The notes under the pieces are model-generated. The model was given only the letters and a program-made list of their open reading frames with translations, had not been told where the DNA came from and did no database searches. Shown here piece by piece: positions 1-64,000 of a DNA stretch of 64,000 bases. The DNA comes from Bacillota bacterium (GTDB lineage Bacteria; Bacillota; Sulfobacillia; Sulfobacillales; JAIMBI01), in assembly GCA_021846505.1 (NCBI GenBank), contig JAJZWV010000003.1, positions 1 through 64,000 of the forward strand. The letters run 5' to 3'. Each line of letters opens with the position of its first letter. Position 1 is the first letter of the stretch. A program made the position numbers and the translations under genes.

Positions 1-348
<348 letters not shown>

Positions 349-561
349 CACCGAACGCGCCCACCGGGTTGCCCCGCTGGCCGCTAGCGCTTCACGAAAC
401 CTAGAGTCCGAAAACCCTCCGATTCAGTTGTCAAGGTCCGCGCCGCCCCGCAGTCGCCCGCCGGTCGGACAGCAGTCGCTATGTTACGCTCCTTCCGCGC
501 CAGATGCAACACCCGCGCCGCAACTTTTTTTCGGCTCGCCGAAAGCGCGCCACGCCGTAGC

Positions 562-1467
562 CTACGCCCGCCGCCTGCGGCGGCGGTACAAAAATGGCAC
601 CAGATAAGCGACCGTCGCCGCAGGCACGCGCCACCGGAGCCGCGGCGCCAGCGCCGCTGCCAGGGCCGCGCGCGCACGCGCGCGCTCACCCATTAGATAT
701 AAGGCCACAAAAAATCGCAGATGGTGCCACGCTTCGATCGTGCGAAATCCCTGCGGGGCGGTGGCCCGATGCTTGTCCAGCAAGCGATGCATGGTCTGGT
801 ACACGCGCCACACATCCTTGCTGTAGCCGGTCGCCACATCCCGATACACCACCAGCGCGCGGTTCAGCTTCACGACGCCCGCAGCCTGGGCGGTGCGCAC
901 CCACAAATCCCAGTCCTCGGCCCCGTCGACCGTGGCGTCGAAGCCGCCCAGCGATCGGGCCAGCGCCGTGCGCATCAGGACCGTCGAGGTCTGAAACCGA
1001 TTGAGCACCAAGCAGTCCCGATAGGTGAGCCGGGACCACGGCGGCCCGGCCGCCGCGTGCACCCGCTCCCCCGTGTCGGGCCGCTCGCGGACCCAGTCGC
1101 ACGCGACCAGCCCGACGGACGGCTCCGCCGCCAAGACACGGCTCTGCAGCGCCAGCTTGTCCGCCAGCCACTCGTCGTCCGCGTCCAAAAAGGCCAAGTA
1201 CGGCTGGCTGGCCTCCTCGATGCCGCGGTTGCGCGCGCGGCTAGGCCCGGCGTTGTCCTGCTGAATCAAGCGAACCGAGGCGTCCCCCGCAAATGCTTGG
1301 CGAACGGCCGCGGCGCTGCCGTCTGTGGACCCGTCATCCACCACCAGCACTTCTGCCGGCGGCGGCACCTGCTCCAGCGCTGACTGGATGGCGGCCACCA
1401 CGGTGTCCGCGTTGTTGTACACCGGCACCACCACGGTCACCGACAGCGGTTTGGGCTCCGCCATCAA
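562..1467 (-). CDS. Family 2 glycosyltransferase
   Basis: VTVVVPVYNNADTVVAAIQSALEQ...VLVVDDGSTDGS...LAFLDADDEW, GT-A fold motifs. Confidence 0.9.
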   Translation of the reverse strand: MMAEPKPLSVTVVVPVYNNADTVVAAIQSALEQVPPPAEVLVVDDGSTDGSAAAVRQAFAGDASVRLIQQDNAGPSRARNRGIEEASQPYLAFLDADDEWLADKLALQSRVLAAEPSVGLVACDWVRERPDTGERVHAAAGPPWSRLTYRDCLVLNRFQTSTVLMRTALARSLGGFDATVDGAEDWDLWVRTAQAAGVVKLNRALVVYRDVATGYSKDVWRVYQTMHRLLDKHRATAPQGFRTIEAWHHLRFFVALYLMGERARARAALAAALAPRLRWRVPAATVAYLVPFLYRRRRRRA

Positions 1468-2942
1468 GGCGCCACCGACGTGGTGCCCTCGGCCACCACG
1501 CGCCGCACCACGTCGCGGTCGTCCAGCCGCACGTGCCGATCCCCGACAATTTGCTCGCGCTCGGGCCCGCGCCCGGTAATGAGGACGACATCACAGGCCG
1601 TGGCGCTGCGAACCGCCAAGCGGATGGCGGCTTCCCGGTCCAGCTCCACGGCAAACGGCCGGCACCCCACTGCGGTCAGCCCTTCCGCCAGCTCCGCCGC
1701 AATCGCCGCCGGATCCTCTTCGTGGGGGCTGTCGGCGGTCAGGACCACTCGATCCGCCAGCCGGCCCGCAATGCTCCCCATGAGCGGCCGCTTGCCCCGG
1801 TCCCGGCCTCCCCGCGCGCCAAACACGAGCCAAATCCGGCCCGCCGAGCCCGCCAGGCGCCGGACCGTATGCAGCACCTGCTCCAGCCCATCAGGCGTGT
1901 GAGCATAGTCGACCATAACGCGAACCCCACCCGCGTCCGACACCATCTCCAGCCGCCCCGGCACTTCCTCCAACCGGCCCACCTGGGCAGCGGCGGCTTC
2001 CGCGGGCACCCCCTGGGCCAGCGCGGCGGCAATGGCTCCTAACGTGTTGTATACGTTGTAGCGCCCCGGAAACGGCACGCGCACCGCCACGCCCGGCGCC
2101 CCGGCGACCATCAGCGTAATGTCACTCGCGTGCGGCGATTCGTGCTCGATGCGGGCGCGCACATCTCCCCGCATCACGCCATAGGTCAGCACCCGGGCCG
2201 CCACGGCCGGCGCCAGCTCAATCGCGTGCGGATCATCGGCATTCAGGACGGCCACGCCGTCGTCTTGAAGCAAATCCGTGAACAGGCGGGCCTTGGCGGC
2301 CACGTAATTTTCCATCGTCCCGTGATAGTCCAGATGCTCGCGCGTAATATTTGTCAGCACCGCCACCGAAAACCCGATGGCATCCACCCGATGTTGCACG
2401 AGGCCGTGGGACGACACCTCCAGCACCGCTCGCCCAAAGCCGTTGGCCGCCATTTGCGCCAAGGCGCCCTGCACATCGGGCGCCTCCGGGGTCGTGAGCC
2501 GCGCATCGCCTTCCCGGTCGCGGCCCGTCACGTTGCGCACACTGGACAGCATGCCACACGCCAGGCCGTACCCCTCCAGCAGCTGGCGCAGCCAATACAC
2601 CACCGACGTTTTGCCGTTGGTGCCTGTCACACCGGTCACCAGCAGCTGGCGGCTCGGGTATCCATAGACCGCCGCCGCGAGCTCGGCCGCAGCCCGCCGC
2701 GCCGATGGCACCACCAGCGTCGGCAGAGGCGCCGGCATGGGCCGCTCCACCAGCGCCGCCACCGCACCGCGTCGCGCCGCGTCCTCCAAATACTGATGGC
2801 CGTCTTCGTGCAATCCCAAAATGGCCACGAACACGTCCCCCGGCTTCACCGCCCGGGAATCCAGCTGGACCCCAGTCACACTGGGCGCCACTTCCCACAG
2901 CCCTTGGCCGTTAATGCGAATCAGCCGCTCCGCGCCGCCCAT
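1464..2942 (-). CDS. murE: UDP-N-acetylmuramyl-tripeptide synthetase
   Basis: GVTGTNGKTSVVYWLRQLL, MEVSSHGL-like LEVSSHGLVQHRVD, DYAHTPDGLEQVL motifs. Confidence 0.93.
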   Translation of the reverse strand: MGGAERLIRINGQGLWEVAPSVTGVQLDSRAVKPGDVFVAILGLHEDGHQYLEDAARRGAVAALVERPMPAPLPTLVVPSARRAAAELAAAVYGYPSRQLLVTGVTGTNGKTSVVYWLRQLLEGYGLACGMLSSVRNVTGRDREGDARLTTPEAPDVQGALAQMAANGFGRAVLEVSSHGLVQHRVDAIGFSVAVLTNITREHLDYHGTMENYVAAKARLFTDLLQDDGVAVLNADDPHAIELAPAVAARVLTYGVMRGDVRARIEHESPHASDITLMVAGAPGVAVRVPFPGRYNVYNTLGAIAAALAQGVPAEAAAAQVGRLEEVPGRLEMVSDAGGVRVMVDYAHTPDGLEQVLHTVRRLAGSAGRIWLVFGARGGRDRGKRPLMGSIAGRLADRVVLTADSPHEEDPAAIAAELAEGLTAVGCRPFAVELDREAAIRLAVRSATACDVVLITGRGPEREQIVGDRHVRLDDRDVVRRVVAEGTTSVAP

Positions 2943-3042
2943 GTTTCCCCCTGCCCGCCGATTCTAAAATTGTCGGGCGCCATCGCCCCGCGACGCCAAT
3001 ATAGCATGAACGCGGCGAAACCGGCCGCACGGCCGCCACTGC

Positions 3043-3807
3043 TCACGGCAGCGCCTCGCCCCCTCCTTCCTCCGGCGGCTCGGTTTCGGCCAGGTCCGCC
3101 GTGTCGTCCCACACGTCGCCCGGCGTGCGGGTCCATAGCCCACCCCGCCGACCGTTGCGCACCGCGTCCCACAGCACCGCGCCCTCGCTGTCCCCATAGC
3201 GTTCGATGGGCTGCACCGTGTTTTGGGGCTCCTGGAATCCCACGAACATCTCCTCGGCATCCATGGCAGGCGGCCCTTCCTCTGTGCTGTCGGAGGATCC
3301 CCACTGCATCACCCCCTGCAGAAAGTCGCTGCCCGCCTCTTCCGCTGGATCCCGGCTGTACAAGGCCCCATACGGCACCGGCACTCTGTCCTCTTCTGTG
3401 GGCCGGGCGGTGGCCTCGGTCTCTGCGCTGCCTTGCTCGGCGCACCGGAGGCACCAAATGGACTCCGGCCGCGCCTGGAGGCGAGGCATCGAAATCGCCA
3501 CCCCGCAGCGGTCGCACTGGCCATAGCTATGTTCCTGCCACTTCTCGAGTGCCCGCCGCGCCTCTGCTAGGTGGCGGTCCAAGCCTCGCACCAGGCCGAC
3601 ATCCCGCTCCCGGTCAGACACCGTGGTGGCATTGTCGGCGGGATGGTTGTCATACGACGAGGCTTCGTGCGCCCAGTCCGATTCGGCCTCGCCCAGCTGG
3701 CCGCGCAACTCGTCCGACAGCTCGGTGAGCCGCCGCACGACGGCGACAATGGGTGCGGCCGATAGCCTGGGCGGCTCAGGACCCGACGGCCTCCTCCCGG
3801 TCGTCAT
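3043..3807 (-). CDS. TraR/DksA (YteA-type) C4 zinc-finger protein
   Basis: SYGQCDRCGVAISMPRLQARPESIWCLRCAEQ; start ATG at 3807 overlaps the dacF stop. Confidence 0.8.
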   Translation of the reverse strand: MTTGRRPSGPEPPRLSAAPIVAVVRRLTELSDELRGQLGEAESDWAHEASSYDNHPADNATTVSDRERDVGLVRGLDRHLAEARRALEKWQEHSYGQCDRCGVAISMPRLQARPESIWCLRCAEQGSAETEATARPTEEDRVPVPYGALYSRDPAEEAGSDFLQGVMQWGSSDSTEEGPPAMDAEEMFVGFQEPQNTVQPIERYGDSEGAVLWDAVRNGRRGGLWTRTPGDVWDDTADLAETEPPEEGGGEALP

Positions 3808-5000
3808 CGGCCTCCCCCCACCGCCACAATGGCTCGGAAAAAGCGCCAAAACAACTCCGGCAGCCCCACCGCCGGCACGGGCGCGTCCGCTACCAGCGGA
3901 ATGGTCCGGGTCGCGCCGCCCGCCGGCTGCACCACGGCCGACCCCAGGCGCTGGCCCGCGCGCACCGGTGCCTCCACGGTCCGGGGCAGCATCACATGGA
4001 CGCGTGCCGGAACTGCTCCGCGGCGCTCGGTCAGCCAGAGGCTTCGCTGCGCCACAGCGGCCACGCGGCGCGCCCGCCCCCGGATCACGCCCACCATGCC
4101 CATGCGGGCCCGCACGCTCACCACCGCAACCGACTGAAAGTGGCTGAAGCCCCACGACATCAGCGCCGCGGCATCACGGAACCGCGCCAGCGACGTCGGA
4201 GCGCCCAGAATCACGGCGATGAGGCGCGTGCCCCGCCGCTGCGTGGTGGCCACGAGGCAGAATCGGGCGGAGCGGGTGTACCCGGTTTTCAAGCCATCGG
4301 TCCCGGGGTAGGTGCGCAGCAGCCGATTTTGGTTCACCAACCACAGGGTGCCGCCCTTCCCATTCCGAATGGTGCGGTTTTGCCACCCAGAGGTGGCCGC
4401 CAGCAGGCCCGGCATGCGCACCGCCGCCATCGCCAAGCGCCCCAAATCCGCCGCCGTGCTGTAGTGCTGCAGCGATGGCAGGCCATGGGGATTGTCAAAG
4501 TGCGTATGCCGCATGCCCAGGCGCGCCGCCTCGCGGTTCATCTCCGATACAAAGGCCCCCGTCGAGCCCGCCAAAAACTGCGCCACCGCAACCGATGCAT
4601 CGTTGGCGGAACCCACAGCGATCGCCGTCAGCATCTGCTCAAGAGTCAGTCGCTCGCCAGGCTCCAGCCAAATTTGACTGCCCTCGGTCCGGTACGCTTC
4701 TTCGCTGACGGGGACCCAGTCAGACAGGCGCACCTGCCCGCGGGCGATGGCGCGAAAGGCCAGCACCAGCGTCATCAGTTTGGTAACAGACGCCATGGGC
4801 AGCTCACGGTCCGGGTAAGTGCTGGCCAGGACTTGACCGCTGTGCCCGTCAAGGAGCACCGACGCCCGCGCACTGACGGCCGGCGGCGGTGCCGCCGGGG
4901 GCGCCGCCGCACCCGCCATCGGCCCGCTGACCAGCGTCGCATACCCAACCGCCAGCGCCGTCCACCGCCTCGCGCCACGCCACCACGTTGAACCCGTCAT
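3804..5000 (-). CDS. dacF: D-alanyl-D-alanine carboxypeptidase (serine-type, sporulation/DacF class)
   Basis: ASVTKLMT (SxxK), SAND-like SANDASVAVAQ, KTGYT motifs; N-terminal signal-like segment. Confidence 0.85.
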   Translation of the reverse strand: MTGSTWWRGARRWTALAVGYATLVSGPMAGAAAPPAAPPPAVSARASVLLDGHSGQVLASTYPDRELPMASVTKLMTLVLAFRAIARGQVRLSDWVPVSEEAYRTEGSQIWLEPGERLTLEQMLTAIAVGSANDASVAVAQFLAGSTGAFVSEMNREAARLGMRHTHFDNPHGLPSLQHYSTAADLGRLAMAAVRMPGLLAATSGWQNRTIRNGKGGTLWLVNQNRLLRTYPGTDGLKTGYTRSARFCLVATTQRRGTRLIAVILGAPTSLARFRDAAALMSWGFSHFQSVAVVSVRARMGMVGVIRGRARRVAAVAQRSLWLTERRGAVPARVHVMLPRTVEAPVRAGQRLGSAVVQPAGGATRTIPLVADAPVPAVGLPELFWRFFRAIVAVGGGR

Positions 5001-5056
5001 CGCTGCCGGCCCCTCTCCCGGGATTGTCGGCAGTAGTATCGGCCGGCGGCCCGCGC

Positions 5057-6367
5057 CTAATCCGGGGGCCAGAGGGTGTCCAAGACCATCGGGTGGCCGG
5101 CCACTGGCGCCTCGGACCACTCCACGGCGGCCCGCACCTGAGCTGCGGCCCGCTCGCGCTCGGCGGCCGTTTCGCCATACACATGGCCCAGCGGGCAGCC
5201 CGGGGCCAGCCGATCACCGGCCTTGACGCGGATGTCCACCCCCACGCGCGCATTGACGCGGTCGGCTTGCACACGCCGGCCCGCCCCCAGCTGCATGGCC
5301 GCTTCGCCAATCGCCAGCGGGTCCACGCGGGCCACCCACCCCGCCGGCCCGTCCCACGCCAGGGCGGCTGATTCCGCCACGGGCAGACCTCGCTCCACCT
5401 GGCGGGCGTCGCCGCCTTGCGCGGCCACCCACTCCAAAAATTTTTCTGCCCCCCGGCCGGCGTCCCACGCCGCGCTCACGCGCTCCCGCGCCGCCTCGTA
5501 GGTGATCGGCGCTTGCCCCGCCTCCGCGACCTCCACCATGGCGCCCGCGACGGCGGTCGCCACGGTCCGCAGGTCCGGGGGTCCCTGGCCTGTCAGCGCC
5601 GCCCACGCCTCGTTCACTTCCAGCGCGTTGCCCACCGCATGGCCCAGCGGCTCCTCCATGTTCGTGAGCAAGGCCGCGGCATGAAGGCCCGCCCGTTGGG
5701 CCAGGGCCAGCATAAGCTGTGCCAGGTGCCGCCCTGCCTCTTCCGACGCATTGAACGATCCCCGGCCAACCTTCACGTCCAGCACCAAAGCCGGAGCGCC
5801 GCCGGCAATCTTTTTGGACAGGATGGACGACGCGATCAGCGCGGGGGAATCCACGGCGGCCGTGGCATCGCGGAGCGCGTACAGCCGGCCATCGGATGGC
5901 GCCAGCTCTTCGCTCTGCGCGGCCACCGCCAGCCCCACGCGGTCAACCAGCCGAGCCCACTCCCGCCGGGCCAGATGTACGCGGAACCCCGGGATGCTTT
6001 CCAGCTTGTCCAAAGTGCCCCCGGTGTGGGCCAGGCCGCGGCCCGACATCTTCGCGACCGGGATGCCCAGCGACGCAACCAGGGGCGCCACCACCAGCGT
6101 CACCTTATCGCCAACCCCTCCGGTGGAGTGCTTATCCACCCGTCCCGGGGATGGGACCACCGGCCCTCCGGACTGCGCCATCGCCATGGTCAAGAGAAAC
6201 GTTTCTTCGGTGGACAAGCCGCGCAGGTAAATTGTCGCCAGCCACGCCGCCAGCTGATAGTCCGGCGAGGTCGGGTCCGCAGCGGCAGCGGCCACCCGGC
6301 CAAAGTGCTCCGCATCGAGCGGCGCCGGAGATCTAGCAGCGCGCAGCACCTCACGAAAGTCGCTCAC
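5057..6367 (-). CDS. deoA: Pyrimidine-nucleoside (thymidine) phosphorylase
   Basis: VDKHSTGGVGDKVTLVVAPLVASLGIPVAKMSGRGLAHTGGTLDKLESIPGF. Confidence 0.93.
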   Translation of the reverse strand: MSDFREVLRAARSPAPLDAEHFGRVAAAAADPTSPDYQLAAWLATIYLRGLSTEETFLLTMAMAQSGGPVVPSPGRVDKHSTGGVGDKVTLVVAPLVASLGIPVAKMSGRGLAHTGGTLDKLESIPGFRVHLARREWARLVDRVGLAVAAQSEELAPSDGRLYALRDATAAVDSPALIASSILSKKIAGGAPALVLDVKVGRGSFNASEEAGRHLAQLMLALAQRAGLHAAALLTNMEEPLGHAVGNALEVNEAWAALTGQGPPDLRTVATAVAGAMVEVAEAGQAPITYEAARERVSAAWDAGRGAEKFLEWVAAQGGDARQVERGLPVAESAALAWDGPAGWVARVDPLAIGEAAMQLGAGRRVQADRVNARVGVDIRVKAGDRLAPGCPLGHVYGETAAERERAAAQVRAAVEWSEAPVAGHPMVLDTLWPPD

Positions 6368-7523
6368 CCGTCAGCTCCTTCCATCGCGACTGCCCCGCCC
6401 GCGGTCCTGGAATCGCCCAGGCGTCTGCCATCGTCGCGGCGATGTCAGCTAGCGTGCGGCACGGCCGCCCCACGTGCGGCACCACCTGGGCACCTGCTGC
6501 CAGCCAGGGCACGTCCTCGCGCGTGTGGTCCGAGCCCGCTGCCGTGGGGTCGCAGCCGTGGTCGGCCGTAATCCACAACTGCCCCGCGCGCCCCACGGCG
6601 TCCAGCGCCTCGGGCACCCACGCATCCAGCTCCTGCAGCGCTTGGGCATAGCCCGCCGCATCGCGGCGGTGTCCAAACTGCGAGTCAAAGTCTACCAGAT
6701 TGACAAACACCAAGGCATGCTCCGGGCCGGCGCTGAGATGGGGCAGGGTCTTTTCCAGCGCATCCCGATTGGAGCGGGTCGCCACACGCTCCCGGAATCC
6801 CACCCCCGAAAATATATCCCAGATTTTGCCGACGGCTACCGTGTGGATGCCCCGGTCCGCCAGGCGGGCCGTAAACACGTCGTCAGGCGGCGGCACGGTC
6901 CAGTCGTGCCGGTGAGCCGTGCGCACCAGTGCGCCCGGCCGGCCCCTGAACGGCCGCGCAATGATCCGGCCCACCAAATCGCCTCCCTGCATAATCGCGC
7001 GTGCGGCGGCGCACCAACCATATAGCGTCTCGAGCGGCACCACGTCTTCGTGGGCCGCAATCTGGAGCACGCTGTCGCCCGACGTGTAAACGATGGGGCT
7101 GCCGGTGGCGAAGTGCGGCTCGGCCAATTCCTCGATGATGGCGGTGCCCGATGCCGGCCGGTTGCCGAGGATCGGGCGCCCAAACGCCGCTTCCAGGGCC
7201 CGCACCACCGGCGCCGGAAACCCGTCGGGATACGTGCGAAACGGCTCGCTGACAATGGCGCCCATCATCTCCCAGTGACCGGCCAGAGTGTCCTTGCCCG
7301 CCGCCACCGGATGACACCGCACCGCAGACCCGACCAGCGGTGCGGGGGATGTCCCGGTCAGGGAAATCAGCTCCCCGAGCCCCATGGCAGCCAAGTGCGG
7401 CAGGGCCCTGGGTGCAGCGGCTAACGCATGCTCCAGCGTATTGGCTCCGCCATCGCCGTAGCGGTCTGCGTCAGGCGCCGCACCAACCCCGCCCGAATCA
7501 ATCACCACTAAGCAAATGCGCAT
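6351..7523 (-). CDS. deoB: Phosphopentomutase
   Basis: MRICLVVIDSGGVGAAPDADRYGDGGANTLEH..., WITADHGCDPT; next to deoA. Confidence 0.93.
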   Translation of the reverse strand: MRICLVVIDSGGVGAAPDADRYGDGGANTLEHALAAAPRALPHLAAMGLGELISLTGTSPAPLVGSAVRCHPVAAGKDTLAGHWEMMGAIVSEPFRTYPDGFPAPVVRALEAAFGRPILGNRPASGTAIIEELAEPHFATGSPIVYTSGDSVLQIAAHEDVVPLETLYGWCAAARAIMQGGDLVGRIIARPFRGRPGALVRTAHRHDWTVPPPDDVFTARLADRGIHTVAVGKIWDIFSGVGFRERVATRSNRDALEKTLPHLSAGPEHALVFVNLVDFDSQFGHRRDAAGYAQALQELDAWVPEALDAVGRAGQLWITADHGCDPTAAGSDHTREDVPWLAAGAQVVPHVGRPCRTLADIAATMADAWAIPGPRAGQSRWKELTGERLS

Positions 7524-7570
7524 TCGTCTGCCTCCCCTCCGCCGACCGCTTCGTTGGAACCAGCCCGGCG

Positions 7571-8494
7571 TCAGGCGCGGGGATGGGCCCGGTCGTACAC
7601 CGCTTTCAGCCGTGCCCGACTCACGTGCGTGTAAATTTGGGTGGTGGAGATGTCGGAGTGGCCCAGCATCTCCTGCACCGCTCTCAAGTCTGCCCCGTTC
7701 TCCAGCAGGTGGGTCGCAAAGGAGTGTCGGAGCGTGTGCGGCGTCACCAGAGTTGCAATGCCGGCGGCGGCGGCATGCTTCTTGACCAGCTTCCACACGC
7801 TTTGGCGGGTCAGAGGCCGTCCGCGCCGGTTCACGAACAGGGCTCCCGATGGCTTGGCCGCACACGCCCCCAAGCGGCCCCGGCCTGCGGCTAAAAAGTG
7901 CTCCACCGCCTGCACCGCCGCCTGTCCCACGGGGATCAGGCGTTCCTTGTCGCCTTTGCCTCGGCACCGAAGGCGCGGCGGCGTGGTGTCCCAGTCATCC
8001 ACCGTGAGCGCGACGAGCTCACTGACGCGCAGGCCCGTCGCGTACAGCAGCTCTAAGATAGCTCGATCGCGCAGGCCGACGGGGTCGCTCAGGCGGCAAG
8101 CCGCCAGCATCGCTTCTACTTGCTCAACTGTCAGCACCCGAGGCAGCGGCCGCGCCAGCCGCGGCGACGACAGGTGGCGGGTGGGATCGGGACCCGCGCC
8201 CGCCAAGTCCTCCTGGTATCCAAAAAATGACCTGAGGGCGGCCAGGCGCCGGGCGAGAGTCGCCGCACTGCGCCCCTGGGCCTGCAGGTGCCGCAGGTAT
8301 TCCAGCACCGACGCGACCGGGTCGTCCCCCTCCCCGCCCGCTCCGCCCGCGGCAAACAGCGCGTAGTCGCGCAGGTCCCGCTCATAGGCTGCCAAGGTAT
8401 TGCGGGACAGCCCACGCTCCAACGCCAGGTAGTCCAGATAGTGGCCGATGGCGGCTTCCCAGTCCATGCTCATATGCCCGCAGTGCTTCGACAT
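7571..8494 (-). CDS. xerD: Tyrosine recombinase XerD
   Basis: LLYATGLRVSELVAL..., TPHTLRHSFATHLLENGADLRAVQEMLGHSDISTTQIYTHV. Confidence 0.92.
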   Translation of the reverse strand: MSKHCGHMSMDWEAAIGHYLDYLALERGLSRNTLAAYERDLRDYALFAAGGAGGEGDDPVASVLEYLRHLQAQGRSAATLARRLAALRSFFGYQEDLAGAGPDPTRHLSSPRLARPLPRVLTVEQVEAMLAACRLSDPVGLRDRAILELLYATGLRVSELVALTVDDWDTTPPRLRCRGKGDKERLIPVGQAAVQAVEHFLAAGRGRLGACAAKPSGALFVNRRGRPLTRQSVWKLVKKHAAAAGIATLVTPHTLRHSFATHLLENGADLRAVQEMLGHSDISTTQIYTHVSRARLKAVYDRAHPRA

Positions 8495-8580
8495 GGCGGG
8501 GGCCGTTCCTGCTCGCTGCCACGCGAAGGTGTCCAGCGCACGGCCTTCGGTGCCTGGGATCGCCGCCGAAAGTCCGACGC

Positions 8581-9702
8581 CTACGGCACCGCTAACACGG
8601 TTTCGGCCGGCACGTACTCCACGCCATGCGCCACCGCCACCGCCTCATGCGTGACGCGGCCGCGATACGTGTTGAGGCCATGCCGCAAGGACGCCGCCTC
8701 CGCCATCGCCCGCCGCACCCCGCGCCCCGCCAGGGCCCGCGCGTACGGGAGGGTCACGTGGGTGAGGGCCATCGTCGAGGTGCGTGGGACCGCGCCGGGC
8801 ATGTTGGCCACGGCATAGTGAATGACGCCATGCCGCTCGTACGTGGGCTGGGAATGTGTCGTCACCCGGTCAATCGTCGCGATGCTGCCGCCTTGATCAA
8901 TCGCCACGTCGATAATGACTGACCCCGACCTCATGCTCCGCACCATCTCCTCGGTGACCAAATGCGGCGCGCGCGCACCGGGGATCAGCACCGCCCCCAC
9001 CAGCAGGTCGCATTCTGCCACCGCGTCGGCAATGTTAAATTCATTGGACATGAGCGTGTGCAGCCGGCCGCCAAACAGGTCGTCCAGCTGCCGCAGGCGG
9101 TCCGCGTTAATGTCCAAAATCGTCACCTCAGCCCCCAGCCCCATCGCGATGCGTGCCGCATTGGTGCCCACAATGCCCCCGCCGACGACGGTGACGCGGC
9201 CCGGGCGCACGCCCGCCACCCCGCCCAGCAAAATGCCGCGCCCGCCGTGCGGCCGCTCCAAAAACTGCGCCCCCAGCTGCGGCGCCATCCGCCCAGCCAC
9301 CTCCGACATCGGGGTCAACAGGGGCAGGGATCCGTCCGGCAGCTGAACCGTTTCATAGGCGACCGCGGTCACTCCGCGCTCCACCAGCGCACCGGTCAGC
9401 GCCGGGACCGGGGCCAAATGCAAGTAGGTAAACAAAATTTGGTCCGGGCGAAAGAACTGATACTCCGCCTCCAGCGGCTCCTTCACCTTCACCACCATAT
9501 CGGCCGACCACGCCGCCGCAGCGTCCGCCACCAGCTGAGCTCCCGCGTGCTGGTAGTCCTCATCCTCAAATCCACTGCCGCTGCCAGCGCCCGTCTGCAC
9601 CAGCACAGCATGTCCATCCCGCACCAGCGTCTGAACCCCACCGGGCGTCAGCGCCACCCGATTTTCGTCACTCTTGATCTCGCGCGGCAGGCCAATTTGC
9701 AC
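8581..9702 (-). CDS. ald: Alanine dehydrogenase
   Basis: [31 protein letters not shown]..., [30 protein letters not shown]. Confidence 0.95.
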
Positions 9703-9775
9703 GTGAGGAGCCCCTCTCCGTCAGGTCTGTAACCACGGCTCACTATAGCATACCGACGGTCGCGGGCGAGAGGCG

Positions 9776-10447
9776 CTACACCCCAAAGTGAACTAAGCTT
9801 CGCATCAGCCACGGCGTCACTACCGCCTCCGTGCCACTGCCGACCAGCACTGCCATGCCTGCCACGAGCGCTACTGCGGTATAGGCGCCAAATGCCTCCC
9901 ACAAGCGGCCGCGGCCCCGCCATGCTGGCCGAGACAGCAGGTGCCAGGAGAAGGCCACGCCGCCTGAGCCCGCCGCCAGCCACGCCGGGACCAGCAGGAG
10001 GTTGGGCAGCACCACGGCCACCAGCGCGAGGCCGACGCCGCCGGCGGGCATCATGGTCAGGAGCAGCGCCAAGGCAAAGCCCAGGACAAAGCCTCGAAAC
10101 AGCACCGCCAGCAGCACCAAGGGCAGTCCGGCCACGGACAGGCTCAAAACATAAATCAGTCCCAGCACCTTGAGGTTGCTGCCCGCGGCCGCCAGAAACA
10201 CCGGTCCCGGCGGCAGGCCGGGCCCGGCGGAGACGGACACCAGCTGGCGCACGGAACTGGCCAGGGTCGCGGTCTCGGCCAGCGGCAGCACGTTGACCGC
10301 CAGTGCCCCTAGCAAAGTGCCCAGGAGGAATCCGGCCATAACCAAGAGGCTGTAGGCCCTGTGCTCATCCCACCAGCGGTTCCACGCCTGCCCAGGGTTC
10401 CCCCCCACGCGATCCCTCCCCCCGAGCCTACGGGCTTGGCCGCCCAT
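9776..10447 (-). CDS. spoIIM: Stage II sporulation protein M
   Basis: SpoIIM-type multi-TM protein of the expected size in a sporulation gene context. Confidence 0.75.
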   Translation of the reverse strand: MGGQARRLGGRDRVGGNPGQAWNRWWDEHRAYSLLVMAGFLLGTLLGALAVNVLPLAETATLASSVRQLVSVSAGPGLPPGPVFLAAAGSNLKVLGLIYVLSLSVAGLPLVLLAVLFRGFVLGFALALLLTMMPAGGVGLALVAVVLPNLLLVPAWLAAGSGGVAFSWHLLSRPAWRGRGRLWEAFGAYTAVALVAGMAVLVGSGTEAVVTPWLMRSLVHFGV

Positions 10448-10687
10448 TCATGAATGGCGGAGCGCGCGGAGAGAATATATGGATGGCAGGTGCGTAACCT
10501 TAGCGCGGCCCTGTTGAAGACGACTGGTTGGGGGGCAGGGCCATGGCGCCACAGCGAGGAATTTGGGTGGCAGGGCCCGCGTCCGTGGTCCTGCAGTGGA
10601 TTGCATCGTGGCCGTCGGACTGCACGCTCGGGGAGTGGGTGGCGCGGTGCGCTGCAGGCGAAGGCTCGCATGCCGGCTCAACGTGCG

Positions 10688-11140
10688 TCACTCGTCGAGA
10701 GGGATCAGCTCCCGAATGGCCCATCGGTAAATCAGACGCCCCTGCCCACTAGCATCCGCCACGTACAGCACGTGCTGGCCGGCGCCCACGATCTGAGCGG
10801 CAAACGGCGATCCACCCGACAGCACCACCATGACCCGGCGCCGCTCGTCACGCCAGCGCGCCAGCAGCTGGTGCTCTAAGTCGGCGACTGGCGCCGCCAG
10901 CAGGGCCCCCGCCCAGAACGCCGGACTCACGGCGGTGTCCCCGCCCGGGGACTCGGCCTTGCCGTCTCCGTCCGGGCATGCAGGGTCCACCGCCATGCTG
11001 GCCGCACCCCCGGGGGCCCCCTCGTCCTCCCGGGGGCCGGCGGCTAGAGCCTCCGCCGACTCCAGCGGCTCGCCGCCGGCATCCCGCTCCGCCGGCGGCT
11101 CGCCAAGCGTGCCGATGCGCACCCAGCGCGGCGCGCTCAC
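10688..11140 (-). CDS. Hfq/Sm-like domain protein with a long low-complexity N-terminal extension
   Basis: C-terminus LEHQLLARWRDERRRVMVVLSGGSPFAAQIVGAGQHVLYVADASGQGRLIYRWAIRELIPLDE resembles the Hfq Sm1/Sm2 pattern (...VYKHAI..V.P); GTG start at 11140 overlaps the upstream stop. Confidence 0.55.
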   Translation of the reverse strand: MSAPRWVRIGTLGEPPAERDAGGEPLESAEALAAGPREDEGAPGGAASMAVDPACPDGDGKAESPGGDTAVSPAFWAGALLAAPVADLEHQLLARWRDERRRVMVVLSGGSPFAAQIVGAGQHVLYVADASGQGRLIYRWAIRELIPLDE

Positions 11141-11898
11141 CGAAAGTAATCCTGCGGCAGCACCGGCGGCGGGGGCGGATAGCGCAGCGTCCGCTCGTAG
11201 GCGTCCATGGTGGCTTCGACCGCTGCCCGATGCAAATCGCCCCGAATCACGGCCACACCCACGGCCAAATCTTCCTTCTGGCGAAAGTTCAAATACGCCA
11301 AGCCGACGTTCAGCACCGCCTGGTCGCCCAGCCGACACTCCACGACCCCGCGCACCGCGATGGCGGACGCCACCCCGGGCACCTGCTCGATCGCATTCAC
11401 CACGGCCGCGACCAAGGCCGTGGCTTGCTGGCTGGGCAAATTCCGCCCGAGGAAGCGCCCCTCGATAAGGCGCTGGGGATCATTGGCCAGCATGCAGGTG
11501 ACGCCGGCGGTCAACAGCCCCGTTTCTTTGTCCAGGTCCATGCGAAAGCTTTGCACAGCCAGCTCGCCCAAGTCCAGGTACTCTTCCATGCCTCGCACCT
11601 GGGCCACCGAAATGCGCTTGTGATCAATTCGAATCGCCCACTTTGCTGCCAGCAGGCTCTCAATGTCCCGCACGACTTGCTTGGGAGCCCGCCGGTCGGT
11701 GGCCAGCACGTGGACCTCTTCGATGTAGCCGACATCATTGACTGCCACGCGGGCGCGGTGCACGCCGGGCAGCTTGGTCAGCAGATCTTCGATATCCTCC
11801 ACCGACACCCGATCAGGGTCCTTTGGGCGCGGAGACTCGCTGGGAACCCCGGGCTCCGCCTCGGGGTTCACCTGCGGCCGTGTGGTCCGCTTGGCCAT
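11137..11898 (-). CDS. Conserved hypothetical protein
   Basis: VEDIEDLLTKLPGVHRARVAVNDVGYIEEVHVLATDRRAPKQVVRDIESLLAAKWAIRIDHKRISVAQV; Firmicutes-type conserved pattern. Confidence 0.7.
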   Translation of the reverse strand: MAKRTTRPQVNPEAEPGVPSESPRPKDPDRVSVEDIEDLLTKLPGVHRARVAVNDVGYIEEVHVLATDRRAPKQVVRDIESLLAAKWAIRIDHKRISVAQVRGMEEYLDLGELAVQSFRMDLDKETGLLTAGVTCMLANDPQRLIEGRFLGRNLPSQQATALVAAVVNAIEQVPGVASAIAVRGVVECRLGDQAVLNVGLAYLNFRQKEDLAVGVAVIRGDLHRAAVEATMDAYERTLRYPPPPPVLPQDYFR

Positions 11899-11918
11899 GG
11901 CATGCCTCCGTCGAAACG

Positions 11919-12986
11919 TTATTCAGGCAGGTACGTTCGGCGCACCCGGCCAATCTGATCCAGCCGCGCCAGTGCGAGCCGATCCGCCGCTTCATAGGTC
12001 GGAATATCTTCCTGCTCCGCGATTCGTATCACTTCCGCCACTTGCTGTCCAATTTGTGCCACCCTTTGGTAGGCGCGATCGGGGTGATAGCCATCGGGGT
12101 GCAGCTCATCGGCCACATTGACCACCCCACCCCCGTTAATGACGAAGTCCGGCGCGTAGAGAATGTGCCGGGCCCGCAGCGCATCCCCATGCCGGGGCTC
12201 CTTTAGCTGGTTGTTGGCGGATCCGGCCACAATGCGGCACGCCAGCCGGGGAATCGTGTCATCATTGATGATGGCGCCCAGGGCGCACGGCGCAAACACA
12301 TCGCAGGCCACGTCGTAAATCGCATCCGGCGGCACGACGGCGGCGCCCAGCTCCGCCGCTACGCGCTCGGCCTGCGCGCCCGTGATGTCCGCCACCGTCA
12401 GCTGGGCCCCCGCCTCGTGCAGCATGCGCGCCAGGACGGCGCCCACGTGCCCCAGTCCCTGGATGGCCACGTGGCGCCCCGCTAGCGATGGCGACCCGTA
12501 CACGCTGGCCAGGCAGGCCTTAATGCCTTCCAGTACCCCCAGCGCAGTTGCGGGCGAGGGATCGCCGCTGGTTTCTTTCAGGCCCCCCACGAATCGCGTC
12601 TCGCGGGCCATCGTCGCGATATCCTCCGCGTTGATGCCAACATCCTCGGCGGTTATGTACCGGCCGCCCAAACTTTCCACCAGGCGGCCAAAGCTGCGCA
12701 GCATGGCCTCTGACTTCGGAGCGTCCGCCTCCGCCCAAATCACCGATTTGCCGCCGCCCAAATCCAGCCCCATGGCGGCGTTTTTGAACGTCATCCCCCG
12801 CGACAGGCGCAGCGCGTCGGTCAGCGCCTCCTCTTCCGTGGCGTAGTGCCAGCGCCGACAGCCCCCCAGCGCGGGCCCCATGGAGGTGTCGTGTATCGCC
12901 ACAATCGCGCGGAGCCCGGTGGTCCGGTCATACCAGAACACGACCTCTTCATGACCGTGCTCGCGCATCGCTTCGAATACATTCAT
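11919..12986 (-). CDS. Leucine dehydrogenase (Glu/Leu/Phe/Val dehydrogenase family)
   Basis: MNVFEAMREHGHEEVVFWYDRTTGLRAIVAIHDTSMGPALGGCR, AMGLDLGGGKSVI. Confidence 0.93.
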   Translation of the reverse strand: MNVFEAMREHGHEEVVFWYDRTTGLRAIVAIHDTSMGPALGGCRRWHYATEEEALTDALRLSRGMTFKNAAMGLDLGGGKSVIWAEADAPKSEAMLRSFGRLVESLGGRYITAEDVGINAEDIATMARETRFVGGLKETSGDPSPATALGVLEGIKACLASVYGSPSLAGRHVAIQGLGHVGAVLARMLHEAGAQLTVADITGAQAERVAAELGAAVVPPDAIYDVACDVFAPCALGAIINDDTIPRLACRIVAGSANNQLKEPRHGDALRARHILYAPDFVINGGGVVNVADELHPDGYHPDRAYQRVAQIGQQVAEVIRIAEQEDIPTYEAADRLALARLDQIGRVRRTYLPE

Positions 12987-13168
12987 CGTGGCTACGGGAA
13001 GTCACTCCTTTCGCGCCAGCCAGGCTCACTGCGTCGCCTGGCACCCACCCCGTAATGATCGCACACCGCTCCCCCTCAATACAACTTGCGAGTGCCGCGG
13101 GCGCCGCACAGGCACACCGAAGGGGCGGCTTCGGGCCCCCCATCGGTGTGCAGGCGATCTGTGTCTGG

Positions 13169-13966
13169 TCAGCTGGCTTTCATCTGCATGCGCAGCCGGT
13201 CGGCCACCATGGCAATGAACTCGGAGTTGGTCGGCTTGCCACGGTCTCGGTTAACCGTATGGCCGAAGATGCTGTTGATGACGTCTACATTCCCGCGGCT
13301 CCACGCCACTTCAATGGCATGCCGAATAGCCCGCTCCACGCGGCTGGGCGTGGTTTTGTACTGCACCGCAATTGCTGGGTACAGCTCCTTCGTTACGCCC
13401 GACAGCAAGTCGACGCGCTCGATCACCATGATGATGGCATCTCGCAGATACAGATAGCCCTTGATGTGCGCCGGGATCCCAATCTCGTGGATGATGTTAG
13501 TGACTTCCACGTCCAGGTGCCGGACCGGCAGCAGCTGAACTTTGGTGCCGCTGGACATTCCAAAGTTGCCCATGGGCCGGCGGTCCGCAGCGCCAGTGCC
13601 GCCCACCTGGCGAATCCGGGCCGCCAGCACTTTCAAGTTAAACGGCTTCAGGATGTAGTAGTCGGCGCCCAGCTCCAGCGCCCGCTGCGTCATGGTCTCC
13701 TGCCCAAACGCCGTCAGCACCAACACTTTGGGCCGGTCCACCGGGTCCACCTCCGCGAGCCGCTCCAGCACCCCAATCCCATCCAAGTGCGGCATGATAA
13801 TGTCCAGCACCACCACATCCACGGCACTCGCCGCCAGAAACTCCAGCAGGTCCACCCCGTGATGGACCATCCCCACGACTTCCAGCCCGTCTTCGGCCGC
13901 GATGACTTCTCTGAGCAGCTCGCAAAACTCGCGATTGTCGTCCGCGATCAGCACTCTCGTTGGCAC
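13169..13966 (-). CDS. spo0A: Sporulation master regulator Spo0A
   Basis: Receiver domain plus effector domain [21 protein letters not shown]...[20 protein letters not shown]...[16 protein letters not shown]. Confidence 0.97.
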
Positions 13967-14065
13967 TGGGCACCCCCCGTCGTCAATCCCTCACCCCGAC
14001 AGCAAGGCGTTCGATCCCGGCTCAGAAAAGTCCTGCCAGTTCCACGTCAAAACTTACCATATTTT

Positions 14066-14072
14066 TCGACAC
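14066..14072 (-). promoter_or_regulatory. Putative 0A box (TGTCGAA) upstream of spo0A
   Basis: Minus-strand TGTCGAA matches the consensus TGNCGAA, about 100 nt upstream of the spo0A start. Confidence 0.35.
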
Positions 14073-14115
14073 GGTTCGGCATCACTCGCCAAGAAGGAGC
14101 GGGGCGCTTCCGCAG

Positions 14116-15483
14116 TCACGAAGGGCGGGGACGATCCCGGCGCCGGGACACAGAGCCCCGGTCGGCCAGTGTCGAGAACAAAATCACGCCCGCCAGGGAG
14201 GATGCTGCCATGAGCCCAAAAAGCCCCGTGAATCCGTGAACCGCCATAGCCAGCGCCAGCACGACGGGCCCGACGGCCAACCCCAGCGAGCGAAAGACGG
14301 CCATCAGGCCAAGCGCCTGGCCCACTTCGTCCGCACGATAAAGCGCCATGCCCAAGCGATTTAAAGGGGCCCCCATGGTGAGCGCGGTACCCGCCCCCAG
14401 TGCAACCATCGCGGAAAAAAACCGGATCGCCGTGAGTGGCGGCCACGCCAACAGCACGCCGCCCACCGTGGCCAGAGCCAGGCCCAGCATCAGCACCTTC
14501 CGCGGCCCGACGCGGTCCACCATGATGCCGCCGGCTCCCGCCAGCGCGGCGCCGGTAAACGCGGCCGGCAGGAGCGCTAACCCCGACGACAGCACCGAGA
14601 AATGCAAGTCGCGCTGGACCAGCGTGGGGACAAACACCGCCGCGGCCAAATCAAGGCCTATCAGCGCGGCGCCGATCACCAGCGCCACACCGGACCCGTC
14701 GGCCAGCGGGCGGAGATTCAAAAACGGCACCCGCACCCGCTGCTGCCGCCGGTAGAAAGCCAGCCCCAGCAGGACGGCCGCCGCCAGCAGCGGGTAGCGC
14801 ACGGCTCCGCTCGCGGCTAGCGCCAGCAGCACCGCCGCGAGCACGCCGGAGAACAGCAGCCCGCCCACCCAGTCGGGGACCGCCCCCGCTTCGGCTGCGG
14901 CGCCGGCCTCGTCAAGCTGGGTCACCAGCCGCCACACCAGGGCCGCCAGCGGAACATTGAGGGCGAACACAAAGGGCCAGGAGAGATATTGGCCAATGGC
15001 GCCGCCCAACACCGGCCCCACGATGCTGGCCACGCCAAAGACGGCCCCGAAGATGCCCAGGCCCAAGCCTTGGCGGCTTTGAGGAAACTGCTTTAAGCCT
15101 TCGGCCTGCGCATTGGGATAGACCGCGCCCGCGCCGGCCCCCTGAATGAGTCGGGCCGCCAGAAACACGGGCAGGGACGGCGACAGAGCGGCCAGCAGCG
15201 ACGCCACCCCAAAAGCTGCGACCCCGTATCCCACCATGCGCCGGTGGCCCAGCCGGTCGCCCAAGCCACCCGCCAGGACCGTGGAGGATACGTAGGCGAC
15301 GGTGTAAATCGTAACCGTCCACGCGGTCCAGGCCAGGGTGGTGTGGAACGCCCGCTCCAGCAGGGGAAAGATGGGGCCCACCACACTGGTGTCCAGCGCC
15401 CCTACAAACACACCCAGCAAATAAGCGGTCAGGCGGGTCCAGCTTACGTGCAGGGGCTCGCCGCGCGGCCCCCGCCTTCTCAT
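14116..15483 (-). CDS. MFS transporter (DHA-type drug efflux)
   Basis: LGVFVGALDTSVVGPIFPLLERAF..., GGLGDRLGHRRMVGYG; multiple TM segments. Confidence 0.88.
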   Translation of the reverse strand: MRRRGPRGEPLHVSWTRLTAYLLGVFVGALDTSVVGPIFPLLERAFHTTLAWTAWTVTIYTVAYVSSTVLAGGLGDRLGHRRMVGYGVAAFGVASLLAALSPSLPVFLAARLIQGAGAGAVYPNAQAEGLKQFPQSRQGLGLGIFGAVFGVASIVGPVLGGAIGQYLSWPFVFALNVPLAALVWRLVTQLDEAGAAAEAGAVPDWVGGLLFSGVLAAVLLALAASGAVRYPLLAAAVLLGLAFYRRQQRVRVPFLNLRPLADGSGVALVIGAALIGLDLAAAVFVPTLVQRDLHFSVLSSGLALLPAAFTGAALAGAGGIMVDRVGPRKVLMLGLALATVGGVLLAWPPLTAIRFFSAMVALGAGTALTMGAPLNRLGMALYRADEVGQALGLMAVFRSLGLAVGPVVLALAMAVHGFTGLFGLMAASSLAGVILFSTLADRGSVSRRRDRPRPS

Positions 15484-16433
15484 GAGGCGCCGCTCCGCCC
15501 TGACTGCGGCCGGGGCTGGCTCGGGGGTAGGGCCTGCACCGCTAGATACGACAAGCCCAGCCACAGGGCCGTCACCAGCGACACATGCAACATCTCCGCA
15601 TTGACCGCCAGGTGCGACAAAATCAAGTAGGCGCCGCTGCCAATCTGCAGCGCGACCAGCACGAGCACCACGAGGGCGCCTCGCCACAGGTCGGGGCGGG
15701 CGTCCCGGTCACGCCGCGCCACCCAAGGCAGAGCGCCAAGCAGAATCCCTAAGGCCAGCGCCCCCAGGCGGTGCAGAAAAATCAACGCCTCTAGTCCGTG
15801 AAAGCCGGGCCACAGCAGGCCGTTGCACAAGGGCCAGCCTTGGCAGGCTTCGCCGGCTCCCCGATGCGCTACATACGTTCCCCAATAAATCAGTGCCAGT
15901 GCGTACAGCAGCACCGCCCAAATGTAGCGCTGCAAGCCGGGCGACAGTCCGCGCTGGCGAAATTCCCAGCCCGTCTCGGGCCGCTCCAGCTGGCGCAGCA
16001 CGATGTCCATCAGCCCCAGGCCCGCAAACGCCAGCAGCGCGAAGCCAAAGTGCAGGGCCATAATCGGCGCGGACTCCGGGGCAAACACCGCTATCGCGCC
16101 CAGCGTGGCCTGCACGCCGACAAACACCAGCGCAATGGCGCCAAACAGCCGCACTTCGAGGGGATGCCGGTAGCGCCGCCAAGCCCAAACGACCACCACC
16201 ACCGCCAGAATGCCCGCCACCCCGGTAATAGCCCGGTGCCAATATTCCACCTGAGCCTGGGTGCTGGGGCCTGGGGTCACACCCCCGTTGCACAGCGGCC
16301 ACTCGCGGCCGCAGCCTAGGGCCGAGAATGTGAACGTGTCCAAAAAGCCAAGCAAAATCACGATGAACAGGCCCACCGTGGCTACATCCGTCCACCGGCG
16401 CAGCGCGGACGCCGCAGAGCCGGGCCCGGTCAT
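15480..16433 (-). CDS. ctaA: Heme A synthase (COX15/CtaA family)
   Basis: EYWHRAITGVAG, MALHFGFALLAFAGL, FLHRLGALALG, HVSLVTALWLG: paired-His TM helices. Confidence 0.88.
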   Translation of the reverse strand: MTGPGSAASALRRWTDVATVGLFIVILLGFLDTFTFSALGCGREWPLCNGGVTPGPSTQAQVEYWHRAITGVAGILAVVVVVWAWRRYRHPLEVRLFGAIALVFVGVQATLGAIAVFAPESAPIMALHFGFALLAFAGLGLMDIVLRQLERPETGWEFRQRGLSPGLQRYIWAVLLYALALIYWGTYVAHRGAGEACQGWPLCNGLLWPGFHGLEALIFLHRLGALALGILLGALPWVARRDRDARPDLWRGALVVLVLVALQIGSGAYLILSHLAVNAEMLHVSLVTALWLGLSYLAVQALPPSQPRPQSGRSGAS

Positions 16434-16897
16434 ATGCCAAACACCTTCAGGAGATTGATCGTTGTAGGCCCGGGCGGAAATACCAGGTACAGCAAACTAA
16501 ACACCCCGAGGCCCGATACCACGGTCACAAACCACGCGGCGGCCGTCCACGGTGCAATGAGGCGGTGGGCGCGAAAGTGGCGAGCAAGCGCCCGCCTCAG
16601 CGTAATGATGCCCATGATCGCGGCACCCGTGGCAAAGAGCGTCTGCGTTTGAAGAAACACCTGATAGGCGGTGGTAAGCCGCGCCGGGCCCCCAAACGCG
16701 GTATCGCCGTAAAACAGCGTCTTGCTGACGTAGGACAGAAAGAAGCCCACCACCAGCGCCGCCGCCGTGAGCATCACCACGCGGTGAGCCTGGACCCGCC
16801 GGCGCCGAATCAAAAGCCACCCGGTCGCGACCGCGATCCCACTGCTCAGCATAAACCCTTCATTCAGATATGCCACCCACTCCCCCGGTGACGCCAT
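16430..16897 (-). CDS. DUF420 membrane protein (CtaM-like)
   Basis: MASPGEWVAYLNEGFMLSSGIAVATGWLLIRRRRVQAHRVVMLTA...LSYVSKTLFYGDT...FRAHRLIAPWT; linked to ctaA. Confidence 0.85.
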   Translation of the reverse strand: MASPGEWVAYLNEGFMLSSGIAVATGWLLIRRRRVQAHRVVMLTAAALVVGFFLSYVSKTLFYGDTAFGGPARLTTAYQVFLQTQTLFATGAAIMGIITLRRALARHFRAHRLIAPWTAAAWFVTVVSGLGVFSLLYLVFPPGPTTINLLKVFGI

Positions 16898-16959
16898 CCG
16901 GCACCTCCTCCGCGGCCTCGTGCCGCCGGCCCCATTATAGCCACAAGGCCGCACGCCGC

Positions 16960-18228
16960 TCACGCGGAGCCGGGCCGCGGCACCATCCACGCCGCATAGC
17001 ATCCGTAGCCCCAATCGGGCCGGCTCACCAGCACATGCGTGACGGCGCCGACCAGGCGGCCGTCCTGGAGAATCGGGCTGCCGCTCATGCCTTGCACCAC
17101 GCCGCCAGTGGCACGCAGCAGCCGCGGATCCGTCACGCGAAACAGCAGCCCCTTGGTGGCCGGGCGCGTCTGGGGATACGCCCGCTCGATCCAAATGCCA
17201 TACGACGCCGGGCGGCTGCCCGATACCACCGTGAGGATCGTGGCCGGACCTGTGTGCACCTGGTCGGGCACGGCGAGTGGAACCGCCCGGGTGGTGCCGA
17301 TCCGCGGAGGCCTCACTAGGCGGCCCGTCAAGCCAAAGAGGCTGTTGGCGGCCACACGGCCGTCCACCAGCCGGGTACCCGCCAGGACCCCCACCTTTTG
17401 GCCGGCCCGGTTAGGCTGACCCGGCACCACGCCGACGACCGTCGCCGCCATGACGCGCCCGGCCGCGACACCAACCGGCCGCCGCGTCAGCCCATCGCTG
17501 ATGGAGTGCCCCAGCGCCGCGTAGCTGCCGGTCTCGGGGTTCCAAAACGTCAGCGTGCCGACCCCGGCCGTGCGGTCGCGCACAGCGATGCCCAGCTGAT
17601 ACTGGTGGGCACGGGCACTGTATAGAGGATGCACCACCCTCACCAAGGTTTGCCGCGCGCCGCGGTCGGTAAGCTGCAGCGCGCGGCCGGATCGCCCGGC
17701 GGCGTTGGCCGCTTGGCGCAGCATGGCATCGCTGGTGGCGGAGCGGCCGTTTACGGCGGTGATGACGTCACCCACCTCAATTCCTGCAGACGCGGCCGGG
17801 TCCCCCAGGCCGTGCGGCCCCGGGAGCGGCCGATAGGCCGTCACCATCAGGCCGCGGGTGTGCACCAGCACTCCGATCGACTGGCCGCCCGGCACTACCC
17901 GCTGCTTGGGCACCACACGGACGGGCACCCACTTAAACGGCAGCCAGCCGAACCACTTCAGCTGGACCCGATAGCGCCCGGTGCGAGGCGCCGACACCGC
18001 CAGCCCGTGTGCTCCCCGCTGCACGGACAGCCCAGGCCCCGCTTCGACCGCTACCGGCACAAGGCGGTTCCACGGCACGATCAGGCGGTCGGCCACCGGC
18101 ACCTCCAAACTTTTGGGGAAGCTGGCGACGTCGCGCACAGGACCTGAGGACGCCACCGCCACCAGACCTGCCGCCAAAACGGCGCCCGCCATCGATCGAT
18201 TCCATCGGCTGAATTTGTCGACTGCCAT
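16960..18228 (-). CDS. spoIVB: SpoIVB peptidase (PDZ plus S55)
   Basis: PDZ-like GDVITAVNGRSATS, GHSISDG and GMSGSPILQDGRLVGAVTHVLVSRPDWGYG motifs. Confidence 0.9.
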   Translation of the reverse strand: MAVDKFSRWNRSMAGAVLAAGLVAVASSGPVRDVASFPKSLEVPVADRLIVPWNRLVPVAVEAGPGLSVQRGAHGLAVSAPRTGRYRVQLKWFGWLPFKWVPVRVVPKQRVVPGGQSIGVLVHTRGLMVTAYRPLPGPHGLGDPAASAGIEVGDVITAVNGRSATSDAMLRQAANAAGRSGRALQLTDRGARQTLVRVVHPLYSARAHQYQLGIAVRDRTAGVGTLTFWNPETGSYAALGHSISDGLTRRPVGVAAGRVMAATVVGVVPGQPNRAGQKVGVLAGTRLVDGRVAANSLFGLTGRLVRPPRIGTTRAVPLAVPDQVHTGPATILTVVSGSRPASYGIWIERAYPQTRPATKGLLFRVTDPRLLRATGGVVQGMSGSPILQDGRLVGAVTHVLVSRPDWGYGCYAAWMVPRPGSA

Positions 18229-18332
18229 CCTGCACCTCCCCGCCAGGCACCATGCGCCCGCGTGAATTAACCTGCCTGGCGGAGCTCGCAAAGTTCCCCG
18301 GGAAAGTTGACACGGATTGGCGCCAATGCCGA

Positions 18333-18360
18333 TCAGAAAACCGGGGCGCGATGCCCCGGG
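18333..18360 (-). terminator. Rho-independent terminator (minus strand)
   Basis: ccggggc-gcgat-gccccgg stem; on the minus strand it is followed by TTTTCTGATC, downstream of the recN/DUF212 genes. Confidence 0.65.
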
Positions 18361-18444
18361 TTGGATGGCGGGCGCTATTCAAAATCCTGCTACCGATCTT
18401 CCCAGCGGACTACCAAGCCGGCGCCGATGCGATGCAGGGCGACA

Positions 18445-18852
18445 TCAATAAAACAGCGCGACCACCGCAATGCCCCACAGCACGCCGACCAGCACTTCCC
18501 AAAATGTGTGGCCCACCAGCTCGGGCAGGCGCTCCGGCCGCCTCGGAAGGACGGCCCCCTCTTCCTGAAGCCGGTTCAAAAATTGGCCCTGCTGCCCCAC
18601 CGCATGCCGGATGCCCATCGCGTCGTACAGCACAATTAACGCAAACACGGCGGCGATGGCAAACAAGCCAGAGTCAAACCCGTGCTGATAGCCAAGGGCG
18701 GTGGCCAGCGCCGTGACCATCGCCGAATGGGAGCTGGGAAGGCCTCCCGCTCCCCAGGCTCGCGACCAGTCCAGGTGCCCGGTGCTGACCAAGTGCGTCA
18801 CCACCTTCAGCAGCTGCGCCGACACCGACGCCCCCACCGCCAGCACCAGCAT
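18445..18852 (-). CDS. Divergent PAP2 family protein (DUF212/YuiD-like)
   Basis: GGLPSSHSAMVTALATALGYQHGFDSGLFAIAAVFALIVLYDAMGIRHAVGQQG; true start may lie slightly upstream. Confidence 0.88.
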   Translation of the reverse strand: MLVLAVGASVSAQLLKVVTHLVSTGHLDWSRAWGAGGLPSSHSAMVTALATALGYQHGFDSGLFAIAAVFALIVLYDAMGIRHAVGQQGQFLNRLQEEGAVLPRRPERLPELVGHTFWEVLVGVLWGIAVVALFY

Positions 18853-18886
18853 GCGGTTTTCGTGCAGCAGGGCCTGTATGATTTGA

Positions 18887-20572
18887 CTAGTCAGCCGTGC
18901 CGCCTCCTGTCAGCGCCAGCAGGTCTTCGGCATGCCGCCGCGCCACGTCCGTGGCGGACCCGCTCAGCATCCGCGCAATTTCGTCCACCCGATCGCGGCC
19001 CGCGATCCTCACCAGCGTGGACCCCCCCCCGTCGCCATCCACATCAACGTCCCGCTTCACAATGCGCCAGTGGCAGTCGGCGCGCGCGGCCACCAGCGCC
19101 TGGTGGCTCACCACGACGACTTGCTGGCGGTGCCCCAGCTCTTCCAGCACACCGGCGACCCGCGCCGCCGCGTGGCCCCCCAAGCCTTGGTCCAGCTCGT
19201 CGAACACCAGCGGGCCGGCCGTGCCTTTTACCAAGTTGAGCGCCAGCAGCACGCGGGCCCGCTCACCACCGGATGCCACCCGGTGCAGGGGCCGCGGGTC
19301 CTGCCCGGGGTTGGCCGAAAACCGCCACGCGACCACGTCTGTGCCATTCGCACTCAGCGGCCCGGGCTGGATGGCAAATTCAAACACCGCCCCTGGCAGA
19401 TCCAGGTCGGGCAGCGCCGCCGAGACGGCCGCAGCCGCATCGGCCGCTTGAGCTTGGCGAGCCGCGGACAGGCGAGCCGCCGCTGCCTGGCACTGGGCGG
19501 TCGCCGCTTCAATCCGCTCATCCAGCCGGCTCAGCCGAAACTCCACCTCGTCCAGCGCCGCCAGCTGCTCCTGGCGCTCAGCCAGCAGCCGCACCAGCCC
19601 CTCCAGGTCGGTGTCGTACCTCCGGCGGGCGCGGGCCAGTCTGTCTAGCCGCTCCACCCATGCGGCGGCTTCGCCTGCATCTTGATCGACGTCCGCCGCC
19701 CGCTGATACACTTCATGGCGCACCTCGCCCACCGTGGCCTGTGCGTCCCGCAGCAGCTCCAGCGCCGACCCCGCCGGGGGATCCAGCTCCACAGCCCCCG
19801 ACACCAGGCGCTCCGCCGCTGCCAGAGCGGCCCCGGCCCGCTCCACCTCGTCCAGCGCTCCCTGATAGGCGCCGGCCAGCTGCACGCCCGCCCGCGCCCG
19901 CGCCACCCGCTCGGCCAGCCGCGCGTCGGCGGCGGGGTCAATGGCCAGGGCGGACAGGGTAGCGACATCGTCCTGCCACTCGCGGCGCGATGCCTCCTGA
20001 CCGCGCAGAGCAGCCAGCGCCTCGCGGTCTCGCATCAGCACCGCCCGCTCCGCCCAGGCGTCCGCGACGCATTGTTTCAGCGCCGCATCGACCCACTCGT
20101 CCAGCCAGATGCGCGCATAGCCAGGCTCCCCGAGGCGCTGGTGCTCGTGTTGGCCGGACAAGTCCACGAGGCCCGCGAGAGCGGCGCGGGCTTGGCCAAC
20201 CGGCACCGCCTGACCCTGGACGCGCAGCACGCCCTTGCCGTCCCGCCCCCACTCGCGCTGAATGAGGAGCACGTCGTCCGCCGCCACGCCGAGATTCGCC
20301 AGTGCTGTCCACACCGGATCGTCCGGAAGCACCTCGACCGCCAGCCGCACGCGGGCACGCGGCGCCCACGGACCTACGGTGTCGGCTTGCGCCCGCGACC
20401 CAAAAGCGGTGTCCAGCGCGCTCACCAACAGCGATTTGCCTGCCCCTGACTCTCCCGTCACCGCATTAAAGCCGGGCGTCAGCTCCACCTGCGCCGACCG
20501 GATGATCCCAAAGTTTTCAATGGCCAGCTCGCGAATCCACGTGCCCCCGCTCATGACCTGCCCTTTTGCCAT
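18887..20572 (-). CDS. recN: DNA repair protein RecN
   Basis: LAIENFGIIRSAQVELTPGFNAVTGESGAGKSLLVSALD, VASGGERARVLLALNLVKG, VFDELDQGLGGHAA. Confidence 0.95.
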   Translation of the reverse strand: MAKGQVMSGGTWIRELAIENFGIIRSAQVELTPGFNAVTGESGAGKSLLVSALDTAFGSRAQADTVGPWAPRARVRLAVEVLPDDPVWTALANLGVAADDVLLIQREWGRDGKGVLRVQGQAVPVGQARAALAGLVDLSGQHEHQRLGEPGYARIWLDEWVDAALKQCVADAWAERAVLMRDREALAALRGQEASRREWQDDVATLSALAIDPAADARLAERVARARAGVQLAGAYQGALDEVERAGAALAAAERLVSGAVELDPPAGSALELLRDAQATVGEVRHEVYQRAADVDQDAGEAAAWVERLDRLARARRRYDTDLEGLVRLLAERQEQLAALDEVEFRLSRLDERIEAATAQCQAAAARLSAARQAQAADAAAAVSAALPDLDLPGAVFEFAIQPGPLSANGTDVVAWRFSANPGQDPRPLHRVASGGERARVLLALNLVKGTAGPLVFDELDQGLGGHAAARVAGVLEELGHRQQVVVVSHQALVAARADCHWRIVKRDVDVDGDGGGSTLVRIAGRDRVDEIARMLSGSATDVARRHAEDLLALTGGGTAD

Positions 20573-21402
20573 CCACGCAGGACGTGGTAAAAATTCCAGC
20601 CCGGCCGGCGCATGAGGGTCACCGCCACGGCCGCGCGCTGCACCGCCACCTCGTCGCCATCCTCCAGCTGGAATCCCTCCTGGCCATCGACCGTCAGCAG
20701 CGTGTCACGGTGCTCGGTGCGGACCCGCAGCTGCACCGTCGAGCTGTCTCCAATTACGACGGACCGGTCGAAGAAGCTGTGGGGGCAAATCGGCGTCAGC
20801 AGCACCACCTCGAGATTGGGATTCACCACCGGCCCCCCCGCCGACAGCGAATAGGCGGTGGACCCGGTGGGGGTGGACACGATCAAGCCGTCTCCCCGGT
20901 ACGTGGTCACGAACGACCCGTCCACGTAGGCTTCCAAGTCAACTAGGCGGGCAAAGGGGCCTTTGGTCACCACAACGTCGTTCAAGGCTTGAAAGCGCGC
21001 CACCTCCTGGCCGTGCCGCCGCACGGCGGCGGCCAGCATCATGCGCTCGTCCCCCACAAATCGGCCTTCCAAAAATTCTGCGAGGGCGGCGTAGACGTCT
21101 GGCACCTCTACTTCCGTCAGGAAGCCCAGGTGACCCAAGTTGACGCCCAACAGGGGGCGGCCGTGCCCCGACAGGTCCTTCGCGGCTCGCAGCAGCGTTC
21201 CGTCACCGCCCAGGACCACCACAAACTCCGCGGCGCCCCACTCCCCCAGGGGCCGGCAAGCCAAGCCGGCGCTGGCCCACTCCCCGAGCTCTGCGGGGCA
21301 CCACGACTCCACGCCGCGCGCGTAGAGCCACCGCGACAAGTCGCGAACCAAGCCGCGCACCTGCTCCTTTTCGGGATTGGGCCAGAGCCCCACCACCCTC
21401 AC
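20551..21402 (-). CDS. nadK: NAD(+) kinase
   Basis: VVLGGDGTLLRAAK, GVNLGHLGFLTEV, TPTGSTAYSLSAGGPVVNP. Confidence 0.95.
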   Translation of the reverse strand: MRVVGLWPNPEKEQVRGLVRDLSRWLYARGVESWCPAELGEWASAGLACRPLGEWGAAEFVVVLGGDGTLLRAAKDLSGHGRPLLGVNLGHLGFLTEVEVPDVYAALAEFLEGRFVGDERMMLAAAVRRHGQEVARFQALNDVVVTKGPFARLVDLEAYVDGSFVTTYRGDGLIVSTPTGSTAYSLSAGGPVVNPNLEVVLLTPICPHSFFDRSVVIGDSSTVQLRVRTEHRDTLLTVDGQEGFQLEDGDEVAVQRAAVAVTLMRRPGWNFYHVLRGWQKGRS

Positions 21403-22256
21403 CGGCTCACCCCGTCGCGGGGCCCGTACGCCTCGGCCAGCACATCCTCTACTAAGGCCGCTGGGCGGCCCCCGGGGGCCGCCGGCAGGCGGGCAAGGCG
21501 CAGCCAAAATTCGCGATTGCCTTCACGCCCCGGGACGGGGCACAGCATCACATCCGTCCAGGCCCACCCCCAGGCGGCTACTGCACCGTGATAGCGCCGC
21601 AGCACGTCGCCCACCGCCTCCCGCTCTCTCACCACGCCGCCTTTGCCCACGTGCCCGGGGCCCACCTCAAACTGGGGCTTCAGCAGCGCCAGCGCCAGCC
21701 CCCCAGGCTGGACCACGCCCGCCACGGGCACGAGCACCCGATCTAATCCAATGAACGAAACATCGATCGAAGCTGCCTCCAGTGGCTCCCAGGCGACGGC
21801 GGGCGCTGCGCGATCCGCACTCGCCAGCACCGCCGGCGCCAAATCGCGCGCGTTCACCCCATCCGCGACGGCCACCCGGGGATCTTTCGCCAGCCAGGGC
21901 CGCAACTGCCCGTGGCCGACGTCCACGGCATAAACTCGCTCCGCTCCATGCTGGAGCCAGGTTTCCGTGAATCCGCCCGTCGACGCACCGATATCGGCGA
22001 CCCGCCACCCCGTGGGATCCACGCCCCAGCGATCAATCGCTGCCTCCAGTTTGCCCGCGCCGCGACTCGCCCGCACCTCGGCTCCCGGGACCAGCGCCAG
22101 GCGGGTGCTCGCAGGCACCAGGCGACCCGGCCGCCGCACAATCACTTGGCCCACCTGCACTTGGCCGGCGCGGATGGCCTCTTGCGCGCTGGATCGAGTG
22201 GGAAACCAGCCCTGCCGCATGACGGCCTGGTCCAGCCGCTCGCCGGGACGATCCAC
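21399..22256 (-). CDS. tlyA: TlyA family rRNA methyltransferase/hemolysin
   Basis: S4-like N-terminus plus ADIGASTGGFTETWLQHGAERVYAVDVGHGQL. Confidence 0.93.
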   Translation of the reverse strand: MDRPGERLDQAVMRQGWFPTRSSAQEAIRAGQVQVGQVIVRRPGRLVPASTRLALVPGAEVRASRGAGKLEAAIDRWGVDPTGWRVADIGASTGGFTETWLQHGAERVYAVDVGHGQLRPWLAKDPRVAVADGVNARDLAPAVLASADRAAPAVAWEPLEAASIDVSFIGLDRVLVPVAGVVQPGGLALALLKPQFEVGPGHVGKGGVVREREAVGDVLRRYHGAVAAWGWAWTDVMLCPVPGREGNREFWLRLARLPAAPGGRPAALVEDVLAEAYGPRDGVSR

Positions 22257-24188
22257 CTAGGCTCGGCGCCGGGCGGGCTCAAGCCAGCTGGCCACCCGGG
22301 CGGCCACGCCCTCAGCGGTCAATCCGTACAGCGCCAAAAAATGCTCCACAGGGCCATGGTCGACAAACGTGTCGGGCAGAGCCAAGACCCGAATCGGGGT
22401 GTGAGTGCCCGTGCGCTCCGCCCACTCCAGCACGGCGGCCCCGAATCCACCCGCCGCCACATGCTCCTCCAACGTCACTACAATGCGGCTTTCGGCGGCC
22501 GCGCGCGCCAGGATTCCCTCATCCAGCGGCTTGGCAAAGCGCGCACTGGCCACGCCCACGTGGAATCCCCGCCGCGCGAGCTCCTCGGCCGCTGCTAGCG
22601 CGGTGTACACGATGGGGCCAAAGCCCACCAGCGTGGCGTCTTCACCGTGCGCCAGCCACTCGCCCGTGCCCCACGGCACCCCGGTCAGGGGCTCGGTGAG
22701 GGGCACCCCGCGCCCGGCGCCGCGGGGGTACCTGACGGCCACCGGGCCTGGCTGCTGAAACGCGCTGAACAGCAGCTGGCGTGTGTCAGCTTCGTCCTTG
22801 CCCATCGCCACGGACAGGTTGGGAATGGCCCGCAGGTATGCGATGTCGTAGACGCCCTGGTGGGTGGCACCATCGGCGCCGACCAGCCCCGCGCGATCCA
22901 CGCCAAACACCACCGGCAGATTCTGGTGCGCGACGTCGTGGACGACCTGGTCGTACGCCCGCTGCAGAAAGGTGGAGTACACCAAGAACGCCGGCCGCAG
23001 GCCTGAAGCGGCGAGGCCGGCGGCAAACGTGGTGGCGTGCTGCTCCGCGATGCCCACGTCAAACGCACGGTCCGGAAACGCCGCCTGAAAGCGGTCCAGC
23101 CCGGTGGAATCGGGCATCGCGGCCGTGATGGCCACAATCTGGGGATTGGTGTGGGCCATGGCGATCAGCGTATCGGCCACCACCTGGCTGTAGCTGGGGG
23201 CCTGCGTCTTTTTGACAAATTGGCCCGAAACGACGTCAAACGGCCCTGGGCCGTGAAACTTGGCCGGCGCCGCTTCGGCCGGATGGAATCCCTTGCCCTT
23301 CTGCGTGACCACGTGCAGCAGCACTGGCCCGTCCACCTGCGCCGCGCGCTCCAACGTGGGAATCAGCTGGCTCAAGTCATGGCCATCCAGCGGCCCCAAA
23401 TACAAAAATCCTAGCTCTTCAAATACATTGCGGGGCAACACTAAGTGCTTTACCCCGTCCTTCACGCGCTCCGCCACTTTGCGCAACCGCCCACCCACCA
23501 CCGGCAAGCTTTTCAGCAGGACATCCAAGTCCTGCTTGAGGCGCCGATAGGAGGGCCGCACGCGAAGGTCGGTCAAGTACGCAGACAGCGCACCCACGTT
23601 CGGCGCAATGGACATCGAGTTGTCGTTCAAAATGACAATCAGGCGGCGCTGCAGGTGCCCAATTTGGTTGAGTGCCTCCCACGACAGCCCCGCCGTCATG
23701 GCGCCATCGCCAATCAGCGCCACGACGTGGTGCGACTCTCCATGCAAATCTCGCGCCACGGCCATGCCTAGCGCCGCAGACAGTGATGTGGAGGAGTGGC
23801 CCGCCTCCCAGATATCGTAGGGACTCTCGTGGCGCTTCAAAAATCCGCTGGGGCCCTCCAGCTGCCGCAGCTGGTCAAACGCGCCGCGGCGGCCCGTGAC
23901 CAGCTTGTGGCCGTAGGCCTGGTGGCCAATGTCAATCACCAGGCGGTCGTGCGGCGTGTCAAACACGCGGTGCGCCGCCAGCAAAACCTCGACGGCCCCT
24001 AAGCTGGCGCCCACGTGGCCGCCGGTGCGCGACGTGGTGTGCAAAATCGCACGGCGCACATCGGCAGCTAGCTGCTGCAGATCGTCAGCGGGCCACGTGC
24101 GAAAATCGGCTGGACTATGGACTCGATCCAGCCAAGGATAGTCGGACCGCCCCTCTCCAGGCACCGTGTTGCCAGGCCCCATCGTCAT
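22257..24188 (-). CDS. dxs: 1-deoxy-D-xylulose-5-phosphate synthase
   Basis: HTTSRTGGHVGASLGAVEVLLAAHRVFDTPHDRLVIDIGHQAYGHKLVTGR; TPP-enzyme GDGAMTAG. Confidence 0.96.
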   Translation of the reverse strand: MTMGPGNTVPGEGRSDYPWLDRVHSPADFRTWPADDLQQLAADVRRAILHTTSRTGGHVGASLGAVEVLLAAHRVFDTPHDRLVIDIGHQAYGHKLVTGRRGAFDQLRQLEGPSGFLKRHESPYDIWEAGHSSTSLSAALGMAVARDLHGESHHVVALIGDGAMTAGLSWEALNQIGHLQRRLIVILNDNSMSIAPNVGALSAYLTDLRVRPSYRRLKQDLDVLLKSLPVVGGRLRKVAERVKDGVKHLVLPRNVFEELGFLYLGPLDGHDLSQLIPTLERAAQVDGPVLLHVVTQKGKGFHPAEAAPAKFHGPGPFDVVSGQFVKKTQAPSYSQVVADTLIAMAHTNPQIVAITAAMPDSTGLDRFQAAFPDRAFDVGIAEQHATTFAAGLAASGLRPAFLVYSTFLQRAYDQVVHDVAHQNLPVVFGVDRAGLVGADGATHQGVYDIAYLRAIPNLSVAMGKDEADTRQLLFSAFQQPGPVAVRYPRGAGRGVPLTEPLTGVPWGTGEWLAHGEDATLVGFGPIVYTALAAAEELARRGFHVGVASARFAKPLDEGILARAAAESRIVVTLEEHVAAGGFGAAVLEWAERTGTHTPIRVLALPDTFVDHGPVEHFLALYGLTAEGVAARVASWLEPARRRA

Positions 24189-24220
24189 GGCATGCCTCCT
24201 CCCGCAGGTCTCCGCCGCGG

Positions 24221-25093
24221 CTAATGATCCCGCTCCACCACAAAAGCGGCCAGCGCGTGCAGGGCATCGGCTGAGGCCCCCTGCACCTCGGCCTGTGCCG
24301 CCGCCAGGAGGTCTCGGGCTCTCGCCTGCGCTCCGGCCACGCCGTACACTGACACGAAGGTGGTTTTGCCCTGCCGCTCGTCGCGGCCTGTTGCCTTGCC
24401 CATCAAGGCCTGGCTTCCAGCCACGTCTAAAATATCATCGGTGATTTGAAAAGCCAAGCCGACCGCTTCGCCGAAGCGCCGCAGCGGCGCGACCGCGTCG
24501 TCCCGCCCCGCCAGCACGGCCGGCAGCACGGCGGCCGCCGTAATCAGGGCCCCGGTCTTGTCCTGGTGGAGCGCTAGAAGATCGTCCCCGCTCCGCACCC
24601 CTCCCGTGGGCGGCCTGAGGTCCCGCACCTGGCCACCCACCAACCCCTGCGGCCCGACAGCCTCCGCCACCAGCCGGATGGCCTCAAGCACCCGCGCAGG
24701 AGCGGCCCGGCACTCGGCCAGCAAGCCAAACGCCATGGGCTGGAGCGCATCACCGGCCAGGATGGCTAGGTCCTCCGACATCGCGCGGTGCAGCGTGGGC
24801 CGACCGCGGCGCATGTCGTCATCGTCCATCGCGGGCAAGTCATCGTGAATTAGCGAGTAGGTGTGGATAAACTCCAGCGCGAGCGCGGCGGGCAGCACGT
24901 CGGGCTCGGGCCTCCCCAGCCACCGCGCTGCGGCCAGCACCAGCGCCGGGCGAAACCGCTTGCCGGGCGCCAGCAGGGCATAGCGGAGCGCTTCGTACAG
25001 CGGACGCGGCTCAGCCGCCGCTGAGGGGATCCGCCCGTCCAACTCGGCGTCCACCAGCGCCCGCACGCGCTCCAGCCACTCCGGGCCGGTCAC
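24221..25093 (-). CDS. ispA: Polyprenyl synthetase (farnesyl diphosphate synthase)
   Basis: SLIHDDLPAMDDDDMRRGRPTLH and QITDDILDVAGS aspartate-rich motifs. Confidence 0.93.
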   Translation of the reverse strand: MTGPEWLERVRALVDAELDGRIPSAAAEPRPLYEALRYALLAPGKRFRPALVLAAARWLGRPEPDVLPAALALEFIHTYSLIHDDLPAMDDDDMRRGRPTLHRAMSEDLAILAGDALQPMAFGLLAECRAAPARVLEAIRLVAEAVGPQGLVGGQVRDLRPPTGGVRSGDDLLALHQDKTGALITAAAVLPAVLAGRDDAVAPLRRFGEAVGLAFQITDDILDVAGSQALMGKATGRDERQGKTTFVSVYGVAGAQARARDLLAAAQAEVQGASADALHALAAFVVERDH

Positions 25094-25344
25094 GCCTCGG
25101 CCTCACCAGACTCGGGCAGCCATTCCACGGCGGCCTCCGCGCCTCCGCCGACGCCGTTGACCGCAGCTTCCGCGGCATCCAGCAGCCGCTGCGCCTCGGC
25201 GGATAAGGCGCGGCCCTCTTGAAACAACGCGACCGCTTCCTCCAGCGATGTCCCCCCGCTCTCCAGCCGCTTGACAATTTGCTCCAGCCGAGCCACCAGC
25301 GCCTCAAAGCGCCCCGGCTGCACCCTCGCCTCCTCAGCGCTCAT
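25090..25344 (-). CDS. xseB: Exodeoxyribonuclease VII small subunit
   Basis: FEALVARLEQIVKRLESGGTSLEEAVALFQEGRAL. Confidence 0.93.
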   Translation of the reverse strand: MSAEEARVQPGRFEALVARLEQIVKRLESGGTSLEEAVALFQEGRALSAEAQRLLDAAEAAVNGVGGGAEAAVEWLPESGEAEA

Positions 25345-25392
25345 GGCGTCGTCTCCTCTCACTGCATGCATCGCTCCTGTGGCCCGAGACAG

Positions 25393-26601
25393 CTAGTCGC
25401 TCGCCTCTGGCGCATCAGCCGTGACCGCCCACCGGCCGTCCCGCCACCGCACCGCGAGCCTCTGGCCCGGCCGAATCGCCGCCGCCGTTACGGGATGCCC
25501 AGCCTGGTCGGCCACTAGGGCAAACCCACGCGACAGGACGGCGACGGGATCCAGCCCCGCCAAGAGACTGGCCAGCTCCGCGAGGCGCCGCGATCGCACC
25601 GCCAGCACACGGCGGAACCGGTCCTCGGCTCGGTCGGCCCACCGGTCCAGGGCGACTCGCCGCTCGGCCAGCAGGCGCTCGGGACTTTTCAAGATGCCTC
25701 GCTCCACATAGCCGGCCAGATGCCGACGGTGCTCCGCCAAGCGACTGGCCAGCCGTCGGGTGGCCCGCTGCTCTAGGGACTCCACTTGCCAGGCCAGCTG
25801 GGTGCGCTCTGGCACCGCCAGCTCGGCCGCCGCTGACGGGGTCGGCGCCCGCACATCCGACACTAGGTCCACCAGCGTGGTGTCAATCTCATGGCCCACG
25901 GCCGACACTACCGGCCGAGGGCAGGCAAACACGGCCCGGACCACGCGCTCGTCGCTGAAGGCCGCTAAGTCCTCGCTCGAGCCGCCGCCCCGCGCCACGA
26001 TCACCACGTCCACGCCGGGCCGGCGCGCCACCCGCGCCACAGCCGCGGCAATGCTGGCCGGAGCCGCCTCCCCCTGCACCGCCGTCGGCGCCACCACCAG
26101 CCGCAAGCCGGGAAATCGGCGGTGCGCCACGGTAACGATGTCGTGCACCGCAGCTCCGCTCCGGCTGGTGACCACGCCCACCGCGCGGGGCAACAGCGGC
26201 AGCGCCCGCTTAGGGCGCGACAGCAGCCCCTCTGCGCGCAGCCGCGCCACTAGCGCTTCCAGCGCCTTTTTTTCGGCCCCGGCGCCCAAGGGCTCCATCT
26301 GCTTCACATACAGCTGCACCGACCCCTGGGGGCGGTACACCCGCACTTGCCCCAACAGGGCCACCTGCTGGCCGACCTGGGGCTGAAACGCGAGCGTTTG
26401 GGCGTCTTGCCGAAACATGACCGCCTTTAAGCGGCTGCCGGCATCGCCCACTGTCAGATACCAGTGGCCCGACGCGGCATAGTGCTTCGCATCCACGAGT
26501 TCCCCCGCCACCCACACCATCTGCAGGGCCGGCGCCTGCTCCACCACCTGAGCCAGCTCTCCTACCAGCTGGCTCACGGTGAGCAGGCTACGCTCCCACA
26601 T
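25393..26601 (-). CDS. xseA: Exodeoxyribonuclease VII large subunit
   Basis: LTVSQLVGELAQVVE...VWVAGEL, GVVTSRSGAAVHDI, VARGGGSSEDLAAFSDERVVRAV. Confidence 0.95.
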   Translation of the reverse strand: MWERSLLTVSQLVGELAQVVEQAPALQMVWVAGELVDAKHYAASGHWYLTVGDAGSRLKAVMFRQDAQTLAFQPQVGQQVALLGQVRVYRPQGSVQLYVKQMEPLGAGAEKKALEALVARLRAEGLLSRPKRALPLLPRAVGVVTSRSGAAVHDIVTVAHRRFPGLRLVVAPTAVQGEAAPASIAAAVARVARRPGVDVVIVARGGGSSEDLAAFSDERVVRAVFACPRPVVSAVGHEIDTTLVDLVSDVRAPTPSAAAELAVPERTQLAWQVESLEQRATRRLASRLAEHRRHLAGYVERGILKSPERLLAERRVALDRWADRAEDRFRRVLAVRSRRLAELASLLAGLDPVAVLSRGFALVADQAGHPVTAAAIRPGQRLAVRWRDGRWAVTADAPEASD

Positions 26602-27493
26602 GAGTCTCGGCCGCGCGCAGCGTATTGGCCAGCAGCGTGGCCACGGTCATGGGCCCCACCCCGCCCGGCACGGGCGTAAGTGCACTCGCCACCGACGCCA
26701 CCGACGGATCGGCGTCGCCCACCAGCCCCGCAGGCGTGCGTGTGATGCCCACGTCCACCACCACCGCGCCCGGCTTAATCCAATCGGCGCCCAGGATTCC
26801 CGGGCGCCCGACGGCCGAGACCACCAAGTCCGCCTGGCGGGTGTGCTCCCGCGGGTCGGGGCTCTGCCGGTGCAGCACCGTCACCGTGGCGTCCCGCTGC
26901 ATCAGCAGTAGCGACAGGGGCAGCCCCACCAGCACACTGCGGCCCAGCACCACCGCTCGGCGGCCCGCGATGGGAATGGCGTAGTGGTCGAGTAGCGTGA
27001 TCACCCCGGCGGGCGTACAGGGCACCAGCCCAGGCCGTCCACTTATCAGCCGACCCAAGTTGTCGGGGTGCAGCCCGTCCACATCCTTCGCCGAATCAAT
27101 CGCCTGAATGACGCGGGCAGCATCTACCTGCGGCGGCAGCGGCAGCTGCACCAGGATGCCGTGGACCGCCGGGTCCCGATTCAGCGCCCCCACCGATGCC
27201 AGCACGTCAGCCGTCGAGGCCGTCGCGGGGAGGTCCACCTGCACCGAGTGGAAGCCCACCTGCCGACACGCCTTCACCTTTCCGCGGACGTAGGCGGCCG
27301 ACGGCGGATCGCTGCCCACCAGCACCACAGCCAATCCTGGCGCCACCGGTCCCTTCCAGTGCGCTACCGCGTCCGCCACGCGCTGCTTCACCACCGCCGC
27401 CGCTGCGCGGCCATCTAGCCAGCGCACGCTGGGCAGGGCGGCGGGCGGCGCCGCCCCGCCCACACACTCCGGCCGGGTCATCCCATTCGACAT
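26588..27493 (-). CDS. folD: Bifunctional methylenetetrahydrofolate dehydrogenase/cyclohydrolase
   Basis: VGSDPPSAAYVRGKVKACRQVGF, VHGILVQLPLP, KDVDGLHPDNLGRL. Confidence 0.95.
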   Translation of the reverse strand: MSNGMTRPECVGGAAPPAALPSVRWLDGRAAAAVVKQRVADAVAHWKGPVAPGLAVVLVGSDPPSAAYVRGKVKACRQVGFHSVQVDLPATASTADVLASVGALNRDPAVHGILVQLPLPPQVDAARVIQAIDSAKDVDGLHPDNLGRLISGRPGLVPCTPAGVITLLDHYAIPIAGRRAVVLGRSVLVGLPLSLLLMQRDATVTVLHRQSPDPREHTRQADLVVSAVGRPGILGADWIKPGAVVVDVGITRTPAGLVGDADPSVASVASALTPVPGGVGPMTVATLLANTLRAAETHVGA

Positions 27494-27984
27494 CGTGAAA
27501 GCCTCCCGCCTGCGGCCGCGCCATTTCGATTTGCGGACCGCCCCAGCCGCCGGGACAATTCCGATGGGCAGCCATGTCCCCGGGCAACGGCCACCACGCG
27601 GCTGGGTTCTGCACCCGCTGCGAGGCACCACCGCACCGCCGCCAACGCCAGCGCCTCGCCCGCTGCCCTCGCCAGCGCCGGCTCCGGCACGCCCACGGCC
27701 GCGGCCTGGCCGAGAGCCGATGCGGCCGGCAGCAGCCCCAGCGACCACGTGCCCCGCGCCAGCTCCCGGGGCGAGTCTAGCGGGAGCACCAGCCGGTCTG
27801 TCCGCTGGCGGCTTGGGTCCTCGGCCGGCGCCGCAGCCACGGCGCGGGCAACCACTTCCCACCACTGATCCAGGCCGGCGCGCGCTTCCGTCCAGGTGGC
27901 CTCTCCACGGGTGAGCCGCAGCACCAGCGCGTCGTCGTCCACCAGCAATAGCCCGCCGGCCTCGCGGGATTCACGAGCCTCCAT
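27478..27984 (-). CDS. Hypothetical protein between nusB and folD
   Basis: Minus-strand ORF filling the gap between nusB and folD, overlapping both; no recognised domain. Confidence 0.5.
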   Translation of the reverse strand: MEARESREAGGLLLVDDDALVLRLTRGEATWTEARAGLDQWWEVVARAVAAAPAEDPSRQRTDRLVLPLDSPRELARGTWSLGLLPAASALGQAAAVGVPEPALARAAGEALALAAVRWCLAAGAEPSRVVAVARGHGCPSELSRRLGRSANRNGAAAGGRLSRCRMG

Positions 27985-28429
27985 GCGCCTCGGGATGGTC
28001 TGGCGCCGGCGGCGGCGCCGGGCGCAACTCTTCTGCGGCCCGCCCCAGCACACCGTTGATAAAGCGCTTCGCCGCCGGCGTGCTGAACCGGTCGGCCAGC
28101 TGGACCGCCTCGGCAATGGCCACCGCCGTCGGCACCTCGGGCTCGTGGCCCAGCTCGTACAGGCCCACGCGCAAGATGGCCCGGTCCACGGTGCTCATCC
28201 GCTCCACACGCCACGCGACGGCCAAGCGATCCAGCTCTCGGTCCAGGGAGACTCGGTTGGTGATCACCCCATCCAGCAGGCGCTTCGCGTAGCGGTGCCC
28301 ACTCTGGCCCATGCGCGGAACCAAGCGCGCCGCCAGGCGCTCCGGCTCCGCCGCCACCAGGTCGTGCTCGTACAGCCACTGCACGGCCGTCTCGCGCGCC
28401 TTGCCCGAACGGGATCCGCGAAACCTCAT
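27971..28429 (-). CDS. nusB: Transcription antitermination protein NusB
   Basis: RETAVQWLYEHDL..., VDRAILRVGLYELGHEPEVPTAVAIAEAVQLADRFSTPAAKRFINGVLG. Confidence 0.94.
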   Translation of the reverse strand: MRFRGSRSGKARETAVQWLYEHDLVAAEPERLAARLVPRMGQSGHRYAKRLLDGVITNRVSLDRELDRLAVAWRVERMSTVDRAILRVGLYELGHEPEVPTAVAIAEAVQLADRFSTPAAKRFINGVLGRAAEELRPAPPPAPDHPEAHGGS

Positions 28430-28533
28430 TCCCACTGCCCCCCTGCCCCACCGCCTCCGCTGCTGAACTCCCGGCTTGCTGCCATCCATAGTGCCCCAAC
28501 CCGGCGGGGGACCGCCAGGTTCGCCGACGCCCC

Positions 28534-28923
28534 TCAGGAGTGCTTCAGCGGCAAGGCGGTGTCCTCCGCCGCCTCTGGGGGGAAGGTCACCCCCTGCACA
28601 TGAATATTCACCTGCCGCACGGAGAGCCCCGTCATGGTTTCTACGGCCTCCTTGACCCGCGTCTGGACTTGATTGGCCACATCTGGGATCCGGGCCCCAA
28701 ACGCCACCGCCAAGTACAGGTCCAGCGTCGCCACGCCATCCGACACATCCACCTTGACGCCCTTGGACATGCTGCGCTTGCCCAAGAGCTCCGTGATGCC
28801 TCCCACTAAGCCGCCCGACATGCCGGCCACGCCGGCCACTTCCGAAGCCGCGATGCCGGCAATAATCTCCACTACATCGTTCGCGATGTGAACGCTGCCG
28901 CCTTCCGTCACTTCTGCCGCCAT
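28534..28923 (-). CDS. Asp23/Gls24 family envelope stress protein
   Basis: VHIANDVVEIIAGIAASEVAGVAGMSGG...KGVKVDVSDGVATLDLYLAVAFG. Confidence 0.93.
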   Translation of the reverse strand: MAAEVTEGGSVHIANDVVEIIAGIAASEVAGVAGMSGGLVGGITELLGKRSMSKGVKVDVSDGVATLDLYLAVAFGARIPDVANQVQTRVKEAVETMTGLSVRQVNIHVQGVTFPPEAAEDTALPLKHS

Positions 28924-28955
28924 GCTGCTGGCCCCCTTGTCCCTAGGTGCGGGCA

Positions 28956-30311
28956 TCAGGCGCCCGCGATCCGATCCGCCAGAAAGTGCGTCGACAAGCG
29001 GCCGGCCACAAACTCGGGATCCTCCATCAGCTGGCGGTGCAGCCCCAGCGTGGTGTGCACCCCTTCCACCTGAAACTCGTACAGCGCGCGCCGCATGCGC
29101 GCCACAGCCTCGTCGCGGTCGCGGCCCCACACCACCAGCTTGGCCAGCAGCGAGTCATAAAACGGCTGCACCTGGTAGCCGGCATACGCGCCATCGTCGA
29201 CCCGCACGCCGGGACCGAGTGCGGGAACCCAGGTCGATACGGTGCCAGGCGACGGCCGAAACTGATGCTCCGGATCCTCCGCATTGATGCGGCACTCAAT
29301 GGACCACCCGGTCATGTGGACCTCGTCCTGCCCAAACGACAGCGGCTCTCCCGCCGCAATGCGGATTTGCTCTTTCACAATGTCGATGCCGGTCACCATC
29401 TCGGTCACCGCGTGCTCCACCTGCACCCGGGTGTTCATCTCCATGAAGTAAAAGCGGCCGTCCTCATCCAGCAGAAACTCCAGCGTCCCGGCCGACGCGT
29501 ACTGCACCGCGCGGGCGGCTTTCACGGCCGCCTCGCTCATCGCCGCCCGTATCTCGGGCGTGAGCGCCGGCGAGGGCGCTTCTTCCATCACTTTCTGGCG
29601 GCGCCGCTGGAGGGACGACTCGCGCTCTCCCAGCGTCACCACGTTCCCCTGCTCGTCCGCGAGCACCTGGATCTCAATGTGGCGCGGGTTCGCGATGAAA
29701 CGCTCCAAGTATACATCTGAATTGGCGAACGACGACTGAGCCTCGCGCGCCGCCCGCTCAAAGCCGTCAGCCAGCTGGTCCGCCGACTCCACGATGCGGA
29801 TCCCCCGGCCGCCGCCGCCGCCGCTGGCTTTCACCAGCAGCGGGTAGCCAATGCGCTCTGCAGCCCGCCGGGCCTCCTCGAGCGTCGCCACCACGCCGTC
29901 CGAGCCGGGGATCACGGGCACGCCGGCCGCCGCCATGGTACGGCGGGCGGCAGCCTTGTCGCCCATGCGCTCAATAGCCCCTGGCTCGGGGCCGATGAAC
30001 TTAAGGTTCCAGATGCGGCACACCTCGGCAAAGCGATGATTCTCCGACAGAAACCCATAGCCCGGGTGAACCGCCTCCGCGCCCGTCTGCACGGCCGCGT
30101 TGATGACGTTGGGAATGTGCAGATAGCTTTCGCTGGACGGCGCCGGGCCGATCGGAAAGCGCTCGTCCGCGTAGCGCACGTGGAGCGCGTCCCGATCGGC
30201 CTCGGAGTACACCGCCACCGTCTGAATTCCCAACTCGCGCGCCGCTCGCAGCACGCGCATCGCGATCTCGCCGCGGTTCGCCACCAGAATCTTCTTAAAC
30301 AGACCGTACAC
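28956..30311 (-). CDS. accC: Acetyl-CoA carboxylase biotin carboxylase subunit
   Basis: [44 protein letters not shown]...[26 protein letters not shown]. Confidence 0.96.
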
Positions 30312-30364
30312 CTCCGCCTCTATTCACCCTATGACACCACAGGGCGTCGGGGGTGTCCAGAGGT

Positions 30365-30889
30365 TTAAGAGCTGCCGCCCGGTCCCGTCTTGGGAATAAT
30401 CACGATGTCCTGCGGCGGGATCCCCGTGATTTGGGTCGTCGTGTCCGCTATCTGCGCCACCTGCTGGGTCGTCAGGCGAGACATCCCGACCACGATTTGG
30501 GCCGAATTGGGGTCAAGCGTCACCACGGCCAGCGGGAAGCCGTGGCCAGACAGAACCCCTTCCACCTGCATCGCCTGCTTCCACGACTGCTGGTCCTGCA
30601 CCAGCGTGAGTTCTGCCTGGCTTTTGGCTGTCGCCGACACGGCCGAGTTTTTCACGATGCCCTGCAGGGTCGCAATTTCGCGGCTCATCAGCTGGTCGCG
30701 GCTCTGCTTCAGGTTGGCGAAGTAGTTGGCCGTCATCCGGCTGGCCGCGCCGGTGGATGAAGGCGGCGCACTGGCCGCCTGGCTGCCGCCGGGGCTGGAC
30801 GTCGTGGGATGGTGGTACGCCACATAGCCCACCAGCACCGCCAGCACCCCGAGAAACGCAATGAATCGCACCAACGCCGACCGATTCAT
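30365..30889 (-). CDS. spoIIIAH: Stage III sporulation protein AH
   Basis: Single N-terminal TM, YFANLKQSRDQLMSREIATLQGIV..., position downstream of spoIIIAG. Confidence 0.85.
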   Translation of the reverse strand: MNRSALVRFIAFLGVLAVLVGYVAYHHPTTSSPGGSQAASAPPSSTGAASRMTANYFANLKQSRDQLMSREIATLQGIVKNSAVSATAKSQAELTLVQDQQSWKQAMQVEGVLSGHGFPLAVVTLDPNSAQIVVGMSRLTTQQVAQIADTTTQITGIPPQDIVIIPKTGPGGSS

Positions 30890-30964
30890 GGCCCGATCGC
30901 CTCCTCTAAGCACGGTTGATCACGGCAGAGCGCCAGCGCCCCACCCATCGCCACCACCCGGTCC

Positions 30965-31009
30965 GATCTGACCCCATCCCATCTGACCCCATCCCCTCTG
31001 ACCCGATCC
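30965..31009. repeat. Three imperfect tandem copies of a 15-bp unit
   Basis: gatctgaccccatcc / catctgaccccatcc / cctctgacccgatcc. Confidence 0.8.
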
Positions 31010-31054
31010 TTCCGCCTGGCCACCGAGGGAGGCTGAAAGCCCGGGCGCGGCCCG

Positions 31055-31519
31055 TCATCCCCCATCCGGCAGCACCGCCACTTGGTACGCCGATACCTGC
31101 AGCAGCGTCTCCACCGCCGTGGTTATTTCCTGCCGCACCGCCGGTGCGCTGGCGCCCGTCGCCACTACCACCACCCCGCTCACCTTAGGGGCCACCACGC
31201 GTTCGCTGGTGCGCTGCGTGGCAAATTGGGTCTCCGCCCCCGAGGCCAGCGTCACGGCCACCTGCACGCGGCCGCTCCCGGGGATGGCCGCCACCACCGC
31301 CGCCACGGCCTGGTCCAGCTGGGCCTCCTGACCCGCGAGGCCGGCGGCCCCTGCCGCGGCCGCTGGCGGGCCCGGCGATGCCGGCTTGGCCGCCGCTCCC
31401 CCCCAAGAGCCCCACGCCACCAGCGCGATGCCCAGCCCTCCGACCACCAAGAGGCGCCACATGGTGGAGCGGTCATCGCGCCACAGGTTACTGAGATTGC
31501 TGCGCCAGTTGAGATCCAT
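31055..31519 (-). CDS. spoIIIAG: Stage III sporulation protein AG
   Basis: Single TM plus VQVAVTLASGAETQFA...PKVSGVVVVATGASAPAVRQEITTAVETLLQVSAYQVAVLP. Confidence 0.88.
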   Translation of the reverse strand: MDLNWRSNLSNLWRDDRSTMWRLLVVGGLGIALVAWGSWGGAAAKPASPGPPAAAAGAAGLAGQEAQLDQAVAAVVAAIPGSGRVQVAVTLASGAETQFATQRTSERVVAPKVSGVVVVATGASAPAVRQEITTAVETLLQVSAYQVAVLPDGG

Positions 31520-32006
31520 GTCCCGCTCTCCCTTCAGCCCCGGCGCCCCCGGCCGTGTTCGGACCCGGCTGGAGTGCCACCTGCACGCGCCGGGCGGGCA
31601 CCTGCATCACCTCCTCCACGGCCGCCTGGGCGGCTTGTGCCACCCCCGGCGACAGGTGCTGGCCCGAGACGAGGACTCGCACACCTGCAGCGTCTGACTG
31701 CACCACCACGCCCTCCACGCCGGGCAAGCTTTCCACCACGGCCGCTACCTCCTGGCGCTCCTGGCGCTGTACCAGCTGGCCCAGGTGGCTCGGACGCGCG
31801 GCTTGGAGCCAGCGGCTCGCCAGCGGCCGCGAAACCCCTTGGATCAAGCTCCACACGGGGCCAATCAGCGCCAGGAGGATAATCAGCCCTGCCACGAGGC
31901 TCGCGTAGCGCTTTAAGTCTCCCACCGGCAGCAGCCACTCGAGCAGGGTCGCCAGCAGCGCCAGCACAATGAGGGTGCGCACCCACTCCGCGACGCCGGG
32001 GATCAC
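31488..32006 (-). CDS. spoIIIAF: Stage III sporulation protein AF
   Basis: VAEWVRTLIVLALLATLLEWLLPVGDLKRYASLVAGLIILLALIGPV; GTG start at 32006. Confidence 0.85.
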   Translation of the reverse strand: MIPGVAEWVRTLIVLALLATLLEWLLPVGDLKRYASLVAGLIILLALIGPVWSLIQGVSRPLASRWLQAARPSHLGQLVQRQERQEVAAVVESLPGVEGVVVQSDAAGVRVLVSGQHLSPGVAQAAQAAVEEVMQVPARRVQVALQPGPNTAGGAGAEGRAGHGSQLAQQSQ

Positions 32007-33160
32007 GGCGCCACCCCACTGGCGGTGGACACCACCAGCGACACGGTGAGAAAGAACATCAGGGCCACGGCGGCGCCCACGGCCGCCAAGAGCCCCAGCC
32101 CCCCCGCCATGACCTGCAGGGTTTTGCCCACGCTGGCCACGCCCAGCGGCTCGGCGCCGGCGGCGGCCAGCCGGTACAGCAGGCTCAGAATGAGCACTTT
32201 GACCAGGGGAAACACCACCGTCAGCATCACGCCCAGGGCGACCGTGACGCCGACCGCCGTCAGCAGCAGCCCCGACGACCGCAGCACGACGTCCATCGCG
32301 TCCGAGAACAGCTTCCCCACCACCGGAATCGCGGCGTTGGTCAAAAACTTGCCGGTGCGGAGGGCGAGCCCGTCGGCCACCTTGCCGGCGGCGTTCTCCA
32401 TGGCCACGGTGGCCAGGAACAGCGTCAGCAGTCCGCCCAGGCTGAACATCGCCACTTGCTTCAGCAAGCCCGCCAGCTGGGTGAGCCGAAATTCCGGCAT
32501 CCAAGCCGACACCACCTCTAAGCCCACCGCCAGCAGCACCAGCGGCAGCACCCAGTCCGTCGTGGCCAGCGCCACCAGGTTGACGGCGCCGATAATGAGC
32601 GGGTGAAACAGCCCCGCCGAGGTCACCGCGCCGCTGGACGCCATCAGCACCACCACCACCGGAATCGACGCCTCCATCAGGTGGAGCAGGCTGTGCATCA
32701 TGGTAGCGACGACGCCGACCGCCATTCCAAACGACGACAGGGCCACCGCCACCAGCGCCGCGGTCACCACCAGCTGGGCCACCTGGGCCACGTCCCGGCC
32801 GGGAAACGCATCGGCCAGCCGCAGGACCACCGCTCCCACCACCGTGAGCACCAGCAGAATGCCCAGCAGCCGGCCCTCCACCAGCACGTCGCCGCCGGCC
32901 GCCTGCAGCACCGACCCTAACAGCTGGTGCACCTGAAACGGGTTCTGGTGGGTCAAGAGGTCGTGCACCATGGTGCCGACCGACAGATGAGGAGCCCCCG
33001 GGCTGGTGCCGAGCTGGGCCAAGGCGCGATCCAGCTCCCGCGTGTCGAGCGTCTTCAGCTCGCGCACCGCTGGGCTGACGGGAGCGGCCCACGCCGCCGG
33101 AGCCCACGCCCCACTGCCCGCCGCCACACCGACCCCCGCCGCCACCGCCCACTGCTTCAC
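32003..33160 (-). CDS. spoIIIAE: Stage III sporulation protein AE
   Basis: Multi-TM protein in operon order, GLLKQVAMFSLGGLLTLFLATVAMENAAGKVADGLALRTGKFLTNAAIPVVGKLFSDAMD. Confidence 0.9.
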   Translation of the reverse strand: MKQWAVAAGVGVAAGSGAWAPAAWAAPVSPAVRELKTLDTRELDRALAQLGTSPGAPHLSVGTMVHDLLTHQNPFQVHQLLGSVLQAAGGDVLVEGRLLGILLVLTVVGAVVLRLADAFPGRDVAQVAQLVVTAALVAVALSSFGMAVGVVATMMHSLLHLMEASIPVVVVLMASSGAVTSAGLFHPLIIGAVNLVALATTDWVLPLVLLAVGLEVVSAWMPEFRLTQLAGLLKQVAMFSLGGLLTLFLATVAMENAAGKVADGLALRTGKFLTNAAIPVVGKLFSDAMDVVLRSSGLLLTAVGVTVALGVMLTVVFPLVKVLILSLLYRLAAAGAEPLGVASVGKTLQVMAGGLGLLAAVGAAVALMFFLTVSLVVSTASGVAP

Positions 33161-33189
33161 CCTCCGTTCCCCCTCACCGCCACCAATCC

Positions 33190-33585
33190 TCAGCCGGGAA
33201 TCATCTTGAACAGCAGCTGCACGATGGCGGTCAGCACCGGCACGGCCAACACTAAGATCAGCACCTTGCCCGCCAGCTCCACCTTGCCCGCGAGCGCCCC
33301 TTCCCCGGCATCCCGCGCCACCTCGGCCCCGAGGGTGGCGAGATATGCAATCCCCAGGACCTTCAACAGCAGGGCCAGGTACAGCCCCCGCACATGCGCA
33401 AGGGTCGCAATGCGGCCCAGCGCCGCCACCACCTGGGCCAGCGGCACCAAAATCGCCAGCAGCAGCACCACCGCGGCCGCCAGCCGCACCACCATCGCCA
33501 CCGACCGCTGCTGGAACTGCCCCAGGACCGCCAGCAGGACGGTGGCGGTGAGCCCGACGCCCACCAAGCGCAGGACGGTGGTCAT
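33190..33585 (-). CDS. spoIIIAD: Stage III sporulation protein AD
   Basis: Small TM protein, operon position and size. Confidence 0.85.
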   Translation of the reverse strand: MTTVLRLVGVGLTATVLLAVLGQFQQRSVAMVVRLAAAVVLLLAILVPLAQVVAALGRIATLAHVRGLYLALLLKVLGIAYLATLGAEVARDAGEGALAGKVELAGKVLILVLAVPVLTAIVQLLFKMIPG

Positions 33586-33591
33586 GGCGGG

Positions 33592-33789
33592 CTATAGGTG
33601 GAACAGGGTGAGCACCGTCTTGAACAGCTGCCCGATCACCTGCACCACCATCAGGAGCATCACCGCCACGCCGCCCACGGCCACCAAATTGCCAAGTTCC
33701 TTGCGGTTGACGCGGTCCAGAATTTCGTAGGCGATCGCCACCACGAACCCGATGCCGGCCAGCCGCAGGATCAGGTCAATGTTGACCAT
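33592..33789 (-). CDS. spoIIIAC: Stage III sporulation protein AC
   Basis: 65-aa two-TM protein MVNIDLILRLAGIGFVVAIAYEILDRVNRKELGNLVAVGGVAVMLLMVVQVIGQLF. Confidence 0.9.
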   Translation of the reverse strand: MVNIDLILRLAGIGFVVAIAYEILDRVNRKELGNLVAVGGVAVMLLMVVQVIGQLFKTVLTLFHL

Positions 33790-33811
33790 GCTGCCTCCTT
33801 GCCCCCCTGCC

Positions 33812-34330
33812 TCACGCCACGAGCACCGCTAGGGCCACCGCCGACAGCGCCACCAGGCTGCCCACCGCCCGCCCGGCCCCATCGCGCGCGTGCCGCGCCT
33901 CACCTTCCAGGCGGGACAATCGCTGCCGGCACGCGTCCAAGTGCACCACGGCCTGTTCGCGGGAGTAGCGGCCCAGCACGGGCCCCAGCTCCATCAGCAC
34001 GGCCGCGTCCTCCGGCGCCAGAAAGTCCGCCGCGGCAAGGCAGTCGCGCCACACCGCTTCGGTCGTCCCTCGCGACGCCAAGCCCTGAAGAAACCGCCCG
34101 GTGGCTCGCCCCACACCGGGAGGCGCGCCGCGCCGCGCCTCCGCCACCGCTCGGGACAGTTCTCGGCCCTGCCACATCACCTCGGAGCCCAGGCGCGCCA
34201 GCCAGGTTTGCCAGCCCGCCAGCTCCTCTACCCGGCGCCGGTACGGGCGGGCAGCGACGCGGCCCCCGAGCATGCCCGCCAGCGCGAGCAGCAGCGCTCC
34301 CAGCACTCGGAGCGACCACGGCGCCGGCAT
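33812..34330 (-). CDS. spoIIIAB: Stage III sporulation protein AB
   Basis: MPAPWSLRVLGALLLALAGMLGGRVAARPYRRRVEELAGWQTWLARLGSEVMWQGRELSRA. Confidence 0.85.
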   Translation of the reverse strand: MPAPWSLRVLGALLLALAGMLGGRVAARPYRRRVEELAGWQTWLARLGSEVMWQGRELSRAVAEARRGAPPGVGRATGRFLQGLASRGTTEAVWRDCLAAADFLAPEDAAVLMELGPVLGRYSREQAVVHLDACRQRLSRLEGEARHARDGAGRAVGSLVALSAVALAVLVA

Positions 34331-35265
34331 CAGACGCGCCCCGCGCCCAGCAGCTTGCCGCCGGGGCCCAGCTCCACCACGGCGTCCACTACCATGTTCC
34401 GCAGGAGCGCGCCCACCATCGGATGGCGGCGGGCTTCCGCGCGGCTCGCCGCATGCGCCGTGGCCAGCACCGCACAGCCGGACCGCCGCACCCATTCCAG
34501 GGCCGCGACGTCCTCCTCGCTGCCCACTTCGTCCACCGCCACGGCGTCGGGCCCGAGCGCGCGGACCGCCGCGCGCAGGCCCGCGGGCTTGGGCCATCCG
34601 TCGAGCACGTCCGTGTGAGCGCCCAGGTCCAGCCGGTCTGGCCCCGTGCCCCCCTGAATCTCACTCCGCTCGTCCACCACCACCAGGCGGCGGCCGGCCT
34701 CGGACCACTGGCGCACCAAATCCCGGAGCACGGTCGTTTTCCCCGTCCGCGGCGGCCCCACCAGCAGCACCGACGGATCCGTGCGGTCGGGAACCACCTT
34801 CGCCAGCATCTGCAGCACGCCATCGGCGGCGCCCCGCACCGCGCGGGCAACGCGCAGGTCCACGCCGGTCCAGTCGCGGAGGGTGGCCACCCGCCCCTGG
34901 CTTAAGACGGCGCGGCCGGCCAACCCCGCCCGATGTCCGCCGGGCAGCGTCAGAAAGCCCTCCGCCAGCTCATGCTCGCGGGCATACAGCGATCGGTCGG
35001 CGAGGCGCTCCACCAGGGCGGCGATGTCGTCGGGGGCCAGGACCGGCAGCCCCGCGGCGCGGTCAGACGCCCCGCCCGGGCCCAGATAGGTCCACCAGCC
35101 GGACCCGTACAGCACCACGGGGCGGCGCACCCGAAAGCGAATTTCCTCGAGGCTGGCGGCCTGCTCCCGGCGCTGGGTGCCAAACCGAAGAAAGCCGGGC
35201 ACTAGCATGCTGGGCAGCCACTGCTCCATTCCGCCGGCCACGGCCGCCGACACCGAATTCACCAC
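34330..35265 (-). CDS. spoIIIAA: Stage III sporulation protein AA (ATPase)
   Basis: LLVGPPRTGKTTVLRDLVR Walker A, VVVDERSEI Walker B, LEEIRFRVRRPVVLY. Confidence 0.93.
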   Translation of the reverse strand: MVNSVSAAVAGGMEQWLPSMLVPGFLRFGTQRREQAASLEEIRFRVRRPVVLYGSGWWTYLGPGGASDRAAGLPVLAPDDIAALVERLADRSLYAREHELAEGFLTLPGGHRAGLAGRAVLSQGRVATLRDWTGVDLRVARAVRGAADGVLQMLAKVVPDRTDPSVLLVGPPRTGKTTVLRDLVRQWSEAGRRLVVVDERSEIQGGTGPDRLDLGAHTDVLDGWPKPAGLRAAVRALGPDAVAVDEVGSEEDVAALEWVRRSGCAVLATAHAASRAEARRHPMVGALLRNMVVDAVVELGPGGKLLGAGRV

Positions 35266-35554
35266 GCCCGTCCCTCCCGTCCGCGTCGTCGTGGACCACT
35301 CTATGGGACGGGCCGCCGGCTTAGACGCCTTGGCTGGGCCTCGGGGGACTTTCGCCGCGCGCCCAGACCTCCAGCGCGCCGCGGGGGGATCACGGGCAGC
35401 GCGCCGCCCATCCCGCCGAGAGGTGACAGCGCAGCAGCCTCCGCTCGCTCCCGGCGCGGCTGGCCCGCGTGCAACAAGCCCCAGCCGATTTGGAGGCCCG
35501 CGGGGCGCCCGGAGGCGCCGTTCCGGCCGGATGGCGCCCAGATCAACGTTCCAG

Positions 35555-35700
35555 AGCTGGACCCTCACATCTTGGTGACCAAGACTCGGGGGTGTACAGC
35601 ACGCCGATGATGGGTCAGTGGTCGTGGATGCGAAGGCCGGGGTGATGGTCGGCGCGACCTTGTCGGCGCATCGCCATGACCAGCACGCGCGGGCTCCCGC
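35555..35700 (+). pseudogene. Possible transposase fragment (IS1182-like core)
   Basis: TRGVQHADDGSVVVDAKAGVMVGATLSAHRHDQHARAPAL resembles the ...vDa..GvIVaa.vT...nDq..l.P core of IS1182-type transposases. Confidence 0.3.
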
Positions 35701-36690
35701 CCTGACAGGGGGGGGCAAGGTCACCGAGGGGCGCGAGGGGCCCAGCTCACGGCGGACGCGGGGGCCTTTCCGCCGGGAGGCACTCCAGGCGGGCCATGGC
35801 GTCACGCAGCGCCGCTCCGGCGTCGTGGTGCTCACGGACACGCGGCACTTCCAAGTGGGGCATTTCGTGTGGCCGCCGGGGGCGCTGGCGGCCCTCGTGG
35901 CCCGCCCATTTTCTACCAGGCTGCGCCCTGGCCGCTATCTCTTGTCCGCCGCGACGCCAAAGAGTGGCGTGGGGTCGGAGACATCGCCGGCATATGCGGG
36001 GGGTGCACCTACTGGGGTCTTCCACGGTCGCCAGTCGGGCGAGATCCCCCCGGCTGAGACCGTGGCGCTTGTGCTGAGGGTGGCCTCGCTGGGCACGCGT
36101 CCCGGGTTGGTCGGCGTCGAGTGAAAAGGATCCCCAACACCAGGTGCGCGGCTCCGGAGGCACCGATGTCTACAGGGATGGCCCAATCGGGAGCGGCGGT
36201 CAAGGTAGGGCGGGGCCCGCCATACGCCGGCAAAGCCGACCACCGATGGTGGAGCCAGGGCCCGAACGGGACCCAGGCAAACCCATGCAACCAGGGCAGG
36301 GAGGCCACGATGCCCGCATTCCAGCCACGGCGGCCCAGGTTAAGGGGCGCCGCTTCCAGCCAATGGACTGCGCTACCCTCGTCTCGAAGAGCCACGGCAG
36401 CCGAGCAGAGCCGCCAGCGGTGCCATGCCACGGCCAGCGACCCAAAGGTCCGTGGCCACCAGCCAGCGCCCATACCCGTACCCGGTGGTCGGGGCGCGGC
36501 CCAGTGGATTCACCGGTTGCCACCCGAGTGCGACACCCAAGGTTGCGGCCGCCACCGCGATGGCCAGGCGGCGCGCGGCGGACCAAACGCACCGCCAAGC
36601 GGCGATCCCCGATGGCGCCAATCACCCCGGCCCTCCCGACGGGGCTCCTCGTTGATGGCGCTGTTCGGCGGGCCCCAGGGGAATCCTCGC

Positions 36691-37993
36691 TCAGGGGCTT
36701 CCGCAGCGACCGGTCCCCACCGACCTGCGGCCACCCGCGCAGCCGGCAGGGCCGGTGCGGGCGGTCCACGCCCCCAGCAGGGCAGCCAGGCCGATAAACC
36801 CGGCGAAGATAGCGGTGGACGCTGCCGCGCCGAGATAGTCACTGGCGATCGCCAGCCCGACGACGGGCAGGCCCACCCCGAGGTAGGCCGCGCAGTAGTA
36901 GGTGGCCAGTAGTCCGCCGCGGTCGTCCTTGGAGGCGAGGCGATTGACCACCCCAAGGCTGCCCATAGCGGCCAATCCGACCCCGACCCCACCGACGACC
37001 GCGGCGGCGAGCATCACCCCGATCGATGATGTGCGGAGGGCCATCACCACCATGGCCAGGGCGGGCAGCAGCACAACTAGGCCCGTTCGGACAGCCCTGT
37101 TGCGCTGCAGGCGGCGTACGAACAGCTGGGTGAGCGTCGCCACGGCGAAGAGGACACACACGACCGCCCCGGCCACCAGAGGACTGTGGATATGCAGGTG
37201 GAGGGACAGGAATGACGGTACGAGGGACGCAAACAGGCCGAACACCGCGAACGCCGCGAACGCCGCCGCCAGTGCCGCGACGAAGCTGCGGTTGCCCCGC
37301 GGCGGCCAGACCGGCAAGCGGAGAACCAGCCGGCCCCTAGTCCCCATGGTCTCGGGGAGGGTGGCTAACGCCACCGAGGCGGTGACTAACACACCCAAGA
37401 AGACAGAGAAGGGCAAGGTCGTGGGCGCCGGGCCGTACTGGGCGAGCCCGCCGGCGAACAGCGGCCCCAGACCGAATCCGCCCAGGCTGGCTCCTGTGGT
37501 CGCCCGGGTGACTAGCCCGGCCCGGCCCGGTGCCAGGTCGGCGAGGTAGGCCGCGCCGGTCGCAAGCACTAGGGCCGGTGGAGATCCCTGACAGGAACCG
37601 CCCGGCGTACAGCCCGGCGACCGTGGGAACGGTCAGGAACACGGCGGTGCTCGCCAGCGCCGAGGCGATGGCGATGCCCAGCACGGGGCGGCGGCCGATG
37701 GCGTCCGACAGCCGACCCAAGAGCAGCAGGCCCCCGAGCGTTCCGGCGGCGTAGACGGCGAAGATTGCGGTCAGCACCCCGTTGGAGAAATGTAGCTGCG
37801 CCTGCCAGAGCACGTAGAGGGGGGGGACCGTGCCACCCAACACGGTGGCGAACAGTACGCCGGCCGCTAACCAGAACACTACACCAACCCGGCGCTGCCC
37901 CTCGGCACCCTCACCGACCACTAGGCCGAGCTCTCCAGCCCATCGCGTCGCCGACCGGGGGACGCCCTGTTTTGACGAGCCACGCGAGCCCAT
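36691..37993 (-). pseudogene. MFS transporter interrupted by a 1-nt frameshift
   Basis: N-terminal half in ORF 37337..37993 (...GRLSDAIGRRPVLGIAIA...AGRFLSGISTG) continues in ORF 36691..37569 (LATGAAYLADLAPGRAGLVTRATTG...); switch at about 37568-37578. Confidence 0.85.
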
Positions 37994-38374
37994 AAGGCAG
38001 GTGTAAAACTTCTGTTGTGCTGGCCGAAAAATTCACTGGGCAGATTCCGGATTGATCCGCGCCAACGGCCCCTGGGTGGCGCGCGGAGGACGCCGCGGGG
38101 ATCGGCCTTCGGTCTCCGAGTTTGGGTTCGGACCGCCATGGGCATCAGCTCCCCTCCAAATTGTAGCAGACCAGGCGGCTGCCACAGGTGGCCGAACTCC
38201 GACACGAGGAACTCTCCCTCCTCCGCCTCGCCTAAGAGGCCGAGGGAGGGACTTCCGGGATCGCTTTCGGGGGTACCTGGTGCGTCGATCACTACGCGGG
38301 GTCCGTGGACCGCAACGTCTGATGCAACTCGCCCCCGACGCAGCCACTCGGACGCCATTTCGCCGAGGCGCGTC

Positions 38375-38610
38375 GTCCGACCAAGCCTTCTTGCTCCCCC
38401 CGCGCGTCGCAGAGCGGCTGCCTTCCGGCCACCTAGCGCGCGCCGTGGACGAGGCCACTGACCCGCTGGACCTGTCGGCGGCGGAGGTCGCCTTTCACAC
38501 CACCGGCGCCAGCAGGCCAACTGTGCCCCAAGCTGTTGCTGAAGCTCTTGACCGATGGCTACCTGACGCAGCGCTTTGACTGGCGCCGGCGCCTGGGCGC
38601 CGCGCGCCGG
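38375..38610 (+). pseudogene. IS1182-family transposase N-terminal remnant, frameshifted
   Basis: FLLPPRVAERLPSGHLARAVDEATDPLDLSAAEVAFHTTGASRPT followed in another frame by LLLKLLTDGYLTQRFDWRR. Confidence 0.7.
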
Positions 38611-38722
38611 GAGGGTGCCCTGATAGGGCGGGCCCGCCTGCAGCAGCCCCAGCACAGGTACAGCCCGGGGGCACCCGCCTCCATGCCCCTCTGCTCCAGG
38701 TGGTGGCGCACCCGTGCACAGA

Positions 38723-38750
38723 GGCGCCCGCTCTCGGGAGAGCGGGCGCC
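38723..38750. repeat. Perfect 12-bp inverted repeat (hairpin with 4-nt loop)
   Basis: ggcgcccgctct-cggg-agagcgggcgcc, just beyond the stop of the CD1247-type gene. Confidence 0.85.
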
Positions 38751-38769
38751 AAGCGGAGCTCCGGGTGCC

Positions 38770-39273
38770 TCACGCGTGGTCTGAGGCAGACTCCCAGCTG
38801 TCCCCCGCGAGATCAGCTGGGTCGTCTTCGTCGGTCACCAGCTGATCCGCAGCGCTGTCAAATACCACATACCCGCAGTGCGGGCACGTCAGCTCGACGC
38901 CCTCCTGAGAAAACAGATGTTCCGCATAATAGCTCGGCTGGTCGCACTGGGGGCACTCCAGCTCCACATAGGCTTCGTCGTCATCCAAGTCACCGAGCTG
39001 CGCGGATGGCGCGCCGTCCCCCAAGATAGCCTCATCGCCGTCGTCCTCGTCGTCGTACAGAGACTCCTCGAGACACAGCAAGTCGTTGTCGATTTCCTCG
39101 ACGTAATCTTCCACCTCACGCTGCCCTTGCCGAAGTTCGTCCACGTCCCGCGCCACCGCCCGCAGCACTTGGATCACTTCAGCCAGCACCTTGCCCTCTC
39201 GACCCGAGTCCGCCAGGTCATAGCGCTCCGCGAGCCCCGCCACGTAGGCCACCTTGCGCCGCAGTTCGGCCAT
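38770..39273 (-). CDS. CD1247 N-terminal domain-containing protein (zinc ribbon)
   Basis: MAELRRKVAYVAGLAERYDLADSGREGKVLAEVIQVLRAVARDVDELR... ECPQCDQPSYYAE...LTCPHCGYVVF. Confidence 0.85.
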   Translation of the reverse strand: MAELRRKVAYVAGLAERYDLADSGREGKVLAEVIQVLRAVARDVDELRQGQREVEDYVEEIDNDLLCLEESLYDDEDDGDEAILGDGAPSAQLGDLDDDEAYVELECPQCDQPSYYAEHLFSQEGVELTCPHCGYVVFDSAADQLVTDEDDPADLAGDSWESASDHA

Positions 39274-39408
39274 GCGCTCCCTCCTCCGCGGCCTTAACGT
39301 GCACGGCGCCCCCACCTTTCATACGGCTCACGCGGCGGTGGGCCGCCAGCGCCTTTTCAAAATGTTTGCCATGCCATCGCCGGGCGTGATCCGCAGCGCG
39401 CGGGCCCC

Positions 39409-39857
39409 TCATGCCGGCTGGACATCGACCGCCCCCACCCGGTAGTCGAGATCGTCGCGCACGGTGCGCCCGATGAAGCACTGATCCCGGGCCGCCGCGG
39501 CCGCCGCCAGATATTCCGCGCGCCGGGCGCAGTCGCCGCCCACAATCGTCGGATGGACGGCAATCGCACTGAAACGAGCCGCGCGCGGATAGTCCGACAC
39601 CACCCCCTCGGTTCCGAGATCCACCCGCTCGAGGGGAGGCCGGCCCGCTCAATTACCCGATGCAGCGTGCCGCTGTAGCACGACGCCACGGCCGCCAGCA
39701 GCAGCTCCTCAGGGCTGGTGCCCTCCCCGCGGCCCCCCATCGTCTCCGGTGCGCTGTACCGAACCGCGTGGCCGCTGAGAAACAGCGTGCCGCTCCCCGC
39801 GCGGCCCGAGCCTTCCCATACCGCACCCACCGCAAAGTTCAAATCGGCCACTCTCAT
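39409..39857 (-). pseudogene. OsmC family protein with a 1-nt frameshift
   Basis: MRVADLNFAVGAVWEGSG...GEGTSPEELLLAAVASCYSGTLHRVIERAGLP | ERVDLGTEGVVSDYPRAARFSAIAVHPTIVGGD...RDQCFIGRTVRDDLDYRVGAVDV; frame break at GGGG 39633-39636. Confidence 0.85.
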
Positions 39858-39882
39858 CACCCTTTCTTGACCTGACCCCACC

Positions 39883-39898
39883 GGTGATCCCCCGCACA
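39883..39898. promoter_or_regulatory. Crp/Fnr-type operator-like site (degenerate)
   Basis: gGTGAtcccccGCACa between the OsmC gene and the gene at 39961. Confidence 0.4.
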
Positions 39899-39960
39899 GT
39901 TGCGCCGCCGCCGATGCCGCACCGTGGCCCTGACCAGTCTGGCACATAGGAGGCCGCGCA

Positions 39961-40338
39961 GTGATTTGGGCACACACTCCCAAGTGGACCGGGGCCGAAT
40001 GGGTGGCGCGCGTCGACGTGCGAGAGGGGGTATACCAGCGGTCGGGCTATCCGGTCACCGTGACCTACCTGGGCCCGGGCCCCGCCGACGCCGCGGAGAC
40101 GCTGCGCCAGGTCGTCGAGGCGCTGGTGCGCCTCCACCTGCGCAAGGGAGGGCTCGCGCCCGGCGGCATGCTGGTCAACTGGCGCCACACCCAAGACGGT
40201 GCCTTTGGCCAGGATGGGCTGGACACGGTCCGCCCGCTCATGGCGGCGCTGGACCAGCAGCTGGCGCTCATGTCTCACTGCGACGGCCATGGCTACTACC
40301 ATCGCCGACAGCCGCGCGGACCGAGGATCCGGGATTGA
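39961..40338 (+). CDS. Hypothetical protein
   Basis: 125-aa ORF preceded by a purine-rich ribosome-binding-like stretch (aggaggccgc); ends SHCDGHGYYHRRQPRG. Confidence 0.55.
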   Translation: MIWAHTPKWTGAEWVARVDVREGVYQRSGYPVTVTYLGPGPADAAETLRQVVEALVRLHLRKGGLAPGGMLVNWRHTQDGAFGQDGLDTVRPLMAALDQQLALMSHCDGHGYYHRRQPRGPRIRD

Positions 40339-40348
40339 CGCCCATGCG

Positions 40349-41605
40349 CTAGCCACGGAGGCGCGACCCGGCGGCATAGCGCCTGGTGGCGGCCAGACGG
40401 ACCATCCGCACCCCCGCCGCCGCCACCGCCGCGTCGGCAGCGAGGAGCCCGGCCGCCCCAACGCATACCAGCCCCGGCACCCCGAACGCCATTCCGGCCG
40501 CTGCCGCCAGCACCAGGCCCGGCACGGCCATGGCCAATCCGAGCGCCAAGGCGGGCGGCCACAGCTCTGACAGGTGCGGCAGCGTGCGCGCATCCGCTCG
40601 GCGGCTGGCGCTGACCCATATCCCGAACGGCCAAATCTTCTGCCCGAAGCCCCACAGGCTCGTCAGGAAGACGCCCAGCACCAGCGGCGCCACTGCAGCC
40701 CCGGCCCGGGCGTGCGGATCGGCCAGAGCCACCGTACCCCACAGCCAGACCATCGCGGCAAACAGCCAGCCGGACCGCATCAAGAGGCGGGGGCCATCGC
40801 CGCGGCCCAGCCGCCCGGGCCGCCGGGCCCGCCAGACCCCGTGGAGGTAGAGGGCCAACGCCGCCGTGCCGCTCGCCCACGCGGCGCCGTCGAGCAGCCG
40901 CCAGCCCAGCGCGATGCCCACCGCGGCGGACCCGATGGCGCCGTGCATGAGCAGCACGATGGACCGGTATCGGCCGGCCTTCGGGCGCGTCACCTCAAAC
41001 ATCGGCACCAGCCGCCCCGACACCCCCATCCAGGTCAGTCCCAGCCAGCCGCCCACGGCGACCACGATGTGAATGCCCAGCACGCGGCTAGTGGGCAGGC
41101 TCGCCAGCACCCGCACCAGGTGCTCATCCAGCATGATTCCCAGCACCACGGTGGCGGCAAGGTACGCCAGCCCGCTGCGCACAAAGGCAAGCGGCGCGCG
41201 CGCCTCCGACGCGGTGTGCAGCGTCGCCGCCATCACCCAGAGAAACAGCCCGGCACCCACAGCCAGCAGGCCGCCGCCCGCTATCAGGAGGGGGGGCGAC
41301 GCCCACGCCAGCCCGGGCACAAACAGCAGCAGGGCGGCGACCCAGGCCACCCCCTGCCAGCGAGCGAGCCGCGCGCGGGCCAGCGGGCGCCCGGAGATGA
41401 CCGGCACCCACTGGTACAGCGCCCCCATGAGTGAGCTGGTCAGAAGGCCCAGCGTGAAGGCGTGGACGGTGGCCAGGACGGGAGGCGCGCTGAAGTTTCC
41501 CTCCGCGAGCAGGCGGGCGTGCGCCACGGCCAAGCCAAAGCCTGCAGCGCCGGCCGCGGCTCCTGCCCCAAACAGCAGCAGCGGAACGGCCGCCGGCGGC
41601 GCCAT
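40349..41605 (-). CDS. 12-TM NnrS/COX1-like membrane protein, paralog A
   Basis: VHAFTLGLLTSSLMGALYQWVPVIS and GIHIVVAVGGWLGLTWMGVSGRLVPMFEVTRPK motifs; hydrophobic throughout. Confidence 0.75.
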   Translation of the reverse strand: MAPPAAVPLLLFGAGAAAGAAGFGLAVAHARLLAEGNFSAPPVLATVHAFTLGLLTSSLMGALYQWVPVISGRPLARARLARWQGVAWVAALLLFVPGLAWASPPLLIAGGGLLAVGAGLFLWVMAATLHTASEARAPLAFVRSGLAYLAATVVLGIMLDEHLVRVLASLPTSRVLGIHIVVAVGGWLGLTWMGVSGRLVPMFEVTRPKAGRYRSIVLLMHGAIGSAAVGIALGWRLLDGAAWASGTAALALYLHGVWRARRPGRLGRGDGPRLLMRSGWLFAAMVWLWGTVALADPHARAGAAVAPLVLGVFLTSLWGFGQKIWPFGIWVSASRRADARTLPHLSELWPPALALGLAMAVPGLVLAAAAGMAFGVPGLVCVGAAGLLAADAAVAAAGVRMVRLAATRRYAAGSRLRG

Positions 41606-41657
41606 GGGGAGGCGCGGGGCACCGGTGGCCGTCCGTGCCGACGGCACGCGCGCCCGC

Positions 41658-41927
41658 CTACGCGGACGCGCCGCGCCGCGTGATGCGAATGGCAAACCGC
41701 GCCGGGCCCGACTCCACGTAGTCGAAGTGGAATGCCTCCGGCTGCTCAGCTTGCAGCTGGTAAAACAGCGGCTTGGGGTCATGGTCGTTGATTAAAAGCG
41801 CCACGTGTGTGGGCGGCAGGGCCTCCAGCACATCAAAAATCACCTGATGGCGCACGGGCGGCGGCAGGACCGGCGTGTTTATCACGAGGGCCGGGCTCAC
41901 CTCGTTCGCGGATGGCGACGTCGTCAT
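41658..41927 (-). CDS. DUF2249 domain-containing protein
   Basis: LPPPVRHQVIFDVLEALPPTHVALLINDHDPKPLFYQLQAEQPEAFHFDYVESGPARFAIRITRRG. Confidence 0.85.
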   Translation of the reverse strand: MTTSPSANEVSPALVINTPVLPPPVRHQVIFDVLEALPPTHVALLINDHDPKPLFYQLQAEQPEAFHFDYVESGPARFAIRITRRGASA

Positions 41928-42040
41928 CGTTCAAATCCCCCTCTAGCATGCCTGGGTGGCTCGGACCGCATAGTCAGGCAGCGCCACGCAGCAGAGCCTC
42001 GCGATCACCGCCTAGGGTGCCGCGGCCTCAGCGGCGCCAC

Positions 42041-42056
42041 CGTGATCACCGTCACA
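42041..42056. promoter_or_regulatory. Crp/Fnr-type operator (GTGA-N6-TCAC)
   Basis: cGTGAtcaccgTCACa in the divergent DUF2249/DUF2249 intergenic region. Confidence 0.6.
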
Positions 42057-42096
42057 CAGAGGCCCGCCTCTTGGGGCCGAGCCCCGCTGTCGGCAG

Positions 42097-42112
42097 TGTG
42101 AGCGGAATCACG
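42097..42112. promoter_or_regulatory. Crp/Fnr-type operator (GTGA-N6-TCAC)
   Basis: tGTGAgcggaaTCACg, 56 bp from the preceding site. Confidence 0.6.
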
Positions 42113-42222
42113 GTCGCATGGGGCGGCCGCCTCCACGATCGGTGGGCAGTGAGCGTGTGTGGACGGTGTCGGCGCGCTCATCGGCATCGGGCCATTGGCA
42201 GGATTTGCGAGGAGGAGCACCC

Positions 42223-42585
42223 ATGTTGCACCACCGGGCCGTCGGCAGGGGTCGATGGACCTTTGGCACGGCCGCCTTTGGCCGCGCATCAGCCCAAGCG
42301 GTCGGACGCTATCGCCCGGCGGGCCGCCGGGGGCTTTCGCGCAGGGGGCGCGGCAGCACGATTCATGACTTTCGGGGCTTAGAGCCCCCCGAGCCGCTGC
42401 TGGCGACGCTGGCGCTGCTGGACCAGAGGGGTCCGGCGCAGCCCGCTGTGGTCGTGATGTATGACCGCGAGCCCCATCTGCTGTTCCCCGAGCTGCACCA
42501 GCGCGGCTGGCACTGCCGAGTGGCCCGCGATCCGCGGGGGGTCATCGTCCGCATGTGGCCCGGCCGCCCGGGGGCCCCCTCGTGA
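42223..42585 (+). CDS. DUF2249 domain-containing protein
   Basis: HDFRGLEPPEPLLATLALLDQRGPAQPAVVVMYDREPHLLFPELHQRGWHCRV; Shine-Dalgarno aggagg upstream of ATG 42223. Confidence 0.75.
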   Translation: MLHHRAVGRGRWTFGTAAFGRASAQAVGRYRPAGRRGLSRRGRGSTIHDFRGLEPPEPLLATLALLDQRGPAQPAVVVMYDREPHLLFPELHQRGWHCRVARDPRGVIVRMWPGRPGAPS

Positions 42586-43838
42586 TCGCCCCGAAGCCGG
42601 GTGGGGCCACGGGAGCCCCGCCGCTGTCCCTGCCGCTGCGCTTTTTCCTGGCGGGGCTCACGGGGCTAGCGGCCGCGCTCCTGGTCTTAATCGGGCACGT
42701 CGGCGCCCTGCTGAGATTCCAATACGGGAGCGGCGCGCTGTTGGCAGCCACCCACCTGATGACGCTGGGCTTTATCTCCATGGTCATGATGGGGGCCATG
42801 TACCAGCTCGTGCCCGTCGTGTTCAACGTGAAGCTCTCCAGTGTGCGGCTAGGGGCCTGGCACTACGCCGCGCTGGTGCCAGGGGTGGTGCTGATGGTGT
42901 CGGGGTTTCTGACCCATGTGGCGGCCTTCCTCATGGTGGGCGGGACCCTGGTGGTGCTGTCGGTCACTCTGTTTCTGCTGAACGTGGCCCGCACGCTGCC
43001 GAACCGGGCCCAGTGGGGTCTCTCGGGCTGGTTCGTGGCGACGGCCCTCGGCTACCTCGGCTTCACGGTGTCGATGGGCTGGCTCCTGGCGTGGAATCTA
43101 TCCCACCCATTTCTTGCGGGCGACGGGCTCGCCGTTCACCTGGTACTGGGGGGCGTCGGCTGGTTTGCCCTGGCGCTCATGGGGGTGTCGTACAAACTGC
43201 TGCCCATGTTCTCGCTGACCCACGCTCAGCCACGGTGGGGCTGGTGGGCCTACGGGCTCTTGAATGCGGGGGTGTGGATCGTCGGGGCGGGCACGTGGTG
43301 GTGGCCCCGGCCCGCGGCAGCGTTGGGCGCCCTGGTGGCAGCCGCGGCCCTCGTGCTGTACGCCGGCGACATTCGCCGTCTGTGGCGGCACCGCCTGCGC
43401 CGGCAGCCCGACCCCGCTGTCTACCTGGCCTTGGCCGGCACCGTGGGCGGGCTGGCCACGGTGGGGGCGGCCGCCTGGGCGGCGGCCGGGGGACCCTGGA
43501 GTTTAGTGGTGTTCTTGTTCTTCTACGGATGGATGGCGGCGTCGGTCCTCGGCTACCTCCAGAAACTCGTCCCATTTTTGGTCTGGCTGCACCGCTACGG
43601 GCCCCACGTGGGCCGCAGCGCCGTGCCGCGGATGCGCGACCTCCTTCAGGAGCGCTGGAGCTGGATGGAGGGCGCTCTCTATGCCGCGAGCACGGCAGGA
43701 GCCGCCATGGGCTTGGCCACCGCCACGCGGGACCTTCTCCTGGCCGGCCTCTCTGGGATGCTGCTGGCAGTCCTGTGGCTGCTGGCGGTGGTGATTTGGG
43801 TGCTGCGGCAGCCCAGCGTGCCGGCCGCCGCGCCGTGA
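42555..43838 (+). CDS. 12-TM NnrS/COX1-like membrane protein, paralog B
   Basis: ATHLMTLGFISMVMMGAMYQLVPVVFNVKLS and VHLVLGGVGWFALALMGVSYKLLPMFSLTHAQ. Confidence 0.8.
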   Translation: MARPPGGPLVIAPKPGGATGAPPLSLPLRFFLAGLTGLAAALLVLIGHVGALLRFQYGSGALLAATHLMTLGFISMVMMGAMYQLVPVVFNVKLSSVRLGAWHYAALVPGVVLMVSGFLTHVAAFLMVGGTLVVLSVTLFLLNVARTLPNRAQWGLSGWFVATALGYLGFTVSMGWLLAWNLSHPFLAGDGLAVHLVLGGVGWFALALMGVSYKLLPMFSLTHAQPRWGWWAYGLLNAGVWIVGAGTWWWPRPAAALGALVAAAALVLYAGDIRRLWRHRLRRQPDPAVYLALAGTVGGLATVGAAAWAAAGGPWSLVVFLFFYGWMAASVLGYLQKLVPFLVWLHRYGPHVGRSAVPRMRDLLQERWSWMEGALYAASTAGAAMGLATATRDLLLAGLSGMLLAVLWLLAVVIWVLRQPSVPAAAP

Positions 43839-44569
43839 GCGGCGCCGCGGCCCCTCGCCCGCGCGGCCGGCCGGCTGGTGCGGCTCCGCCGCCCACCACC
43901 CGAGACCCTCCGCCTGCCATCGACGACTGGCAGAGCTTAGAGCGGGTGTACCGAGCGTTCCCGTCATCCAGCGGCCAGCGGTCCCGGTGGAGGTGGGCGG
44001 CGGCTCGGGTGGCCGCGCGACTGGACGCCCATGGCCACCACGGCCTGCCGGCGCTGGTGGCAGGCCTCGTCCACGCGCGGCTGGCGACAGCCCTGTTAGC
44101 GGCGGGCTGGCGCGCCAAGTCGGAGCTGCGAGCTCGCTCGGTGCTCTGCCTGGGCTGCCATGCTGGCTTGGAAGTGCGCATGCTGCGCGACTTCGGAGTT
44201 CCACGCGTCCATGGGGTGGAACTTCGATCCCTCGTGGTCCGCGAATCTGTCGAAGAGGGGCTGGTCGGCGCGGCGGACATTTCCGTGGGAAACTGGTGGG
44301 CGTGGCTGGAGGCGCCCCCGCCTGGCGGCCGGATCGCGTGGGATGCGATTGTGGCACTGGCCCCACAAGACTTGGCCCTGGACCGCCTGTGGACAGCGGC
44401 GGAGCCCCACCTGGCTCCGACCGGCCGTGTCGTGGTCGTGGCCCACCCGGCGGAAGTGGTCCGTCCAGCCCCTGAGTGGCGCACGGGCCCAGCCCTGGAG
44501 GGCACGATGCAGTGGTACGCCCGTGAGCGGCCCGCATCGGACCGGGGCCACCGATCCCCTGCGCCATAA
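43835..44569 (+). CDS. SAM-dependent methyltransferase-like protein
   Basis: SVLCLGCHAGLEVRMLRDFGVPRVHGVELRS... VGNWWAWLEAPP...WDAIVALAPQDLALDRLWTAAEPHLAPTGRVVVVAHP; GTGA overlap with paralog B. Confidence 0.6.
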   Translation: MSGAAAPRPRGRPAGAAPPPTTRDPPPAIDDWQSLERVYRAFPSSSGQRSRWRWAAARVAARLDAHGHHGLPALVAGLVHARLATALLAAGWRAKSELRARSVLCLGCHAGLEVRMLRDFGVPRVHGVELRSLVVRESVEEGLVGAADISVGNWWAWLEAPPPGGRIAWDAIVALAPQDLALDRLWTAAEPHLAPTGRVVVVAHPAEVVRPAPEWRTGPALEGTMQWYARERPASDRGHRSPAP

Positions 44570-44639
44570 GTGGCTTGGACGCCGAGTCCCGGGTCACCCC
44601 ATCGTGCGACAGGGCCCGCCCAATTCCGGGGCCGCGCGG

Positions 44640-45919
44640 CGCGCTGCGCCGCCATCGGCGATGCGGGCCGCCGCCGGCTCAGCCCAGTGGTGCCGGGATG
44701 GCGGGCCGCGCGCGTCCCGCCGCACCGGCGAGCTGACGCCCTCCCTCCTCATCGCCCTAGCCGCCTCCCGGGCCAGCCGCAGGAGCGCGCTCGCCACCGA
44801 CTGCACTACCCGCGCGGCGAAGCGGTGGCGTTCGGCTGTCACCGGGGGGCGGCCCTCGTCGCTGCCCGTGCGGATGCCGCCGTCCAGTGGAATCTGTGCC
44901 AGCAGAGGCACCCCCAAGGCTGCGGCCAGTGCCTGCCCACCTCCGCGCCCGACCGGTTCCCACCGCTCGCCGCAGGGGCAGGCCGCATAGCTCATGTTCT
45001 CCATCACGCCTAACACGGCCCGGCTCAGCCGGGCCGCCGCGCCCCCGTGCGTGCCGCCACCTGGGCGGCCGCGGGCTGAGGGGTGGTCACGACGGCGATC
45101 TGCGCCATCGGCAGGCGCTGGGGGAGGTCAAGGGCGGTGTCGCCAGTTCCCGGCGGCAGGCCTGCCAGCAGGCAGTCGATCGGCCCCCAAGCCACCCCTT
45201 CGAAAAACTTCCGCATCACCGTGCCCAGCATGGGTCCGCGCCACATGATGGGATCGCGCCCGGCGACATCCTCATCGACACCAGTTCCACCCCATGCCTC
45301 TGCCAAGGTTCGATGCGGCCCGTCGCATCGGTGCCAGGCAGAGAGGCCGCCCCGAACATGCAGCCCTGGCTGAATCCGCACAGGTCCACATCAATTAGAC
45401 CGACGCGGGCCCCTTGGTGCGCCAGTGCGGCGGCCACATTGGCCGTGGCGGTCGACTGGCCGACCCCCCTTTGCCGCTGGCAATCCCAATGACCGGGACA
45501 GAGGAGCCGCCCGGCCGTGTCAGCGCAGCCAGCGGTGCCCCGCCACCCGATGCCGGCCGGACACTCTCGCCGGCCGCGCGCGCCGCCACCGCCTCGGCAT
45601 GCCCCCGCTCGGCGCTCGTCATGGGCTGCCCCGCAACGGTCACCCCATCCACTCCAGCGAGGGCACCGACCGCGGCCACGATCGCGTCCGCCACGCCGGG
45701 GTGCAACACCCCGCCCGCTCGAACGACCGCCACGTCCAGCGACACCCGCGCCTGCCCAGCGGTGGCTCGCGCGCCGTGTGCCTCTCCACCCCTCCCACCA
45801 TCCGTCCTCTCAATCGCTATGTTGCGCAGCATGCCCGGCTCCAAGAGACTCCGGTGGAGCACCGGGGCTTGGACAGCGCTCAGCGCGGCGCGCACCTCCC
45901 GAACCGTGGGCACAGCCAA
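44640..45919 (-). pseudogene. mrp: Mrp/ApbC-family Fe-S carrier ATPase with at least three frameshifts
   Basis: DUF59 N-terminus MAVPTVREVRAALSAVQAP...VDGVTV, GIASGKGG | VGQSTATANVAAALAHQGARVGLIDVDL | GRDPIMWRGPMLGTVMRKFFEGVAWGPIDCLLAGLPPGTGD | RAVLGVMENMSYAACPCG; each break is at or next to a short G/C homopolymer. Confidence 0.9.
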
Positions 45920-45989
45920 CCCCTCCCCTTTTTTCTGGACACTCCCTCCGCCTTCAGCTGCGCCTGCCGCGGGCCGCGGCCGTGGGATT

Positions 45990-46308
45990 CCTGCGCCTCG
46001 GCGCCAAATCCGCCGCTGAGCCGCACCAGCTTGGCCGCAGTGCGGGCGGCGGCCACGATCGACGGCTCCTCACTGACCATCGGCACCAAGGCGTCGGTGC
46101 CGTCAATCCGGACGTTGGCGGCAAGCGACCACGGCATCGGATGCCCGCCGACGACGCTTTCCACCCGCTGGCTGGGTTGCACCCGCGGCGCCTCCCCCGC
46201 CACTGTCGGCGCCGCGAAGTCTTGGGGCGACAGCCCCTTGTGCGCCTGCAGCCGCTCCTGGTGCTCTCCAGGGGATAGGGGCCCCTGGCCCGGCAGCCGT
46301 GACGTCAC
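45990..46308 (-). pseudogene. N-terminal remnant of a degradative (class II) HMG-CoA reductase
   Basis: MTSRLPGQGPLSPGEHQERLQAHKGLSPQDF...RVESVVGGHPMPWSLAANVRIDGTDALVPMVSEEPSIVAAARTAAKLVRLSGGF, then unrelated sequence. Confidence 0.8.
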
Positions 46309-46393
46309 TCATTCCCCCCTCTTCACGTTCACGGTCCGTGGACGCGCCGTGTCGGATTCTGCTGTGAGGGTTGCCGGCTCAGACCGGTGGCAC

Positions 46394-46409
46394 CGTGTCG
46401 CCGATCACA
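46394..46409. promoter_or_regulatory. Crp/Fnr-type operator-like site (one mismatch)
   Basis: cGTGTcgccgaTCACa upstream of paralog C. Confidence 0.4.
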
Positions 46410-46448
46410 ATCGCCAGCGCGCGGACCGGCATCATGATGGGTGGAGCG

Positions 46449-47837
46449 ATGAGTCTCAGTGCCTTGGCGCGCCTGGCCGAGTGCAGCGCCCATCGCGAGA
46501 ACACCACCGAACGCTTTGAGAATGGACGGGGGTGCCGTGTGGCCGATCAGTTGCGCCAGCCTGCTCGCTATCGGCCCAGCGTCAATGTCGCCCGAGCGCC
46601 GCAGGCCAGCGTGCCTCTGCCCTTCTTGGCCGGCGGCTGGGTGTGGCTGCTGTGGGCGCTGGGCCAGCTGGCGTCGGCTCGCGGCTTCGTGGCCGCTCGG
46701 GACTGGGGGGCCCCTGCCCTGATTGCCGCCGTGCACGGCGTGACGCTGGGATTTCTGACGTTGACCATGATGGGGTTCCTCTATCAGTGGGTGCCGGTCG
46801 TCTTCGACGTGCCCGCCTTGCCGCGCTGGTTTAGCTGGTCGGAGGGCGGCGTGTATGCCGCTGGGCTGGTGCTGTTTGAGGAGGGCTGGCTCCGGAGTCG
46901 GCTGCCACTCCTCGCGGTGGGAGGCGCGCTGCTGTCTTTGGCGCTGCTGGCGCTGGCCAGTGGGATCGCCGCCCGCGTGGCCTCCAGCCGCCGGCCCTGG
47001 GATACGGTGAGCACCGGCGTCGTGCTGGCACTCCTGGGCCTCACGGCGACCTGGCTCTTGGGGTTTCGGATGGCTTGGACCATCGCGCATGGCCAGTCGC
47101 CCAACCAGTGGCTCGCCCTGCACATCGCTGTGGCGCTGGTAGCCTGGGTGGCTACGCTGGTGTCTGCCGTCCAGCTAAAGCTGGCCCCCATGTTTGCGAT
47201 GGCCCGGGTGCACGGGGCGCTGGCCGCTCTGCCCACGGCGGCGCTGTGGGTGGGCCTCAGCCTCGAGGGCGCATCGGTTTTGGCCCGCCTGCCGTGGGCC
47301 GCTGATGTGGCTGCTGCCTGCTGGCTAGCGGCCTCCGCCCTGGCCATGGGGCTCATCATGCACCTGCGCCGGGGCGGCCGCGCCCCCCGGCGCGATACGG
47401 TGCTGGCCGCGGCGCTGGCAGGCTGGGGCCTATGGGCCGGCGCCGCCGTGATGCTGCCCTGGGCCCCGCCGGTGTCTGTCGTGCTAGGGCTCGGCGGGGC
47501 GGCCGCCATGGTCCTCGGCTATCAGTCACGGCTCGCGCCCTTTTTCTTGGCGCTGGTCACCGCCCGGCGGTCCGCCGCCGTCGATCGGGCATTCTTCCTG
47601 GCACGGGCCATGAGCTCGGCCCTTGCGCCCCGCGTGGCGGCCGCCGCCTGCGCGGCGGGGGCCCTGCTGGTGGCGGCCGGCGCCGCCTGGCACCAGGCGG
47701 ACTGGGTGGGAGCCGCCGCCGCGGTGATGGGCCTGGGCTGGGCCCGGGTCGTGGGATCCATGGTCGGACAGGCGAGGAGGGCCCGGCGGGCGGCGCCCGC
47801 CCCGCGGCCTCCGGAGCCCCCTTCGCCGCCGGCATAG
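46449..47837 (+). CDS. 12-TM NnrS/COX1-like membrane protein, paralog C
   Basis: AVHGVTLGFLTLTMMGFLYQWVPVVFDVPALP and ALHIAVALVAWVATLVSAVQLKLAPMFAMARVHG; start codon uncertain. Confidence 0.75.
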   Translation: MSLSALARLAECSAHRENTTERFENGRGCRVADQLRQPARYRPSVNVARAPQASVPLPFLAGGWVWLLWALGQLASARGFVAARDWGAPALIAAVHGVTLGFLTLTMMGFLYQWVPVVFDVPALPRWFSWSEGGVYAAGLVLFEEGWLRSRLPLLAVGGALLSLALLALASGIAARVASSRRPWDTVSTGVVLALLGLTATWLLGFRMAWTIAHGQSPNQWLALHIAVALVAWVATLVSAVQLKLAPMFAMARVHGALAALPTAALWVGLSLEGASVLARLPWAADVAAACWLAASALAMGLIMHLRRGGRAPRRDTVLAAALAGWGLWAGAAVMLPWAPPVSVVLGLGGAAAMVLGYQSRLAPFFLALVTARRSAAVDRAFFLARAMSSALAPRVAAAACAAGALLVAAGAAWHQADWVGAAAAVMGLGWARVVGSMVGQARRARRAAPAPRPPEPPSPPA

Positions 47838-47847
47838 ATTGCCCGCG

Positions 47848-47863
47848 TGTGATCGCGATCACG
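47848..47863. promoter_or_regulatory. Crp/Fnr-type operator (GTGA-N6-TCAC; perfect 14-bp palindrome core)
   Basis: tGTGATCGCGATCACg, about 85 bp upstream of the DUF59/SufT start. Confidence 0.65.
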
Positions 47864-47944
47864 GAGGGGACTGGCAGCCCCGGGCATAGTGGCGCGGGCG
47901 CCGGGAGCCGCCAGCGGCCACCGGCGGGAAAGGAGGCAACGCAC

Positions 47945-48268
47945 ATGACCGACAGCGTGACGGGCTCCTGGACGCGCGAGCGCGTGGAAGGCCTGCTGGA
48001 ATCTGTGCTGGACCCCGAAGTGGGGCTCAACATCATGGAGATGGGCCTGGTGTACAACGTCGCGGTCGACGCCCAGGCCAACGTGGAGGTGCTGATGACG
48101 CTGACCACGCCGGGGTGCCCGATGCACGGGTCCATCGCGGAGGGCGTGCAGCATCTGCTGGAGGATCAGCCGAACATCGCCGCCGTCGCGGTGGAACTCA
48201 CTTTCGACCCACCCTGGGAGCCGACGATGATAAGCCACACGGCCCTCAAGAAGCTGGGGTGGGAGTAG
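47945..48268 (+). CDS. Metal-sulfur cluster assembly factor (DUF59/SufT-like)
   Basis: VEGLLESVLDPEVGLNIMEMGLVYNVAVDAQANVEVLMTLTTPGCPMHGSIAEGVQHLL...VELTFDPPWEPTMIS; Shine-Dalgarno aaggagg. Confidence 0.92.
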   Translation: MTDSVTGSWTRERVEGLLESVLDPEVGLNIMEMGLVYNVAVDAQANVEVLMTLTTPGCPMHGSIAEGVQHLLEDQPNIAAVAVELTFDPPWEPTMISHTALKKLGWE

Positions 48269-48316
48269 GTGGTGGCCCAGGCCAGCCACGGCACGGGGAT
48301 GGGAGATGTGATATCC

Positions 48317-48827
48317 ATGGAGCCTAGCCTGTCGCCCGGCCGCGACAGCCCGATTGCCGCGGTCATCGCTGGCACCTGGGAGGACCCGGACAGCTGGCGG
48401 GCGCTCCGGCGCCGGCTGCGTGGCCTGAAGACGCCAAGCCGTGCTCATCGAAAGTCCCCAGGCGCCCACCCGCCTGCTCGCCTGGCTGGCCCCCGAAGCG
48501 CCCGAGGCGGCCGTGCAGGTGCTGGCAGCGCCCGATGGGCCCTTTCGGGGTGTGCTGTGCGCTCGGCCAATGCCCTCGACACCGGACGCCGCCGCGCGAG
48601 CCGTGCAGCAGGTGCTGTCGTCCAGCCCGCGCGGCGCCCTGGTGAAACTGTCCGCGTTTGACAAGGAGGGCGGCGCCCGCCTGGCGGCCGCGACCTGCGT
48701 ACGGCTGCCCCCTGAATCTTCCACTCGCGGCGGCTGGATCGCCTCCTGCAACGGCCCACCCACGCTTTTCACGGCCGCAGGTCCTGACCGAGCGGCGGGC
48801 GCCGCTACGCGCCGCCCCGGGGCGTAA
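48317..48827 (+). CDS. Hypothetical protein, apparently split over two frames
   Basis: MEPSLSPGRDSPIAAVIAGTWEDPDSWRALRRRLRG then LIESPQAPTRLLAWLAPEAPEAAVQVLAAPDGPFRGVLCARPMPSTPDAAARAVQQVL in another frame. Confidence 0.35.
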
Positions 48828-49035
48828 ACGTCACCAGCCAGGACTCATCGGGCCACTCCACCGCCTCGGCGGCGTAGCCCTGGCCGCTCAGGAGATTGAT
48901 TAAGGGATCAGGTCGAAACGTGGCCACCAGCTCCCATGGCTCACCCGCCGCCAGGCCCGCCTGAAACGCCATGATGCTCTCGAAGGGCTCCCGCCCATCT
49001 TGCAAATCCTGCCGGACATCCAGCCGCCGTGCCAT
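48805..49035 (-). CDS. DUF2249 domain-containing protein
   Basis: RLDVRQDLQDGREPFESIMAFQAGLAAGEPWELVATFRPDPLINLLSGQGYAAEAVEWPDESWLVTFTP. Confidence 0.85.
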   Translation of the reverse strand: MARRLDVRQDLQDGREPFESIMAFQAGLAAGEPWELVATFRPDPLINLLSGQGYAAEAVEWPDESWLVTFTPRGGA

Positions 49036-49114
49036 TCTCTGCGCCTCCTTGCTGTAGGCGCGCGCGCCGCCGGCGCGCCGCCCGCCCATCATCGGCCGAC
49101 GCGGATCGGCCGGC

Positions 49115-49130
49115 CGTGATCCGGATCACA
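49115..49130. promoter_or_regulatory. Crp/Fnr-type operator (GTGA-N6-TCAC; perfect 14-bp palindrome core)
   Basis: cGTGATCCGGATCACa between the divergent DUF2249 and DUF2892 genes. Confidence 0.65.
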
Positions 49131-49184
49131 CTGGGCCGATGCGGCATCTCATCAGGTCGGGCTGTGCCTCACGGATTGGGCAAG

Positions 49185-49200
49185 TGTGACCGGCCGCACG
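49185..49200. promoter_or_regulatory. Crp/Fnr-type operator-like site (degenerate)
   Basis: tGTGAccggccGCACg upstream of the DUF2892 gene. Confidence 0.4.
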
Positions 49201-49238
49201 GTGGGCCGCCCCGCCCGGCCGCTTGATCGGCTCAGGGG

Positions 49239-49643
49239 GTGCTTGCAGCAATGCCGCTTCAAAACGTAGGGGGCACAGATCGGGTGCTCCGCATGGCCGG
49301 TGCGGTGGTCCTGGCCGCACTGGCGATCGCGGGCGTCGGCGGCCCCGCTGTCCGCATCGTCATGGCCGTCGTGGCGGCCGTCCTGGGTGTCACCAGCCTG
49401 ACCGGCTTCTGCCTCGTGTATCAGATCACCCACTTCCGCACATTACATCGCGGGGGCGCTAAGTCTGCGGGGCTGCTGGGCCGGCAGCGTCGGGGCAGCC
49501 CACCGCCAGCTCTAGCGCCCGTGGGGGAGCGGAGGCATCCCGGCTCCCACCGCTGGCCGAAGGAGCGGCGGGCGAGGCCTGGGTGGCCGAGGTGCGGTCC
49601 ACCCTCCAACGCGGGGAGCGCCCGTGGCGGTCCCCAATCGTAG
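49239..49643 (+). CDS. DUF2892 (YgaP-type membrane) protein
   Basis: MPLQNVGGTDRVLRMAGAVVLAALAIAGVGGPAVRIVMAVVAAVLGVTSLTGFCLVYQITHFRT. Confidence 0.75.
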   Translation: MLAAMPLQNVGGTDRVLRMAGAVVLAALAIAGVGGPAVRIVMAVVAAVLGVTSLTGFCLVYQITHFRTLHRGGAKSAGLLGRQRRGSPPPALAPVGERRHPGSHRWPKERRARPGWPRCGPPSNAGSARGGPQS

Positions 49644-49740
49644 CAGCCATCGCAGTGCGCGGACCCCGAGTCGGCCATGCTAGCGACAAGCCCCGATTGG
49701 GCGGCGCTCCCGGACGGGAGCGGTCGTGAGGAGGAATCGC

Positions 49741-50202
49741 ATGACAGCCGCGAGCCCCATCGCCGACCAGATCGCCCGCCACCACGCCTCGATGGTGGCG
49801 ACGCTGAGCGAGCACACGAAAACCTTGGCCCGGACCCGCACACCCGAGGGGCAGCAGGGCGCCCTCACCCAATTGGTGCACTATGTGGACGCGGAGCTGC
49901 TTCCCCATGCGGAGGCGGAGGAGGGAACCCTCTACGCCCGCGGCCGCGAGCTGGTGGCGCTGGCGGTCTTGGTGGCCAGCATGACGGCCGAGCATCGCGT
50001 GCTGCGGCGGCTCCGCGAGGCATTGGAAGACCCGGCGCTCGATCCGGACGCCCGCGTGCTGGCGGCCGGAGCGCTCGCCGGGGTCTTTGAAGCGCATGCC
50101 GCCAAGGAGAACGAATTTCTGGTGCCCGGCCTCCTCGCCGCGCGCGTCGACGTGGGCGGCCTCTTGGGGTCAATGCGGGAGCAGCTGGCGGGGCGTGCGT
50201 GA
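49741..50202 (+). CDS. Hemerythrin HHE domain-containing protein
   Basis: IARHHASMV...LTQLVHYVDAELLPHAEAEEGTLY...MTAEHRVLRRL...FEAHAAKENEFLVPGL; Shine-Dalgarno gaggagg. Confidence 0.85.
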   Translation: MTAASPIADQIARHHASMVATLSEHTKTLARTRTPEGQQGALTQLVHYVDAELLPHAEAEEGTLYARGRELVALAVLVASMTAEHRVLRRLREALEDPALDPDARVLAAGALAGVFEAHAAKENEFLVPGLLAARVDVGGLLGSMREQLAGRA

Positions 50203-50344
50203 CCGCCCGGCCACGGGCGGTGCCGCACACGGCGCTCCCGCCGGTCGACCGCCCCCAAGCCGGACGCGATGCGCCCCGGATGCTCTCCAGGCCGGATCGG
50301 ACCTCGGCCCGTGAGCATCCGGCAGGGCAGCCAGTGGCGCGGTG

Positions 50345-50373
50345 CGAGGCCCCCTCAGGGGGCCTTTCGCTTT
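50345..50373 (+). terminator. Rho-independent terminator
   Basis: aggcccc-ctcag(g)-ggggcct hairpin followed by ttcgcttt, downstream of the hemerythrin gene. Confidence 0.6.
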
Positions 50374-50484
50374 GGCTGCCCCTGCCGGCCCCGGGAGGCA
50401 TGAGTAGCCACACTGGCTCGTACCTTGAGAAAGGCGTGCGCCGAGGGGCGGCCTCAGCCGCCCGGCCGAGAGGGGGACTGGCGC

Positions 50485-51057
50485 ATGGGCCAACTGATGC
50501 AGGCGCTGGTGCGCCTGGGAGCCGCCGCCCTGCCCCCCACCATCCATCCCATGGTGGTGCACTTTCCCATCGCACTGCTGTATCTGGCGGCTGGCGCCCA
50601 AGGGATGGCGCTCGTGACGCGCTCGGCTCAGCACGACCGCTTCTGGGACCGGGCCGCGCTGTGGCTGCTCACACTGGCGGGGGCCGCCATTGCCGTCGCC
50701 GCTGCCGCTGGCGTCATTTCCGCCGAGAGCGTGCATTTGACTCCGGACACCCGGGCCCTGCTGGACGCCCATCAGCGGGACGCGGTGCTGACGGGACTGC
50801 TGGCACTGGCGTCCTGGGTCCTGCAAGTGTCCGCGCGCTTTCCGGCCGCTGGCCGCAGCTGGCCCGACACCTGGTCTCTCTTGGGCACGGGCCGCGGGCG
50901 CGTGACGGGGGCCGCGTGCATCGCCGGCGTGGCCGCAGCTGTCATGGTCAGCATCACCGGCACGCTGGGTGGTAGCATGGTGTACCGGCACTGCCTGGGC
51001 ATCCCGACGCGCACGTGCCAGACTGCGGCGCCGCCCACCAGGGCGGCCCCGCCCTGA
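50485..51057 (+). CDS. DUF2231 membrane protein
   Basis: LPPTIHPMVVHFPIALLYLAAGAQ...; four hydrophobic segments. Confidence 0.8.
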   Translation: MGQLMQALVRLGAAALPPTIHPMVVHFPIALLYLAAGAQGMALVTRSAQHDRFWDRAALWLLTLAGAAIAVAAAAGVISAESVHLTPDTRALLDAHQRDAVLTGLLALASWVLQVSARFPAAGRSWPDTWSLLGTGRGRVTGAACIAGVAAAVMVSITGTLGGSMVYRHCLGIPTRTCQTAAPPTRAAPP

Positions 51058-51071
51058 GGTGGCACGGAGAC

Positions 51072-53360
51072 ATGGCTAAGAGGGCACCCTCACTCCGGCG
51101 GCGGCACTTGCCCGGATTCCGGCGCACCCGCGCGCTCCTGCGCCTGCTGGGCCGTTCGGCACCGATCCCCGGCGTGCCCCCCGTGGCGGCCTTTTCCGGG
51201 CTTGGCCAGCCGGTGTCGGTGGCCTGGGATGCCCGGGACGTCCCGCGCCTCACGGGTGATTCGGCGGCCGACGTGCTGTTTGCGGAGGGCTACCTCCATG
51301 GCCGCGAGCGCGCGTTCCAAATGGACGTGGCCCGGCGGGCGGCCTATGGGCGCCTGGCGGAGCTGTTGGGTCCCGGCGGACTCCCCTTCGACCGCTTCAC
51401 CCGCCGCCTGGGCCTCGCGGCGATTGCGCAGGCCACGCCTGCGAGCTGGCCTGCGCCGGTGCAGCGCCTGGTTCAAGCCTATGTGGGTGGGGTCAACGCG
51501 GCCTTCGCGACGCTGCCGGCACCGACCGAGCATCGGCTGCTGAAGGTGGCGCTGGAGCCCTGGACGGCCGCCGACACCGCCAGCGTCGCCTTTCAGCTGG
51601 GCTGGCTCCTGAATGACACCTGGCAGGCGAAGTGGGCCCGGCACCGCTTGGCCGACCGGCCTCAGGTGTGGGACTGGCTGTATCCGGCCGACTTTCCACC
51701 GGCCCGCGCCGTGATTGTGCCTGGCACCGGCTCCGCCCGCTCCGCCGGCACCGCCGGCATCGGGTCCAACAACTGGGTCGCGGCCGGCCGCCACACGGCG
51801 TCCGGCCACCCTTTGCTGGCCAACGACCCGCACCTGCCCCCACAGCTGCCCTCGGTATGGTATCAGGTGCACCTGGACGCCCCGGACCTGGCCGTTTGGG
51901 GGGTGAGCCTCGCGGGCGTGCCCGGCGTCGTGATTGGCCAGAATCCCTATCTGGCCTGGGGCGTCACCAACGTCAACCCCGACGTGCAGGATTTATATCG
52001 GGTGGTGCTGGATCCCGACGGCCACCACTACCAGGTCGATGGGGTGCGGCACGAGCTCGGCCGGCGCCAGGAGACCATCACCGTCCGGGGGGCTGCCCCC
52101 GAGTCCCTCACCTGCCGCGACACTGTATGGGGGCCGGTGGTCGCCGAGGACGAAGCCGGCAGCCCGGTCTCGCTGGCGTGGACCGGGCTCGCGCCGTCGC
52201 CTCTGGCCGGCGCTATCCTGAATCTAAACCAAGCCCGCGGCTGGGACAGCTTCAACGCCGCCCTGGCGGATTGGTGGGCGCCGGCGCAGAACTTCGTGTA
52301 TGCGGATAAGGACGGCCACATTGGGTACGTGATGGCGGGGCGCATCCCGGTCCGCGCCGCGGCGGCGGAATCCCTCGCGGATGGCAACTCGCAGCGGCAC
52401 GCCTGGACTGGATTCATCCCCTGGGCGAATGGGCCGCGGGTGCTGGACCCGCCCAGTGGCTTCATCGTGACCGCCAACAATCCCGTGGTGGGAAAAGACG
52501 CCGCCACGCCCATTCCCGGCCGATACAGCCAGGGCGACCGCGCCGCGCGCATTCAGCGCCTGTTGGAGGCGACCGGGCCCCACACCCCTGAGACGTTTGC
52601 CGCCATTCAGCGGGACGTGCACTCGGACCCGCTGGCGGCGCTGGCCCAGCGGCTGTTGGCGCACCCCGCCCTGCCGGCGCGGGCTGCGTCCCTGCTGGCC
52701 TCGTTTGATGGCAGCACGGCGCCAGACCAGGCGGCTCCCACACTCTTGTATCTATTTTGCCTGGCCGCCCTGCCGCCAGTGGTCCGAGAGGGATTGGACC
52801 GGCCCTTCTTTGCCGACATCCCCCTCGGCCCGCCCGGATCGCATCCGTTTCCCGAGCGGATGTGGGATCTGCTGGGCGACCGGCTGCCCACGCTGACGCT
52901 GCATCACTGGGATCGGGTGGACATCCGCACCGCCCTGCAGGAGGCACTCGCCGAAGGGGCGCGGGCCTTTGGCCCCGACCTGCACGAGTGGACCTGGGGC
53001 CGCGCGCGCCGGGCGCGCGGCGCCCATCCCTTGGGGACCGTGCCGCGGCTCGCGCCGGCGTTTCTCCGGCCCGCGCTCGATCTCGGGGGAGACACTACCA
53101 CGCCGCTGCAGTCGGTGATGAGCTTGGCGCCCGGGCCGTGGCCCCGCCCGGTGCGCATTATGCCCAGCTATCGGCAAATCGTGGACCCGGCAGACCCCGC
53201 CGCGGCCTGGGGCGTCCTGGCGGCCGGGCAGAGCGGGCACCCGCTGTCGCCCCATTATGACGACATGACCGCGGCGTTCCGGGCGGGCACCCTCTGGCCC
53301 ATGGGCCCCGGCATGGCCACGGCCAGCGGCTTCACCCTGTCGCCGCTGGACGCTCCCTGA
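51072..53360 (+). CDS. Penicillin acylase family protein (Ntn hydrolase)
   Basis: VPRLTGDSAADVLFAEGYLHGRERAFQMDVARRAAYGRLAELLG; GIGSNNWVAAGRHTASGHPLLANDPHLPPQLPSVWYQVHL. Confidence 0.93.
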   Translation: MAKRAPSLRRRHLPGFRRTRALLRLLGRSAPIPGVPPVAAFSGLGQPVSVAWDARDVPRLTGDSAADVLFAEGYLHGRERAFQMDVARRAAYGRLAELLGPGGLPFDRFTRRLGLAAIAQATPASWPAPVQRLVQAYVGGVNAAFATLPAPTEHRLLKVALEPWTAADTASVAFQLGWLLNDTWQAKWARHRLADRPQVWDWLYPADFPPARAVIVPGTGSARSAGTAGIGSNNWVAAGRHTASGHPLLANDPHLPPQLPSVWYQVHLDAPDLAVWGVSLAGVPGVVIGQNPYLAWGVTNVNPDVQDLYRVVLDPDGHHYQVDGVRHELGRRQETITVRGAAPESLTCRDTVWGPVVAEDEAGSPVSLAWTGLAPSPLAGAILNLNQARGWDSFNAALADWWAPAQNFVYADKDGHIGYVMAGRIPVRAAAAESLADGNSQRHAWTGFIPWANGPRVLDPPSGFIVTANNPVVGKDAATPIPGRYSQGDRAARIQRLLEATGPHTPETFAAIQRDVHSDPLAALAQRLLAHPALPARAASLLASFDGSTAPDQAAPTLLYLFCLAALPPVVREGLDRPFFADIPLGPPGSHPFPERMWDLLGDRLPTLTLHHWDRVDIRTALQEALAEGARAFGPDLHEWTWGRARRARGAHPLGTVPRLAPAFLRPALDLGGDTTTPLQSVMSLAPGPWPRPVRIMPSYRQIVDPADPAAAWGVLAAGQSGHPLSPHYDDMTAAFRAGTLWPMGPGMATASGFTLSPLDAP

Positions 53361-53413
53361 GGATCCGGTCCCCACCTTGAGGAGGGTGCGGCAGCCTCCG
53401 CGATGCGCCCGGC

Positions 53414-54151
53414 CTATAGAGGGAGAGGGGACGTGTGGCCGCTGCGGCCGAAGCCTTCAGCGTCCACGCCTGCCTCAGCCAGCGCGGCCAGCGCCTCGGC
53501 ATCCACAATCCGAACGTGCCGATAGGCGCCGTCCACCCATCCCCGATGGTGGAAGTCAGACAGCACCCGGCTCACCGTTTCGCGGGTGGTGCCTACCATG
53601 TGCGCCAAGTCCTCATGCGTGAGCGCCACATCGGGTCCCTGGCGGGCCATGAGGGTCGAGAGAATGACCGCGAGCTGGACGGCCACGGGGCGCCCCCGCG
53701 TGTCGCTCACCAGCTCTTGGATATACCGCAGGCGCTGGGCCAGCATGCGGCTCACCGCTTCCGCAAAGGCGGGCACCGTGCGGTGGAGGCGGAGGAAGCG
53801 CTCCCGCTCCACCCAAAACAGGCGGGTGTGCGGATCCAGCGTGCGGGCCGCGGAGGGGTAGCCCGACCCATCCCAAATCCCCGCGATGCCCACGATGTCG
53901 CCCGGCTGCCACACGCCGGTCGTGTGGATGACGCTGTCCGGTCCGGTGCGCTCGATGGCGGTACGCCCCTCGAGGATGACCCACAGGCCGGTGGTGGGCT
54001 CGCCCTGCTGAAATACCCACTCGCCGAGGCGATAGGTGCGCATGACACCGCTTTCGGCCAGGAGCGGTGCAGGCACCCCCGAAAACAGCGGCAGGCTCTC
54101 AGGCTTAATAGCGGCCGGCGGCGTCATCGGCGCGTGCTGTGCTTTGTCCAT
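53414..54151 (-). CDS. Crp/Fnr family transcriptional regulator without FNR-type cysteines
   Basis: cNMP-binding fold GEWVFQQGEPTTGLWVILEGRTAIE...GDIVGIAGIW; HTH THEDLAHMVGTTRETVSRVLSDFHHRGWV. Confidence 0.92.
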   Translation of the reverse strand: MDKAQHAPMTPPAAIKPESLPLFSGVPAPLLAESGVMRTYRLGEWVFQQGEPTTGLWVILEGRTAIERTGPDSVIHTTGVWQPGDIVGIAGIWDGSGYPSAARTLDPHTRLFWVERERFLRLHRTVPAFAEAVSRMLAQRLRYIQELVSDTRGRPVAVQLAVILSTLMARQGPDVALTHEDLAHMVGTTRETVSRVLSDFHHRGWVDGAYRHVRIVDAEALAALAEAGVDAEGFGRSGHTSPLPL

Positions 54152-54180
54152 AGCGCCAGTGTAGCGCGTGCGGGCGCCAT

Positions 54181-54196
54181 CGTGATCGTCCGCACG
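54181..54196. promoter_or_regulatory. Crp/Fnr-type operator-like site (degenerate)
   Basis: cGTGAtcgtccGCACg, 30 bp upstream of the Crp/Fnr start codon. Confidence 0.4.
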
Positions 54197-54285
54197 GCAA
54201 GGCCTGACCACCGTGGCATGATGGGGGCCGGCGCCGGTCAGGCGCGCAGCGGTCTAATGGCCCGATGGGGGACAAGGAGTGAGCG

Positions 54286-54605
54286 TATGGCGCTGGACGT
54301 GAATGGCCGCCTCCAAGTGGCGCGGCTGGACAGCGTCCCCGATGGCGGGGGCCGGGCGGTAACGGTCAGTGGCCGCGACGTGGCGCAGTGGCGCCGCGGC
54401 CAGGCAGTCTTTGCAACGGATGATGTCTGCTCGCACATGCAGGCGGAATTGGCCGCGGGCACCGCGAACGGGTTCGCCATCACCTGCCCGCGGCATGGCC
54501 GGCAGTTCGCTATAAGGACGGGGGCGGCCATCAAGATGCCCCATTGCGGTGTTTGCGGTCACCGTGCTCGACGGGCGCGTGTACATCGATCCATCAGTGC
54601 TGTGA
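54286..54605 (+). pseudogene. Rieske [2Fe-2S] ferredoxin-like protein with a 1-nt frameshift
   Basis: FATDDVCSHMQAELAAGTANGFAITCPRHGRQFAIRTGAAIKMP then, after one extra C in CCCC near 54540, IAVFAVTVLDGRVYIDPSVL*. Confidence 0.8.
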
Positions 54606-54659
54606 CGCCACCGGCCGGGGCACCAGCGGCGCCACACGGCCTCAGTGAAGGACCCTTGA

Positions 54660-54900
54660 GGATGGCCGTCGCCAACACCAGGTCCCCACACACTTGCCCC
54701 ACTCGCTGAAGCCTTTGTTGGACGTGAGCGCCAGGCTGCCGGTTTCGTACCGCGCGCTGACCGCGCGGAAGAACCGGTGCGCCTCCAGCCGGTCGAGCGC
54801 CAGCTAGCCCACTTCATCGATGCAGAGGACCTTCGGCCGTGTGTACACCGCCTCGGCCCACCGGCCCACTTCGCCGAGGTGAAGCCGAGCACCCAAGTCG
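54660..54900 (-). pseudogene. IS21-family IstB ATPase remnant with in-frame TAG
   Basis: LGEVGRWAEAVYTRPKVLCIDEVG*LALDRLEAHRFFRAVSARYETGSLALTSNKGFSEWG. Confidence 0.8.
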
Positions 54901-55019
54901 TCCCGCGCCGGGGTCATGACGGCATCACCGCCGCGCAGTGCTCTAAGGACCGCGCCGCGACGTCGGGTGCGGCCAAGACCGCCCGCCTCGGGCCCGGGGT
55001 GGGGCGGGCCCGTCCCCGG

Positions 55020-55994
55020 TCACCACGGCGACGGGCTGGCCGACGTGGGCCGGCGGCACCCGCCAGGCGTGGCCGTCCGCCTGCCCCAAGCCGTCTGCGC
55101 CCACTTGCCGGTGCCGCTGTTCCCTGTAGGCGTACGGGTGGCCGGGGCGCCACGGCGCCAGCGCCGGTGTGTCTGCTGCCCGCCGGCTGGCGGGCGTGGC
55201 GTGGCGTGGATCCGCTCGTCCGCGCCCGTGGCCACCCCGTGGGCCCCCGGGCGATTCCAGGCGCGGTCGTCCACCACCGTGCGCACGCGGGGCCAGAAGT
55301 TCCCGCGCAGATACCAAATGGGGCGCTCCGCCTGGCCCTCGGCATGGGTGTCATACGCTTGCGCGGCGTTCGGCACGAATCCCGGGAAGCGGGCGCAGGC
55401 GAGAAAGCGGGGAGGCCCGGGGCGGCCCATCCCCCGCAGACGGGCCCACGCCATGGGGCGCCTGTGGTCCGGCGCCATTGGGGAGTGTACGCCTGGTGCT
55501 TGCAGCACCGGCGACGATGACCCGGGGGCGCCATGCACTCCCTCGTCTCCGCACCCCTCGCCGCCAAAACCGTAGGGCCAGCGAGCCGCGGTCCAGCCGC
55601 CGTGGCCCCTTTCCAGGCCGATCCCGACGGCGCACAGGTCCAGCGCCACGGCGTGCCCCCTCCTCGGGGCCTTGATACGACGTTCCCGCCTCAGAGGTGG
55701 GCTCACCCCGCGGTGGGCGTGACCGGGCGCCCGCATCATCTCGTCAAGGCGCCGCCGGACTGCCGGCCTTGGTGGCAGAGGCTCCGGCGACGAGGCGGTG
55801 GCGCCCCACGCCTCGGCCAGCCCCTGGCCACATCTGCCAGCCGGTTTACACCAGCGTAGGCGGCCATCACCGGCCGGGACCGCCTCAGCAGATCCGGGTA
55901 CCCCTAGCTTTCGCGCCTCGCGCCGAAGGTCGCGCCCCCAAGAGACCCGGCGCAGCGCCTCGGCTAGGTCCACCCGCCGCCCTCTTCGTGCCAT
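55020..55994 (-). mobile_element. Decayed IS21-family IstA transposase region
   Basis: FVPNAAQAYDTHAEGQAERPIWYLRGNFWPRVRTVVDDRAWNRPGA resembles the IstA C-terminal catalytic region (...tKGKVERpirYvrenFwpr). Confidence 0.7.
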
Positions 55995-56005
55995 ACTGGC
56001 GCTAG

Positions 56006-56404
56006 ATGGCCAAGAAGGAGGACGAGCTTCCGATGGCTCATGACCTCATCACCGCGCGCCTGCGCGAACTGCCCCGGGGCGGCCGCTATCGGGTGCTGGT
56101 GGATCGGCTGTGGCCCCGGGGCGTCCGCCGGGACGCGGAGCTTTGGGAGGAGTGGCTGAAGGACGTGGCTCCCAGTGCGGGCCTGCGCCAGTGGTACGGC
56201 CATGACGTCGAGCGCCATGGCCGGTTCGCAGCGCGCTACCGCGAGGAGCTGGACGCCGCCCGGGGCGATCCGCCCTTGGCCCGCCTGGCGGAGCTGGCGG
56301 CCATGAGGCCGGTCGCACTGCTGACGGCCACTCACCGCCTCGAGGACAGCCATGTGCCGATATTGGCGCAGTTTGTGCGCGAGCGGCTGTCCTCTCCCGG
56401 GTAG
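56006..56404 (+). CDS. DUF488 family protein
   Basis: YRVLVDRLWPRGVRRDAELWEEWLKDVAPSAGLRQWYGHD...RYREEL. Confidence 0.92.
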   Translation: MAKKEDELPMAHDLITARLRELPRGGRYRVLVDRLWPRGVRRDAELWEEWLKDVAPSAGLRQWYGHDVERHGRFAARYREELDAARGDPPLARLAELAAMRPVALLTATHRLEDSHVPILAQFVRERLSSPG

Positions 56405-56415
56405 GCGGGCCCGCG

Positions 56416-56973
56416 CTACGCGCGGCCCAAATACTGGCCGGTGCGCGTATCTACCATAATGCGGTCGCCGGTTTCAATGAAGAGCGGCACCTTGACGACG
56501 GCGCCGGTCTCGGTGGTGGCGGGCTTGTTGCCCCCGCTGGCGGTGTCGCCGCGCAGTCCGGGGTCGGTTTCGGTGACCTCCAGCTCCACGGAGTTGGGCA
56601 GCTCCACCGAAATCGGGGCTGCTCGATACAGCACGATATAGCACGTCATGTTTTCCTTGAGGTACTTGACGCCATCGCCCACCTGCTCCGCCGACACTCC
56701 GAGCTGCTCGAACGACTCAGTGTCCATAAACGTGTACTCGCCGCCGCTCTCGTACAAATACTGCATCTCCCGCCGCTCCACCTTGGCCGCCGACACTCGC
56801 TCCCCCGCGTTGAAGGTCCGCTCCACGGTGCTGCCGGTCAAAAGGTTCTTCATTTTGGTGCGCACAAAGGCTGACCCCTTGCCGGGCTTCACATGCTGGA
56901 ACTCAATCACCTGCCACACCTGTCCGTCGTACTCGATCGTGACCCCGTTGCGAAAGTCGTTGCTGGATATCAT
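56416..56973 (-). CDS. efp: Translation elongation factor P
   Basis: [58 protein letters not shown]. Confidence 0.98.
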
Positions 56974-57454
56974 GGCTGTCCGCCCCCTTGCAAATTTTGC
57001 CCCGCTTGGCTGGCCCAGGCCCCGCCCTGGAGGCGCGCATACAGCGCTTCCAGCGCCAGCTGATAGCCGATGGCCCCGAGTCCCGTGATTTGGCCCACCG
57101 TGGCGGCCGCCAGCACCATCCGATGCCGAAAGGGCTCCCGCTGAAACACGTTGGTCAGGTGCACCTCCACCACCGGGTACGGCAGCGCGGCAATGCAGTC
57201 GCGCAGCGCCCAGCCATAGTGCGCCAGGGCGCCGGGGTTCAGCACCGCCCCATCCAGCCGCCCAACCCCGGCCTCAAAAAAGTCGATGAGCGCCCCTTCG
57301 CCATTGGCCTGAAACGCTTCGATGGCCACGCCGCGCTCGCGGCCCCACTCCACCGCGGCCGCCTCAATTTCGGCCAGCGTCGCCGTGCCGTACAGGGCGG
57401 GCTCGCGCTGGCCCAGCCGCCCCAGATTGGGGCCATTGGCCAGTCCGAGCCGCG

Positions 57455-57458
<4 letters not shown>
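56970..57458 (-). CDS. aroQ: 3-dehydroquinate dehydratase, type II
   Basis: [17 protein letters not shown]..., [52 protein letters not shown]. Confidence 0.93.
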
Positions 57459-58693
<1,235 letters not shown>

Positions 58694-58719
58694 GGATTGC
58701 TCCTTTCTCTCCCGCCCCG

Positions 58720-60231
58720 TCAGGGCGCGGCCGGGCCCCCACTCGGATCCGCCGGCGGCGCCCACCGGATGCGGGGCCGCCGCGCGGCTTCTGCCTCGTT
58801 CAAGCGGCGCACGGGCGTCGCGTGCGGCGCGTCGTGCAACAGCTCCGGCGCCTCCTCAATCTCGCGGTCGATGGCGGCCAAGGTGTCGGCAAAGCGGTCC
58901 AGCGTCTCCTTCGACTCCGTCTCGGTCGGCTCCACCATCAGCGCCTCTTTAACCACCAGCGGGAAGTACACCGTGGGTGGGTACACGCCGTAGTCAATCA
59001 GGCGCTTGGCCACGTCCAGCGCCGAGGCGCCCCGGACCTTTTGGCCCGCCAGCGTCAGCACCAACTCGTGCATCACCGAGCGGTCATAGCGCGTTGGATA
59101 GCGGTCGGCAAGCCGCGCCCGCAGGTAGTTGGCATTCAGCACGGCGGTGTGCGCCACGTCCCGAAGCCCCTCGGGGCCGTGACTCAGAATATAGGCCAGC
59201 GCCCGGAGCACAATCCCCACATTCCCATAATAGGACCGCACCTTGCCAATCGACTGAGGGCGCTGGTGATCCCAGGTGAGGCGCCCGGACGCGTCCCGCT
59301 GGAGGCGCGGCCCTGGGAGAAATGGCTCCAGCACCGCCTTCACCCCCACCGGGCCCGATCCCGGCCCTCCTCCGCCGTGGGGGGTGCTGAACGTCTTGTG
59401 CAGGTTTAAGTGCACCACGTCAAAGCCCATATCCCCGGGCCGCACTTCGCCCAAAATGGCATTGGCATTGGCGCCGTCGTAGTATAAGAGGCCCCCGGCG
59501 GCATGCACCGCCTCCGCGATTTCCAGGATTTCGTCCTCAAACAGGCCCAGCGTGTTGGGGTTGGTCAGCATCAAGCCGGCGGTGTCGCTGTTGAGAAGTC
59601 CCTTGAGGGCCGCCAGATCCACCCCGCCGCGGGCGTTCGAGGGCACCACCGCCACGCGGTAGCCGGCCATGGCGGCCGTCGCCGGGTTGGTGCCGTGGGC
59701 CGAGTCCGGCACGATGAGGGTGTGGCGCTCCTCCCCCCGCGCGCGAATTAGCGCCCGCATCAGCAGGACGCCGGTGAACTCGCCCTGGGCTCCCGCGGCC
59801 GGCTGCAGCGTCACCGCGTCCATTCCGGAAATCTCGGCCAATATGCGTTCCATGGACGCCATGAGCTCCAGCAGCCCGGGGATGGTTTCCTCCGGCTGCA
59901 GCGGGTGCACCCGCGAGAATCCGGGCAGCGCCGCCACCCACTCATTCACCTTGGGGTTGTACTTCATGGTGCACGATCCCAGCGGGTAAAACCCGGTGTC
60001 CACCCCATAGTTCAGCTGCGAGAGGCCGGTGTAGTGCCGCACCACATCGCTTTCTGCAACTTCCGGCAGCCCCAGCGGCGCGGTGCGCTGGAGGGCCGGC
60101 CCCAAGAGGGCCGCCTCATCCAGGGGCGGCACGTCGGGCGCCGGCAGCCGCACGCCGCGGCGGCCCGGGTGCGACCGGTCATAAATCACGGGAATCCGGT
60201 CCTCCGACCGCGGGTCCGTCCCTATCGCCAT
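58720..60231 (-). CDS. gcvPB: Glycine dehydrogenase (decarboxylating) subunit 2
   Basis: [61 protein letters not shown]. Confidence 0.97.
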
Positions 60232-61556
60232 GCGGCCACCGCCTCCACCAACTGGTCTAACTCCGCCCGGGTGCGCTGCTCCGTCACGGCCAGCTGCCAG
60301 CCGCCCGCCCACGCCGCATCCCAGCGGCCCATGTCCCAGCCGCCCAAAATGCCCTGCTTCAGCAAGTGCCGGTTCAAGTCTGCCACCGACCCCGGCACCG
60401 ACAGCGCCACCTCAAACAGGTAGGGGCCGGCGGGGGACAGGCGCCCGAGGCCGCAGCGCTCCCCAAGCTGGCCCACCAGGTAGTGGGCCTTGGCGGCGGA
60501 CAGGCGCGCCACCTCGCGCAGGCCCTCTGGCCCCAAGAGGGCCAGGTACACGGTGGCCTGCAGGGCGTTCAGCGAGTGGTTGGAGCAGATGTTGGACGTC
60601 GCCCGCTCGCGCCGAATGTGCTGCTCGCGCGCCTGCAGCGTCAAGACATAGCCCGTTTTGCCGCCCATGTCACGCGCGGCCCCCACCACGCGGCCCGGCA
60701 GCCGCCGCACCAGCGACTCGGCCACGGCGAAGTAGCCAAATGTCGGGCCGCCGTACTGGAGGCCATTGCCCAGCGGCTGGCCCTCGCCCACCACCACGTC
60801 AAATCCCATCGCGCCCGGGGGCTCAATCAGCGCCAGCGCCACCGGGTCGGCGGCGGCGATCGCGAGCGCGCCGCGCTCGTGGGCCCAGCCCGCCAAGCTT
60901 CTGAGATCAGCCACATTGCCAAACACATCGGGCTGCTGGACCACAATGCCGGCCGGCGGCTCCACCAGCGACTCCAGCAGCTCCTCCAAGGACTGGCCCT
61001 CCGCCGGCACCACCACGTGGCCGCCCCGGGCCGCGACGTAGGTTGCCGCCACCTGGCGGCTTTCCGGAAAAACGCCCCGCGACAGCACCACCGCTTGCCG
61101 GCGCGTAGTGTCCATGGCCATCAGGGCCGCCTCCGCCACGGCCGACGCGCCGTCATACATCGACGCCTGCGAGGCGGCGAGCCCGGTCAAGCCCGCCATC
61201 ATGCTTTGGAATTCATAAATGACGGCCAGGGTGCCCTGCGACAACTCCGGCTGATACGGCGTGTAAGACGTCGCAAACTCCCCCCGCCCGGCCAGCGCGG
61301 GCACGGCGGCGGGGATGAACCGATCGTAAAACTCGCCCCCCAAGAAGCACACCAGCTCGTCGGTGCTTTGGTTCTTAGCCGCTTCCCGCCGCATAGTGCG
61401 CTGCAGCTCCATCTCCGTCAGGGGCCCCGGCACGTTTAGGGCTCGCCCCAGTCGGGCCGCCTGAGGGATGTCCGCAAACAGGGCGCCGGTGTCCGAAATC
61501 CCCAGTGCTGCCAGCATGGCCGCCCGGTCCTCGTCCGTGTGGGGAATGTAGCGCAA
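60222..61556 (-). CDS. gcvPA: Glycine dehydrogenase (decarboxylating) subunit 1
   Basis: MRYIPHTDEDRAAMLAALG...FLGGEFYDRFIPAAVPALAGRGEFATSYTPYQPELSQGTL. Confidence 0.97.
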   Translation of the reverse strand: MRYIPHTDEDRAAMLAALGISDTGALFADIPQAARLGRALNVPGPLTEMELQRTMRREAAKNQSTDELVCFLGGEFYDRFIPAAVPALAGRGEFATSYTPYQPELSQGTLAVIYEFQSMMAGLTGLAASQASMYDGASAVAEAALMAMDTTRRQAVVLSRGVFPESRQVAATYVAARGGHVVVPAEGQSLEELLESLVEPPAGIVVQQPDVFGNVADLRSLAGWAHERGALAIAAADPVALALIEPPGAMGFDVVVGEGQPLGNGLQYGGPTFGYFAVAESLVRRLPGRVVGAARDMGGKTGYVLTLQAREQHIRRERATSNICSNHSLNALQATVYLALLGPEGLREVARLSAAKAHYLVGQLGERCGLGRLSPAGPYLFEVALSVPGSVADLNRHLLKQGILGGWDMGRWDAAWAGGWQLAVTEQRTRAELDQLVEAVAAWR

Positions 61557-61603
61557 GTGTCGATCCCCTTTGCGAGTCAGATAGTGTGGCCGCCACCCCG
61601 GCG

Positions 61604-61984
61604 CTAAGTGGGAAGCTCCCGGTATCCGGCGGCATCCAGCAGGTGGCCGCCCGCCTGCAGCTGGTCGTCCGTGTCAATGCGCACCAGCCACCCCCGGCCG
61701 TAGGGATCCTGGTTCACGAGCTCGGGCTGGTCTTTCACCGCCTTGTTCACGGCCGCCACCGTGCCGGTCACGGGCGAAAACAAGTCCGACACCGACTTCA
61801 CCGACTCCACCACGCCAAACACGGCGCCGCGCTCCACATGGCGCCCCACCTCCGGCAATTCCAGAAACACCACATCGCCCAGCGCATCCTGCGCGTGATC
61901 CGTCACGCCCACCGTGCCATCCGCCGCAATCCACTCATGCTCGGCGGTGTACCACCGATCGTCCAGCACGCTTCCCGTCGCCAT
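61604..61984 (-). CDS. gcvH: Glycine cleavage system H protein
   Basis: WYTAEHEWI...[22 protein letters not shown]...[18 protein letters not shown]. Confidence 0.97.
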
Positions 61985-62058
61985 GCCGATTCCCTCCCCG
62001 CAAAGCTTCTGCAACCCTCACGGCGCCTCACCCACTGCCCGGCCCCAGGCTGGTGCGG

Positions 62059-63177
62059 TCATGCCCGCCGGTAAAACGGCAGCTTGACCACCATCGCCGG
62101 CACTTGCCGGCCGCGCACCTCGACCGATACCTCCTCCCCGACTTTGATGCCCCACGCGCGCGGCACCAGCGCCATCGCAATCGGCACCTCGAGCGTCGGC
62201 GAATGGGTCCCGGACGTCACCACCCCAGCTTCGGGCTGCCCCACGCGGGTGACCGCGTAGCCGGCGCGCGGGATGCCGCCCGAGGCTCGGAGCCCCACCA
62301 AGCGGCGCCGCGAGCCTGCCTGCTTCTGGGCCGCGAGGGCCTCGCGGCCCAGAAACCCTCCCGGCTTCTCCCACTTCACGAAGCTGCCCAGCGCCGCCTC
62401 CAGCGGGCTGATGTCCAGCGCCAGCTCATGGCCGTACAGGGGCAGCCGCGCCTCCAGCCGCAGGGTGTCACGGGCACCGAGCCCGACGGGCTTCACTCCC
62501 TGGCGCGCCAGCGCCTCCCACACGGACAGTGTGCCTTCGTGGGGCAGGTACAGCTCAAATCCATCCTCCCCGGTGTAGCCGGTGCGTGACACCAGCGCCG
62601 GGACGCCCGCCACCGGCACGCCCTCTCGAAAGTGATAGTAGCCGATATCGGCCACCGGCGCGCCCGCCAGCGCCTCGACGGCGTCTACGGCGCCGGGCCC
62701 CTGCACGGCAATCAGGCCCATGGCGTCCGACACGTCCGATAAGGCCACCGGCGGGTCCGCGCCGGCCGCCTGCTGTTTCATCCAGTCCCGGTCCGCCGCC
62801 CGGTTGCCGGCGTTGGTCACGAGGAGGTAGCGCCCCGGGCCGCGCCGGTACACCAGCAAATCGTCCTGGGTGCCGCCGTCCGGGCGGCACATGGGCGTGT
62901 ACAGCGCCTGGCCCTCGGCCAGGCGGCTGGGCCAGTTCGTGACCAGCTGATCCACGAACGCGTCGGCCCCAGCACCCTCCACCAGAAATTCGGCCATGTG
63001 CGACACATCAAACATGCCCACGGACGACCGGACCCGGCGATGCTCCTCCATAATCCGCTCGTACTCGATGGGCATCCAATAACCGCCAAATTCCGCCATG
63101 CGGGCGCCCGCCGCCTCATGCCACGCCGTGAGCGGCGTGGCCAGCCCCCGCGCACTGGCCGAGCCCCCCTGCTCCAT
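62059..63177 (-). CDS. gcvT: Glycine cleavage system T protein (aminomethyltransferase)
   Basis: TPLTAWHEAAGARMAEFGGYWMPIEY...GMFDVSHMAEF; SRTGYTGEDGFELYL. Confidence 0.97.
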   Translation of the reverse strand: MEQGGSASARGLATPLTAWHEAAGARMAEFGGYWMPIEYERIMEEHRRVRSSVGMFDVSHMAEFLVEGAGADAFVDQLVTNWPSRLAEGQALYTPMCRPDGGTQDDLLVYRRGPGRYLLVTNAGNRAADRDWMKQQAAGADPPVALSDVSDAMGLIAVQGPGAVDAVEALAGAPVADIGYYHFREGVPVAGVPALVSRTGYTGEDGFELYLPHEGTLSVWEALARQGVKPVGLGARDTLRLEARLPLYGHELALDISPLEAALGSFVKWEKPGGFLGREALAAQKQAGSRRRLVGLRASGGIPRAGYAVTRVGQPEAGVVTSGTHSPTLEVPIAMALVPRAWGIKVGEEVSVEVRGRQVPAMVVKLPFYRRA

Positions 63178-63264
63178 GCCGGCCCCTCCTAAAGTGCTCA
63201 CGTTCTCTGCGTTTGGACCCTGCCCAGCCAAGCCGCGCCCCCGGCCGCCCCCACTCGCTCCAGT

Positions 63265-64000
63265 CTACGGCACCCCCGGGTCCAGCGCCCGCGCCAGCGC
63301 CTCGTCCACGAGCGCCGGTGGCACAACCGACATCCGGGGCTCTCCGGGCGCGGCCAGCAGCACCCAGCGGAGGCCCTCGGCCGTCGTCTTCTTATCCTTC
63401 GTCAAAAACCCGCGCACGGCGCGCGCATCCAGCGCGGGCACCGCCGTAGGCATGTCCCACCGCTGAAGCAACGCGCGGACGCCGGCCTGGACCGAGGGGT
63501 CCAGCCCCAGCACCGCCTCGGACAAAAAACATGCCGCCAACAGCCCGATGCCCACCGCCTCGCCATGCGCCAGCGGGCCCATCCCGGCCGCCGCCTCCAA
63601 TGCATGGCCCAGCGTGTGGCCCAAGTTCAGCGTCGCCCGCCCGCCATCCGGCTGTCGCTCGTAGGGGTCCGCCGCCACCACCCGCACTTTGTGCCGCGCC
63701 GCGGCGCCGGCCAGTTGCTCCAGCGCCGCGCGGCCCGCCGGCGGCGCTGGCAGCGCGGCCAGTGCCGCCCACGCCTCCCCACCCAGCAGCAGCGCCGCTT
63801 TGGCCACCTCGCCGGCACCAGACCGCCACTCGCGGGCTGGCAGGGTGTCGAGCCACCAAGGGTCGGCCAGCACCAGGAGCGGCGGGTGAAACGCCCCCAC
63901 CAAGTTTTTGCCGTGCGGCCCGTCCAGGGCCGTTTTGCCGCCGATGGCGGCGTCCACCTGGCCCAACAGCGTCGTGGGGACCGCCGCCCAGGACACCCCG
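63265..64000 (-). CDS. aroB: 3-dehydroquinate synthase (partial; N-terminus beyond right edge)
   Basis: VPTTLLGQVDAAIGGKTALDGPHGKNLVGAFHPP; LNLGHTLGHALEA, HGEAVGIGL. Confidence 0.95.
   Translation of the reverse strand, partial: GVSWAAVPTTLLGQVDAAIGGKTALDGPHGKNLVGAFHPPLLVLADPWWLDTLPAREWRSGAGEVAKAALLLGGEAWAALAALPAPPAGRAALEQLAGAAARHKVRVVAADPYERQPDGGRATLNLGHTLGHALEAAAGMGPLAHGEAVGIGLLAACFLSEAVLGLDPSVQAGVRALLQRWDMPTAVPALDARAVRGFLTKDKKTTAEGLRWVLLAAPGEPRMSVVPPALVDEALARALDPGVP

Follow-up and report, generated by a model that had tools for sequence, protein, structure and literature searches.

In our study, three DUF2249 genes, three genes of a 12-TM membrane family, GTGA-N6-TCAC operator sites and a Crp/Fnr-family regulator gene were found together in the window (the whole stretch of DNA analysed, 64 kb), and we consider it rather probable that they form a membrane-heme module under Crp/Fnr control, serving both the handling of nitric oxide and Fe-S protection. 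The DUF2249/12-TM pairs most likely help the cells to cope with nitric oxide, since the same pairs occur in the nitrate/nitric-oxide islands of other phyla. Sequence comparison established the two families and their pairing, and it revealed two invariant histidines, operator sites and a regulator gene. Around them, genes for the Fe-S assembly factors SufT and Mrp, for hemerythrin and Rieske ferredoxin, and for nitrate, nitrite or NO metabolism recur. The features of the cluster are as follows.

40349..41605, minus strand: 12-TM HCOH paralog A, with two invariant His (TM2, TM6) and a weak COX1 match of its own (8.9e-5)
41658..41927, minus strand: DUF2249-A, NDHDPKPL type, DrpA-like (PF10006, 69 bits; AF2 fold beta-alpha-beta-alpha-beta-beta)
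42042..42055, no strand: operator GTGA-TCACCG-TCAC, centre ~121 bp upstream of DUF2249-A
42098..42111, no strand: operator GTGA-GCGGAA-TCAC, centre ~118 bp upstream of DUF2249-B
42223..42585, plus strand: DUF2249-B, divergent type with FPEL motif (PF10006 ~29 bits, at the cut-off; orthologs in L004 and L005)
42555..43838, plus strand: 12-TM HCOH paralog B, probably starting at GTG 42582 (AF2 pLDDT 74, pTM 0.76, 12 helices)
44594..45919, minus strand: Mrp/NUBPL-type Fe-S carrier NTPase in three broken reading frames (PF01883 and PF10609 fragments)
46539..47837 (start approximate), plus strand: 12-TM HCOH paralog C, grouped in the tree with the sister genus's DUF2249-A-linked HCOH
47849..47862, no strand: operator GTGATCGCGATCAC, preceding the SufT-like gene
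47946..48268, plus strand: SufT-like metal-sulfur cluster assembly factor (PF01883, 57.7 bits; start ATG)
48805..49092, minus strand: DUF2249-C, REPF..ATFRPDPL type (PF10006, 44 bits)
49116..49129, no strand: operator GTGATCCGGATCAC, upstream of DUF2249-C
53414..54211, minus strand: Crp/Fnr-family regulator (PF00027, PF13545 and PF00325; R-E recognition helix; no FNR-type cysteine cluster)

The first-pass annotation had described two divergent DUF2249 + 12-TM pairs, A on the minus and B on the plus strand, separated by a 295-bp gap (41928-42222) with two GTGA-N6-TCAC sites 56 bp apart, and all of these features were confirmed at their positions. Both pairs stood, but the count of two modules did not, as the window contained three DUF2249 genes and three 12-TM paralogs. 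These were the only DUF2249 genes found by a genome-wide search of the 3.58-Mb genome, and the three 12-TM matches of the genome also lay within the window. Paralogs A and B shared 34% identity over 208 aa (E 2e-24), C and B 35% over 205 aa, and C and A 33% over 184 aa. The overlap of paralog B with the 3' end of DUF2249-B was upheld, but the start at 42555 was not: reading of the sequence placed a GTG at 42582, in frame with paralog B and overlapping the DUF2249-B stop as GTGA. Paralog B probably starts at this codon, with an overlap of 4 nt instead of 31, and the translation of pair B is therefore probably coupled. A scan of the divergent gap for sigma-70 promoters and terminators found none. 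An OsmC gene was also present among or around the cluster genes of the window.

For paralogs A, B, and C, no convincing Pfam or NCBIfam match was found in the copies of both databases searched. Exactly two histidines, in TM2 and TM6, were invariant in 72 of the 72 near-full-length 12-TM sequences, and they remained so in 79/79 proteins once the alphaproteobacterial and Thermus members were added. The 72-sequence alignment also contained invariant Gln (YQ.VPV), MF and F, and only two positions of the family alignment were above 35% His. The family profile matched the cbb3 oxidase CcoN in the PDB (3mk7, E 9.4e-7); unit 1 of the family was aligned to the four C-terminal helices of CcoN, and the invariant His of the TM2 'VH' fell on the second His of the CcoN GHVHAG, which we take to be the low-spin heme ligand. 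COX1 was matched by 6 of 67 members (best 6.5e-7). The three four-helix units aligned mutually (E 2.9e-7, 2.8e-6, and 6.8e-9), the histidines of the first and second unit falling at the same alignment position. The AlphaFold model of paralog B, built from 8 sequences, contained 12 helices (pLDDT 74, pTM 0.76), and its best PDB folds were subunit I of the cbb3 and aa3 oxidases (TM 0.63–0.66), at a Foldseek E of only 0.01–0.1. From the CcoN/COX1 homology, the three repeats and the exactly two invariant His, the family fits the three-unit HCOH class and not an oxidase or NO reductase, and a superfamily-level name can now be given to it. The fold and the repeat unit are common to the family, cbb3 CcoN and the NO reductase NorB. 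Of the six histidines that bind metal or heme in those enzymes, however, the family lacks four; with no ligands for CuB and the high-spin heme, it was ruled out as the catalytic subunit of a true oxidase or NO reductase. The two histidines suggest that HCOH may hold a single heme.

NnrS (PF05940) is likewise a 12-TM, HCO-related protein of NO-responsive regulons, and is found next door in alphaproteobacterial loci, where separate NnrS genes often coexist with HCOH. The window proteins, in contrast, had no PF05940 match: NnrS was matched at E<1 by 9/67 members of the family (best 1.6e-4) and by none of A, B, and C, so that a canonical NnrS was ruled out by the Pfam scores. The comparison of the family with the NnrS profile gave E 0.0098 with a probability of 4%, and the WHAHEM and HTGR motifs of NnrS were absent from the family.

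The GTGA-N6-TCAC pattern was found four times in the 64 kb against 0.55 expected, and all four sites belonged to this cluster: the divergent gap held two, and SufT and DUF2249-C were each preceded by one. The related loci, 540 kb in total, contained 100 sites vs. 3–8 simulated (about 5 expected). A site was present at most 400 bp upstream in 60 of the 88 module operon 5' ends, compared with 7% of random stretches, and the positions outside the fixed GTGA/TCAC were also symmetric (GTGAYCNNGRTCAC). The divergent two-pair layout was also found in two relatives, G004 and G006, where the pair of sites was kept 51 and 58 bp apart, and the loci L042 and L045 kept the pair in the same layout. The FNR box TTGA-N6-TCAA, considered as operator, was not enriched in the related loci (6 seen, 2–9 simulated). 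Judged from sequence, GTGA-N6-TCAC constitutes a true operator. Genome-wide, the pattern exceeded its reversed form in the window genome (62 vs. 27), G009 (75 vs. 7) and G017 (68 vs. 18), which points to a regulon wider than this cluster.

A Crp/Fnr gene with a matching recognition helix was present 5 kb away, and a Rieske-domain gene adjoins it. The protein contained cNMP and Crp HTH domains and the R-E residues, and the alignment showed no FNR-type cysteine cluster. R-E recognition residues go with TGTGA sites, and the HcpR/DNR-type Crp/Fnr regulators are likewise without FNR cysteines and have a wTGTGAnnnnnnTCACAw-type site (PMC1274295). We infer that the Crp/Fnr protein of the window binds the GTGA-N6-TCAC sites and that its signal is NO or low O2.

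The adjacency of DUF2249 and the 12-TM family, for which a gene-neighbourhood survey had been proposed earlier, was found to be recurrent. Both families were present in 42 of the 61 genomes surveyed (the window genome and 60 relatives), DUF2249 alone in 3, neither in 16 and the 12-TM family alone in 0 (Fisher 5e-12). In the 41 stretches read, 48 of 74 12-TM genes were within 1.5 kb of a DUF2249 gene and 61 within 5 kb, the remaining 13 had no DUF2249 gene that near in the stretch read, and in same-strand pairs DUF2249 was nearly always upstream of the 12-TM gene. Among farther Bacillota, DUF2249 neighboured the 12-TM gene in 6/7 tested genomes with strong 12-TM matches. The recurrence across the order, the phylum, Alphaproteobacteria and Thermus supports the earlier suggestion that the soluble and the membrane protein act together; a lack of such adjacency, named beforehand as grounds for refuting it, was not seen. 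The partners are not strictly fixed: according to the tree, DUF2249-A is paired with HCOH-A here, whereas in the sister genus it accompanies the ortholog of HCOH-C. A one-to-one rule between DUF2249 type and HCOH clade held for pair B and failed for A/C.

The conserved neighbours across the loci, counted in genomes, were Crp/Fnr (17), SufT-like PF01883 (12), DUF488 (12), OsmC (9), CMD (8), cupin (7), Rieske ferredoxin (5) and hemerythrin (4). The most compact form was found in G007, with HCOH on the minus strand followed by Crp/Fnr, DUF2249, SufT, two DUF2249 and HCOH on the plus strand.

The link of DUF2249 to hemerythrin and NO/denitrification genes, drawn in the first-pass annotation, holds. 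Six alphaproteobacterial plasmid loci were inspected (Mesorhizobium, Shinella, Ensifer, Gemmobacter, Aminobacter and M. loti); all six contained DUF2249 directly after the 12-TM gene and nirK, norB/norCBQD or nosZ within 9 kb of HCOH-DUF2249, and five contained SufT ('metal-sulfur cluster assembly factor') behind the pair. The order on the Thermus thermophilus plasmid was narGHI, drpA, drpB, 12-TM gene and SufT, and the 12-TM gene scored 199 bits with the family model. Among the relatives, narG was found within ~4 kb of an HCOH gene in G037, G048 and G041, and NirK-like genes inside or beside the HCOH clusters of G009, G056 and G048. True narG was present in 23/61 genomes, 22 of them HCOH-positive (Fisher 4e-4, a statistic that ignores shared descent), and HCOH was present in half of the relatives lacking narG as well.

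In the window genome, a 96% complete draft in which absence is not proof, true NarG and NirK were not found. NnrS was also not found there or in the 61 relatives, by a search that matched no control genome either. The source of NO is thus not evident, and the module is not denitrification itself; its retention without evident denitrification favours NO handling or protection over respiration. In Sulfobacillus acidophilus, an NO-forming NirK and an NO dioxygenase have been reported (PMC4378227).

The Thermus locus suggests another reading, a nitrate/nitrite sensor in which DUF2249 would signal N-oxides as DrpA/DrpB and HCOH would be the membrane anchor or signal transducer. Loss of DrpA/DrpB makes nar/dnr expression nitrate-independent (PMC6282519), and HCOH and SufT lie downstream of these DUF2249-domain genes in that N-oxide respiration locus. 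DrpB differs in additionally bearing DUF1858, and the window genome yielded no nar operon. Against the sensor reading, true NarG was found neither there nor in ~19 other HCOH carriers of the 61-genome survey. As a Crp/Fnr regulator is already present and the company of SufT, Mrp and hemerythrin is ill-suited to a pure sensor, we regard this reading as unlikely. A membrane chaperone that helps to assemble terminal oxidases, NOR or NirK, or delivers heme or copper to them, would agree with the position of HCOH beside norCBQD, nirK and hemN in Alphaproteobacteria and with SufT and Mrp being assembly factors; it is quite unlikely in a genome where three HCOH copies are present despite only one PF00115 oxidase and no NirK having been found.

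The three DUF2249 genes of the window represent three types, each with orthologs in sister genera. DUF2249-B, with a basic N-terminal extension of ~40 aa, scored 28.7 bits alone and 29.6 bits in its own reading frame against the PF10006 cut-off of 29.5 bits. TusA, SirA-like and YeeD proteins were among the top folds for the DUF2249-A model, at a non-significant Foldseek E of 0.02–0.13; the TusA match had TM 0.55 and E 0.08, and other folds scored alike. Sequence comparison found no conserved cysteine in the DUF2249 proteins of the window, which makes a sulfur-carrier role unlikely. A redox or sulfur relay like TsuA-TsuB, with a TusA-fold protein taking up cargo by docking on a membrane protein, would suit this weak resemblance and the sulfur oxidation usual in Sulfobacillus-type acidophiles, but it is very unlikely in view of the missing cysteine and of a recurrent context of N-oxides, not sulfur.

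In the nitric-oxide module that we favour, the Crp/Fnr regulator would sense NO or low O2, bind GTGAYCNNGRTCAC and switch the pairs on. HCOH would hold one heme b between the TM2 His and the TM6 His, and DUF2249, with its putative TusA-like fold, would dock on the cytoplasmic face of HCOH; this docking conflicts with the report that DrpA of T. thermophilus is periplasmic (PMC6282519). The DUF2249-HCOH pair may then bind or relay NO or electrons and in this way protect or re-load respiratory and Fe-S enzymes, the Fe-S step being done by SufT/Mrp. Such NO handling and nitrosative-stress protection would accompany denitrification but not require it. A bolder and doubtful version is that HCOH-DUF2249-SufT forms a self-standing membrane-heme NO sensor/capture system driving Fe-S protection or re-loading in non-denitrifying acidophiles. 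If true, this would be a function so far assigned to no heme-copper-superfamily protein, nor to DUF2249.

HCOH proteins were reportedly described by Pei, Li, Kinch and Grishin in 2014 (Protein Sci 23:1220) as having 12 TMH in three four-helix units, and are said to contain two conserved His and to occur in a denitrification context. The window family shares these traits, whereas a cluster with three paralogs and the operator with its regulator are new here. The function of the pairing had earlier been called undefined. A link between DUF2249 and the heme-copper oxidase superfamily was already in print, a later article citing Pei 2014 (its reference 36) for it (PMC11218638), and published work also connects DUF2249 with denitrification.

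The DUF2249/12-TM pair travels through three phyla in nitrogen-oxide loci, and the present cluster shows it outside denitrification, as a compact testable set of regulator, operator, pair and Fe-S factor. The 12-TM family merits a Pfam/NCBIfam model, none being present in the database copies searched. In the records inspected, DUF2249 and its 12-TM partner had a domain number or 'hypothetical protein' as their annotation; the latter was the label of the alphaproteobacterial genes found by the plasmid search with the 12-TM profile P0001.

Genome-wide, GTGA-N6-TCAC sites were found well above the reversed-pattern control, and far outside the HCOH/DUF2249 cluster, in the window genome (G000) and two relatives (G009 and G017), an excess which points to a Crp/Fnr regulon larger than this cluster. 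The genes considered here were as follows:

36691-37993, minus strand: MFS gene
39218-39983, minus strand: OsmC gene
39961-40338, plus strand: small conserved protein
43838-44569, plus strand: protein next after HCOH-B
44594-45919, minus strand: Mrp/NUBPL-type gene (PF01883 and PF10609)
54212-54709, plus strand: Rieske [2Fe-2S] domain gene
L113:10052-10486 (Thermus): hypothetical gene, 144 aa

The Rieske gene adjoins the Crp/Fnr gene, an adjacency that recurs in the related loci L038 and L040. The small conserved protein belongs to no Pfam family and adjoins HCOH/DUF2249 genes, as do its counterparts in L037, L039, L041 and L042 (five genomes in all). The protein following HCOH-B contained a Rossmann-like glycine motif and had no Pfam match; a similar LERVYRxFPSS-type protein adjoins hemerythrin/cupin genes in L039 and L071.

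The coding sequence of the Mrp/NUBPL-type gene was spread across three reading frames, reflecting either gene decay or an assembly error. Frame shifts seem to affect the OsmC gene and the MFS gene as well, which points to indel errors in the draft assembly.

The Thermus gene is located between drpB and a protoglobin gene. Its product matches the 12-TM model weakly, at 25 bits (E 9e-9 for a 17-protein set), and may be an HCOH protein made up of a single unit.
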